Below, in pieces: positions 1 to 64,000 of a stretch of 64,000 nt of DNA (positions are counted from its first letter, which is position 1; every line of letters starts with the position of its first letter). Under the pieces are notes generated by a model that did not search any database, was not told where the DNA came from, and saw only the letters and a list, made by a program, of their open reading frames with translations. Made by a program: the position numbers and the translations under genes. Where the stretch lies: contig CM060850.1 of assembly GCA_030737835.1 (NCBI GenBank), positions 5,400,015 to 5,464,014 on the forward strand. Direction: 5' to 3'. Origin of the DNA: Acorus gramineus. Lineage: Eukaryota > Streptophyta > Magnoliopsida > Acorales > Acoraceae.

Positions 1-264
1 ATTTTTTCCTAAAAAAAATCATGTATACGGTCCTCTTGGTTAGTTTATGTGGATTTTAATCTTCTATTCTGGACCGCTATTGAACTACACCGTTATTAAC
101 CAGTACATGTTGGAGACCTTATGACACATTAGTGATCCTTGTTAAAAAAATTCAAAATTATGCATTGTATTTTCTGCTCCATTTGCATCGTGTATAACAA
201 GAATTATATCTATTGCATTACGTAAATAGAAGTCACATCAACCCAAACATGCCTATTATCCATT

Positions 265-1735
265 TTTTAGTTTTAAGTCAATGTAAACATGCCTATTTAG
301 GGCTCGATTTATCCCTTCTGCATATTTTTTCTAATTCTCCAATTTCAACAGCCTGTTTAGTTTTTAGTCCTTCCGCAAATGTTTGTCCATACACTGTTAG
401 TTTGTGAAATGTGATTTTATTTTAAAGTCCCTATAAATTATGTTATTTAATGATTAGTCCATCATTTCTTCATATTTCATTTTACGTCGTCAACTTCAAA
501 TGTGTTTTTCTTATTAGTCTCTAGATAAAATGTGTGGATGATTTTGTAAGTATTTTGATATTTGAAACTTGTATATAAATTTTTTTGATTAAATATTTAA
601 ACCAAAATTACATTTGCATTGTTAGGTACTCAATGGCAATTTCAATGTTATTCAACAGTGCATATGCCCACCAAATCCAAAATTGCATTCTCTTATGGGG
701 CATTGAGGTAGAAGAATAGGGGAGGAATAGGTGGGAACAGAGGAGAATAAAAAAAAAGTTTTTGGGTAAAGAGAATAAGTAGGTATAGTTATGTATAATT
801 AGATGAGAATAAACTGGTATTTATATTCTAAGTTCTCCCTTGAATTCTGTAGTTTCTCCACGAGGATAAGGGGATCCAACTGTCAAATCACGTGTCATCG
901 TATCAAGTCATTTATCATTACCACTTATACATCAATGGGGCTCACATGTCAAATCAATTTTTTACACCTTATTCATATTTTATTTTTCATCAATCAAACA
1001 ACCCAACCTTTATTATTAAGTTTCCTAAGGAGAATTACAAAAACTATAACAAAACAGAAAATCACTTATTTATTGATAACATTATTTATTCTTGAAATAG
1101 ATATAAACCCTATACCAGCTTTTGTCTCTACCCAAATGGGTCCTTATAGTTTTAGTTGTCTAATTAGGATTTATTACATAAGTAGAAGAAGAATGATTGC
1201 ATAAGCAAATTTTGAGGATTTTTTCATTATTGAATTTTGATTTAAATTATTTTTTCTTGGTTAAAAATTGTGAAATATTAAATTACATATTTGAGTGTGT
1301 TTAGATTTTTAAATTTAAAAATTTAGATGCCATTAAAAAATTTGTATGCAGTCAATGAAAAATTTATTTGGCATAATTTTAAACTTTTATTTATTTCGAG
1401 ATTAGTGATTTCACCAAACATTATGTATATAAGTTTTAAATATCAAAATACTTATAAAATCATATAAACATTTTGTTTAGGGACTAATAAGAAAAAAAAC
1501 ATTTGAAGTTGGAGACTTCAAATGATATATTAAGAAGGGAGGGACTGATCACTAAATAACATAATTTACAGTGACTTTAAAATAAAAATCACATTTAACA
1601 GATTAACGGTGTATGGACGGTCATTTAATGGGGGGACTAAAATGAAATAGGTGATTGAATTTAGGGATTAAAAAAAATATGAAGAAGGGAGAGAGCAATC
1701 CCTCAATAGGCATGTTTTTAGGGACTTAAAACTAA
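265..1735. mobile_element. Long foldback element with ~340-bp inverted arms
   Basis: The left arm (about 265-605) and right arm (about 1385-1735) are inverted copies. The left shows AAACATGCCTATT, TCCATACACTGTTA, ATGTGATTTTATTTTAAAG and CTTCAAATGTGTTTTTCTTA, and the right shows the reverse complement of each in mirrored order. Long imperfect arms are typical of Mutator-like or foldback elements. I could not find a convincing target duplication. A smaller element (696-1143) sits in the loop. Confidence 0.75.
696..1143. mobile_element. Possible PIF/Harbinger-like MITE inside the foldback loop
   Basis: TTA flanks both sides (693-695 and 1144-1146). The ends TGGGGCATTGAGGTAGA and, in reverse complement, GGACCCATTTGGGTAGA resemble each other. 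The inside is AT-rich with no transposase. The short duplication makes this tentative. Confidence 0.45.
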
Positions 1736-2318
1736 TAATTCAAATTAAAATTGAAAGCCTTAGAAATATGAGAAAGTCTTACAAAATTCAAATTAAAAAT
1801 ATAATATAAAAAATGAATTATAAATTGAAAGCAAACAAACACAGATAGAAGCAAAAAAGAGAGGAAGGGTTGATAGATAGAAAAGAAAATGAACAGTTAC
1901 AAATACACGTGAATCTAAAAATAAGAAGAAAAAAAATTTCATTTTATGCATTTATAACCATACGATGTTATGCATGATGATGTGGTAGCCTCAATGAGTT
2001 AAACAAGATACAAATATGATAAAAATAAAAAAGAGGATATTTATCCATGTTAGTGACCCAAGAAAATCCACCCGACAAAAAACTTTGATACATCCAGCTA
2101 ATATGCACTTACTTAAATGTCATATTTACTTATACAGTACAAAAGAAAATCTCATATAAATGCATATGACTTCAAAATGATTTTTTGTATGTGATATATT
2201 ATTTTTGAGAAGTAAAATCTCATAGTGGCCTGACAAACAGTTGATACGTTGAAAAAATATAGGTCCCTATATTCATCAACAATTCTTTTTGTGTACACAA
2301 CCTTCACCATAAACATAA

Positions 2319-2859
2319 TACCCTTGTTTGGGGTGGAACATAAACAAGAAATAGGGAAGAATACAGGATAATATCAAAAACACGTTGTTTGTTTTGTTAG
2401 AATAAACTTTGATAGCTATCTCTAGATAAGCTATGATAAAACCTGATAACTATTCTCAGAAAAATGCTAGAATTGCTTATCAAGAGATTATTTATGCCAA
2501 TGGATAAAAATATCATTTTCTGTTATTTTTTAAAAAATTATCTCACCTAACACTCTCTACACACATTCAAAAAACTGTCACAGCGATCATATCACACATA
2601 CATCTCTCATACTCATCTCAAACACAAATAATTTATAAAGGGGTATAATTGTTATTTAAAATGTCATGAATTCTTATATATCTCTTATCTATCACTTATT
2701 TGGTAAACCAAATAACAAAAAGATCATTTTTACGTTTTTCATTGAGAATAACAGAAAAAGAAACCAAACAAAAATTTACTTATTCAACATGGATTGTTGT
2801 CTATCTTAGTATAGCTATTAAAGGCAAATAACTATATGTCACACCCTAAACGGGGGGAA
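2319..2859. mobile_element. MITE, family A copy 1 (PIF/Harbinger-like)
   Basis: Flanked by TAA on both sides (2316-2318, 2860-2862). Ends: CCCTTGTTTGGGGTG and, in reverse complement, CCCCCCGTTTAGGGTG. The internal sequence is clearly shared with 36877-37424: TTGATAGCTATCTCTAGATA, CTAACACTCTCTACACACAT, TCTCAAACACAAATAATTTA and AACAAAAAGATCA occur in the same order. No coding capacity. Confidence 0.75.
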
Positions 2860-2909
2860 TAAGCATAAAGATAGATTTAGCTATTTTTTAGTCTTACTTT
2901 TAAAATTAA

Positions 2910-3275
2910 TTATTCCCAATGGGTGCGGAATAACCTAAGAATAATTGGGAATAGATAAAATGTTTGTTTTGTAATAATAAACTCTGATAGATGTGTATAG
3001 ATAAGTTAGCATATGCCTTAATAACTATTTTGGAGAGGTGGTTGAAATTGTTAATTCGGTTTATCTATGATAATGGATAAAATTATCATTTGATGTCATA
3101 TAAAGAAAAACATTATCAGTTAACGCTCTCATTTATGAAGGGAAAGAGTTCTCATTTAACAGAGTCATAAACTCTACTTCTTTTTTTATTAACCACTTAT
3201 CATCACTTTATTGAAAGTGAAGTAAACCACAAAAAATGTCACTTTTACATTTCTATTGCATACCTATTTAAAGGA
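2910..3275. mobile_element. Diverged third copy of MITE family A
   Basis: It begins ATTCCCAATGGGTGCGG and shares with copies 1 and 2 the order of AATAAACTCTGATAG, GATAAGTTAG, TAATAACTATT, TATGATAATGGATAAAA and a final CACTTTTACATTTCT. It is more degraded and probably truncated, lying directly after copy 1. Confidence 0.5.
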
Positions 3276-4572
3276 AAATGATCCATCTTTTTCACTTCAG
3301 TTTATACTCTCCCTTAAATTTAACAATTGTTTATTTTCTATTTATTCAAAATTTAAGATTTCAAATCAGATTTAGATAAATCATAAATATATTTTATGAT
3401 TTTAAAATCAAATTTAAGTAAACCATATCAATAAAAATTTAGTAATCCAAAATTAAATATATTCAATAAATCCATCTCAATTAATTCTATAAATAAAAAA
3501 ATTTTACGCTATTTTTAAAATTAAAGTAAAAAAAATTAGAATTATTTTTCTTGAGTTCTTCATATCCTAGGGTTTATGGATTTTGAAATTCATTTTTGTT
3601 TCTTTTATGAAATTTAGTATTTTATAGAAACAATTATTTTATATGTTCATTGATAATTATTTGTACATAGATCTTTCCCTTCTCTATACCATTGAAAATT
3701 GACTTGACATTGTTGTTTATTTCATTTTATTTTACAAAGTTAATTTTAAGATTTATTTTTAATGTATCCTCAATTAATCAATTATAGGTCTAAATTTGAT
3801 CTTTTAAAAATAAAATCAAACATTTTCAATGCATTTATTTTATCTTTATGTTGTAATTTTATAAAAAATTATTTACTTTTTATTATATTCTACATATATA
3901 CTTGTTAGAATTACTTAAACATGTATTTATTACTTTATTTAATAATTATTAAATTTTTACATTTTTTTGTTAATTTATTTACATAAATGACACGCAATAT
4001 TGTACCACGTGCTTTTAACACATATCTATAACTAGTCTCAATGTGAATAACAAAAAAAAAAAAAAAACCAGATAAAAAATCAACACCATTATAGCTATAG
4101 GGAGTGAGTAACTCTACATCACACACCTAACCTCTGCTCAAGAATATATATACAGTCTTCTAAAAGCTATCATACATATAATATGATTAAAAATAAGACT
4201 GAATTGAATTTAAATCATTGAAGGAGAGAGGAATGGAAGAATGTGCTACCATGTGCACCATAAGTCACACACCCTTAAAAAAAAAAAGCATTCTATCCCA
4301 ACAAACTTCCATCATTCTCTTCCCTCTCCTTTCCTTCACATATTCTTTCCTTTTATCTTTAAATTTTCCCACTGCTTCATCACTCTCATCTGGTTTCCAT
4401 TCCCGATACCCCCACCCCTGTGGTCCCCCCACCCCAGGAGACAATGTACATGCCATTCATTGGAAGGTTGGGGTGATCTGTTTTTGATGGTGAGTGTGAC
4501 ATGTTCAGGTTGACATGCATGGTGGGGTGTGACTGACAGGAGACCCATGGGACGGTGGGGGGCAGTTACAGA

Positions 4573-4925
4573 GTGAGAGGTTGATCTTGGAACTGTCTAA
4601 CGATAGAAAAAGAATAAACGAAGAGATCCGATCTATGTTAAAATCTCACAATACCTTGTTGATAATGTGGTGCTGAGACTAGACTACAGCGTGAGATGGT
4701 GGATCTTGGAACTATCAAATGTAGTAGAAGAAGAATAATTGAAGAGATCTACGTCAAGATCTTACGATACAGCGATAGTGGGTCTACGATGTATTGGAAC
4801 TAGGTTATAGCGTGAGAGGGTGGATCTTGAAACTATCTAATGTAGTAGAAGAAGAATAACTGAAGAGATCCGATCCATGTCAAGATCTCACAATATAACG
4901 ATAGTGTGCCTTGTTAACGATGTGG
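4573..4925. repeat. Tandem repeat, ~120-bp unit, three copies
   Basis: Units start at 4573, 4691 and 4812 with GTGAGAGG, GTGAGATGG and GTGAGAGGG, each followed by TGGATCTTGGAACTATC or a near variant, AGAAGAATAA, GAAGAGATC, TCAAGATCT and ACGATAGTG. Units 2 and 3 are closer to each other than to unit 1. No open frame runs through them. Confidence 0.8.
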
Positions 4926-5065
4926 TAGGTGACCGGGGGAGGTCGCCTAGGGGCCCCAAATATGAGGGCCCCAAGATCTAAAAAAAAAAATAAAAAATTA
5001 TTCCATATTTTTTAGGGGATTTTGTTTATTTTAAACTATTTATCTTATTTCTAATTAAAAATGTA
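4926..5065. repeat. hAT-like terminal fragment, then AT-rich sequence
   Basis: GTCGCCTAGGGGCCCCAAATATG and the following GGGCCCCAAGATCT resemble the left end of the hAT-like element at 60565 (TTGTCACCTAGGACCC, AAATATT, GAATCTTGAAAAG). Only one end is recognised here. Confidence 0.4.
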
Positions 5066-7130
5066 TTCATGTTTTTTTGAAGAAATGATAGGCATGCATT
5101 CTACCTCAATTAGATTAAGAAAAGGAATTCCCAAAACAGGAAAGAATTACAAAAGCGAGCCACTAAAACTTGGCCTACTTGAAATAAAACCCAAATGAGA
5201 AGCAGCAAGTAGAAGAGTTATCTATACAATACCCCTTGATAATCAAAATAAAATATGTATCCATGTTATCTAGTTGTTCCTAATTTTTTAGAATTTTATT
5301 TGTTTTATGTTTTAATTTTAAACAATAAAATCAGATCACATTTTATTTTTTGTATCTTTTAATTTCTAATTTTTATTTTTATTTTATTTTATTTTTTTTT
5401 AATTATTTTTTTATTTTAAAAAACTTATCCTATTTTAACTGTAGTTTTTTTCTATTTTATTGGGATGTATTTTCTTTATTATCAGTTTAGAAATAGCCTG
5501 GCAAGGGAGAAAATTTTATCCAAGCAAGCCAGCCACAATGTTTTTTTTTTTTTTCCAAGCTTCAGCTAAGTTTAGGATTTTGAATTTTTTCAGGACTCCA
5601 GACTAGTTCATCTGTACCACTGCCTACAATTTCAGTTGCAGTTATTTCATTCCGCCCATTCCCCATTTGAAATCAGTTATCTCACTTTTGAGTCTTTATT
5701 GCACCCAAAAAGCAAGGATAATCTGTCACCAATATGGAATTTTAATCCTTTGCCTTCTATATATCTATCGATCAGATCAAATGTTGACATGCGAACCATT
5801 ATATGTGATATACTTGGTTTTTGTCCGGATTCTCCACACTACAGTACATGTTGCTCTTGCCTCCACCTCCCATATGAACTGAGTTTTAAGAACTACCCAC
5901 AAGCTTTCTTTGTTGGTAACATTATCCCAAAAGTGGATACAGGTAGCAGCCTTGCTCCAATCTTTGATTCTTTTGATACCCAACCCTCCTTCCACCGAAG
6001 GTGCATATATTGATTCTCAATTGACATAGTTTGAGGCTTATTTTTGGGGAGAGTCCTTCCACAAGAAGTCTTGAAATCAACTTCTCAACTTCTTTGATTG
6101 TTTTTGGGTGAATATAGGCTTGTCCAATGTAGATGAAGACCATGTAGAACTGTTCTGGCCAGCTCCAACCATCTAGTTGAAGAAAGTAGCAGAGTTTGCC
6201 AAAGAATGCAGTTTTTTTCCTCATCTTTGATATTAAAAGGCTAACAGTGTGAGTTTTTGAGAGAGAGATTCAGCATAGGGATGCCTAGGTACCTTATCGG
6301 GTTGGATCCTTCTTGTATTTCCAATTGTTTCCATGAAGCTTATTTTATTTGGGTCTCTTGAACTGAGAAAAACTTGGACTTTTTGAGATGTTCACCTTCA
6401 GTACAGTCTATAGAAAATTCATTTAATAACTTCACCAAATTTCTAGTCGTGGATGGGGATGAGTCTATTAATAATAGAAGGTCATCTGCAAAAGCAAGCT
6501 ATGATCGACCTATGTTAATGTTTTAAAAATCAAATTGTTCATTGAACCGAAAAAATGAATGGGTTAAGGGTCAACCAGATATGAACCGTGACATTATCAT
6601 AACATAACAAAAGTGCTAATTGTTATTACAAAATTAAGTAAAGTTATAAAAATATGAAATATTTTAGAAAATATTTAAAGAATTATCAAATCTTAATTTA
6701 ATAGTTTTTAAGCTTATATTTAAACATCATAATATGATTTTCTTATATAAATTGTAAATTTTTTATATTAAATTTCATATTTTAACATGCAATTAATCAC
6801 ACTTTTTATGAATACTTTAATCAACCCGTAACCGGTTCTTAAAAATCAATTGTTCAACCGGTAGGTTGATTGGTTTTATTAATTTTTTATACGGTTTGAT
6901 TTTAGGGGTAAACCAAACCAGAATGCAAAGCGGATGAAGACTTAACTAGTTCAATCAGTTGGGTCGGATCAGGTTTTAAAACACTACTTGTATGTTACCT
7001 TTGAGATAAGGTCCAATTGCTTTTGTTCTTATCTCTCATGATTCATTGAGAGAATCCTTCAAGCGCTAATACAAATAGGAGAGGGGAGAGAGGATCCCCG
7101 TTGTTATTGGTAGCCCTTGCATATTCGTCT
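5066..7130 (-). pseudogene. L1-type LINE relic: reverse transcriptase and 3' region, interrupted
   Basis: Read on the - strand, broken frames give GDPLSPLLFVLALEGFSQ (near 7040-7110), FADDLLLLID (the RT catalytic FADD box, near 6470-6500), RYLGIPMLNLSLK (near 6260), and GGLGIKRIKDWSKAA with ESLWV (5777-5995), the order seen in plant L1 ORF2. Several stops and frameshifts make it non-functional. A hAT-like MITE splits it at 6518-6989. The 3' portion may continue to 5066, where a T-rich/A-rich tail and unrelated AT-rich sequence (5236-5540) are mixed in. Confidence 0.8.
6518..6989. mobile_element. hAT-like MITE (family B) inserted in the LINE
   Basis: The flanks CTATGTTA (6510-6517) and GTATGTTA (6990-6997) match at 7 of 8 bases, as expected for a hAT 8-bp duplication. 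Ends: ATGTTTTAAAAATC and, in reverse complement, AAGTAGTGTTTTAAAACC. Internal AACCGGTTCTTAAAAATCA and a loop of AT-rich DNA are shared with the copy at 47917-49267. The LINE frame resumes on both sides, confirming the insertion. Confidence 0.8.
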
Positions 7131-8516
7131 TTTGTTGATCAAAAAACAATGTATATATTAAATTAAATTATATTGATAATTTTTCCATTAAAAGTGATTG
7201 TATTTGATTTATATATGTTTCGCACATTGAGATTCCACGACCCAACATAACTAGGCCAACACAGTACATGTTGGAAGATGAACCGAAAATGGAACACTTT
7301 CAAAGACTTTGAGGTGCGTAGCAAATAGGTGTTCTTTAAGCGATATTTTCTCCTACTTCTAGTCGAAGTTGCTTTTGGGATTCTCTGCAAACTGTCTCCC
7401 AGATACAACAAAATCTTATTAGACTAGCGGTCAGCAAAATGAAAGTCTGAATCGATTCTTTTGAATGCTGGGTTAATGGCATATATCAATGCAAGCCAAA
7501 CAAGTTTTGAAAAAATAAGATTGTGTGAGTTTGAGGAGAGGAAGAAGATCAAATTTTCTGCATATCCAATATTCCCCTTTTAAAGATCCCAATATATTCG
7601 TTCCCAGCAGTTGTAAATAGTTATAATAATTAACTATTGGTTTAAAGGAAGGCTTTTGATTGAATTCTTTTATATATCCGACGATGATATTTAATCAATT
7701 GGATTTCACACACACATGCATAATCATCATATAAAACATCAATCTCTATAAGTGTAAAAATTAATGCACTATAAAAAATATTATATGCATTTTAATGCAT
7801 TTGACGTAAATACTAAGTGCTAATAATAATATAACACATGTGCACTACGCATGTACAAACACATGTGCACTTGTACCTCTTATTCCTAAAAAGCACATTT
7901 TTCAAGCCTTCCTTTATATATCACTCACACCAACCCTTTTAATTAAACAACACAAGACTAAACTCGAAAAGCTTCCTCCATAAAATATGAAAGAGTTTAA
8001 ATACGACACAGAAGAAAGATAAAAACTATATGATAGAGCAGAGGCCGCAAATGCTGAAAAGTATTATATTATCACTTTTATCTTATGAAACAGCCTCACA
8101 TGATTTGCATACACATAATGCATGCAGTACTACGTCCATCTAAGATTAACGAATGACATCATCTTGACAATTAATTAATTAAAACTAATTATAAACATTA
8201 GTTATCTCAAAACATCTAAACCCCATCTAAGATTAGGTTATATGATCATTAGTTCTGATTCTTTCTGATTTAGATCTATTGGAAGGTTTAGGGACTACAA
8301 GAAGGACAGGATGACAGAGAAGCCAAGGCCAATGATGAAATGAAATACAAATCGTTGTCATGCACATGTGAGTCAGTGCCTTCTATTGAATGAAAGTTCA
8401 AGAGTGTAAGAGCTGTCACACACGTTCCCCTCACCACAAAAAACACAGTGCGTGTGAGAGAATTAAAAGCCAAAGTTAAGCTAGGCTGGTGTCTCACATG
8501 GTCCTCCCTCTTGGTC
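7131..8516. other. Intergenic, upstream of the small HLH gene
   Basis: AT-rich sequence with no supported gene. A short GC-poor run of TATA and ACATGTGCAC pairs occurs near 7840-7875. The part from about 8290 to 8516 is less AT-rich and may be the distal promoter. Open frames here have no recognisable product. Confidence 0.6.
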
Positions 8517-8526
8517 TCCATATAAG
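8517..8526 (+). promoter_or_regulatory. TATA-like box upstream of the small HLH gene
   Basis: CCATATAAGT lies about 75-80 bp before the ATG at 8598 and is followed by a pyrimidine-rich, C/T-rich leader that would suit a plant transcription start. Its position fits a core promoter. There is no experimental evidence. Confidence 0.45.
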
Positions 8527-8597
8527 TCTCTCTTCCCTTCCTCTCATTTTGTTATCTACAATACTCTACTAGAGAAGACAAGAAGAGAAATCAAAAC

Positions 8598-8828
8598 ATG
8601 GTGATTAAGGTGAGAAGGACAGCATGTCAAGGCGCGATATCAAGGAGGAGAGGGAGACGTGTTTTGCGGCGAAGCCTTAACGACCTCCATGAGGAGCTAA
8701 GGATGCTCATCCCCGGCGGCCGGAGGCTGAGTTCCGAAGAGCTATTGTCACTCACTGCGGACTATATCATGTTCTTGAGGTCGAAAGTGAAGGTCCTACG
8801 TGCAATTGCAATGTTTTATATGCCCTGA
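8598..8828 (+). CDS. Small atypical (non-basic) HLH protein, UPBEAT1/IBH1-like
   Basis: A single exon encodes 76 residues. The first 20 residues are very basic (many Arg). Residues about 23-40 form helix 1 (LNDLHEELRMLIPGG) and residues about 47-72 form helix 2 (EELLSLTADYIMFLRSKVKV). The TADYI..L..KVKV core is typical of plant small HLH proteins such as UPBEAT1 and IBH1-like factors. The His-Glu-Arg pattern needed for E-box contact is absent, so it probably acts by dimerising with other HLH proteins in the nucleus rather than by binding DNA itself; this is inferred from the family. It is shorter than Arabidopsis UPB1 (about 100 residues). The chosen ATG has A at -3 and G at +4, and a TATA-like CATATAAG lies about 80 bp upstream near 8518. 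No neighbouring gene suggests a partner. I am confident of the fold class but less so of the subgroup. Confidence 0.85.
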   Translation: MVIKVRRTACQGAISRRRGRRVLRRSLNDLHEELRMLIPGGRRLSSEELLSLTADYIMFLRSKVKVLRAIAMFYMP

Positions 8829-9389
8829 TTGGATGGTTGTAATTCCATCTCCTATATATATTAGGTTCCTAGTGCTTCCTCCTCCTCCTCTTCTCCATCT
8901 TCATCTTCATCTTATCCTCCTTTTATTTTGTTGACTTGGTATTTTGGTTTCCAGTGCCTTTTTTTTTTTTTTTTGTTCTTGAGCACTACTAAGATGTTAA
9001 GAGTGTTAATGTTTAGGTGGTTTTTTTTTTTAATTTATTAATTAAGATATTCATTTGGCGGATTTGAAGCTACATTTTTTTTTTTAGTTGCCTCCAAATT
9101 AATGGACGTACTCATCAAAAACCCATATTGGTTGATTGTAAATTTTTTAAACCGATGTTTTGTGTTAAAAGATGCATCTTGGAGTGACTGTAACCGGCCA
9201 TAAAATGCTCTCTTTTGCTGCAATAATTTCATCCAATCGTGCGTATTAATTGTCCCTATATAGGATTGGGATCTTTTGCTTGTTTTTATATACATATGTA
9301 TCTTGTGATTATTATGCATGGGCCAATTGATCATGTTAGAATAGGTACATCAGACACTATCAGATAATCACATATCTATTAATTAAGGA

Positions 9390-9720
9390 ATACTACTACA
9401 AAAAAAAAAGTCAAAGATCACAGTTAAAAATCGTTATCAAAGTGTTAGATCACGGTTTGAAAACCGTGATCTACCGTGCAGTGATCTTTTATTGGTGACC
9501 GTGATCTTTTGAATAACTGATTTTATCACGATATATAATCGTGATTATTTTGTTAATAAAGATCATAGTTTAATCGGTGACAGTGATTTTTTGTTAGGTA
9601 ACGATTACATTTTTAAGCTATCCGGTAATTGTTAGTTGGTTAACTATCATGGTGTTTATGATAACCGTGATTGTTTTCTTAGTAATATTAGAATCAGTTA
9701 TTATTACAGTAAAAAACTCA
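9390..9720. mobile_element. CACTA (En/Spm)-like terminus with subterminal repeats
   Basis: TACTACTACAAAAAAA opens a 300-bp zone packed with short direct and inverted copies of GATCACGGTTT and ACCGTGATCTTT (for example 9448-9472, 9497-9510, 9555-9590, 9660-9675). The CACTACAA-type tip and subterminal repeats mark CACTA transposons. An En/Spm-type transposase relic lies 4 kb away (13.4-14.8 kb), and elements at 10106 and 11289 may be nested between. The opposite tip was not found. Confidence 0.55.
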
Positions 9721-9736
9721 AACCACACGTGTTTTC

Positions 9737-9965
9737 ATTTTTTTTAAAATAGTAAACATCATTTAATAAGGTACATACTTTGATAAAAGTGTATATTGTT
9801 CCATTTCAAGTATGAATCTGTATTTAGTAAGTGTAAAAAAAAAATTAACGAAATATATTTTATTAAATTTCTAAGAAAAAAAATATATATATAAAACATG
9901 TATATTTTACTATCAAAAACTTTGAGTATAATAACTCTCGTTAATTAAATCCATAATGCATGTTC
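9737..9965. repeat. Dispersed MITE family C copy
   Basis: AATAGTAAACATCATTTAAT, CTTTGATAAAAGTGTATAT, TTTAGTAAGTGT and ATTAACGAAATAT recur in the same order at about 22240-22360 and, inverted, near 63690-63790. It is AT-rich and non-coding. Confidence 0.55.
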
Positions 9966-10105
9966 GAGTAACACGTTTGTAACAGGTACTCGCATGGAAA
10001 GAGGTACGTCCCTTTTGAATGACATGTCCTACAAACATCAAAGCAAAATGAAAGAGGAAATATCATTTCTTCAGTTCTTGCCATTCATACTCTATAAATT
10101 TCATA

Positions 10106-11202
10106 GGGTTTTTGTTAACGAGTGCCCTCAAAACACTTGTTAATCTATATTTATTACTCATTTTTTAGATAACCCAGTATATTTACTTATGACATGGATT
10201 AATAAAATGAAATTTTTTTTAAAATACTAACAATATCCCTAATAATTTTACCATTTTTTCCCCCTCACCCAATTTTTCCCTATTATAATACTCATTTTTG
10301 TGCATGATATGTTATTTTTTGTCAATTGGATTGGTTTAACATGTTTTGACTAAAAACATAACCATGTAAACAAAGCTTCAAAGCAGGATTCCATATCAGT
10401 CCCACAACAAATATATTCAAACTCGTGAAGCTTTGTCTATGTGTATTTTGAGAGCTTCAAAAGTGTTTTATTTTTATAGATATATTTTTTTTATATTTTT
10501 GTAAGTTTTTGTTTTTAACATCTTCAATGGGTCTTGTGTGATTATTTTTTAGTTCTATAGTTCTTAAAAAAAAATGTGTGGTTATTTAATTGATTTTTAT
10601 ATTATATTTGGTTCATGGTTGGAGTTGTAAGCCTGTATATCATGAAATTGAGAATGGATCCAATCAGGACTGGATCCGGTCAATTCGGTCAGTATTGAAC
10701 TGGATGACGTGAAAATGGAACTGCACCACACCTATAAATTGAATTGCACAACCAATTGTTAAGTATATATATTTTACTCTCCTATTAGACATTGATGATA
10801 CTTAGGAATTCATATTTTCTCCAATAGTTGATTGTATACAATAAAAGAGTGAAATATATATCCAACAATTTGTTGTGTAGTTCAATTTATAAGTGGTGCA
10901 ATTCGATTTTCACGTCGTCCAGTTCGGTAGTGACCAAACTGAACGGATCCAGTCCTGACTGGATCTGGTTTCCATGAAGTTGTACCAAGCATGAAGAATT
11001 TAAATTTTTTTATACATGAAAAATTGGTTAAGGAGGGAAGAAGACAAAAAAAGGGTGAAGTAATAAATATGGGTATTGTTGGTATTTTAAAAAAATTTCT
11101 ATTTTATTGATCCATGTCATAATTAAATTTGCTAAGTTACGTAAAAAGTGAGTAATAAATATGCGTTAACAACTGCTATGAGGGCACTCGTTAACAAAAC
11201 CC
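10106..11202. mobile_element. MULE-like foldback element (1097 bp)
   Basis: Ends: GGGTTTTTGTTAACGAGTGC and, in reverse complement, GGGTTTTGTTAACGAGTGC, with terminal arms of about 130 bp. The 9-bp flanks AATTTCATA (10097-10105) and AATCTCATT (11203-11211) match at 7 of 9. A second inverted pair lies inside: about 10615-10770 and 10830-10995, including GGATCCAATCAGGACTGGAT against ATCCAGTCCTGACTGGATC. The left arm carries about 300 bp of extra sequence. No transposase; non-autonomous. Confidence 0.85.
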
Positions 11203-11288
11203 AATCTCATTTGACTTGAGTGTTATATGGCAAAGAGTCCACCCCAACTAACGAATCAACCAATAATCGTGGGTGGAAAGTATTCAAT

Positions 11289-12577
11289 GAGGCTGTGTTT
11301 GGTTGGGCTGAAATTCAGCACTTATTCCACTTAAAGCAGAAAATAAGTGATAAGGCTGTTTGGTTGAGTGTCTTATAAACACTGATAAACTCCTTCATTC
11401 AGTAAAAATAACCCGTAAACATTCAGCAAATATAGTTCACTTATGTTTTCGACTCTCGCATTCAACGTTTTCGTTCTCCACGTGAAAAGAACTCACTACC
11501 GCTGCACATCTAAACTATTTACAAAGCTATTTAAACTAAACTTTACCTTAGCATCGTCTCTCTCCTCTTCAACAACTCTGCTTGTTGAGCCAAAGAAACT
11601 CCTTCCAAACACAGTTCATCTCCATCGACTGTGACCAACCCCACCCGAGCTAGCTCCTCACGAAATCGACCACCACCAGATCTCCTCTCCCTCCCATTTC
11701 AATCTCTGAAACCCTAGGACGTCTGACCGATTTTTTGCCGGTTTGACCACCACCTTCATCGGAGATTGGTTCATCTTCACCCGGAGACCATAACTTGCTC
11801 TTTGATGTATTTGTTTCTGTTACATAACAATTATGGTATTTGATAGGCTTCATTTGAGTTTAATTTATAGTCCGACCTGACAATGATCAGGCTGAGATGA
11901 ATACAACATGAGAGGAGATTGCTAATCTCCTTTACAGTAAGAGATGATTATTTTTGTTCCAATGTCAATATTTATGTACATATGAAACCAATTTTATTCT
12001 GGTTTTTTTTTTATGAATTGGGAAATGATGTAACATTATTAGGGTTTTATTGTATAATGAAATGATTTACAGCTATATGAATAGTACTATTGGATTTTTG
12101 TTTGTGAAATATTCAATAGTTCCCATGTTTGGAAAGATTGTAATCTCCAGATTTTTGAGAAAATGTTCATGTACTGTGCATTGTTACTACTGTTCTTCAC
12201 AATGATATTTCAATCATAATTATGGATTAATCTAGGCTTCTATGTGGCATTCCATTGTTCACCATACAAAGTGGGACATATATTTCATGGAACAAATCTA
12301 TATTTTTGAAATAGTTCAAAATTAAGCACGTTTTCAAATATCCAACCAAATATCAAAATAACATTCAGCACTTATAAAATGGACCAAAATACCCTCCTAA
12401 TAAGCACATATATTCAGTGGTCAACCAAACACACTTATCTAAATAACTGGATAATATTTTCTGCTGAACCAAACATTTTTTTTTTTGAACTTCTAAAGAT
12501 TATCAGCATAACTTCTTTATGTATTTATTAATCAATACTTAAAATCCGCATTCCGCCGCTACCAAACGCTACCTAAC
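11289..12577. mobile_element. hAT-like element with gene-like cargo
   Basis: A perfect 8-bp duplication, TATTCAAT, lies at 11281-11288 and 12578-12585. Ends: GAGGCTGTGTTTGGTTG and, in reverse complement, GTTAGGTAGCGTTTGGT. The inner 11450-11860 is distinctly GC-richer than the rest and reads like a plant gene leader (CTCTCCCTCCC, TCTGAAACCCTAG), suggesting a captured gene piece. No transposase was recognised. Confidence 0.8.
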
Positions 12578-13385
12578 TATTCAATTGAGGCTGCGGTTGG
12601 CAAAAGTATAAACATCTGTTGTTAATCAATAGCGGCAGTGGCACTTAATGCAAGTGTCGTCAATTTGTGAGGTTGATAAAGGTTACGATATATAGTGGCA
12701 CAATAATCATCTATTAATGACTCATTTGTTTCTGCCCCTAAAGAATAAAAAAGTGCAGTCAAAAGACATAGACATTTCAAATGTTTATTATGGCAATTTT
12801 TGCCTCTATAAAAGTGAAGAAAACTACCACTATAAATCTATTAAATATGTTTTTACTGTATTTTTCTTTGCAACTAAAATTTTAAAAGTTTTCATCACTT
12901 ACTAGTACTATAATCATTTGATTTAAGTTTTGCTGTGACAAATCGTTCAATTTTATGAAAGAATTTAATTGATTTCCTATAACATTAAAATAGAAAATAA
13001 TAAACTGATATTCTGCTAATCCACAAATTAAATGAGCATAACAAATGAACATTAATTATTTAAAAATAACAAAATTAACTGAACACTTCCTATTTACATA
13101 ATCCAGAAATCAACTAAAAGAAATCACTTTAAAGAGGAACAATATTTTTATCCTTCTTTCTTCATACCTACATTGGTGGAAGAAATATGTTTGTCAAATT
13201 ATGGTGTGGATGTAGGATTGGGCTCGACAAACAAGGAAACATTCTCGGATCCGATAGCAAGTCATTGTATGACTTGGCTATAAAACAATGAAATCACTGA
13301 AGATGGATCACATAAATACTTTGACAATCTCTCAAGATGTTCAAATCTCTCTACGTGCAAGCTAAAAAAAATGATAAAAATAATA

Positions 13386-14830
13386 TTATCTGTTTAGGAA
13401 AATTAAATTAATGTTTATATTTGAATTTACATGGGTCAATAGCCAAGCAACACTCCCTCCAGCAGCATCTTCAACGGTCCTAAAACTACCAAATGACCTG
13501 GGTAAATGCTCTTGTCGTGCTTTGGGCACTCTAATACTCACTTCCCTGTGCCCAGGCCCCAATTCTGTATGTGGATTTTTGTTGATATAAATTCCTTGTG
13601 CTACAATAAGATTAGGTGTCTTGGGATTCAACAACATGACTTCACTTGTGGCCTGTACATGAAAATTATGAGGTTACTCTATGGGAAACAATATATTTGA
13701 AAAAGGAAAAGTCTACTTTTGATAATCTTGTTATATAGATGATGTGCGCTGAGGATTGTTGGCGCTACGCAGGGTCGGACGAGGGTCGAGCTCCCCGCAG
13801 AGCTCACGGGGATTTCATTGATAGTGGATTGATCTCTGGTGTGCTCCGTGGACGTAGGCAAGATTTGCCGAACCACGTAAATTTTTGTGTCTTTGCTTCA
13901 ATTTATTTGTTTATCTCTTTTGATTGATTGCATCCCAAGATCCGAAATCGTAACAAATCTAGCATTCCTTAACAGTAGCAACTTGGTGATTCATATTATT
14001 CCTTGTCATAGTATTCATCTGCCCTTGCAATTGAGTAAACATCTACATCATCATTTGCATCTAATCTTTAATCACGTGTAACTCTTCGTTGTTCTTTCTT
14101 ATGACCTCTGTCTCGACCCAACCCACTACTTTGGTATATATATATGTCATCCTTTAAAGTGTTGTTAAGTTTGGCTTCTGGGTGCTGAGATAATTTGTTG
14201 TTATGTTCAGCCGAAGCAGACCAATGAATGTATATGTAAGTTAAACAGTATAAAATTGATAACATATGAAATTGCAATTGAAGGCCCATTAAAAAAAATA
14301 TATATCTGAATTTGATAATATGAAGTACACATACAATAGTCCCTTCACATCCTTTCATAGGTTCTCGGTTTTGTTGTGTATGCGTTAAGACATACAAATC
14401 TGCTTAATTTATTTGTCTCATCTCCTTTTCTTCTATTACATTATCCTCATATAATGAAAAATAGAATAATGTATATAAGACAGATCAATTAAGTTTCATA
14501 TGAAAATAAGAATACATCTTACTAATAAACAATCATACCTCTTCCTTACAAAACCGTGCAAAACTCTTAGTTATTGCAATTTTACAAAACTCTTAGTTAT
14601 TGAAATTTGAGTTGTGGTATGCTTACTACGATTTTCCTTGTTTCCAATACTACGACTCTTCAATCAAGTTGATCATTTCAATTGTCTCATATTATATCAA
14701 GCTAGTGCTTGGATTATAATTAATTTTAGGAAGGATACCTTCACCTCCACAGAGTTCCAAAATTGAACTAAAACATGCCATTGGTGTGGAAGAACTCGAT
14801 CATCAGCAGTAACTGCCAATTGCTTTTCAT
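13386..14830 (-). pseudogene. Plant En/Spm (Ptta) type transposase relic
   Basis: On the - strand, fragments appear in family order: DDRVLPHQWHVLVQFWNSVE (near 14750-14810), SITKSFARFCKEE (near 14540-14600), LTHTQQNREPMKGCEGTI (near 14340-14390), and the C-terminal piece NPHTELGPGHREVSIRV...LPRSFGSFRTVEDA...VAWLL (13386-13637). These match the layout of plant Ptta/En/Spm transposase-like proteins. Stops and spacers between fragments show it is broken. It may belong with the CACTA-like tip at 9390. Confidence 0.6.
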
Positions 14831-16180
14831 ATTATGTATTGGATTGTAATACTTCTTGTTTCCAATCCTTCCATTTCTTTGCAAGGGAATTTCATCACCC
14901 ACTTTTTCGTCAATTTTGTCATAGGAAGCTCAAATTTACTCTATGCCAGTGTAAAAAAGGTAGAGTGAGAAATACAAGTGAATAAACAACTATCAATGTT
15001 GAAAAATGCTCATGCAACAAATAGAACAAGAAATAATAATTTACCATAACTCGATTCGTACATTTCTCCTCTATGTGCTAATGTATCTAAAAATTGACTC
15101 AAAACAAAACCCTCTTCATCAATGGACTGCCCTAACTCATTCAGAGGTAATGTAATGATTAGAGCATATAGGGATTGGGATCACAGAACTTAAATTAATA
15201 TTATCATGATGGTTTCTCCATCTAAGACTAAAAAAAATGCTACAAATAGCTAGAATATCTCTTAAATGTCACCCTCCTTGAGTTACTTTTTTAGACTCCG
15301 AGAGGTATATGTATTTATATTAAAAATATGTATAGCAATAAATGTATTTTTATATCACCGATACAAATGTATCTATCACATGCTTATTAAAGAGAAAGTG
15401 AACTAGTTTTCATTTTCTTTTTTTACCCTCTCATAAATTGTAATCACTTATATCTTTTACATTTTAAATTGAAGTTTTTAATTCGTATTTAGATATATAA
15501 TAAATATTTTTTAAATATTTCAAAATCAGATTTAAAAATTGTATCAATATATTCATACCTCACTAATTCACTTAGCCTATGTTAGAGGCTTTAAGCAACC
15601 CCAAGGGATTTTCTAAGGCAATGGGCACTTTGAAAAGAATTCAAAGGGGTGGAGGGACACTCTTTTAAGGGACTCAGGATTGTTTGAATGATTGGATGCC
15701 TCCTTCAACTAAGGAGTCATTCTCAAAATCTAGTTTCGTAATTATGGTCTAAAAGGATAATTCTTTCTATTAGGAATTTAGTTTTGATAGATTCCATGTA
15801 AGGAAAAATTTGACTTTGAATGTCCACGAATAAACACGGGAATAGAGATCGTAATTTTCCTGAATGTTCTAACAAAATGAGAATGAACGTCAAACTATAG
15901 CCCTTAGCGTTTGATGATTTGATAAATTGAAAACACCAGGAGCACTGAAGCATAACCTCCGGTTTCCACTGGCCCTTAGAGACCAACACGCTCACCAAAT
16001 ATCCAAGAGTTTCATACACCCATATTCATATATGTAGTCAATGTAATTTATATATCATGACTTTAATAATTTGACTTCAAGTTTTAGGTATGTAACGCTT
16101 TATCTTTTTCTAACCACCATACAAGGGAAAGCTTTTGACAAAGGATAGGTGTGCTCGGAGGTGAGGGTCACCACTTAGTC
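14831..16180. other. Intergenic, nothing recognised
   Basis: AT-rich DNA without a supported gene. A 98-codon open frame at 15723-16019 (- strand) resembles nothing known to me. Confidence 0.5.
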
Positions 16181-16189
16181 CGAAGTCCA

Positions 16190-16790
16190 AAAGCTCGACC
16201 CGCCTAGCCTATTTTGTTGGAGGGCCAGGCCCAAGCCTGAATCTAAAACCATTGGTCCGCCCACATGCCCGACCCGTGGGAGGCCACACAGCGGGGGGGG
16301 GGGGGGGGGTACACATTTTCAAGGGGCCCCCTTCCCCAATTTATTATGTAAATGGGGGGGGGGGGAGACACTTGTCCTCTCACATAAAAAGATAAAAAGA
16401 GGAGGGTTGGTCCCCCCTCTACTACTACAGCAAGGGGGACCACGTGCCCCCCATGTGAGGGGGTAGGTGTCCCCCCTCCCCTGCCATGTGGTAGGGGGAG
16501 AGGGGACACTTACGTCCATTTGATTGGAGGGGCCATCCACTGTTCTTAAAAAAAAGAATAATTTTTTTTGGGCTCTATTAGGCCCGCCTGTGGCTTGAAG
16601 CCCGGGCTCGGCTCAACAAGCCCGTCCAGGCCTAGGCCCGTGGGTAGGGCTTGGGCCTATCTTTCTAGCCCCGGCTGGCCCAGCTCGGGGCCGTTGGCCA
16701 GACAGGCCCGGGCTTGTGCCCAGGGTTGGGCCTGGGCCTAGTTTTCATGAGTTGGGTAAGCCTAGCATGGCCCGTTTTCGATGCCTACTT
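16190..16790. repeat. GC-rich repeat zone with poly-G tracts and GGGCCC-type motifs
   Basis: There are 17 consecutive G at 16293-16309 and 12 G at 16354-16365. About 16190-16260 and 16570-16760 are dense in AGGCCC, CCGGGC and GGGCCTGGGC variants. Such text is typical of subterminal regions of plant hAT elements. Open frames through it are compositional artefacts. Confidence 0.6.
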
Positions 16791-16849
16791 GGTGGGTGGC
16801 AAACCAAGACCCTCATAGTGTCCTTTGCGGGATGAATTGATGTCGCACC

Positions 16850-17345
16850 TGATTTTGCTATGCCCTCTAGTACATGAGGTTTGGAGTAGTTGGGAATGCA
16901 ATGGGTATGGAGTTTTCTTTCTTGTCTATCGATGATATGTGGATGGAGGGGAAGCGATTTCGTGGTCGAGGTGATAGGAGCTAGCGTGGTAAAGTGTTTC
17001 AATGTCTTGTCCCAGCAGTGGTATAGTTGATTTGGAGAGAACATAACTCTGCTGTCAGGGGGAGCACATCGTACATGCAGAACATTCATGAATTGACTTT
17101 GTATTGCATACTAGATTTCGTTGCGTGGGAGTGAGCTTGGTTTCCCTCACAAATGGGCATCTTTGTATTCAGGAATAGAGGGTTTTGAGGCTTGGGGATT
17201 GTTCCGTAGATCCCTCTTCTACCTTGATGACATCCTTTTTATTTTTTGTTTCCTTTGTTTATTTTTGCATTATATCATTGAACTTGATCCTTTGCATAAC
17301 AGAAAGGTGACAGCCTACCGTTTTTATCAAAAAAAAAAAAAAACA
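16850..17345 (+). pseudogene. L1-type LINE 3' relic with poly-A
   Basis: On the + strand around 16985-17100, KVFQCLVPAVV, then LIWREHN, GSTSYMQ and ELTLYCI match the region after the zinc-finger domain of plant L1 ORF2 (canonical LIWRERN). It ends in a 15-A run at 17329-17343. In-frame stops are present. It differs in sequence from the LINE copies at 49.6 and 58 kb. Confidence 0.6.
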
Positions 17346-17504
17346 CTATAGAGAGAGAATTAAAACCCTAAGCTTTAAAATCCATCTAGAAATTTATCTT
17401 ACATAAAACTCTAATAAACAGTATATTCACATCCATTCATGCATTGTTTGCCCCTGACAAAGACATTTATTTTCCTTTTAAATAAAGTAGAACAAAAGGA
17501 GCAC

Positions 17505-17700
17505 TACACACTATGTCCATTGCTTCGTCTGTAATCTCATACACCATGATAGTGAATATATACCACTGTATGGTAGTGTCTATACTGCAGTATCGTAACG
17601 TAGAGGTAGCGCTCTATCATAGTGTATTTATGGAGCTGAATTTTTATTTGATTTTTTCAAAGAAAAAATATATTAGTATATCTTAGTATATATTTTAATT
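17505..17700. repeat. Dispersed hairpin-rich repeat, family D copy
   Basis: CATACACCATGATAGTG, CAGTATCGTAACGTAGAGG and TATCATAGTGTAT, followed by ATTAGTATATCTTAGTATAT. The same motif order recurs near 21424, 24540, 34890, 54960, 62870 and 63240. AT-rich, with short inverted pairs of CACTATGATA and TATCATAGTG. Confidence 0.5.
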
Positions 17701-17745
17701 TGTATAACGACCCAGATGGGATTGTTTCCATTAGACTATGACAAC

Positions 17746-18308
17746 TAGGGGGGCAACTTTGCAGGGTTAAAACAGATCCAAACTGATTTTTTTTTAGTTT
17801 GGGTCAATGATTTTTTTGTTTGGTTTGGGTATGGATTAAAAACCTAATAAACCGATCAACTTTGGTTTGGGTTTAATTTCACTTAAAAAATCGAATAAAC
17901 CGAACCGAATTAAATTTAAATCCATGATTATTCCTAATCAATATTGATTTAGATCATTTTTTATATTATACTATTAATATTCATAAAAAATGACACAAAT
18001 TTATACCATTAATGCTAACCCATTTTTTGAATTTTTGTGTAAAGTTGTAAACCAACCCCCTAAAAAAAAAATCTAATCAACCCAAATTGATAGGAAGTAA
18101 AAAAAAATAAAAAATTGATATATACATAGATATATGTTTATGTTTTAACAATTCGGTTCCATTCGATTTAGTTCGGGTTAATCAAACAATTTCAGTTCCA
18201 TTTTTGGGTTTTTGGTTCAATTTTCAGTTTAGATGCTATTATACTTTGGTTCAATTTGCAATTTGTATTTGTAATAATCTAAACCAAACCGATGGAATTG
18301 CACCCCTA
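17746..18308. mobile_element. hAT-like non-autonomous element (563 bp)
   Basis: Flanks ATGACAAC (17738-17745) and ATGACAGC (18309-18316) match at 7 of 8. Ends: TAGGGGGGCAACTTTGC and, in reverse complement, TAGGGGTGCAATTCCATC. Subterminal GGTTTGGGTT, AACCGAACCGAA and CAATTCGGTTC repeats are typical of hAT. No coding capacity. Confidence 0.85.
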
Positions 18309-18469
18309 ATGACAGCTATTTGCAATTGGATCTTCAGCAGAGTTTTTTAGTGTTCCCATCAGGCTCATTCACCAAAAAAAAAACATTCAACCTGTGATAG
18401 AAAATTTGCGAAGGATTATATTTCATTGGTTCTTGAGGGAACACATAGAGGGGATCACCAACACAGAGA

Positions 18470-18950
18470 AGGGAGTTGTTTCAGTGAATGTGTAAGATGG
18501 GGGAATCGTATGCTAACATTAGTGATGAAGATAAAGCCCAAGCTGAAGAACTATATATAGGCCAACTTCCATTGTTGGTTACGTGATCGGGAAAATGTCA
18601 GTCTATAGACCTTTCCTAGAGTTCCTCAAGAAACTGTGGAGGCCCAAAGGTGACTGAGTTCTAGCTACTGCTGAAGACATGACAGAGAATATGATAGGAA
18701 AGGTGACAAATATGATAGGGATCGCCCTCTTCCTTGACACCACAACCACATTACGGACTCGCATCTCTTATGTCAGTGTGTGCATAAAGTGCTTTTGGTT
18801 GCTGTCTTATGGAATATATGGCGAGCAAGGAGTAGAAGGGGTCTGCGGTCTACTCTCTCTGCTTTCGAAGTTTGTAATTCAAATTCAGAAATGAAATCGA
18901 GTAGCAAATATTTACCTTCCTTTTCAAGAAAAAAAAAATGAAAGAATAGA
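18470..18950 (+). pseudogene. L1-type LINE relic (ORF1 piece joined to 3' end)
   Basis: GKMSVYRPFLEFLKKLWRPKG (near 18590-18650) resembles the DUF4283-type region of L1 ORF1. At 18866-18945, TTTGTAATTCAAATTCAGAA, TGAAATCGAGTAGCAAA and an A-rich tail match the 3' ends of the LINE copies at 49.9 and 57.7 kb, so an internal deletion is likely. Confidence 0.55.
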
Positions 18951-19018
18951 TGGGTCTTTTGGGCACAAAAACCATCTCCAAATGCTGTGGCAAGCTGAGC
19001 TTCTGCTTACGCGCAGGA

Positions 19019-19068
19019 GTGCATTCTATATATCAGACTGGGTTCGCATTCTATATATCAGACTGGGT
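19019..19068. repeat. Two direct 25-bp repeats
   Basis: GCATTCTATATATCAGACTG followed by GGTTC occurs twice back to back. The surrounding 18.95-19.40 kb may belong to a retroelement relic, but no domain is recognisable. Confidence 0.7.
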
Positions 19069-20562
19069 TCTTATACTCTGCCTACATCAATAAGCAGGAG
19101 GGTAGGCTTTGTGATTATGAATACAGGGTGGCCTTGGGCAAACCCTCTGAAGGCTGAAGCTAAGGTAGCCAGATTGGGTACAGATGCAGGCAATACTTGC
19201 ACGGGTGCAAGAGATCAAGGACCGAGGAGCGACTAATCAGGCGATCAAAGTGCCTAGAGAGTTTGTGCCCAGACTGGAGGCGTTAGCCAAACAAGGTCGT
19301 TCGACTCGGGATATAGTTATCACGAAATACTTATGGGATAACCGTATTCATAGATTACTAGTTCCTATGTAAATAGTACACTTGGGAGTATGTTATTTTG
19401 TTATTGTAGACTCTCATTTTGTATAAAGATTATAAAATAGTTGTACTGCTTTGGTAACAGACCTTCTTTACCAATGATGGAGGGTTTGGGGATTAGGTGG
19501 TAATATGGTATGAGTTGAGGGGGATGCAAAATGGGTAAAACTTTAGGTGGCACAAGGATGAAGTCAGAAAAACCAAGGTGACTAAATTGGTGGTGCATGC
19601 ATGCATGTGGAAGATTTGGCGGAATCAAACTGATGCTATATGTGGGACATGTTTTGTTCGAGCTTGAAAAATTAAAAGCAGATATATTATAGAGGTGCAT
19701 GAGATCAAGCTTTCTCGGAGGGGGTTAGATATCTCTTCTACGGAGCAGGCGAGTGTTTCTTTTATTTAGTTATTTTTTTATTTGCACTCTTATTTTGTTT
19801 TCTTTCTCTTTTCTTCTCACCTCCCTCATAAATGCACTACAATTTTCAGTAATGAAATCGCGATAATAATTCTATCTTTCGCTCAAAAAGAAAAAAAAAA
19901 CACAAAATCAAAATATTGAAAAGGATAAATTCCAGATACAACTATACCTACCCGCATAAAACAACATACTACAATATTAATTAATTTATTTAAAAGACAC
20001 GAGGCGCAACAGAGTGTATCATATCAGCACCCAAAGCAGAAGGAACTTGAAAATGAGAACGTAAAACGTATTTTGGGTTTGATCGAGTGTAAATAAAAGA
20101 CAGTTGAGACAGTTGAGGTAAAACCTGGGCCTTCGTGTGAGTTGTTTAAACCCAGTCCACTATTCCTAATTATACAAGTGCATGGTCTTGAAGGGCTGTT
20201 GACATCATCAGGTCACGAATTTTTGTTCCTTTTGAATCATTGTTAAGTTTTCTGTCTTAGCTGAAGACGTACGGTTAAGGAAATAAACATAAAGTCATAC
20301 CAATTGTGCTCATTAGTGTTCCCACTTCTTATCAACAGATTGCAATCCTTGTATAGTAAGTGATTGGTAACACTTTATCTTTGATTTAAGGTGACTGTCC
20401 TGTACCGCCGGCAGACTGGAAGGAGGCTTTCTCTTCTTTTTTTTTCTATTGTCAACCCTACAGGCTAGTTTGTCATCAGGGGATAAAAAGTGGTGAGATA
20501 AGAGATAATTATGAAGATAAGTTAAAGGAAAAAAATTTATCACGTTTGATATAAAAAAAATA

Positions 20563-20905
20563 ATATTTTGAAAAGCGCTAGGTGCTAGTCGAACAATTAA
20601 GAAGGGGCTAAAGATTAATCGACTAGGCAGAGATGAATACATACGAATATTACATATATAATAATTTTATACTACAAAATAATAGCAAAGTAATTTCAAA
20701 ATAAAAAATTAATAATATAAATATAGTCAGGATAGTATAAAAAATTAATTAATAGATATATAAAATATAAGGTACCTTCATAGCTTAATAGTTAACTAGT
20801 GATTAATAAAAAAAACGAATAAGCGTTAAACGTTACGGGTTGGGACTGCCTAGGCCTAGGGGGGGGATTAATCGAGGCCTAAGCGAGATTTTTAGAACAG
20901 TCGTT
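20563..20905. mobile_element. MITE-like element with GCCTAGGC-type ends
   Basis: The left side carries GAAAAGCGCTAGGTGCTAGTC and the right side GCCTAGGCCTAGG, ATTAATCGAGGCCTAAGCGAG and TTTTTAGAACAG. This matches a common plant MITE whose ends show AGGCGCTAGGC motifs. Exact borders are unresolved. Confidence 0.4.
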
Positions 20906-21419
20906 TTGATTTTAAAATAAAATTAGGGGTTTTTTGTTTCACTTAAGATAGTAATAACATTTAACCCCATTTTTTATCACAATATTGACAAATATGAATA
21001 TAGATAAAATTGATTGATTTTTTATTACTTAAAATCGGAACAACTTATCCTCAAACCGTTAATCTCTTGCCAAACTAGTGCGTATGGGTCTAATGCCCAG
21101 GTTGGATTATCAGCCATCCTCATTATATAAGATCCTTAGTGGACTGCAAAATGTCTAATATATAATCATGGATAATTTTACTACTAAGGAAAGTTTTGGG
21201 CCAACATCAGTTTACAATGGATTGTGAACCAAAATCCACACTTGGAGCCCGTGTACACGTTTTTCCACCTCCATAAAACAGGTTTTAAACCCAGATGGAA
21301 AAAACGATATGTTCGATCTTGTTTTTAAAATCATACACTCTTTTAATGAAATGCATGTTGCCACATAAGAAGAAACATATACAATAGCATATTTTTTCCA
21401 CTTTGAAAAAATAAAATAA

Positions 21420-21545
21420 AAAATCAATGTCATACACTATGATAAAATCTCATATGCTATGATAGTACAATACGCATTATATATTAAACTATCATAGTGT
21501 ATGAAACTGCATGTCAGACTACAAAATAGACTGAGCATACCAATG
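21420..21545. repeat. Dispersed family D copy
   Basis: TCATACACTATGATAAAATC, TATGCTATGATAGTAC, CTATCATAGTGTATGAAA and AAATAGACTGAGCATA. Strong short inverted repeats flank the middle. It lies just downstream of the RSS3-like stop codon. Confidence 0.5.
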
Positions 21546-21674
21546 CTCAACCAAGATTTACTATTCAAAGCCATTACAATTGAAACTTAGAAATAGATAT
21601 TATGTTAGCAATTCAAATACATGGTGCACACAAACACCCACACTGCCCAACATTCACATTTTTATCATTCTTCT

Positions 21675-24600
21675 TCAAAAACCACTATGTGGCTTCACCC
21701 CATTAACATGATACCTCATCATGGTGCTGCTGCTGCCCTCCCCACCTATCCCCACCTCCCTCCCATCCTCATCCTCCTCCGCCTTTGCCGCCGCAGCGGT
21801 CCCACCCGTCCCCATCAGATCCAACGGCCTCTGGTGATGCACTGGTGGTGGAGCAGCCTCGTAATAGTACTCGGCGGACAATGGGGGGGCCACAGAAGGG
21901 AGTTTGGAGAGGAGCGCTTCGAGGCTGCTCATCGAAGGCGTGACCACAAAGTGGTGGTGGTGGTCATAGAATTCCGGCATCGGGTGGTGGACCGGCCAGG
22001 CGTCCGGGGGGTGGGCGGTGTCAATCTTGAAAGGGTAGGCGGCGGCGGAGGAGGAAGAGGAGGAGGGGTGGGGGAGGAAGACGCCGGGGATGCTCTCCAG
22101 GTAGGCGAATTTCTTGCGCAGCTGGACCACATAGCTCAGATCCTCCACCACCTTTTTTTTTTTTTTTTTTTTGAAAAATGATAGACTCAAATCATTTTTT
22201 TTATTCAAAATTCATACCATATATGTTTTTAATTTTTTTTAATAGTAAACATCATCAAATGATATATATGCTTTGATAAAAAGTGTATATCGCTCTATTT
22301 TGAATTGAATGAGTCTATTTTTAGTAAATGTGAAAAAAAAAGTTTAACGACGTAAATATATTGTGTAATGATGCATATGTTCATTTAATTTTTAATTATG
22401 CATATGTTTCACTAAATTTCTAATTATGCATATAGGATTGTACAAAGGACTGAGTGTATAGCAAAGCCCTTTTTTTTTTTTTATAGAACATTGGTTGTGC
22501 ATGCAATATATGTTAATTAAACTTGAGGTTTCCATTCAAGGTGGATGTTGTACAGTGTTTGATCTAACACTATAGGGAGTTTATAGTGAATAGGAAGTGT
22601 TAAAACATTGAAACATACATATTCTGATTGATTGTGCGTGCTTCTTTCTATGCTTTGTCTGAATTTTATATGCTGAGCTAGGATTTCAATGCCCTATTAA
22701 ATAAGATATGGGCTTTGATAAACTGAGAGTCTATTTTATAATATCATTTGCAATTCAGTGACGTTCCTCTAGCCGCATTTACACTTTACTAGGGAAACGT
22801 ATTATGTATTAGTACAATATATACTTTATTAGCACAGCATATGTAAAAAAAAAAAAATGAAGTTTTTTGAATTGAAAAACAACTTTCTCTGCCAAACATT
22901 AAACTCCTTTCAAATATTAATTCATGATTTTAAAAAAAGCATTCTAAAAAAGTCAAAGTCTAAAATCATCTTAAAAAACAGCTTTATTTCAAAAGTTACT
23001 TTTCAATCTGTGTTTCCAAACGGACCCTCAAAAAGAAAAGAAAAAGAACTTTTTCTTTAACCCTGATCAATTGTTATATCCCTTACTAGCTATATACATT
23101 TAGAGGTGTCCAGTATGACTATTCTGATATATTCATCTAAAACTACAATTATATTGTGATAACAATTAAAATATACAAAAATATATCCAAAAAAAAAAAA
23201 ATTAAAACAAAAACAGTTCAATTTTCTTCTATTTATTTATATATATATATATGTATGTGCTAGAAACGGGGTTAATGTGTTTCCACATGTATTAATTAAA
23301 ATGACTAATGCTTAGTAATGGACCAATTCAAAAACTTAATTTCTAATTAAATTTATTTTATTTTTTTCAAAAAAAAGGGTAGGCATCCGCTCTTCTGCAA
23401 GAGCTTTGAAGAGAAACTGCTGTATATTAAAAGTGGCTGCCCATTATTATTATTACCTATAAAAAGGTAGCTGCCATGATTAATCTACTATAAAAGATCT
23501 AATAATAAATTCATAAATTCACAAGTACCTATAGAATCTATTATCATCCATTAAAATAACTCTAATCGTACCTTATTAGTCCTACCTTCCAGGTTGCTTA
23601 AATGCCTTACTATTATTTTTATGTTTTTTTTATTTTTTTGGTGCAATGCCTTACTTTGTGCTCTGTCACTTGTCCCCCCAGTACAAATGATTGATGACTT
23701 TGTTTTCTAATGAAAAGTGAATACGTGACATCACCTATATTTCTGTTACAAATTAAAGAGTTAAACCTAAGTTGTTTGTAACATAACAGCATGTTTAGTG
23801 TTTGCTTATAATGGGGTTATATATGTGTCATGACCTCTTAAAATAGCAAATCCATGGATTTGCTTTTTCTATGCGTGCATCTGTTTGTTTATGCAGGTGT
23901 TTTAAAACCCAACCCGACCGTTTGAACCAGTTAAACTTTCACTCACTTTGAATTCTAGTTCAATTTATCCTTAAAATTCAATGATATAAAAAATCGATAA
24001 ACCCCAATTAATCAACCTACGGTTGAACCAACGGTTCTTGTAAATCGACATGCGGTTTTTTGTGAACCGACATGGGTAGATAAATCAATCAATTCTTTAT
24101 TTATAGAAATTTTGTGTTGATTACTTGATAAAATATAAAATTTAATAAATTGTTTAGATTTTATATATTAAAATCATGTTATAATGTTAAATAAAAATTG
24201 TATACAAATGTTTTCTAAAATATTTCATGTATTTTTGTTTAGTGTTGATAATTAATAATTTAATATATTGTAATATATTTTGGTTCAAATCCAGTTGACT
24301 TGTGACTCAATGATTTTTCCAATTCATTCAACTATTTAATTTTTAAAACATTGGCTCAGAGAGGGGAAGAGAGAGATGGCTGACCTTGTTAATGGCTCCA
24401 AGCTGAATAACACCTTCTCTCAGAGCTATCAAAGCAATGGTCTGTTCAATTTCATACCACCAAAATTAGACCAAGCTCTACTTTCATCATTTAATGAAGC
24501 ATAAGCAACAAAAAAAAAACAATCATAATAATAATACTAACAAGGTACAACTCTACTGTTATATAAATTAAAATATATACTAAGATATATTATTATATGT

Positions 24601-25768
24601 TTCTATGGAAAAAAAATTTGAGAGAATGATAGGTATTTTATAAAACATTAGAAACATTTCAGTCCCATGCATACTACGATAGTGTTGTATATACTGCGAT
24701 ATCATAGTACATGGTATTATAGATGGGAATGCAAAATGGACTGAGTGCATCAATTTAAATAATAATCATGTCATATGATACTTGATTTTCATAAAACAAG
24801 AGGTCATCAATTCAAATGATTATACGTTTCATAGTTAGCTTTTTATTACTAAATTATGATTTTTGGAGTACAATGTACCTTGATACCAGATTGAAACTGA
24901 GCCTCCCATGTCCTTGGATGCTTATGAAACATGGAACAAAAAAATTTAAAAAACATAATCAAAATTTGTGAAACTTAAAAAAAGATCAATGTATAGTGAA
25001 AAACAGATGATTAAAAAAGTGAAATTGGACAACTCACTGAGTCAGCTGGGTTGTTCCATGCAGATAAGAAGTTGATCTCCTCCTGTTCCTGTGGCTCATT
25101 GAACACCCACTTGTGACTGTGATCTGCTGCTACTTTCCCAACCATTCTACATAAAACAAGAAACTTAATTTCAAATAGATAATACACATGAAACTAGCAT
25201 ATATCTTCTGTGACATCTTCATGTTACACATAAAACTCACCCTTCTCCATAGTTGTAGATTTCATGAGACATCTTGAAGAAGATCTCAGGCTGGAGCCCT
25301 CTCAGATTCTGTCTGTAGACCGTCGGATCGACATCAGCCGTCGATGAAGCGGCGAAGTTGCAGAAACCATCTTCCCAAACTAAGATCCTGAGGTGTCAGA
25401 ACTCACAAGTCAGTAATTCATTGTATAGCATAAATTAATCAACACATAAATATATGTGAAGTGAACACATGAAAATATAACTACCAGTTCCTTCTGTTCC
25501 CTCTTGACCTGTCATACATTCCCCCTTGAAGATCCCACCTGCTCAATTAAAACATAAAATTCAAGACTCAAGTATTGTAAATGAAATCATGGATTAATTT
25601 TAATATGGGTGTTTCGTGTTTTCTGGCTTACTTTGGTGGGGGGTAGTTTCTGGGGAGGATCCTCCAAAACACAGCATAAATCCACTGAGAGCCCTCACTG
25701 ATGCACAATCCCCTCAGTGTGTGCTGTAGCAGATGAGTGATTGCTAGTGGGTTGAATTGCTCCTCCAT
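21675..25768 (-). CDS. RSS3-like: RSS3-like bHLH-MYC_N domain protein (7 coding exons)
   Basis: Exons on the - strand: 25768-25632, 25538-25485, 25387-25241, 25146-25038, 24920-24879, 24441-24385 and 22151-21675. They join in frame to 1023 bp, 340 residues. The N-terminus starts MEEQFNPLAITHLLQHTL and carries QWIYAVFWRILPRNYPPPKW, RNWILVWEDGFCNF, GKVAADHSHKWVF, HPRTWEAQFQSG and DLSYVVQLRKKFAYLESIPG, the conserved blocks of the bHLH-MYC_N domain of RICE SALT SENSITIVE 3 and its eudicot relatives. No basic region is visible. Rice RSS3 is a nuclear cofactor that bridges JAZ proteins and class-C bHLH factors in jasmonate signalling; the same role here is inference. The C-terminal ~130 residues are low-complexity (Ser, His, Ala, Pro runs). 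All introns are GT-AG. The last acceptor is odd: it is preceded by 20 A on the coding strand, not by a pyrimidine tract. It is somewhat shorter than rice RSS3. Confidence 0.9.
22165..22465. mobile_element. MITE family C copy abutting an RSS3-like exon
   Basis: It shares AATAGTAAACATCATC, GCTTTGATAAAAAGTGTATA and TTTTTAGTAAATGTG with 9737-9965 and 63690-63790. It ends GGACTGAGTGTATA on the right, a terminal motif also seen near 24738 and 35105 and inverted near 55846 and 63588. Its left end (AAAAATGATAGACTC) is separated from the coding exon start (22151) only by the 20-T tract at 22153-22172. Confidence 0.55.
23897..24356. mobile_element. Family B-like MITE (GTTTTAAAAC ends)
   Basis: Ends: GTGTTTTAAAACCCAACCC and TTTTTAAAACATTGG, with inner AACCAACGGTTCTTGTAAATC echoing family B. 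The target duplication is unclear. It sits in intron 6 of the RSS3-like gene. Confidence 0.55.
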
Positions 25769-25859
25769 TAGTACTCTCTTCTGATGATGAACTAATCAAA
25801 AAAAAAAAAAAAGTCACTATATATATGTGTATATATTAAGAGAGACAATACACCTTTCT

Positions 25860-27479
25860 AACTTCTGAGTTGTAAGCCATAAAAGAAGGAGAACCTCCTC
25901 CCCAAATTTATACCCAACTCTCTAAAGGAGACAGTATTAATATATATTGCTTTGAATTATACCAATATGACCCACAAAAACAACGGTTCTCAAAACCCAA
26001 ACCCCACCCCACAAAACTGTTTCTCAGCCTTTCTCCTGCACTTGCTTTAGTGAAGCACATATATATATACATACATATATATATAAATATATATATCTAA
26101 AAAAATTTAAGGCCTCATTTTCCTTACCCTTTCTGACACACTTTTTTTTTTAATTAATTCTTTTCTTTTCTTTTTGGTACTGGATCTCTCATCAACACCC
26201 AATATTAAAGATTAGGAGGAGTAGCTCTGACTCTTCATGGCAAAAAGGGAAAATCTTTTTTGGTTTCAAAGTCACTGTAGATATATGAAGCTGTGTGTTC
26301 CTAGACCTGTACAGCTTAACAGTGGTATACGAAGTAAGTTTGTACATACCATGTGCAGTAACTAAAGTTGAGATGCATGTGTCCATGCATGGAGATTATT
26401 GGAATAACATGTGCAGGTATTGGATCCTTTTGTGATGTCTCAAACTTGAGATTTGCATTTGGATATATGACACGTAGGCAAAACATGCATGGATAAAATG
26501 TTCATGCATTACCTTTGGAGAGTGTCCCTTCCTTCTCTATAAATTACAAAAGACAATATTGCTGTAATGCATGACTCTGCACATTGTGTCTACATGATGT
26601 TTAGATGTACATGTTATAGGGGTGTCTTGTGTGAAGCATCACATGAACAATTGATTGCTTATAAACTTTAACCTAGCAATATGCATCTCGAATAATATAG
26701 ATGATTATTCTAGTGCACTATGTCAATTTTTTTTAAAAAAAAGTCATATGGGCTAGAAAAATTTTCATCTTAATAATGCTAGATATGTTAAATTATCATC
26801 ATGCATTTTTAATTAATCACTCTGTATTTTAAATATTAACTGATATTTTTATTTCGTCTGTCAAATTTATATGTATTTAAGTATATATCAAGTATTATAT
26901 ATATATAGATTAGTTTTATCCTGATGGGCCAAACTACATAATCTACTATGTTAATTAGGCAAAATGTATATTCCTATATACATTGATGAGTGAAATTGAA
27001 TTTAATTATCTTGTTAAAAATAAAAATTAAAAAGTATACCTATCAAATATACCCACATACGAGTAAATACTTTTTTTTAGTCAAAATGTAGACATATCTA
27101 TTTCAAGAAACAGACGATATCTAAAATTGGGGTTACGAATAAATACTTTTAAAGATCCAACATTAATAAGCTTTATTCTGATCATGATTCTCACCAACAC
27201 TAGTTAATAAAAGGTACATAGGCGAACCGAGCTTTAATTAAATCGACAATCATCCAACACCTCTATAAAAGCAGTCAATGGATCAAATCATGAGGAGTAT
27301 TATTCTATAAAAAAAAAAAAATACATAGATATAGGCTAAATGAAGGTACAAAAAAATTATGCGCTAAGAACAGGATTCGATGAAATTCAATAAAGTCTTT
27401 GAAGATTGGACATATCACCAAAGTATATATAAATGCAATCACATACACAATAAAGTCATTCATATATAGTTTGTAGATA
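25860..27479. other. Leader intron / upstream region of the RSS3-like gene
   Basis: AT-rich, with (TA)n-rich runs near 26060-26095 and 26895-26910. No gene recognised. It is probably spliced from the RSS3-like leader, if the exon at 27.5 kb is real. Confidence 0.45.
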
Positions 27480-27515
27480 TTACATTAAGAGTGACCAGAG
27501 CAATTTACTGTGTAC

Positions 27516-27880
27516 CTGTTGAAAGGTGAATGGACAAAGTAGTGCTCGATTGGGATCAAGAAACCTCTGATATTTCTTTGGGAATGGGAGAGCAATTGTA
27601 TCCTTTTCAAGATTCCCTGATAGCCAGGAAGAGGTTTCAAAGAATCCATCTTTCATTTTTTGGTGCCCTCTGACATGCCCCCAAAAAAACCTTTGACCAC
27701 TTTGACCATTTAATGAAAAACTCATTCATGAAAACCCACAATTTACCACTCTTTTTTTCTTTTCTTTTTTTTACCATTTACAGCTTGTGAGCACTGCTAA
27801 GCATTTGGGGACATGACAAGGACAGACAGACCCATTCCACTTGTTGTTTTCTGTTTTGTCTTCTATGGAGAGAGTGTGTT
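27516..27880 (-). other. Possible 5' UTR exon of the RSS3-like gene
   Basis: On the - strand, CAACAG followed by GTACACAG at 27516/27515 is a good donor. A strong acceptor (a T-rich tract, then GATTAG) lies at 25793/25792, 23 bases before the ATG of the RSS3-like gene. Joining them removes a 1724-bp leader intron. The region 27.52-27.88 kb also holds an 81-codon open frame with no recognisable product, so I read it as leader. The upstream edge is a guess. This is inference from splice signals only. Confidence 0.35.
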
Positions 27881-28486
27881 TTCTGAGGTGATCATGGACT
27901 ACAAATAGGGTGATACCCTCAATCCCCTCTATATTGGTCTCACTTTGATCTTCCCCTATGTAATATATGGTTCATAATGTTGTGTACTACTGTGTATCGT
28001 CTTGTACTATATGTAATTTTTCAATGAAATGCACATATAATAATGTATATATCATATATATTTCAGTTAATTATATGTACCCACTTATCAAACATGTTTT
28101 ATCTAGCTAATTAATGAAGCATATAGTTCATTATCAAAATGAGAGTACTGCATGTGAGATTGGAAATAATTGTTGTGCAACAACAATGCCCCTTGATCTA
28201 AATAAAATACATTTTTCATTCTTTTTCATCATTTCGATTCTAAATACAATAACTTTTAGAGTTCATGTAAAATTGAGATTTAGAAATGTTGATTATTAAT
28301 AACCCATGTTCCAATTAAAAGTTGTGAAAAAGTGTCTTTTCAAATGTATAGAAATATTAACAAAAAAAAAATAGGAATGTGAATTTGGTACACAAAATAA
28401 AAAATTTCTTTAGTTTCGTGTGTTTGGAGAGTTCTCATTTCTCAAACCCAAAAATGACCCAAAAGCGGGGACAAATAAACCGGTAG

Positions 28487-28526
<40 letters not shown>

Positions 28527-29290
28527 CATTGTTAAAATTGTTATTTGAGCTAATTGTGGACCTCACTCTACATATAATTGGCATGCTTGAATAAATATGT
28601 TTTCTATTGTGGTGTCAACATATATAGAAGTGGGATAAGAAACTATTTCACTGTTTCAAGAATTAGTTTCCTTCCAAGTGAAACAGGAAACAGATATGTT
28701 TGTTATTCATGTTGACAAAGAAGTGGAATAGAATAATTTTATTAATTGTGTTTAACCCTCTCTTAAAACTATATGCTATCCATCACTTGTATTATGGTTT
28801 ATAAAAAAATTCAATTCAAATCTATGACTGAATAAATCTTATTTTATTCCCTACTGAACCCAAAATTCGAAAACAAAATATTATAGAAAAAATTAGAGTA
28901 ATCAAAAGAGGGGGGAAATTTATTTTAATATGAATAGCCCTCCTCTATAAACATTTTATATAAAAAAGTTTTATCATTCTTAAAAAAATCATAACCAACA
29001 TGCTTTAGATGTTAAAATTAAGTATGTCAATTATCCAAACAATATCTCAATAATACAAATCCAGTAAGAAAAAAAAAATATCTAACATTCAAATATTCAA
29101 AAATGCTTTAAAATTATATTAGATAAGAATATATCTCAAGTTATCCGCTCTGAAATATCCAAATCAGATATATTATGCATTTGGATTATATAATATGCAT
29201 TTGGATTATATAATGACTAATCATCATGTCTGTCTTTTTACAATTTTAGAAAGGGTTAACAAGTCCTCATGCCCTTATTTTAATTCTCAT
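27881..29290. other. Intergenic, no gene recognised
   Basis: AT-rich unique-looking sequence apart from the AAT microsatellite and a 20-bp direct duplication (TATGCATTTGGATTATATAA) at 29174-29213. Confidence 0.6.
28484..28523. repeat. (AAT)n microsatellite
   Basis: An uninterrupted ATA/AAT trinucleotide run of about 13 units. Confidence 0.9.
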
Positions 29291-29296
29291 TTTCAC

Positions 29297-29655
29297 CCCC
29301 CCCCCCCCTGTCTATATTTTAAAATGATAATTATCCTAAAAATGTTCCTATCCATCATTCCACCCTCAATACAAAAATAGGAAAAAGATAGTGACGGTGG
29401 GTGGAGGAGGGTGGTGGAAGGAGGAGGAGGACAAATGAAGAGAGAGAGAGAAAGAAGGGAGACGTTAGTCGACGCTGGGGCTGGGGTTGGGTCCACCCAC
29501 CACCCTCCCCCACCCAGCTTCTCTTTCTCTTTTTTTTCCTTCTCCCCTTACCCCACTGTCACCCTAGCCTGACTCTCGTCACCCCGCGCCACCCTCTCCC
29601 TCTGTTGTCTCTCTTTCTCTCTCATCCCCCCTCCTCCTCCTCCTCCTCCTCATGT
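29297..29655. repeat. Low-complexity block: poly-C, purine-rich then pyrimidine-rich
   Basis: A C-run near 29297-29309 is followed by GGAGGGTGGTGG and GAGAGAGAGA-type purine DNA (29399-29460) and then by CTTCTCTTT/TCCTCCTCCTCC pyrimidine DNA to 29655. Strand asymmetry of this kind could form triplex or G-rich structures. Open frames here are compositional. Confidence 0.6.
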
Positions 29656-29835
29656 CACCCTACTGTACAGACTACTCTCCACCAACCACCTCCATCTTAT
29701 AAATAAGTAAGTAATGATATATTCAAACAAAAAATGATTTATTTCATCTTAAAATCATTATCCGGCCTGGATAAGCTAATCATCTATCCAAATGTGGGGG
29801 TAAAGGTTTACGAGTTATCCTCACCTTGTGAGTAA

Positions 29836-29853
29836 CCTAACCCTAACCCTAAA
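29836..29853. repeat. Short interstitial telomere-like motif
   Basis: CCTAACCCTAACCCTAAAC contains two to three degenerate plant telomere units (CCCTAAA type). This is the size of a telo-box promoter motif rather than a telomere relic. Confidence 0.5.
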
Positions 29854-29859
29854 CATATA

Positions 29860-32800
29860 TATGGTTACATTACATGCATGCATGAATGTACGACCAATTA
29901 AGTAGGCAGAAAACCAAATGCAGCCTACAACATCTGAGGCAGTGATGCAAGCAAAAAGGGGGGTATGTTGGGTTGCATGGTGGGGTCTGCATCTGTTGTG
30001 GGGAAGATATTGTGTCTTCAATTTATCTCTAATAATTTTTTAATGGATATATATATACTCTTTTGTCATACACTCAAAATTATTATTAATTAAAAAAATT
30101 TATGTTTGTGTATTTATTTAAACGTGGAGATGGGGGACAGGAGTAGAGGATGAGTCTGATGAAGTTCAGAGTGTGGACTCTTCTCCCATCCTTTTGAAGT
30201 TATTTTTATATCACAAGTGGATTCTATATGTGATCATCCAATCCTCTATCACAGGTTCACAATATATAAAATATTGACAAATTCTTTTGTGACACACTTC
30301 ACAGACATAAAAATATAAAATTGTGTGCATGGTCTGATATAATGGGTACAAGAAGTTGGTGGAAAATCAAAACATAATTAAATTACCAGTGGATCTCACA
30401 CACCAACCAATAATTCATCTTTCCAAGGCAGGCAAGCCCCCTCATGGATTTTGCATATTACCTTTCCTTGGAGAAGATGACATGTTAAATCTAGCATTTA
30501 TTTAAAATAAAATTCGGAAATGTATACCTTCAATTAGAATAACATCACAAGGGCTCTGATTTTGTTGAATTAAGCTATAAATTGTATGTCAAAAACAAAA
30601 AGTTTAAAAATTAATTAAATTTGGAAAGATATATAAATTACATTAATTTAATAAGCAACAGATTTTTTTGAATAGAGAAATTAGTAGACTTTCACCAATT
30701 GTAAAATAATTAAAAATGACAGTTGAAATTCATTTCATAAAATTCAATCGCAATGTTATAGAACAGAAAACAGCTCTTGTCATGTTGTCAAAGATACCCC
30801 TTTAAAATGAAAGGATTTTGTAATTGAATTTTACTCTTGCTAGTAGGAAAAAACTTAAACATGAAATTTTTTAAAATAATTTGCATTAAAAAAAATTATA
30901 TATTTAATTAGAAAAATGAAACAACAAAAGAAATAAAAATAAAGATTGTGCATAACAATGCCACAAACATTTTGTCTCCTATAACATGGACCAATAATAT
31001 GTATATATTATTAACAAAAAAGAAGGCCTCAAAATTTACCAACAAATATATAATGTGCCTGCATGATTCACCAGCCCATCACCACCTTCAAAACCGGAAT
31101 ATGTTTCCACAGATCATTTAAAGCAGAGCATCCATTAAACCTTGCATGGGTGAATTCGAGGGCTCCTCCATTCAAACCATTTGACCCAACATGGAATCCA
31201 ATATGTGGAAAGTGAGACACTAAAGACCATGTGAAGACTTATGTTGGGTCATTTTCTTCCAATAAATATATATCTTGTATAGAATTTGGAAATTTATATA
31301 TATATATATATATATGACATCATTAACTCCTAGTGGAGGAAACAGCATCTCAGAGAGCTGGACACCATGAATATAGTCCATGCCACCACTTATAAATGTT
31401 GAGTGGAAAAGAAGGAAAAGCAGGAAACAATTGTGAAAGCTGGAGATACTGAATTATTGGCTTTGTAATCATGTGTTATGGCAGGATCAATCATCCAAAA
31501 CCTTACTAGTGCACACCGATAAAGATTTAAAATGGCTTTTGGAAGAGGAAAGCAATAATTAGTCCCTGAGTGGATTTGAACTTTTCAACTGGTCCTTGTA
31601 AAATTTTCAATAAATCAATAAAACATTATTTTCTGTTTCTCTGGATCCCTGAAGTCACTTGTGACAGTTGCTCATTATTCAGTGGAAGATAACATTTTCA
31701 AAATTAATTCCAACTAGTTCTACATTTATATCTATTTTTTTTTTTTTTGTCTCAAATGATATATCATTTAGGCGATATGTAGAGTTAAATGTAAGGCCGG
31801 TTCTATTGATCCCCATTTTTCGAATGCCCTTCAACAGACAGTATTATTTTTAAGGAAAATAACATATTATTGGGTGAAAGAGTTTTTTTTTTTTTTTTGT
31901 AACGGGCATATTTTTATGAAAAAAAAGTGTGCTATCATTTGAAATAATGAATGATCTTTCTCAAAGTTCTGTATAGACAAAATCAATAATTTATAAAATC
32001 AACCAAAAATTGTTCTTCCTGACTTTTATAAAAATATTTTTTGTTAACCTCAAAAATCTCTGAGATCTACAAAAGGATAATTTATCCAATAATGGAGAGT
32101 AAAAAAGGAATTATAGTTCTCTTGGAAAAAATTTCAAATGCTTATTTATAAATCCAAAATCAAAAATACATAAGCACCTATTATCAGTTTTCTTTTATTT
32201 ATTTTTTTCTCATGGTGCTATGTGCAATAACATGACAGGCTGTAATATTTGATTGTATAATGTGAAGAAGACTCCAAAATAATCACGTGAAGGACCCTAT
32301 TTCTTCTTGGTCACAATCTTTGGTCTACAAAAAGGCTCCATGTACAATTCAATTTTTTTTAAAAAGATGGCATCACCTTCTTCCACTACATTTAGGACCT
32401 GAAACAGTGTTTCCCTTTAGCAACTTCATCATCACTCTCACCTTACAATATTATCATCGCTTTCACTTCCAACCCATCAATGGATTTCCCAGCCTTTCCA
32501 TACATGCCTTTTTGTTTATTAAATTCTTCCCTACCATGTATAGCATAAAAGTACATTTGATATAGTAGAAATATATTTAATTTAAGGTCCACTTTTCCGA
32601 AAGTTTGACCATGATTTGACTAAAGAATTACATGTCCAAAAGGGCAATGTTATTATCAACCTTCCTATTCAATTTGGTTGGAATCCAATGAAAACGGTTA
32701 CTTAATATGCACATAAATTGGTTGGACAACCTAAAGTGCAACATAGTTTTAATTTAATTGATTAGACTTATAAGGAGGCTTTTTTTTTTTAGTGTCCATA

Positions 32801-34052
32801 TTTTTTAATGGGATATCATTCATATTTGTAGGTCCTCCCAGTTATGTTATCTTCAGTCCTACAGCCCCTTTGAAAGGGACTTGCATCATTATGAAGATTA
32901 AATAATGGCCTTGTAAAGCAAGATGAGGAGTACCTAACAAAGATAGTATAAAAACACTGCATACAAGTGTATGCATTAACCAGTCATCTTGGTGCATCAA
33001 AATCAGAAGCATCCAATCCTCTGTGAAGTACCTCCCATTGCATGCCAAGTGACCTGAAAAATTGCACTTGATAAAATAATGTCTTAACCACTCCATCCAG
33101 TGAAAGGAGCTTCTACTTTATTTGATATACATGTCAACTCAAGCCAACCAAGAGTGTTTTTAGGATCTTCATCACCTTCTTTACAGGAGGATGAGCACAT
33201 GGGTTATGTCCTATCAGTAGTTGAACATGCCCTTTGTTATCCCCCTATAGGAGGATAAGCTGTCACTAAAACATTTTAGGTTAAGAAGTGCTCCCAAAAG
33301 TTCAGTGATTGAATACCTCCCCTATCCATTGACCTAATATATATACTTCTGTGTTCAGTATCTACGAAGTCATAATTTACCACAGTCTTCATAATTAAAA
33401 AAGCATTAATGGTCAGTTCTACCCTAATATCATGATACATCTGGAAAACAGTTCAATTATGTTCATACTTTATTTCATTGATCATGAATGATTTACTAGT
33501 TAACATTTGTGACTACGCAAGTAGGGTAATTGATTTACATAATATGTAGTTTGGTTTGGTGAACAGTGTCTCCCGACCAACAACAGAATAGGTGGGGTTC
33601 TCCATGGATTACTGGATTGAAAAAGGAAATTGAGGGGGACTTAAGTGAGTTGACATCCACTAGCATTACCTGACCCTTCCCCAAATAAAATGGGTACTGT
33701 GACTTGTGAGATTTGGATGAGTTGTGTGGATGATAGTCAATGGCCAGGTTGTTTGGAGCATGATTACAAGGGTTTTATTTTCAATCACATGACCACACAA
33801 AAAAGTTTATACAATCATACCTTTAATTAAAATAAAATATTGAACATATATCCCTAGCATCACATCTTATCCATTAACTCAAGTGGACTAAATTTTAATG
33901 TCTTTATTTTAGTTTTCATCACCTAGTCATAAGTTAATTTGGATAAGAGGTGATTTATGCCAAAACTTTGCATTTCATATCACTAAGCACCAAAGATGCA
34001 TGTAAACATAATTCACTAGCTAGAATGTATACACAAAAAAATTGAGTCAAAC
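29860..34052. other. Intergenic, no supported gene
   Basis: AT-rich sequence with a (TA)n run near 31300-31315 and T/A homopolymers near 31730 and 31880. Open frames at 32287-32565 and 32842-33096 encode nothing I recognise. The 33.0-33.4 kb part looks like old repeat DNA but gives no domain. Confidence 0.5.
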
Positions 34053-34055
34053 TAA

Positions 34056-34295
34056 GGTTCCATTTGGGAGAGCGTTAGAGTTGACAGTGGAGTCTGTGGG
34101 TGCCCGGGACACAAACACAGAGGCAAACAACATTTTTCATCGCTACGTCAATAACTCACAGTTACCTTGTCGTATTTATTTTTGGCCCGTTATTTCATGT
34201 CTTCCCGACACCATGGAAACAACGATTTCTAACAATGCAGGTCTTCCCATATTCAGGCAACCCAAACGCTCCCAGACATGCTCTCAAACGGAGCC
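34056..34295. mobile_element. PIF/Harbinger-like MITE (240 bp)
   Basis: TAA on both sides (34053-34055, 34296-34298). Ends: GGTTCCATTTGGGAGAGC and, in reverse complement, GGCTCCGTTTGAGAGC. Non-coding. Confidence 0.75.
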
Positions 34296-34879
34296 TAAAA
34301 CCGTGTTTACAAATTAAGTTGGATAGTTTTTGAAAATTTTGTTTTTACAAGAATTATATCTAGGCTAAATATGTTTTTAAATGCTTCCAACATTCTCTTT
34401 ATAAAAAAAAAAAAAAAATCAACTTTTAAAATAAATAATAGATTCTTGACTTAATTTATGCTTGTCCTAATAAGAAAAGGTGATCGAATACATGTCTGAA
34501 AAAGATGAGGGCCTTAATAAAACAGTAAAAAAATAAAATAAAATAAAATAAGAGCCTGACTTTTGATACAAAATCCAAGAAGTGGTTTGTTTTGGAGGGG
34601 CCAGGAGGAACGCCAGTGGAATTTTGTTTTCATCATCACATCCCAACAGGTGCTGCAGGAAAAGGGAGAGGACAATTTGAAGGACAAATAATACAAGAAT
34701 GTTTTTTGGATTTGCAGTCACAGTGGTCACGGGAGGGGTGGTACAACATTTCACAAAATTATTTGGTTTTTTTTTTTCTTAAGTGATTACTTTCTGAAAG
34801 GATCATGGGGAATAAATCTAATGAACCATAGCCACACAAATATATGAATAAAAAAAATAAACATGTTTTATAAGCTCAT

Positions 34880-35130
34880 CCGCAACTCTATACACGCCGC
34901 AGCGCGATTGCATTGAATATCTCTACTATTGCATTGTATGCGCTCTATTACAGTGTATGAAATTAAATTTTTTTTATTTTTTTAAAAATATAAATACATT
35001 AATGTATCTGAGTATATATTTCAATTTGTATAACCATAAGTATTTTAATAGACTGATATATATTTTTTTTTAAAAGCGTAGATAACTAAAGAAATTATAC
35101 AAGGGACTGAATATATCATTTTCTAATAAA
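34880..35130. repeat. Dispersed family D/C copy
   Basis: CTCTACTATTGCATTGTATG, CAGTGTATGAAATT, ATTAATGTATCTGAGTATAT and GGGACTGAATATATCATTTT. Diverged from the other copies. Confidence 0.4.
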
Positions 35131-35186
35131 TAATGGGGCTTTGGGGAGTGGGGGTTTCACTTTTCCAAGCAATGTGTTGTTGTAAG

Positions 35187-35942
35187 AGCATCTCCAATGG
35201 ACATGTTAATTAATCAAGATGTTAAAGTGCCATGTCAGCACTTTGTCACTCAACTAGACACTCATTTACTACATTATTATTTAGTTGTTACTCCAATGGA
35301 CTAGCTAAATGACTAGCCAAAATAATAGTGGGCTCACCTCTCCACCCACTCAAACCTCTCCACCCACCCAAAATAATATTTTTTGAATCTTTTAAATGGT
35401 GGAGCCCACATTTGGTTGACTAAAGCACTAGCCACAGTTAACATTTCCCTTAACATATGACAGGCAATGAAGGGTTGGTGTGGATCTCTATTATACCTGC
35501 GGCCACTTAGGCACTATGGAGATCTAGAAATGCGGTGGTCTTCACTAGGACTACCTTCTATTTTGAAAATCTGTGGGAGATGACGGTCCTTAGCATTAAT
35601 GAATGGAGCAAATGGATTGGCGGAGTCACAAACATCCACATTTCGAATCATGGGTTCTATATCGTTAGATAGGGGCATGGTCTCACTAGTTTGGGTCGAA
35701 GCCTCTTTTACCCATTTGTGATGGTTGAGTGTGAATTTAGTCCTTATGTATTTCCTTTTTTCTTTATCTCTATTCTCTCTCACCCCCAATTCAAACATGC
35801 TTTATCTTGATCTTTTCAGAATAGAATTATGACCACATTTTTTCAAAAAAGAAACATTTCTATTAGAGCACCATTTTTACATATTTTTTAAAAATCTGAC
35901 ACTAACTAGTAAGTTAACATATCCATTAAAGATTCTCTAAGA
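35187..35942. mobile_element. MITE-like element with GAGCATCTCCAATGG ends
   Basis: Left end TAAGAGCATCTCCAATGG then ACATGTTAA; the right end in reverse complement reads TTAGAGAATCTTTAATGG then ATATGTTAA. The first part carries CCACCCACTCAAACC-type text common to this plant family. The second part, about 35460-35860, is different and includes a 94-codon open frame on the - strand with no recognised product, possibly captured DNA. No clear target duplication was found. Confidence 0.55.
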
Positions 35943-36610
35943 CATGAGAGAGTGGTGCTCAGTCATTTTATGACTGAGTGGGTGGATGACAAGTTGTTGT
36001 CATCAAACCTTTTTAGATTTATGGTTGCTTGTGTGTTTGCTTGTGACAACAGATAACAATCCATTGATCAAGATCCACGTGTTTTAAACATTGGAATAAA
36101 TAAACATTTGATGGATAATTTTGATGAGATTTGATACATTTTTTCCAAGAAATTAATCAAAGTATCTGGTGGCTAAGACTTGCATGAGCTGATGTGCATG
36201 TAATTGCCAATGGATTTACACTAACTAAACTCGTCAATGGACCGGATAACTAAATTTCCATATTTGCTCTTAAATTTTTCAGATACCTATAATATTATTC
36301 AAACTCAAATCTTTTTGGATTCAGAGTCTATACAAATATTTTCATGAATTATATATAAAGAATAGTTTTGAATGATGATATTGTGGGTGATGATATTACA
36401 TTGGAAGATGATAAAATATAAACTTCAGGATTTCTGGCATCTTTCAGAAAAATAGTAGAATGAAAATGAAAAGGTATTATGAATTTTGAGGATACAAGAA
36501 AAATCTACTTAAAAATTACATAGGAGGGGCCGATATACTCACACCATGTAGACATAAACCCACCCAAAATTAAAGATTAAAAAAAAAAAAAAAAACTGTT
36601 TGTTAAGACT

Positions 36611-36880
36611 TTGAAACGGACAAAACCCACCTCCACCTACCCCTACTTCGACCACCTCGTCCGCTTGGTCCATCATTTCTTCGAACACCTGATGCGCATC
36701 TTCTTCGTCAACACCACCTTTATCACCTCTATTACCACCACGCTCCGCCGGATCCTCCGCATCCTCCCATCGCTGAAGGTGGTGTCGGCGCTTCCTCCCC
36801 AAATGTGTGGGATGGGAGAGAAGACAAAGGAGAAGAAAGAGAGTGGTGTAAAATGGTTGGGTGGGTTTTCACTTAACCCC
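36611..36880 (+). pseudogene. Coding-like open frame of unknown function, cut by a MITE
   Basis: On the + strand the frame reads YPYFDHLVRLVHHFF, LMRIFFVNTTFITS, TTTLRRILRILPSLKVV and beyond. Codons here strongly favour C or G in the third position, unlike the AT-rich surroundings, as in real plant exons. The peptide is hydrophobic and Arg-rich, and I recognise no family. The last nine codons lie inside the MITE that begins at 36877, so the original 3' end is lost. The complementary frame (36539-36802) is also open but Gly/Asp/Glu-rich. It could be a gene fragment or chance. Confidence 0.3.
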
Positions 36881-37424
36881 CCGTTTGTGGTGGAGCATAA
36901 ATGATGGATAGGAAAGAATACAGTAGAATAGCCCTTAAATAGCTATTTGTTTTACAAGAATAAACCTTGATAGCTATGTCTGGATAAGATAGGATAAGGT
37001 TTGATAACTATTCTAAGAAAATGGTGGAATTGCTTATCAGGGTTTATCTATGCCAATGAATAAAAATACTCTTCTCTGTCATTTTAAAAAATTTATCTAA
37101 CCTAACACTCTCTGCACACATTCTAAAAACTGTCACATCTATCATATCACACACATCTCTCATACTTATTCTCAAACACAAATAATTTATGCAGGGGTAT
37201 AGTTGTCATTTAAAAAGTCATAAACTTTTATCCATCTTTTATCTACCACTTTTCTTTACTTTATCCAAGGTGGACCAAACAACAAAAAGATCAATTTTAT
37301 GTTTCCCAATGAGAATAACAAAAAAAAACAATCAAACAAAAATTTACCTATTCAGCATGATTGCTATCTATCCTAGTATAGCTATCAAAGACGAATAACA
37401 TTATGTCACACCAGAAACGGAGGG
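36877..37424. mobile_element. MITE, family A copy 2 (PIF/Harbinger-like)
   Basis: TAA flanks at 36874-36876 and 37425-37427. Ends: CCCCCCGTTTGTGGTGG and, in reverse complement, CCCTCCGTTTCTGGTGTG. The internal sequence is collinear with 2319-2859. 548 bp, non-coding. Confidence 0.8.
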
Positions 37425-38511
37425 TAAAGGTTTTAAATATATACTGAGGGTGGGTTTAGGGGATTGACAAAAAGGAATGGGGTGGTTCAGATAATGGTGT
37501 GGGATTCTCATTTTACGGTGTGGCTGTAACCGTCCCTTACTTACATAGAAACATAAATTTTACAATGGGTTAAAGACATATGCATCCTTGCAAACATCGA
37601 TAATTTCATATAAGTCTATGTCAAAGTGGGGAGACAAATGAGTATCTGAAAACTCACAAAAAACCAAATTATTATCTGTGTTAAAATTTCATCCAAATTT
37701 GACAGAATATTTTATCACCATGTAATTGTATAAACATTATAGTATCCATAAATAATCATAAAAACAAATTAGTTCATGCAAAAATCATATTATCCTTGTA
37801 AGACTTTTTATGTTTCTTCATTTCCATTAAGGTATTGATTAAAAATAGTTAAAAATTTAAAGATAATTTAATAATTTCATGATTACATGTTAAAGTTAAG
37901 TAAGGTAGATTGAGTTAAAATTTTAATTTTTATTGAAACCAAGAATATATATAGGGTTTTTATGAGTTTTTAAATACTTGTATATCTACCACAACTTTGA
38001 TAAAGACTTTTTTGAGATTACCCATATTTGCGAGGATTTGGATGCCTTGAACTCTTTTACAATATATGTATATATGAGTTCCAAATATATTTATTTATTT
38101 ATTGTGGAGAAGTTACATTGATATCCATGTGCACTTGTAAAATCATTTTCGATATTTAATTATCAATTATCATGTAATTATTTATTTTTCAGATACGGAT
38201 ATGGAATAGATATAGGTATTTTTCGGATGATTCACAGGCTTATCACTGTACTGTTTAACCCTTATTCACCTGCTGCAATAACGATCACAAAGTCTAGAAC
38301 AAATGAAACTCTATATATACCAGTTTTATTCCACCAAGCCAACAAAACATGACTCTTGTGGACCTATAATCAGCGCGTAATGGCGACGGCAATGGCAATA
38401 GCCATTCAACAACAAATTTGACCAAACAACAAAATGAAGAAGAGAAAAGAAAATGCATTTGCCAAGATTGTATGCAAAAAATTATTTTGACAAAATCAGT
38501 ATAGTATGGGA
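37425..38511. other. Intergenic and 3' flank of the HIG1-domain gene
   Basis: AT-rich. The last 200 bp before 38512 are probably the 3' UTR of the - strand HIG1 gene. No other gene recognised. Confidence 0.5.
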
Positions 38512-41500
38512 TCAGTGACTACCATCGAGGTTTCTTTTCCTAGTACCTGTGATATTGTCTCCATAGTAATACGCAGATCCGACCATCAGAGCAACAGTAG
38601 CCCCCTGAACGACAACACGTGCCCTCATCAGCTTCTGACCCAGTTGAGAATTACCATGCTTGAAGCTGATTATCCCCGCAGTGAGCACGCCAGCAGTCAA
38701 AAGAGCTCCTGGAAATGTTTCTAACAATCAGCTAAGCCTAAATGACATGAAAGTTTGAAAGATTGATCGGACTGTCTTTCCAGAGACTCATTTCAGAAAC
38801 TAAAGAAACATTAAGACAAGTTGCCAATCTGCATGTCACATCAGTGTCAACATAGCCATTCATGCTCAGGGAAGGGTGGTTTAACAAATGATGCACCCAA
38901 CATAGTCCTGTACAGACCAAATACCATCAAAATATTCCACGGAATTCTACTGATCAGAAGGGAAAAAAAAATTTGAAGGTGTCTCATTGAATGCATAAGC
39001 ACAATTTAGATAGTTGTCAGAGGTATAGTGGAATGAAAGTATTTTGGGTGTTCGGTTGTTGAAGAGGAAAATTCCAATATATGAAGCAACTAAAATGTAG
39101 GAAAATATATTACAAAGTCCAAAGGGCACTCAGAGATGAGCTTACTATAAGGCAAGCCTATTTAAATTTAGAGCTAACAAGTGATGATTTCTCCTAACCA
39201 AGACATGACAGAACATGAATGTTTACTAAAGCTGATACAGCATAATTTAAAAAAAAACAACTAATAATGAAGCAGAACGTCAAGTAAAATAATAACAGTA
39301 TAAAAAAAAATGAGAATCATGCTTTTTTTATTTTTTTATTTTTGACTGACACCTTGTAATACTCCCAAAGAAAGTCCTTGAACTGAACACATTTTAAAAG
39401 ATCATGTGACAGAGGACGTAGTGTTTGCTCAGTTATCACTATTTTCTTCAGTTGGTTTTGATTGACAATATTAAGGTTTCATCATCAGTAAAACTACTCA
39501 GGTAACAAGACACTGAGTGAGACTATAATCACCAAAATGAGGAAAGATTATAGTTCCTCATTACTACTAGCAAAAAAACACCAGCTAAAAATTTGTTGGC
39601 TCTACATTTGGTTTAAAATTCAACAAAAATATCATGAAGTTTCCATAATTTTTTATCAAATGCAAAAATATTGTTGATGAATTCATATCTTCCATTATCC
39701 CCTCATTTTCTCATAACACAATGGCTTTTGCTTGCCCGATCCATTTCTCAATTGATAAAACCAGATGGAAAATTAATTTTGATTTATGTAAACATACATG
39801 TACAATCTAAAAAAAATTATAATACTTCAACACGTTAGTTTTCCTTAATTATACAACAGCATGCCAACCTTTGATAATACCAATAAACAATTCATTAGAA
39901 ATCACACTTTGAACCATAGTTGTTAAGACATGGAACTGCAAGTGGTGCAAGTTCATTAGGATAAAAACGTCTTACTTGTCCTTTTAGTTGGCATGATATG
40001 ACATTGGTAAACAAACAGATGTGTTACTGACTTTCATTGGGTAACAAAGGAAAGGATTCTTGAGTCTTGATGAATCAAAACCATGAAACTAGAACAGAAA
40101 CGAAAGGCCTGGTCCTATCAAAATGAGGCATATTGGTGAAATGAAAAGGCTCCATGACAATGTTGATGTTTCCTTTTTTTTTCTTTTTTCTTTTTTTAGC
40201 TTTTTTCTTCTTTTTTTTTGGTGGTGTGTGTGTGCCATCAACCAACTGCAGATTGGTCCAACATCCCTGGTTGCCCAGTAGGTGGTGGGAGAGGTGCTAG
40301 CCTTGAAGTACTAGGCAATACCCAATTAACAGGTAGGGAACCTAGTCAATGATTACATGAATACACAGGTATAAGATCACCTCCCATAAGCCGCACATGT
40401 GTCGTTTTAGAAGCCCACAGCATACGATATGGCATATGAGGTTTTAATAGTGGACCATTGAAAGGCATTCCGTTTGAACAGAATAATTGTTATTCGAATA
40501 CCGTTCGAGCGATAGTTCAAACGTCAAAAAAATGAACACCCTGGGAATGATTTCTGTTTGAACGGCATTCGAATGTTTGAACTCCATTCGAACGACAGTG
40601 TAAAAAAATACAATAATGACCGTTCGAACAGACCTATGAGTCCATTCGAATAGGCAATGTGTGACCGTATATGGGGCCGCACATGCAGTTTGGACCCCGA
40701 CCGCATATTACTTTAAAACACTGGCGACGGGTTCTAGTGATATCTGTTTTACCAGATATACCCTCATCGATTGGATCATTCACATATCTTGATAGCATCA
40801 AATATACATCAATCGATGATCTCTGCATCAGATAGCTCAAATTTCCAAAGAAAAACGGATACAACACATATACATACACCAACAATAAATCAGAGAGTCA
40901 AACTGTAGTAATGTATTTGAACAGACAATCGAACATCGAAGACCAAAGAGTTTCAAACCTAGCAATTAAGCAGTAAAGATGTCTCATGAGTCAATACATG
41001 ACTGCGTGTGTAATTATCATAGGTCCATAGAGAGAGGCGGGCTGGCATTTGTGGAAAGCTTCAAGCACCAACAATGCAAGGAACCCAACAAAGTCCCTCC
41101 AAGGAAATTAGAGAACACACAAACTTTTTTTGTCAAATCCAATGCTTATCATGATTTTAGAAAGATATGATTGCAATGATTGGAATAGAAATTTGATTCA
41201 ACAGCTTATTGGACCAGAATCTGCATAAAAACAACAATTGAAGAGCAAAGTAGTTGGTCCATTAGCTAATCTATATGATTTGTACTAATAGACAAACATC
41301 ATGCATATAGGAAAACATCAGGAAGCCAACCCCCCACACTCCAAAGAAATGAAAAGAAAAGATAAAAAAAAATTTAAAAAAAAAAAATACCTCCCATCCA
41401 CACACCACAAAAAAAAGCCCATCACGTCCTACCTCCTCCAAACACCTACTCGCAAACTTGGATTGTTTCTTCTATATCATCTGAATGAGCATTAGGTGAA

Positions 41501-44500
41501 TAAAAGACTGGAGACCTCGAACTCTCTTTCGAGAATGCAGATCTTTTGCATAGCCTAACCTAAAATATAAAAAATGACAAGCAGGATGGCACCCAACACT
41601 GACCACATATAGTATATAGATGTGGTCCGCAGACGCCTGTCACATTCTATCATGGAAAATATTTCAGTTGTAAGCAGTGTTCCTACAATGATGACCCATA
41701 GAATATTCTTTAGGATGGTCAATAAGCCAAAGAAGAGAAGCCTAACCTTCATGATGAAGTGCTAAATCAATATGGGAAGTAATAATTTTGATCCTCCTAA
41801 AGAACCTGATTTACCAATCTAACATAAAAACACTTGTCAAGGGCACTCGACAGTCATGTGAACTGGTCTATGTTCAACGTCAACATCATAGAAGGTCAAT
41901 CAGTCAGGTGCCAAACCAGTGTAGGATCGGTAGTGCCACGAGAGAATGCTCCCGTTTCAAACAGATATATAAATGAGTCTCCATCTGGAAACAATTCCCT
42001 TTGTACATGTTTCAGTATCATTACATACATCTCTCCAAACACCTGATCCAAATTTCACAGACCTCTCATTGGGTTCACAAACACAAGCACATTCATGCTT
42101 TTCCATGCAAAGATCAGAAAGAATAGGAGACCTGACCCATGGTTTAACATATTTTGTGTGTCTTATAAAAAGTAAATTTTTAAAGTTTACCGCAACATAC
42201 CTAACCCCACTTGTCAGCAGCACATGTTGATTACAACTATCAATGCACTACTAACAGAGACAACACATTGATTTGACCGTAGAAGCCTATACTTTTCCCA
42301 GAAATCTACTAATTGTTCCAGAGCAACTAGAAAGAGATTCATTATCCAGAAAGGATTCAGTTCAGATTCAGGTGTAGGGTATACCTATCAGAAGTTTGTT
42401 GCAACTCAATCATGTATGATGGAATTCATCAAAGATTTGACATTTTCTAACTCAAGTCTGTAACTCATCAGAGGGTTGGGAAACAAAGAGAAGATGCGTA
42501 CATTCAAACACCTGAGCCAAATTTCACGGACCTCTCAAGGGATTCACAAAAAACAGCACATTCATGCTTTTCCATGCAACGATCAGACAGAAAGGGAGAC
42601 CCGATCCATGGTTAAATTTATTTTGCGTGTATCCAGTGTCTTATAAACTATAATAAATATTATTTTTTAAGTTTCCCGCTACTTACTTAATGCCTATGCA
42701 GCAGCATATGTTGACTACAATTATCAATACATTGATATGCACTATTAATATCAATACATTGATATGCAGTAATGGTTACAGTGCTCTGCTTGATATTTTA
42801 AAACTGAACTGTAAAGGACTATAGACCATTTAGTTGATGGAGGTGATTGACATGAGAATCAGCACATGATGAAAGAAGAGAAAAAAAGAGTTACATTATA
42901 GTTATTTATGTCTTTTGTTGAATTAGAGATTTTTTCTGTAGTGTCTTAACCGTTTTCCAAAAGGTGTGTGCTTTTAGTGAGCTCAGCAATGACTTGGGCA
43001 CATGCATCTAAAAAAAAAGTTGGTTTGATTCAGTGATTTGAAATCGGTCACACGATGAGACCTAGCATGCAGCCCTCTTTTAAAAGGCATATTCATAATT
43101 TATCTAAATTTTGATTATGCAAAGATAGGGTGGCTGACTTACAGAACTGAGGAGTGATAAAAAGGTTTCTTTTGATGTAAAGGCCTATCTAAATAAATAT
43201 AGAAGAATATTATTCTCTTATGAATTATGTATTCCTCCAAAAACAAGAACCATTGGTTTTGCTCATTTGGCTTGATGGAAAACTTCAAATTGGGAAGATT
43301 AGCCGCTCTCATTAACAAAAGAAAAATAATGAATCCATTAATAATATATGTAGAACTTGTTGGATGAGTGGGTGAGGTTGATTGTGGTGGTTCCCCAAAA
43401 GTAATAGATTGTGAGGGTACAGATAGATATGAGTGTCTAAACCAATTTAAAGTGAAACTCATTAAAGAAAGAAGCAAACAATCATGAAAATTTGTGTAAA
43501 CAAAGAAATAACTAGGAAAATACCAGCTTAAGGGATCCAAAGAGTACTAAAATAGAAAGTTCACAGAAGGCCAAGTTAAAATGAGAAAAAAAAATCCAAG
43601 GAGATGAGGGATGAATATAATATCTTACATGCATGTGGGGACAGAGGAATGTACTGGGCTTTGTTGTAGGAAGAATCAAGAGTTTCTAATAATAGTGAAG
43701 AAAAACTGAAGAGCTCTCATAATAGGTTAGATGGTGCGATAATGAACTTCACGAGAAAACATGAACCAGAAGCAGTTTGAAAGAAAATTTTTGGATGTAG
43801 TTAGTGAAACTTGTACAAGAATATTTAATTTAATTACGAAAAAAAACCTAAAGTGTAGCAAGCACGCAGTAGATCACCTATTCTGTTCAATTTATATATT
43901 TTTGCCAAGTCAATATAGAAGATAATCTGAAAACATGATATAGTCTAGTACTCTAGTAGCTCTAAAGAAGTAAATAAAGAAAATTTTTGGATGTAGTTAG
44001 TGAAACTTGTACAAGAATATTTAATTTAATTAAGAAAAAAAACCTAAAGTGTAGCAAGCACGCAGTAGATCACCTATTCTGTTCAATTTGTATATTTTTG
44101 CCAAGTCAATATAGAAGATAATCTGAAAACATGATATAGTCTAGTACTCTAGTAGCTCTAAAGAAGTAAATAAAATGTTACAGGAATTACAATGGTGTAA
44201 CCAATGTCCAGGAAGAAAGTAATTGAATGTGACAGTAGATGAAATGACCACCGTTTAAGCCAAATTGTCCAAAACCATAACTAGTCCTTGGAAAGAAAAT
44301 GGATATCGTAGACTTATAAAAATGTATAAATGAGTAGTCAAAAGTCTCTAGAAAGTCCAATGGCAGAGATCATAGAAGTCTAGAATCTTGACAGTACAAT
44401 GTCACTGCCCAAATAATTATTCTTGACAAGTGTAAAAACAGAAGCTTAAAGAGATGGACCATGTATTTGTAGTACTTATCATTCTATACAATAGACAAAA

Positions 44501-46734
44501 ATCAAAACAGAGGCAAACATAACATATAGAAAATTAGGATGTGGAAGGGTACATAAAGTGGCTTAGGTATATTAAGGATAGGGTTTCTTAGGTCATGGTG
44601 AAAGATGAGAAATCAAAAAAGACTGCCTCCAAGACTAATGAATGAGAATTGTAATAGGACATTAGATTCAGATAAAACTCCATATTCATGGATGGTGAAA
44701 ACCCACCTATGTCAAGTTAGGATGAAAAACTTTAAATATTAATTGAACTAGATGGAAAGGAGGAATAATTATGGATCCCGTAACCCATGTCTGTATCTTG
44801 GTGAGGATCTTTTACTGTATATCATTTTGTCCACACATTTCTCCTCAAAAAAAAAAAGGGAATAGGAATTAAGACAAACTGGGATGCTAATAAAAGAGTG
44901 AAGAGACACATTAAAAGGAGTAATTTTGCTACCCAGTCCTTAACAAAAATATATTATTACCTAGTTTGAACCAAAGAAACATGCCTCATAAATAGATAGA
45001 TGTTATCAGACCAATATTTAAAATGAAGATATGAAAAATATCCAATTAAATTAAAATATATATTATAAACCACACCACAAAACTATGGAAGCAGGTGATA
45101 GGTACAATATTTTTGCAAAAGATAACGACTTAAAAAAAACACTAAATGCCACATGGTTAATGACATCTAATTAAATCTATTATACAACGCCTCAACTAAA
45201 TTCTCCATAGTTGAACAACAAAATTTGCAACCACATATCTTGGGCTCAAATCCCACTGTTTACCACCATAAAAAAAAAAAAAACCCGCTAAATTCAACCT
45301 ATCAGAGCCTGTTCAAACAGTTTGGGGTCGGCTTATCAATGATAGATATAAATATATAATATTTTCTACATTGGATATCAACCATTAGAAAATAAAAACA
45401 CTCCACTTACATCTGGACTTTGAGCATCAAAACAATGAAAAGATGAAGTATTTTTATATGCTGGACAAAGAGCCTTATCTACTGCACCAATCCTATAAGA
45501 TGAATTTGGTAGTGGTGAGAAAGAAAGGGTTTAAATAAGCATTAGAATGATAATTGCCCACATGTACGGAGTTAGCTAGGATTGACTATGGACAAATTCA
45601 TTAACTTTGATTGTCAATAGTCTTTTACAAATATTCCACAATAAATGGGAATCAAAAGACTTATCCCATGAAAATGAGCTAGTCAGACAAAAAGACCACA
45701 ATAACAATTATGTCGAATAACGACGGCTATCGATCTGAAATTTTCTATAGGTGAAATCAATCTTGGGAGGTCAGCTAGTGGGGAGGGATAGGAACCCACA
45801 TGCAGGGCTAGACGAAGAGAAATTTGCAATCACAGAAATCTACCTCATTAGTTACTCAATTCAAATTCTTGTAAGCAGAGAGTAACTGTTTAACTCTCCT
45901 AAAATTTTAAAGCACCAAATGAAGAGGTAAGAATATGCATTTAATAATATCTAATGAAATGCAACAACCACAGAGCTAAAGCTGAAATTAGACCCAATTA
46001 TTATTTATAAAATATGTAAAATGACGAAAATTTGTGCTAGTTCTTTTACTAATTCAAGAGATAAAAGCAGACCCCATCCATCAAATCCCACCAACAACGG
46101 ACAGATTAAACAATTACAAGATGCCCTCAACTCCAATCTGCAGCCAACAATAAAATTGACTAACAGATGGGAAAACTATCCAAATAAACCAATGGTAATC
46201 AACATATTTCCTACTTGAAGCTGAACTCTAATTCCCATCCATAAATCGGGTCCTTACCCCCATGAACCCAAAGAATCACGCGCCTATAACATTTTCATAT
46301 AAATTCCAAGAAAACTCCTCCTTCCACAAAATCTACCAGAACTGGATTCCCGAGAAGAAAGAATTCTCCTTTTTAACATCAATTGCAATTACACAAGCAC
46401 ACACAAAAAACCCAAATTTGACAAAGCAAAATAAGAGAGAATAAAATGAGCCCACATCCAAAAGATCACAAAAACCTACAAGGATGAGAAAACAAAGTAA
46501 TACCCATTAAACTTAAGAGAAAAAAAAAAGAACAGAAACCAAGAACAATGAATCTACGAATAGCCTCTAAATGGGTATTCCGGTATGAATAAAACATATA
46601 TAACTGTCAAATGTCTATGCTAATAGATCAAACGAATACTGGTTACCGATCGGAACGAGAGGGTTCTTAACGGTCTTCTTTCTGCCGCCAAGGAAGTCCT
46701 CCAGATGTGAATCGGCAGTTCCCGCTTTGTCCAT
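38512..46734 (-). CDS. HIG1-domain protein (respiratory supercomplex factor family), 2 exons
   Basis: Exon 1 is 46734-46647 (88 bp) and exon 2 is 38708-38512 (197 bp). They join in frame to 94 residues. The protein starts MDKAGTADSHLEDFLGG, followed by NPLVPIG and two hydrophobic helices (about residues 27-45 and 60-77). Between them lies GNSQLGQKLMRARVVVQG, the HIG_1_N signature with its Q..RARV..Q core, and the protein ends after YYYGDN in a basic tail. HIG1 proteins (yeast Rcf1/Rcf2, animal HIGD2) sit in the mitochondrial inner membrane and help assemble or stabilise complex III-IV supercomplexes. There is no long presequence, as is usual for the family. Donor CG/GTAACC and acceptor TTTCCAG/GA are canonical. 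The start is fixed by the only ATG in frame before the conserved block. The single intron is 7938 bp, extreme for a gene of this size. I found no other gene within it. Confidence 0.92.
40380..40730. repeat. TTCGAAC-rich repeat zone
   Basis: CATTCGAACG, GTTCGAAC, GTTTGAAC and CATTCGAATG variants recur at least eight times in about 200 bp (40470-40650). They are flanked by CCGCACATG and ACGATATGGCATATG on the left and ACCGTATATGGGGCCGCACATG on the right, in a partly mirrored arrangement. Probably a transposon terminal region; the class is unknown. Confidence 0.5.
42032..42752. repeat. Two direct copies of a ~220-bp segment
   Basis: Copies at about 42032-42245 and 42503-42750 share CAAACACCTGA, CCAAATTTCAC, CACATTCATGCTTTTCCATG and GAGACC, and both end in ATCAAT followed by ATGCACTA. 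Diverged, so an old duplication within the HIG1-gene intron. Confidence 0.75.
43783..44174. repeat. 196-bp tandem duplication, about 99% identical
   Basis: The unit from 43783-43978 is repeated at 43979-44174 with only two visible differences (ATTACG/ATTAAG and TTTATAT/TTTGTAT). Recent duplication within the HIG1-gene intron. If an assembly artefact is excluded, it would be polymorphic. Confidence 0.92.
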
Positions 46735-47900
46735 TCTCTTCCGATCGGCTCCTCCCCCTCTTGCTTTCCAAGTCTGGGTGATGGAAGGAGAAACAAAGAC
46801 TAGATGTGAAGCGCGTGCCGCGCCCGCTCAAGTGGGTTATTATAAAAAGTTTTAATTTCTTATTTTATTTAACAAAGTTCATTAAAGTTTTAGTCGGGGG
46901 AAAAATCCAAATAACCCCCTGTAAACTGTTTCCTAAATTTCATATAATTCTCTGAAAATACCTATATAAATCTAAATAATCTCATGAGTTAAATTTTCAT
47001 TGACAAATGAGAAATATTCTGTGAATATTCTATTTTGTTAACTATGATTGAAAACGCAATATATTAAAAATTTTCTATAATATGTTAAAAATGTAAAAAA
47101 CCTTATAAAATTGATGATTTTATCACTTTGAATAGATTATAAAACTTTATCCGGATGGGTAAAATCATCATTTATAAAAGATTTTTACATTCTTAACACG
47201 TTGTATCAGGTTTTTGGTATAACTCAACACGATTAATCAAATAGAAAATTCATAAAATATATCTCATCTATCAACGGAAATTTTACTTTAGAGGGGGGGG
47301 GCTATTTAGATTTATATAAGAGTTTTTAGGGGTTATATGAACTTCAAGAAAATTTAGGGGGTTATTGGATTTTGGGCAGTTTTTATATTGATTCTTCCTT
47401 GATTCAAAACTGGTGCAACTCAAGTGGATGGGATCTGTTCCACGTTCAATCCCATTAGGCCTATGGTTCTATGGTGAGAAGGTTTGACAATCTTATAAGA
47501 GATTCTTTTATTTTTATAAAGTTTAAAATGTACCTCATATTATCATATACATAGTTAGAATTTAGAAACACACTAAAGCGTATCCATTGTTAGACAAATT
47601 ATATGACTTGTTAAATTTTTTAACAATTATTAAAAATATATTCATTCAACTTTAATTGAACGATATATTTTTTTGTCAAAGCATATATATAGTTAGATGA
47701 TATTTATTATTTAAAAAAAAATAAAAAATAAATGTTGTTTGTATTTTGGACTGTAAAATAGATAGAGTCTAACATTTTCCTTTTGAAAATTCACCATGTC
47801 TTTTTTATTTTTGAAGAAAAAATAAGAAATATATTTTAACTATAAAAATAATTTTTCATTAATTTAACAAAAGTATTTTTTTTTTTTCAAATGTTGCCTT
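46735..47900. other. Upstream region of the HIG1-domain gene
   Basis: The first 100 bp (46735-46835) are GC-richer and are probably the leader or core promoter. Beyond that it is AT-rich. Between about 46900 and 47390 a foldback is visible: GGGGGTTATTGGATTTT at the right and AAAATCCAAATAACCCCC at the left, with AACTGTTTCCTAAATTTC-type arms, suggesting a further MULE/foldback MITE of about 480 bp. Confidence 0.5.
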
Positions 47901-47916
47901 AGAATTCTTGAAAGTA

Positions 47917-49267
47917 ATGTTTTAAAAACCAAACCGTTCATTTACCCTAAGAAAAACTAATGGGTAAGGGTCACTCATTAACAGTTGAATTAACCGGATT
48001 TTAACCATGATATTATTGTGACTAATAAATACATCAATTACTATTATTAGTAAATAAGCAAGTTTAAAAAAATATGATAAATTTTAGAAAAATCTTTCCA
48101 TAATTATCAAGTCTTAAATCATAATTAATATTTTAACAAGTAATTAATCTCAATATTTATGTAAAATAACAGGCCAATAATCAACACATAACCGGTTCTT
48201 AAAAAAGAAATTTTTTAAAATAACCTCTTCAAAAAAAGTATTTCAGTTTTGACCCCAAAACCAGTTTAATTGCAAAACTGGTCGTGGGGGCTGGTTTGAC
48301 CAGTCAGCGCATCCACGTGGTGAGCTGACCGGTCCAAAAATGCTACGGGTGGAGACGTGATTGGTAATCACGTCTTCGTCCATTCAACCCTCCCCCTCTC
48401 CGCGAGCGCGCTACGACCTGTGCGCTCGCGGGGGACACGTCTCCCCCAAAGGGGAGTCGTGATTACCAATCATTGGGGGAGATGTGACGTGTCCTCACAC
48501 GCGCGGGGGTTGAATACTTGATTTTTTTTATTATTATTATTTTTAAGGGGGCATTGTGTTATTTATACTAGGGATTGAAAAAATTAAAAACAAGCATGAA
48601 AAGATAAAAACTCGAAACTGATTATGTGAAAATATGTTTTTTATAGAAATAGAATCAATTTAACTATTATTTTCAAACATGACGAATCTATAACTAAATA
48701 ACAAATAAAAATTTATAATGAGTATTATTTATATTTGAAAATGAATCATCTTCTTATCTTTTCACGCTTGTTTTTAATTTTTTCATTCCTTTGTGTAAAT
48801 AACACAATGCCCTCTTAAAAAAAATTAAGTATTCAACTCTCCGCGTGCGCATGCCGACCCGTGCGCTCGCGGGGGACACGTCTCCCCCACATGGGAGAAC
48901 GTGATTACTCCCCCACATGGGAGACGTACACGTCTCCCATGTGGGGGAGTACGTCTCCCATGTGGGGGAGACGTGCCCCCCGCCGGGTTAGCGTGCGCAC
49001 GCGGAGGGGGGAAGGTTGAATGGGTAAAGACGTGATTGATTCCGTAGCATTTTTTGGACAGGTCAACACGCCACGTGAACACGCTGACCGGTCAAACCAG
49101 CCTTCAAGACCAGTTTTTTTAAGGGGTTATTTTTGAAAATTTCCGTTTTTAAAAATCATCATTTAGATTGGTGAGTTAATTGGCTTTTATACTGTCTAGT
49201 TTTGAAAGTAAATCGGATTAGAATACAGTTCAACCGACCAGATCAGGTTGGGTTTCAAAACTCTACC
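47917..49267. mobile_element. Family B hAT-like MITE, split by a nested foldback
   Basis: Flanks TGAAAGTA (47909-47916) and TGAAAGCA (49268-49275) match at 7 of 8. Left end ATGTTTTAAAAACC. AACCGGTTCTTAAAAA at 48190-48205 and AAAAATCATC at 49151-49160 are the two halves of a site intact in the 6518-6989 copy. The foldback at 48206-49146 lies between. Confidence 0.8.
48206..49146. mobile_element. GC-rich foldback element (941 bp), MULE-like
   Basis: Nearly the whole element is one imperfect palindrome. Ends: GAAATTTTTTAAAATAACC and, in reverse complement, GGAAATTTTCAAAAATAACC. Flanks TCTTAAAAA and TTTTAAAAA fit a 9-bp duplication with one mismatch. Arms contain GGTTTGACCAGTCAGCG, AATGCTACGG and GGGGGACACGTCTCCCCC; the inner loop arms contain GGGCATTGTGTTATTTA and its inverse. 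The right arm has extra alternating copies of CATGGGAGACG and CGTCTCCCATG (48890-48975). No coding capacity. Confidence 0.85.
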
Positions 49268-49584
49268 TGAAAGCAACTGCAACTCAAGGGATGATGTCAA
49301 GCGAGGTTCAATTCCATCGGCTTTGTCATTCGTTTAACATATGAAATTTATTATATTTTTAGCTACACATCGATCCATCAGAGATTGACGAGACTAATAA
49401 AATCCAGGGTCAATTGGATCCTATCTCACACATAAGGATTGACTAATCTAAACCAAAATTAAAACACAAGTCAATTTGAATCTCAATCATGAAACTAGTT
49501 AACCTTAAGAATCTGAGCCCATTTCTCTTATATATTAAGTATAACATGGAAGGGTATTTTAGTATATCATCATCCTTAGAGTTA

Positions 49585-49980
49585 TTAAATATTCTCACAT
49601 TTCCAGCTGGCGCGTGGACAATTTAGAAGACTCGAAGCGATACGGTGTTCAATGGTGCACAGTGTATTAAAAAAAATATGTTGGAGATGTTTCGAGAATG
49701 TATGCGGGACTGGGCTAGTATATAGTGAAGGCGACAGACATTCAATTCCGTAACGGGAGCCTACACATCGAGGGGTGATCATACGCGTGCACCTCCCGTC
49801 AGTTAGATAACTCTTCTAACCTTGTGGAAGGGCGTCATGAGCTGTCCTCAATGTTTTTGTTCTAAGCGGCTTCTTTATTTTGTCTTATGTTCTGCTCTCC
49901 CACTTTCGGAGTTTGTAATTCGAATTTAATTAATGAAATCAGGTAACAAACATCTATATTTTCTTTAAAAAAATATATAT
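49585..49980 (+). pseudogene. L1-type LINE 3' relic, same family as 57.7 kb
   Basis: On the + strand near 49683-49775, LEMFRECMRDWAS and, after a shift, FRNGSLHIEG parallel WEMFRGCMRDWGRYI and FWEGALQIMG of the 57.9-kb copy. The 3' end TTTGTAATTCGAATTTAATT, TGAAATCAGGTAACAAA and an A-rich tail are also shared. Stops present. Confidence 0.7.
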
Positions 49981-50317
49981 ATTCTCACATCCCCATAACT
50001 TTTATTATGAATGCTCAAATCAGCTCAATCAAGACATTATCATAATTTATATGTACTCACAAAACATATAACTTTTTTTTTTGTTATTCAATAGCTCTAT
50101 TAAGATATATTCCACTTTATGGCACGAAGAAAACAACGCTTCAGGGCTTACTTGTATTAAGGATAAGTCTTGAGTTTGAGTTTTAATACTGATTTACTCA
50201 TCTGTTTATTAGTTATTATTTGAAAGAATTTTCTATTGAACCATGACAAACAGACGGAGATAGCTTTCTCAACTTGACCGTAAAATCAGGCATGGGGTCC
50301 CTCCGATATCAAAAAAT

Positions 50318-50324
50318 AAAAATA

Positions 50325-50357
<33 letters not shown>
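50318..50357. repeat. (AAT)n microsatellite
   Basis: About 12-13 uninterrupted AAT units just downstream of the TSB-like gene. Confidence 0.9.
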
Positions 50358-50358
<1 letters not shown>

Positions 50359-50516
50359 TGAAATACTATAAAAAAATTAAATTAAAAGATATAAATATAA
50401 CAAAAATAACTATTGATGTTAATGAATTACCTCTTAAATTTACACGGTATTCTTGATTGACATGATAGATTTATAAAAGATATAGGATTCATGTATACAA
50501 CTTTAATTGAAGAACT

Positions 50517-50658
50517 GAACCTCCTCTTGGTAGGATGGAAGAGGTACTCCCTTTAGTTAGAGGACTTGGGTTCGAGTCTTGCCGCCTGCTGATAGGGGAA
50601 GATTTAACCAAGAAAAAAAAAATTTACCCATTTACCCACCAAAAAAAAAAAAAAAAAA
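50517..50658 (+). mobile_element. tRNA-derived SINE with target-site duplication
   Basis: A perfect 14-bp direct repeat, TTAATTGAAGAACT, flanks it (50503-50516 and 50659-50672). Inside are an A-box-like stretch near the 5' end (TCTTGGTAGGATGGAAGAGG), a clear B box (GGTTCGAGTCTTGC, about 50570-50583) and a poly-A tail. These are the hallmarks of a plant SINE. It lies just 3' of the TSB-like stop codon, possibly in its 3' UTR, in antisense. Confidence 0.88.
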
Positions 50659-50826
50659 TTAATTGAAGAACTATTAGAAACAGGTGGATGCTTTGTTTTA
50701 CATTCTAAATATAGTTGGATGCTTTGTTTTACATTCTATGGCCTAAATATAGTTGTATTATATACACGGGTTGTATCATAAAAAATCCCGACAGTCATTT
50801 TTGGTGTATATATATATTTGCTCATG

Positions 50827-53800
50827 TCAAAACAGTAGATTTGGATATTTCAGGTGCCTTGCCACTGTCTGCAAGTCTTTGGTACCCTCTCTGTCGCAGT
50901 TAACAACCACCCTAGCACCATCAGGCAATTCTGGGCACAACAATTCTAGGTAAGCCAATGCATGTGATGTTTCCAAGCCTGGGACAATTCCTTCTAGTCT
51001 TGCTAATCTCTCAAATGCTGCATTTCACAAAAACAAGATAATTCATTATATGTAGCATCATTGAAGTATGGAGACCATTATAAAATGCCAACACAAAAAC
51101 TCTATTATATCTCATAAACTAACTTGAATAATGTTGGCCCTTAGATTCCATCAATAAAATAATAGATCTATTATCCAGGATAAAATGTTGAATGGTAAAA
51201 TATATATATAGTTCCATTTTATGTAGCTGCATTTGATTCAAGGTATTTCAAAGTGATATTTTCAAATATTTCATGTTCCAAAAATATGGTGTTTGTTGTA
51301 AACTTGTAAATGAAGAATTAAAACTAGGGAAAGGGGAAGATGATTGAAGTCTGAGGTGTGAAGATCGCTGTCCTTAAAGTTATAATTGCCCCCACTCAAA
51401 AGAATTTGCTAAAAGGTTCAAGCAATTCACTTCCAGGATATAACAAACTCACATAGTTATGCAAATAGCAATTCTGAAGAATTCTCACAACACTTTAAGA
51501 CTTTAAAACTGATTTTTCTGGTGATTAATCTGTTCAATGAACAGATTTATATAGTGCTTGAAAGGTTGCATTTGCAACCTTTCAAAAATTTAGTTGTTAG
51601 TTGTTATGGGAAAGGGTGTTCGTTGGTTGGAGAGTTTTCTAAAGGGATGTATACCAAATGGAAGAGACTCCTGCATACCCAATTCAAAATTCAAAAAACA
51701 AAAAGAAAAGTCAGTAAAAATAATATCTCGCACACGCACAAAGTGCGCCTACTAATGCGCCTCGCGCGCACCCATGTATGTGCTTACACGCGTAAGCGTG
51801 TGTGGACTACTTTTCCCTTTGTCTTTTCTTGACACCACTAAAATAGTGAACCAATATATAAGTTGGAAAATTATTTTTCCACTTCCAATGTGGGACTATG
51901 TTTTAAGTCTTAAAGTCTCCGACCTATTACATTCTATTTAATAAAAATGTATTTTAAAATTATATTCTGAAAGCGTGTAGTAAAAAAAAATTGAACGCGA
52001 CCCCCTCTCTTCTAACAAGACGTAACCAAAATATGAAAATGGACTATTTTTAATAGCTCATTATTTATAAAAACAATGGTAAATATTTATAATACTCCAT
52101 ATCTTAAAATACATATCCACACACATTCAACGTACTAGATAAGAAGAACGAAACTTAATTGAACGCTTGATAACGCCTTTAGACGCGCTTCTGCTTTTTA
52201 ATAAAGTAAAATGCACAAGCATGTTATCAAGCGCCTCCTAAAAAACATGTTTAATTAAAAAGTTATTTAGAGCTTTTAGTATAAAAATATTATTTTTTAA
52301 AAAACACAGAAAATGTGCTTTCTAAAATTTGAGTTTATTTAAACTATTTTATTTAAAATCTTATTTTTTAAACTTATTTTCAAACCCTTAGATTAATATT
52401 ATGACTTATTTAAATAAGTCAAAAGGTAAGATGAACAAATGAATAACAACCTTGAGTAGGAGAATTGAATAGATGAGTTAGATAAATGTAGTTTTGATTA
52501 CCTTGAAGTGCCTCGTGATCAGTGATGCCATAATACTCGGCCCGGCCGATGCCTTTTAGAAAACTATGCTCCGGTCCAACGCCAGGATAATTCATGCTGC
52601 ATATAATATGCATCATGCATTAATTAATTTAGTACATTCTTACAAAAGTTAGGATACCGCAATAACATTACATGAATATGAAATATTTCATGGGCAATTT
52701 CAGTAGTGGAATAAAGGTGAAATAGTAGTGGATAAGATGAAATAACGAAAAAAATATATGTTTGGATGGACAGAATAATGCGGTATTGTTGTGTCTTAAT
52801 ATGGGAAATAATGTACGTGGTATTTGTAATGCTTCAGGCTTACACGTGTGATATTGTACGTTTTGTCCATAGACACAATTTAAAATGTGTCACAACATAT
52901 AAGTCTGAGATGTTACAATTGATATCAATGCGATGTCTAATGATGTGAGGTTAAAATTATGTGTTCAAAAGCAAAACAGAGAAAATATATATATATATCA
53001 CATATGTTAACCTCGAGAGTTACAATTGGTATTTGAATTTCTAAAAGTCCCCCTGACAACCGAACTACAAGGATTCAGGGTAATGTCCCACATATTTTTT
53101 TTAGTTAATTTGGTTTTTTTTAATACTTATATATTGACTCTATTACGTAGGTTGCTTGATTTGTTCATTAAGTGCCAAAATTGTACCCTAGGATATATCT
53201 TTTATTAATTTCAACAAACATACAAAATCATTCTTACCAAGGACTAATAGAATGAGTTTGAACTGTCTGACCATAATCATCCTGCAAAAGATAGCTCATA
53301 GCCCCATGTAGCACCCCAACCTCCCCTTTCACCAGCGCCGCCGAATGCCGCCCGCTGTCCAATCCCTGGCCGGCCGCCTCCACCCCGATCAGCCTCACAT
53401 CTTCGTCCCAATCGAATTCGTGGAACAACCCAATCGCGCTCGACCCCCTACCGACACAGGCCACCAACACGTCGGGCTTCCCACCCCACTTTTCCATGGC
53501 CTGTCTCCTCGTCTCTCGGCCGATCACCGCCTGGAATTCCCTAACCATCAATGGATACGGGTGTGGTCCGATGATCGAACCCATAACGTAATGGGTCGAG
53601 TTTAAATCCGATACCATGTCACGTATGGCCTCTGATACTGCATCCCTTAGAGTGGCTGTCCCGCTATGGACTGCTCTTACCTAAACGAGAATAAAGAGTG
53701 AGGTCATTGGTGAAGAGAAGAGAACCAAAAATGAAGTAGAAAAGTATGCATAATACTTAATTTTTTGGAGTTCAATTTGTTGGGTTTGTCTTGTATTCTA

Positions 53801-56800
53801 GTTTCTGAATCATGATACATAGAAGAATTACAATCAATGGAGTTTTTCCACAGTCAAATATAGTTTGCCTTTATAACCGGAAACAATGGTCAAGCTACTT
53901 GATTAGCTCGTTGAAAGCGAAGGGGCAATGCACCCAAAAAATAAAATAAAAAAACAAACCTCACATGTATTTTTCATGTGTAGTGAGTCTAGTGACAATG
54001 CTATGGTTATATATTATGTGTGGGAGCTTTAAGGATTTACAATCATGTATTGGGCTATAAACTCTGTTTATTAGTTAGGGGTATTTTCATTTTTTTTCTT
54101 ATTGCTACCATATTTATTCAGTCTATTCCTCTTTTTTTTGGGGGGGCTCTATTGTGTGTACGATTTTCTTTAAGAGAGAGAGACCGAGAGATTGTGTAAT
54201 TCAATTATTAGATTATAGTGGATCGTTTTCTGCTCTCTTTTATGGATGTAGACAAATGTTATTAATTCAAGTAAATTTGCGTGCTCTTTTGTATGATTTT
54301 ATTCTCTTTATTGTTCTAGAGGTGTTGAGACCTAACCCTAAAGGTGTCGCTACCTCGACATAGTGTTACTCCTGTGGCTACAAAAAAATTTAGCAAGAAA
54401 AAAATATAAACACAAAAAGAAGGCAACAAACACTAACCTCTGCTCCAAGAAGGTGCATTTTTGTGATGGAAAGAGGATCCCTTTTGAAGTCTTGAGCACC
54501 CATGTAAACAACACACTCCATACCTAATCTTGCACACAAAGAAGCAGTGGCAATACCATGCTGACCAGATGCTGTCTCTGCTATAATCCGTTTCTTGCCC
54601 AAGGTATGGGCAAGTAAAACTTGACCAACAGCATTGTTTATCTTATGTGAACCAGTGTGATTAAGATCTTCTCTTTTCAAGTAAATCTTTGGTCCCTCCC
54701 CATCTGATCTTTTATATTTGTTGGAGAGGTTCTCAGCAAAGTAAAGTGGAGTTTCCCGGCCAGCATAGTCCCTTAAAATCAAACTTAGCTTCCTCTGCAG
54801 AAGAACAGGACAAATTAATCAGTAGATGATCAAGTGTGGAAGCATATAAAAAAATGGAAGATGTATGCATGATTGATGCGTGTACGTATGGAAATTGAGC
54901 AAAATTTTATATTGACGCGTATGCGCAATGCATGCAATAAAGAATAGAGCGTCGACACACTCTGTCCTTTTTACAGCGCAGACTGCAATTTCATACACTA
55001 TGATAACATAGTATATGGGGTTCTATCATAATGTATATCAGTGTATACTTTATTTCATATAATAGTATGTGCTTTATTAAAAGAGTGATTTTTTGTATAA
55101 AAAAATGGTGTGGAATGTGGTTGGGGCTGCAGAATAAAATCTTTTTTGGACATATCATTTTTTAAAAAGATATATAGTAATAAAATCTTTTTTTATTTTT
55201 CTAGTTCAATATACTTCAAGCTAGTTATTACAAAAGTAATGAATCAACGATAACCCCACTCTCCCAACAAGTGAAAAAATGTACGACTCCCTCGATCAAG
55301 TTGTCAAAAGGTGGTTTGGTTGATTAATTAATTTGGATTGCCACTGAATCGATTAGAAAAGTTGTAAACAATACCTAAACTTGAAACTATATAGTAGTAT
55401 TCCATAATCTGTCAATCTAACAAGGGCAGACCCAGGAATTAGAGCAAAGACGGGTCAAAAGGTCAAGAGACTATATACCTTGAAATCTCATTATTTTCAT
55501 TACAAAAAATAGAAAAAAATAAGGTTCAAATTTTGAAAAAATGAATATATATGAATAAAATAACTTATTACAAAAATATATAAGGATATCCTTTAAACTT
55601 ATATTTTGAGGGGATATTTTAAAACCTAAGTTTTAAAAAAATTGAGAGACTTAATATAGCAAATTAAAAATCAAAATAATCCAAAAAATGGCTAAAACAA
55701 AAGTCAAATCAGTGATTTTTCAACCCTTGAAATCCATATATCAATATTCCCTTAAAAACAAAAAGATTTTCACATTTTTTTTAAAAGAAGGCCACCCACC
55801 CATTCCTTCAAATCTCAAAATATTCAATGGGATCCAATATACTCAGTCCATTTTGTAGCTCTATTTGCTATCGCCACGCTTAACACAATTTATAAAATTG
55901 ACTAACTCAGTATATTTTATTATCTCCGTATACACAATTATAGAAAACATAAATTAAATATATGCATTTATTTTCATTAGAGCATTTATTTCATTTTCTA
56001 TTTAAAAACAATTGTACTTCATTTATTAATATATTTGATTACATAGGTATATAATTGTTTGAGTTAATGTGAGACATCCTTAATTAGATGGATATTATTG
56101 AAATTCAGAATTCACTAGAATTTGAGGATTGGGCACGTGTGATTTTCCGATTTGATTGGGTCGGTGGGCTCAATTGGAAGTGTTTTGTTTTTAGTACCCT
56201 TGGACATTTATTACTCTCTCTATCCCCTATTTTGACCGATGGCCCGCCCGGGTCCGCCTCTAAACCTAACTTTACTTTCAAAAAATCAAAAGCATCTTTC
56301 TTATATGAACTTTCTTTCGGTTCAATCTGTCGTTTATTAAACCAAAATGTGTATCATGTGCAGATATGAAAGTTATATAAAAAAAAATATATATATATAA
56401 TAATTACTACTTACTAATTCAGTTCATGATTGCAGCTTAATTCGGTTCAGCATAACATCAACAACCTCAAAATCTTAACCCATACCAAACCAAAGTCAGT
56501 TTTAGATTGATCTTTTAGTGTCAAACGTGAAATTGTTTTTTTTTTTTTTTAGTGAAAGATAGAAAACTAGAAGAATCAGTTACGATTTGTTCAAAGATAG
56601 TGAAAAACCTGGAATTCTTGATTTGCCGCCAGTGATCGAAACGCGGATTCCAGATCTGTGAGCGCGGACACGAGCACCTCCGGAACAAACCTCCCCCCAA
56701 ACTTCCCAAACTTCCCAAACTCATCTGGAAAGGCCTTCACAGCAACTGATTTGTAAGGCTTCACAATCCTCCCATTTGAAGGTGGGCTTAAGTGGCCACT

Positions 56801-56821
56801 GAGAACTGTTAAGGTATGCAT
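50827..56821 (-). CDS. TSB: Tryptophan synthase beta-like PLP enzyme, divergent active site (5 exons)
   Basis: Exons on the - strand: 56821-56609, 54794-54438, 53680-53238, 52596-52502 and 51017-50827. They sum to 1299 bp, 432 residues, all GT-AG. Family blocks in order: [11 protein letters not shown] (38-48), [13 protein letters not shown] with Schiff-base Lys122, AETASGQHG with catalytic Glu144, [10 protein letters not shown] (195-204), [12 protein letters not shown], then the PLP-phosphate loop at 267-271, [33 protein letters not shown] and [11 protein letters not shown]. TrpB joins indole and serine to make tryptophan in plastids. Several usually invariant positions differ: the phosphate loop reads GRGSS instead of [14 protein letters not shown] replaces the N(L/C)SGRGDKD segment, so the Ser that touches the PLP ring nitrogen is Asp; CMNYPG replaces GLDYPG, so the mobile Asp (Asp305 of Salmonella) is Asn; and AETAS replaces AETGA. 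The N-terminal extension is only about 37 residues, short for a plant TSB transit peptide. A fit to the divergent TSB3-type paralogues (e.g. Arabidopsis At5g28237) is plausible but untested. Confidence 0.93.
51018..52501 (-). other. Intron 4 of the TSB-like gene with an LTR-like relic
   Basis: Besides unique AT-rich DNA, the segment about 51520-51930 holds CG-dinucleotide-rich text (CGCACACGCAC, GCCTCGCGCGC, ACACGCGTAAGCGTGTG) followed by TATATAAGTTGG and CCAATGTGGGACTA, a combination often seen in plant Copia LTRs and TRIM elements. No matching second LTR was found, so solo LTR or relic is only a suggestion. Confidence 0.35.
54950..55150. repeat. Dispersed family D copy in TSB-like intron 1
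   Basis: AATTTCATACACTATGATAA, CATAGTATATGGGG, ATCATAATGTATATCAGTGT and TAATAGTATGTG. Matches the arrangement at 63240-63550. Confidence 0.5.
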
Positions 56822-56913
56822 GTTTTTTGAAATGATGAATACAATAAAGCATTTGGTGGGCTGTTTGTTTATGGTGTTCTCTCTCCTTCTTCTTCTTCTT
56901 CTTCTCTTTTTAG

Positions 56914-57088
56914 TTCATTTATGTTTTTTTTCTGATTGGTTGGGTGGATGTGATTTTCACTGAGATAGCTTCATTTATGGTTTTTTTTTTTTTGTGATTG
57001 GTTGGGTTGATGTGATTTTCACTGAGATAGCTTCATTTATGTTTTTTTTCAGATGGGTTGAGTGGATGTGATTTTCACTGAGATAGCT
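56914..57088. repeat. Three tandem ~58-bp repeats upstream of the TSB-like start
   Basis: Units begin at 56914, 56970 and 57032. Each contains TTCATTTATG, a T-rich run, GATTGG or GATGGG, then GATGTGATTTTCACTGAGA. They lie 93-267 bp before the ATG (56821, - strand), within the presumptive leader or promoter. The period varies from 56 to 62 bp because of the T run. Confidence 0.8.
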
Positions 57089-57689
57089 ATGCAACTTCAA
57101 TTCTTTTAAATTATTATAAAACGTTTTCCATGCATAACATGCTAATAGGCTCGTGTGTGTGTACACAGAAGGAGTTGCTCTGTTTTTAGAAATTATAACT
57201 ATATATTAATTAATTTATTATGTTGTGTTCTTCTATTGATCAGTCCATCTTCATCACCAATCGCGCAGGAGTTTTGAGCTCAGGTGGGCAGGACGACGGG
57301 CTTGCGGACCTCAATCCAATATAACTTTTATAGTAGAAGTTATGGCATTTTGTGGGTACTTATTATGATAGTTTCAATTACATTTTTCCTTTCAAGGGAG
57401 AGAGTGAATCTATTTCGTTTTATGACAGTCAAGTTTTAGCATTCAATAGATGAGGTACTGATTACCAATTCCAGTCCTCTAATTGCTATATATCAAGGGT
57501 TAAATTTGTTTATTGAGCGTATTAATTGAGATTTATTCACTCAAATTTCAGGATTAATTTAACCCATGACCAACTGTATATTTAGTTCTGTTTTATTGCC
57601 TGATATCCCATCTCCATAACCCACAAAATGAACAAGAATGAGAGAGCTAACAAAACTAGCAATAAAAATCAGCGCCACGTGATTGGTGA

Positions 57690-58135
57690 TGAAGATTTTT
57701 TTTTTTTCCGAAAAAGGTAGAGCTTTGCTACCCGATTTCATTTCTGAATTCGAGTTACAAATTCTGAATTGAGGGAGAATAGATGACATAACTCAAAGCA
57801 AAGAAAAGTGTGCCCAGTGCCGAAAATGGTTATAGAAAAGATATCGAACCGCAGCGCCTGAGCACGAGCCTCTGCGCTCATCCCATGATCTGTAGCGCCC
57901 CCTCCCAGAAGTGAACCTCGTTTATCTTGGCAATATACCGGCCCCAATCCCGCATGCACCCTCTAAACATTTCCCACATGTTCTCTTGGTACACTCGCGC
58001 CCTGTTGAAAACGGTGTCATTCCGCGTCCTCCAAATCGTCCACGCTCCTGTTGGGACAATGGATTGCGATATCACCGCGGCCAAGCTATAATCATCAGCT
58101 CTCTTCATCGCCTTCCTTGCCGCCCACAGTTAAGA
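57690..58135 (-). pseudogene. L1-type LINE 3' relic
   Basis: On the - strand, TGAWTIWRTRNDTVFNRA followed by YQENMWEMFRGCMRDWGRYI (57878-58108) is the region following the zinc-finger of plant L1 ORF2. The frame stops at LQIMG. The 3' side (to 57692) contains TTGTAACTCGAATTCAGAAA, TGAAATCGGGTAGCAAA and an A-run. It is 5'-truncated, as LINEs usually are. It lies about 0.9 kb upstream of the TSB-like gene. Confidence 0.75.
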
Positions 58136-58421
58136 TTTGGTAGTTAAGATTGGCCTCAACCTTCCTCATATGGAGTTTAGATTTAATTCCCGTCATTGAT
58201 TTTCTATAGAACTTCAGATGGCTTTTTGACCCATAATAAGATGGAATTACGAAATCTTCATGAAATAGTGATTTGTAGATCTTGAAATTATCTTTCCAAC
58301 GCCATATCATAAGAATAAATCAGATACTTGAGGCAAAAGTTATGATCAAAACAGTGGGACGGGATTTTGAAAAATATATTTGATTGGATTGATTTTTATT
58401 CAATCTTAACCAAATCTTTTT

Positions 58422-59305
58422 GGGCGCGGCTATCCCCACCAAGTGTTTTTCTTACCCCACCAATCGGAAAAAAAAATCGGTGTTTTATCTTTTCCCACCG
58501 ATCCGGCCAGGTCGACCAGATTTGGTCGCCACTTCAGGTTTTGGATGACCGGACTTGATCGTCATTTCAGATTTTGGGCGACCGGACTTGGTCGTCATTT
58601 CAGGTTTCACACGACTGAACTTTGTCGAACAAGATTTGTAATAAAGTTTATAATTTTTTTTCTTAGAAACCTAATCCCATGACGTATATCTTCCTTGAAT
58701 CCGAATACCACTCCAAGTCTGAGTTGTAATGTAAGGAGAATCAATTATTATTCTTAAATGTAGAATACAAGAACAATTTTTTTTTACATAAGTGACGGAT
58801 TAATTTTCAAAAGCCAAATATATAATGTGTTTGGATCAACTGATAGGTTTTTTTTTTTTCAAACGAAGAATCCTCTTAACTACGAATTCAAACGAAGCTT
58901 AAAAATGATATATATTTGTCTAATAAGATATTTTTCTATAAAAATTTGAATTAATTGAAAGTATACCTACTTACATTTTTTTCGGCCCCTTAACTGTTAT
59001 TTGGACAAAAGAATAAATGTAGAATATGATAGATAAACCAAAAAATTTATTTGTTTACAGAAAAATAGGTAGATATAGTTCTGAATCTTGTTCGACCAAT
59101 TACAGTCTGTCAAAGCCTGAAATTGTGACCAATTACGGTCGTCTAAAACTTGAAATGGCGGCCAAGTTCGGTCGCCCAAAATCTGAAATGGCGACCAAAT
59201 TCGGTCGACCTGGATTGGTGGGAACAGCGAAACACTGTTTTTTTTTTTTTTTTTTTTTTTTGATTGGTGGGGTAAGAAAAACGCTTGGTGGGGATAGACG
59301 AGCCC
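58422..59305. mobile_element. MULE-like foldback with perfect 9-bp duplication and 33-bp subrepeats
   Basis: AATCTTTTT occurs exactly at 58413-58421 and 59306-59314. Ends: GGGCGCGGCTATCCCCACC and, in reverse complement, GGGCTCGTCTATCCCCACC. Each arm carries 33-bp tandem units (left starts at 58514, 58547, 58580 and 58613: GACCGGACTTG, GTCATTTCAG, TTTTGGGC), mirrored on the right at about 59120-59215. A 25-T tract lies at about 59237-59261. No transposase. Open frames are repeat-driven. Confidence 0.9.
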
Positions 59306-59314
59306 AATCTTTTT

Positions 59315-60556
59315 CCATAAGGATCTTCTAGAAACTCTTGATTCTCCTTCACATCTTTAACTGATTTGTAGCATATCTTGTATTGTATTGATAATATCAT
59401 CATTTAAGTCAATTACCTGCAATAACACATGAATTCTTAATATTAGTTATTATTATACATAAAATAAGGATATAGAAACTTAGATTAAGGGGTTTTAATG
59501 TATAATTAATATGCTTATCACTCCTTGGTTGGTCATCAAGGGGCACCCAATTTTTGGAGAGGGGAGACCTACATTGTAGTGTGCTTGACCCAAAAATACG
59601 ACTAGACCCAGCCCGGTTTGATTGTGCATAAAAGAATTGGACAAAAGGTTTTTTTTTTTTTTTAGTCTAGATATTTTTTAAAGCCCTTGAAAACTATGAA
59701 TGTTGTTTAAACGCGTTTTAAACACTATTTAAAGCGATTTCTGTATGGGGTTCTCCAGCTGAATGATATAACTGCGCCATGGAAGAGGTGGTCTTGAACA
59801 GCCACCAAAATGCCAATCTTCTACTATAAAAGCCATCCCAAATCTACATTTTTTTTATCAACGAATCATTCACTATAGCAGGCATCCCTTAGAGTCTGTG
59901 TTCAAGTCTCCATAGTATTCCAATAAGTAAGAGAGAGTGGGAAAAACACAATCATTGCGCTGTCCGATCGGTGTGAAGTGCTGCTATTGCAGAAAGTTCG
60001 ATCATTATATCTTGGAAGACTTTTACTGGAACCATGAGAAAGAATGTGGGGCAAATAAAGTGTTAAGAACATAGAATTCAACTCTAGCCTCGATCTTCAT
60101 CCATTCATCATTTCAAAACAATTTCGTCAAATCAATTCGCTTGGTTCTTCTTCTTCTCATAGTTCTAAATAATATGTACTGTTTAGTATTGATTACAATT
60201 ACATGTAGCATATAATATTCTTATTGTGTCTTAAATACAAATACTTCATATAGAGTATTATTTTGTATACACTCCGTACTATTTTCCAACAATAATAACT
60301 ATATTTAAAAGAAAACGTGCAGCTTGTTTTATATTTCTTAGTGGTAATATTGTAAAAGTAAATTTTACATCTAAATAAAAGACTTTATTTTTAAATACCT
60401 TATTATCATCATCGTCGTCATAGTCCTCATTGTTGTTCTATTATATTTTATGACTAATAATTTTACTAAACAATAGTTTCAATTGGAGAGTCAAAATCAC
60501 ACAAAACCTAGGTGTCATAACTAAGTAGTTAATGTGACAATTTTGTTGGAAACATA
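59315..60556. other. Intergenic, no gene recognised
   Basis: AT-rich DNA with a T-run near 59648-59663. The 59.7-60.1 kb part is less AT-rich and looks like old retroelement DNA, but no domain or RNA gene could be supported. Confidence 0.5.
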
Positions 60557-60564
60557 ACCATAGA

Positions 60565-63211
60565 CAGGCCTGGCCTGAAACTAAGCGACCAAGGTTGTCA
60601 CCTAGGACCCAAATATTTTGGACAGACCCTGAATCTTGAAAAGATATTTTAACCCTTATATATTGAGATTTATTTTATTTTTAATTGACATATTTTATTT
60701 TAAAAATTTATCAATGTCTTCTCTATTTTTTTTATTTAGTTCGTTACTTCTATTTGCTACTGTCTACTAAAATTTATTTTACTAGTTAATGCACACGTGA
60801 GTCGCACATGACTCGCTTTAAACATTATTTAGGATTTCTAGAATTTTATAAATAATAAATTTTAAAATATTATTTTTATTAGACTAATATATTAAATTTA
60901 ACAACTTGTATTAAAGTAATAATATTATTTATCTAAATGAATAACAATCAGATGAATATTACTAAATAACTGAATTTATTAAATGAATATAAAATTTAAA
61001 AGAATATTAGGATAAATCGATATTTAATATGATTTTACACCATTTTTATGCATTTTTCAAATTACAATTTTTTAGAACAAATCTAGGATAATTAGATAAG
61101 ATTTTTATGATGAAATTTTATAAATACTAATATGCTAGTTTTCCTTGGTCAAAATCGTATTTTGTGAGATAAAATCTAGTATATGACATTTTTATTAAAT
61201 ATAAAACTAACGTAATTTTAATCAATATTTATTATAATTAAAAATAATTATTTTCATATTATTATGGGTACAGCCTAATATCAATATTATTTAATACTAA
61301 ATATTATTAAATTGTATTAATACAATTTACTAATATCTTTATATTAAGAATTTTACACTAATATACATAAAATGGTATTTGATCATTTTGTATATATATG
61401 TTTTTAAAAATATTAAGAATCATACTCGTTTTGTAACAAAAAAATTATTATAAAAATAGCAATTTAAATATTACATACATTAAAATATTATTGATTATTA
61501 AAATAAAAAAATTTAAATAGAAAATCTAGGATAGCTAGATAATAATTGTTGATAATTTAAAAAATTATAAAATTTACAAAAAAATATTTCCCCTTCAATT
61601 TTGACTTTTTATAATAGTGTAGATATAGATACATATTTATCATTTGATTTAAAAAATTAAAATCGGTTCAAATGTTATTTTCCATATTTTTAAATATATA
61701 TTTGAACTTTTTTATTTCTTTTATTCATATGTTTTTATCTTCATTTATTGGAGAAATGAATTAGAGGTCTTTGTGGTCGCTTGTCTATTATTTTTGGGTA
61801 ACTAAAATTTTTAAAGTTTTTTTTTAGTTCCTTAAGACAGTAAAAGATTATCTTTAGGTCCCTCCATCTGAGTATTGTTCAAAAATACCAAAAATCCCCC
61901 CGCTCAATTATTTTAATATATTGTTAACACTCCCTAATACATTGTTAAATATCTCTAATACACTGTTAACACTCTTCAGTACACTGTTAACACTCCTCAG
62001 TGCATTGTTAAACTTCACAAATAATGCTCTCCGCCCAATTATTTTAGTACACTATTAAGTATCTCCAATACATTATCAACACTTCCCATTACACTATTAG
62101 CATTTGCATAATTGAGCGATAGCATTTTTGGTCATTCTAAATAAAATCTGGCTAGAGAGATATAAAGATAATTTTTCATCTCTTTGGGGACTTAAAAAAA
62201 ACTTGGACTTCAGACATTTTAGTTTTCTTACACCCTATTTTATTTGGAATTTTTGTTTCATTTTTAAATTATTTTATTTCATTCTTAAAATGTTATCCAT
62301 CTTTTCTCTGCTTTTTAATTTTGATGATTGCCACTATTCGATGGAGATTTTATTTTACTCATTAAAATGTATAAAACCGTATTGGATATCATTTTTCATA
62401 TTTTTTTATTTATTTCTATCTTTTTGTTAATCCTCCATTGTTTTTATCTTCTTATCTTTTTATATTTTTGACTCGAATTTTTTAAGACTACTATACTTTA
62501 TTTTAAAAACTTATCCATAATATCTCTTTATTAAATATTTAGTTTTGTTTGTTCCTAATTTTTCATTATTTTATTTCATTTATTATTTTATTTGACTTAC
62601 AATTAAAAACCATATTCAGACACATTTATTTTTTTATTATTTTTGTTTTTGATTTTTGATTTTTCTATTTTTTATATATTTCATTCTTTTATAGAACATA
62701 TTTATTAGTTTATTTTTTATATTTATTTATTATTATTTTTTCTTATACTACTATTATTTATTTTGTTAGCATTATCTTTAAAAAAAATTTAACATGATAT
62801 TTATTAAAAAACAATTGTTAGTGTTGATGAACTTAAAAAATAGGAAAAAGATACACGTGGCTCCTATTGTAGCCCCAATTGCAGTTTATCTCATTTTTCT
62901 TTTTTATAAAATTATACACTCACCCTTTGAAATGCATGCTATTATATAAAATGAAGTATATACTAAAATACATTAGTGTATTTTTTTTCAGGGTGAAAAA
63001 AAATGAAAAAAATAGACTGCAGTATATAATATGATAGTGCAATATATATTACGTTATCATAACGTACGAGCTGCAAAATGGGCTGTATAAACGAGCTGTG
63101 TTATCAACACTCGAAAAAGATATATATTAATATAGAGGCCCACCGTAAGTCCATGCATAGGGTCCAATCTCTTTGGGCTAATATGAGGGCCCATTTTATG
63201 GCCAAGCCCTG
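60565..63211. mobile_element. hAT-like element (2647 bp), non-autonomous
   Basis: Flanks ACCATAGA (60557-60564) and ACTATAGA (63212-63219) match at 7 of 8. Ends: CAGGCCTGGCCTGAAA and, in reverse complement, CAGGGCTTGGCCATAAA, the CAGG-type tips of Tip100-like hATs. Subterminal CACCTAGGACCC and AGGGCCC-like text is present on both sides. The interior is extremely AT-rich, holds a family D repeat (62865-63115) and encodes no recognisable transposase. Confidence 0.8.
62865..63115. repeat. Dispersed family D copy
   Basis: CACTCACCCTTTGAAATGCA, TGCTATTATATAAAATGAAG, ATACTAAAATACATTAG and GCAAAATGGGCTG match the next copy at 63240-63550 in order. Confidence 0.6.
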
Positions 63212-63239
63212 ACTATAGATTCTCATGGAAAAAAATACA

Positions 63240-63550
63240 CGCAACCCCTATTGTATCCTCAATTGCAGTCCATCTCTTTTCTTTTTTTTTAAATCATACA
63301 CTCATTTTTTGAAGTGCATGCTATTATATGAAATACTGTATATACTGAGATACATTAGAGCATGATGTCCATATTGTATCCCCTATCCCCAATTGAAGTG
63401 CATGCTGTCATGGTGAAAAAATGGAAAAAAAAATTAGATCATATACTATGATAAAACCTCATATACTATGATAGTGTAGTATATACTATGTTATTATAGC
63501 ATATAGGGCTGCAAAACGGACTGCTAAATGAACTGCGTGTATCAGCGCTC
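63240..63550. repeat. Dispersed family D copy
   Basis: CACTCATTTTTTGAAGTGCA, TGCTATTATATGAAATAC, ACTATGATAGTGTAGTATAT, ACTATGTTATTATAGCATAT and GCAAAACGGACTG. Best-preserved copy in the window. Confidence 0.6.
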
Positions 63551-63579
63551 AGATTTTTATAGTTACATTTATTTAAAAG

Positions 63580-63850
63580 AGTGCTACTACACTCAGTTTT
63601 TTTTCTCAGTCCAAAACATATATTTATATACCTCGTTATGGATTTATTAAAGCATATACCTCGTTAGATGATATATATACCTCATTAATTTTTTCTTACA
63701 TTTACTAAAAATGAATTCATTGAACTCGAAATGGAGTGATATGTATTTTTTATTAAAATATATATTTTATTAGATGATGTTTACTATTTATTAAAAAATA
63801 AAAACATATGAGATCTAAGTTTTGGTTGGTGAATGTGACTAAGTGTATCA
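63580..63850. repeat. Dispersed family C copy (inverted)
   Basis: Begins TACACTCAG and ends GACTAAGTGTATCATTTTTC, a terminal motif pair also seen at 22165-22465. Inside are TTTACTAAAAATGAATTC and AGATGATGTTTACTATTTA, the inverse of family C. Confidence 0.5.
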
Positions 63851-64000
63851 TTTTTCTATTTAAAAATAGCAATAATTGTGTGTTATATATGTATGGCTAC
63901 AGTTCTTATTTAAATATGCAATCACTAGTTCCTTCTCAATTCAATTATACGTGTACGAATTGAGGGGAACTATTCATTGGACAATTTTACCCTTTAAAAT

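Follow-up and report, generated by a model that had tools for sequence, protein, structure and literature searches.

A non-canonical tryptophan synthase beta (TSB) paralogue of Acorus gramineus with an altered cofactor pocket

Introduction

TSB is a very conserved plant enzyme, and Acorus is the branch sister to all other monocots. A TSB-type gene in a 64,000-nucleotide stretch of Acorus gramineus DNA, which is referred to here as the window, raises the question of what such a protein can be kept for when residues that contact its PLP cofactor have been replaced. A preliminary description of this locus proposed that the residue equivalent to Ser377 of Salmonella TrpB has become Asp, that the PLP chemistry may be changed as a result, and that the product may not be tryptophan. 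Simulations of TrpB show an interaction between the ring nitrogen of PLP and the Ser377 hydroxyl (PMC5119520), and most fold type II enzymes are described as having Ser or Thr at this position, with Glu in the ACC deaminases (PMC3344862).

Gene structure and family assignment

Reading frames and splice sites define an intact gene of five exons on the minus strand, which encodes 432 residues; no stop, frameshift or lost splice site was found in this gene model. Its four introns are all bounded by GT and AG, and the first donor (GTTTTT) is weak. The exons and the codons discussed below are as follows.

56609..56821, minus strand: exon 1, residues 1-71, with the ATG start at 56821
54438..54794, minus strand: exon 2, residues 72-190, with the PLP lysine and the substrate-carboxylate loop; its length of 357 nt matches both canonical genes
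54642..54644, minus strand: codon of Lys122, the equivalent of Salmonella Lys87, kept
54567..54572, minus strand: codons of Ala146-Ser147, where the carboxylate loop GAGQHG has become ASGQHG
53238..53680, minus strand: exon 3, residues 191-337 and 2 further nt; its length of 443 nt matches both canonical genes
53438..53452, minus strand: phosphate-binding loop, residues 267-271, where GGGSN has become GRGSS
52502..52596, minus strand: exon 4, from the end of residue 338 to the start of 370; its length of 95 nt matches both canonical genes
52590..52592, minus strand: codon of Asn340, the equivalent of Asp305 (P. furiosus Asp300), where SAGLDYPG has become SPCMNYPG
50827..51017, minus strand: exon 5, from the end of residue 370 to the stop, with acceptor TGCAG and stop TGA
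50875..50910, minus strand: 12-residue segment that holds Asp411, whose codon GAC lies at 50895-50893

The interval 50827-51017, to which the preliminary description had assigned the changed segment, is exactly the last coding exon. The canonical genes of the list are two TSB genes of the same genome (L018 and L019, on contigs C1 and C11, the window gene being on C4). All three genes have five exons in the same phases with exons 2, 3 and 4 of equal length, whereas exon 5 of the window gene has 191 nt against 176 nt in the canonical genes, owing to a longer C-terminal tail. Exon 1 encodes a short N-terminus that is unlike the starts of the canonical Acorus TSBs; the A. calamus protein P0001 begins at the same Met as the window protein. 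An out-of-frame ATG lies at 56850-56852 on the minus strand, about 30 nt before the start codon, and its frame overlaps the coding start, an arrangement that could lower translation.

By sequence, the product belongs to the TrpB1/TSB family, since it scores 530 bits against the NCBIfam model TIGR00263 (trpB), for which the cut-off is 392.45. Against TIGR01415 (trpB_rel), the model of TSB type II or TrpB2, it scores 145 bits, far under the cut-off of 518.85, although it shares the PLP fold type II with that family. A TSB type II gene seems to be present elsewhere in the genome: exon matches resembling a TrpB2-like gene (L020) occur at C4:6.02 Mb, on the contig of the window gene and about 0.57 Mb away from it.

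The window protein aligns with solved TrpB structures from about residue 38 to near its C-terminal end. A model predicted for P0001 has a mean pLDDT of 67.7, and one for the canonical A. calamus protein P0003, made with the same 38 sequences, has 64.8, both of which are moderate values. In a Foldseek search with the predicted model, all 50 matches listed were TrpB chains, natural or engineered, with TM scores of about 0.7 and rmsd values of 5.5-6.4. A TrpB fold is thus predicted for the Acorus paralogue, and the models carry no information on its pocket.

Elsewhere in the window, ten other open frames (for example 5925-6269 and 21678-22211) were compared with Pfam, where none scored above the curated cut-off and no second gene was recognised; one weak match to Rep_N (E 0.005) was seen among them. 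Downstream of the TSB gene, positions 48196-49154 hold nested inverted repeats that together span about 960 bp. The outer arms measure 41 and 67 nt and are 80-84% complementary, more arm pairs lie within them, some GC-rich, and the whole looks like a foldback or terminal-inverted-repeat element.

Loss of the Ser377 equivalent

In an alignment to P. furiosus TrpB, Asp411 of the window protein stands opposite the Ser of NLSGRGDKD with no gap in the segment, and the reported replacement of the Ser377 equivalent by Asp was confirmed, as was that of the following Gly-Arg by Arg-Glu. The same motif differs further in that the Asp of GDKD has become Thr (GTKD). It had been conceivable that all TSB-type proteins carry these residues, which is not what was found in the 175 proteins compared: Ser occupies the column in 165 of the 165 other proteins that have a letter there, and 10 are gapped. 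These 175 proteins are the best matches listed from three protein searches and hence close relatives only, mostly from land plants with a few algae and unnamed sources.

The A. calamus protein P0001 has Asn at the Ser377 column and Ser-Glu after it (VVNCNSEGTKD). As read from the two proteins, the loss of Ser, along with about 50 further replacements at near-invariant columns, is common to both Acorus copies, whereas Asp is not conserved between them. Since P0001 also lacks the Ser and has the other pocket changes in common with the window protein, a sequencing error or chance is ruled out as the source of the replacement. Another candidate explanation, an alternative last exon that would restore SGRGDKD, was sought by tblastn of a canonical TSB and P0001 over the window; this search recovered the five exons of the gene, and its remaining matches were at the level of chance, with E values of at least 0.7, so no different last exon was found in the window.

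At the codon level, the canonical Acorus TSBs read TGC AGC GGC (CGA or AGA) GGC GAC in this region and, from the second of these codons (AGC) onwards, the window gene reads GAC AGA GAG GGT ACC. It is possible that Ser (AGC) became Asn and then Asp (GAC) by single steps, a path that is drawn here from the A. gramineus codons and the A. calamus protein. The CDREGT segment can possibly also be aligned with one codon lost and one gained nearby, on the basis that its Arg codon AGA matches the AGA of L019, in which case Asp411 would descend from Gly378. Under this alternative alignment the position after VVNC, the site facing the ring nitrogen, stays the same.

Other changed and conserved residues

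The last exon is one of several altered regions. In a core of 392 columns, 247 show at least 97% conservation across 165 other TSBs; the window protein differs at 50 of these and P0001 at 54, where the median is 1. When all 175 sequences are used, there are 254 near-invariant columns, of which 53 are changed in the window protein. The changes at such columns include G268R, N271S, G338C and D340N, and they affect the carboxylate loop, the phosphate loop, the SAGLD motif (SPCMN, with Asp305 replaced by Asn) and part of the COMM domain. Both Acorus copies have the GRGSS form of the phosphate loop, the second position of which is Gly in 172 of the 173 others with a letter. The Asp305 equivalent, a residue that closes the TrpB subunit, is Asn340 in the window protein (opposite the Asp of GLDYPG in P. 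furiosus TrpB) and Asp in all other TSBs with a letter at this column (170/170), and the Asn236 equivalent, which shows no exception in 163 of 163 other TSBs, is lost in the Acorus paralogue. The changes in the phosphate loop and at the Asp305 equivalent weigh at least as strongly on function as those in the last-exon segment.

Other catalytic positions are conserved. The equivalents of His86, Lys87, Glu109, Thr110, Gly113, Gln114, His115, Gly232, Gly234, Ser235 and Glu350 are all kept, and both Acorus copies have the PLP lysine (K122) and the Glu109 equivalent (E144). At the 25 positions that we take, from the Salmonella enzyme, to form the active site, 9 are changed compared with 44 of 229 elsewhere, a difference that is not significant (Fisher p 0.067). 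Near-invariant columns within what we take to be the limits of the COMM domain in the alignment are changed more often than the remainder (23/74 vs 30/180, p 0.017).

Some of these replacements also occur one at a time in other species. In a TSB1-like protein of Tasmannia lanceolata (P0025), the phosphate loop carries the same Gly to Arg change, the Tyr that follows the Asp305 equivalent has become Asn, and one residue is missing from the GRGDKD segment. The SAG motif differs in a Closterium TSB; the Tasmannia Arg and the Closterium change suggest that single changes may be tolerated. In a TSB of Protea cynaroides (P0057), Asn replaces the PLP-binding Lys (the column of K122 in the window protein) and 16 conserved columns are changed, so this protein is possibly another, independently altered TSB paralogue.

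Such single occurrences in plant and algal TSBs, the TIGR00263 score and the retained catalytic Lys and Glu are what could be expected if the protein were still a tryptophan synthase that has simply evolved faster and tolerates its changes. This explanation is judged distinctly unlikely, as the equivalents of Ser377, Asp305 and Asn236, none of which varies in the other TSBs compared, are lost together, and as the 50-54 changes at conserved columns far exceed the median. The suggestion that the product may not be tryptophan gains support as a reading of the protein sequence.

Relatives and origin of the paralogue

P0001 of A. calamus, from locus CPB15g01837, is the closest protein match, with 95% identity, and is followed by ordinary plant TSBs at about 70%, including P0003 (best 120 of 7997 matches). 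When a strongly changed part of the protein (residues 112-240) was used as the query, P0001 alone was close among the 120 matches listed of about 8000. Among the matches listed, the gene thus appears to be an old TSB duplicate confined to Acorus. Compared with canonical plant TSBs of the TrpB1 type (P0003, L018 and L019), it shares the gene structure described above, about 70% protein identity, an alignment to P0003 with no gap in the 392 core columns, and the PLP lysine and indole-activating Glu, and it differs at the Ser377, Asp305, Gly233 and Asn236 equivalents, at about 50 near-invariant columns and in its short, unrelated N-terminus.

Its placement among TSBs differed between two trees. 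A first tree put the window gene beside Protea, and a tree to which both canonical genes of the genome had been added grouped the odd Acorus pair with the Acorus TSBs, at a weak support of 84/31. AU tests rejected none of the placements compared, namely an Acorus origin (p-AU 0.38 and 0.64), a link to the Fagales TSB1-like proteins (0.30) and a position outside the sampled angiosperm TSBs (0.30). The long branch of the paralogue has 1.16 changes per column, against a median of 0.056 for tips; Acorus is described as slow-evolving (PMC9300462), which makes this long branch more unusual.

The Fagales TSB1-like proteins of Fagus, Carpinus and Castanea (P0089, P0109 and P0123) form a distinct clade that has Ser120, Gly128 and Val130 in common with the Acorus paralogue. 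A search from this clade gave no recognisable At5g28237 or TSB-like sequence among the 120 matches listed. At5g28237 is Arabidopsis TSB4 (PMC10142997) and is presumably the TSB-like gene of PMC12727527.

Age and selection

Rates were estimated with a codon model written for this analysis rather than with PAML. The canonical pair on C1 and C11 has a dS of 0.49 and an omega of 0.033, and this dS is close to the Ks of about 0.46 given for the Acorus whole-genome duplication (PMC10282084). The window gene has dS values of 3.6 and 2.2 to C1 and C11, both saturated, with omega values of 0.05 and 0.09. Simple counting also gives saturated values (infinite for C1 and 2.6 for C11), so that the age rests on the codon model, which supports only a date much older than the split of C1 and C11.

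In a model of the three genes, omega is 0.033 on the canonical branches and 0.080 on the window branch, which includes the stem of the canonical genes, so that the latter figure averages across the two lineages and through time. Setting omega on this branch to 0.05, 0.15, 0.2 or 1.0 lowers lnL by 1.7, 5, 12 or 109, respectively. The window gene is thus much older than the whole-genome duplication and has evolved under purifying selection for the greater part of its existence. A pseudogene state for most of its history is ruled out by these codon data, in which an omega of 1 fits far worse, and the view that an intact frame speaks against simple, long-standing decay was borne out by this average omega and by the equal lengths of exons 2-4.

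The recent history of the gene can be read in two ways. Nine of the 18 core differences between the window protein and P0001 fall in near-invariant columns; in a control of 221 TSB pairs with 12-26 differences, drawn from 124 gap-free sequences of other TSBs, this share has a mean of 4% and a maximum of 21%. The protein data alone resembled relaxation, a picture that was altered by the codon data of the canonical genes. If P0001 is the orthologue, an omega of 0.08 and the published Ks of 0.058 predict about 4 core changes where 18 are seen (P 4e-7), and the recent omega would be about 0.38; the canonical pair C1/P0003 has only 3 core residue differences. At a Ks of at least 0.2 and the same omega of 0.08, the excess of differences between the window protein and P0001 vanishes. 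The alternatives are a recent loosening of constraint and an origin of P0001 from a different copy.

This excess, and the half of the 18 differences that hits conserved columns, could indicate a once-useful copy that was maintained for most of its history, has recently been relaxed and is heading towards a pseudogene. That outcome is considered improbable. Neither copy is truncated or internally gapped (P0001 as annotated), and neutrality at a Ks of 0.058 predicts about 49 differences over the whole protein where 22 are seen, although the chance of at most 22 differences at neutrality increases to 0.11 if rates vary strongly between genes. Neutral drift to 22 differences with neither a stop nor a frameshift has a probability of 0.01-0.11 (for assumed indel/substitution ratios of 0.15-0.05). 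In addition, P0001 may be a copy from the whole-genome duplication rather than the orthologue, in which case there would be no acceleration.

Possible functions of the paralogue

The proposal of changed PLP chemistry stood in part: the Ser is gone from an intact frame, but the idea that Asp was installed to set the protonation of the pyridine nitrogen was not supported, because P0001 has Asn at this position and Ser instead of Arg beside it, so that a carboxylate is not a conserved feature. The proposal can be widened from Asp to all of the changed residues, such that PLP would be bound via Lys122 and the altered pocket, with an acid or amide at the ring nitrogen and an Arg in the phosphate loop, would catalyse another beta-replacement, an elimination or a racemisation. 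The retained equivalents of Lys87, Glu109, Thr110, Gln114, His115, Ser235 and Glu350 and the low average omega are in keeping with an active enzyme of this kind, and there is precedent for an acid at the ring nitrogen of a fold type II enzyme in the ACC deaminases (Glu295/Glu296), a different family that resembles the window copy in this acidic residue and differs in that the residue is not conserved in the A. calamus copy (PMC3344862). Glu/Ser exchanges are cited there as interconverting plant D-cysteine desulfhydrase and ACC deaminase (PMC3344862), and TrpB S377D and S377E are cited as being more readily inactivated by aminoacrylate, so that this site tunes chemistry (PMC9127364). On the other hand, Salmonella D-cysteine desulfhydrase failed to bind PLP when it carried the acid changes T288E or T315L/T288E (PMC3344862), and a Gly to Arg change within the phosphate loop probably hinders PLP binding. 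When these points are combined with the lack of conservation of Asp and of its neighbour, an enzyme with changed chemistry seems rather unlikely; a new PLP chemistry set by Asp itself is possible and weakly supported.

A precedent of another type comes from core eudicots, in which a catalytically dead TSB paralogue was reported in 2025 to drive indole release (PMC12727527). This protein, TSB-like, does not synthesise tryptophan; it binds and activates TSA, and indole is released. It is known from A. thaliana, A. squarrosa and others, is marked by a change of Asp386 to Glu and, in nearly all cases, of Glu190 to Ala, and is described as having been found in no monocots or basal eudicots (PMC12727527). 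The Acorus gene is similarly a TSB-derived paralogue beside ordinary TSBs that is changed at the Asp305 equivalent and would likely not make tryptophan. It retains Glu144 at the position of Glu190 (Glu109 of Salmonella) and has Asn at that of Asp386 (Asp305), lacks both published marks and is therefore not classed as TSB-like; it also differs in coming from a monocot and in its additional PLP-pocket changes. The name ‘Acorus’ does not occur in PMC12727527, nor does ‘tryptophan’ in the main text of either Acorus genome paper, and among publications judged by title or the start of the abstract none was found that describes this Acorus gene.

The explanation that we tentatively prefer, while giving it somewhat less than an even chance, is that this gene encodes a maintained, non-canonical TSB paralogue that is no longer an ordinary tryptophan synthase and is kept for another, likely non-catalytic role as a partner of TSA or TSB. 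The protein is probably catalytically crippled, judging from its residues: PLP binding and domain closure would be impaired, and the joining of serine and indole would be lost or very weak. The D/N difference between the Acorus copies at the ring-nitrogen residue is unexpected for a working catalytic contact. If the protein is kept for another role, the most likely one would be to pair with the TSA subunit or, by forming mixed dimers, with canonical TSB, and so to change how indole is formed, much like the TSB-like protein of core eudicots. This mode of action is suggested by the combination of a changed Asp305 equivalent, a damaged cofactor pocket and the maintenance of the protein beside two good TSBs.

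Several features argue against a non-catalytic partner role or qualify it. The catalytic Lys and the Glu109 equivalent are kept, whereas eudicot TSB-like lacks this Glu, and the excess of changes in the COMM domain would not favour an intact interaction with TSA. Because the N-terminus is unlike that of the canonical copies, plastid import, and with it a meeting with TSA in the plastid, may be uncertain. The latest split of the paralogue may also reflect relaxed constraint.

A more specific proposal is that a TSB-derived pseudoenzyme arose in Acorus separately from that of core eudicots and through other mutations, which altered the cofactor pocket and turned Asp305 into Asn, where the eudicot protein has Glu to Ala and Asp to Glu. 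Such a pseudoenzyme would switch TSA from tryptophan to free indole. This proposal is regarded as unlikely. If it were true, the decay of a TSB into an activator of TSA would be a repeated route to indole in plants, and one that is present in a group without a reported TSB-like gene. A paralogue that sits beside two normal-looking TSBs in the sister branch of all other monocots thus provides a natural case for asking if the TSB-like trick evolved twice, and for asking which other uses could preserve a TSB that has lost its cofactor contacts.
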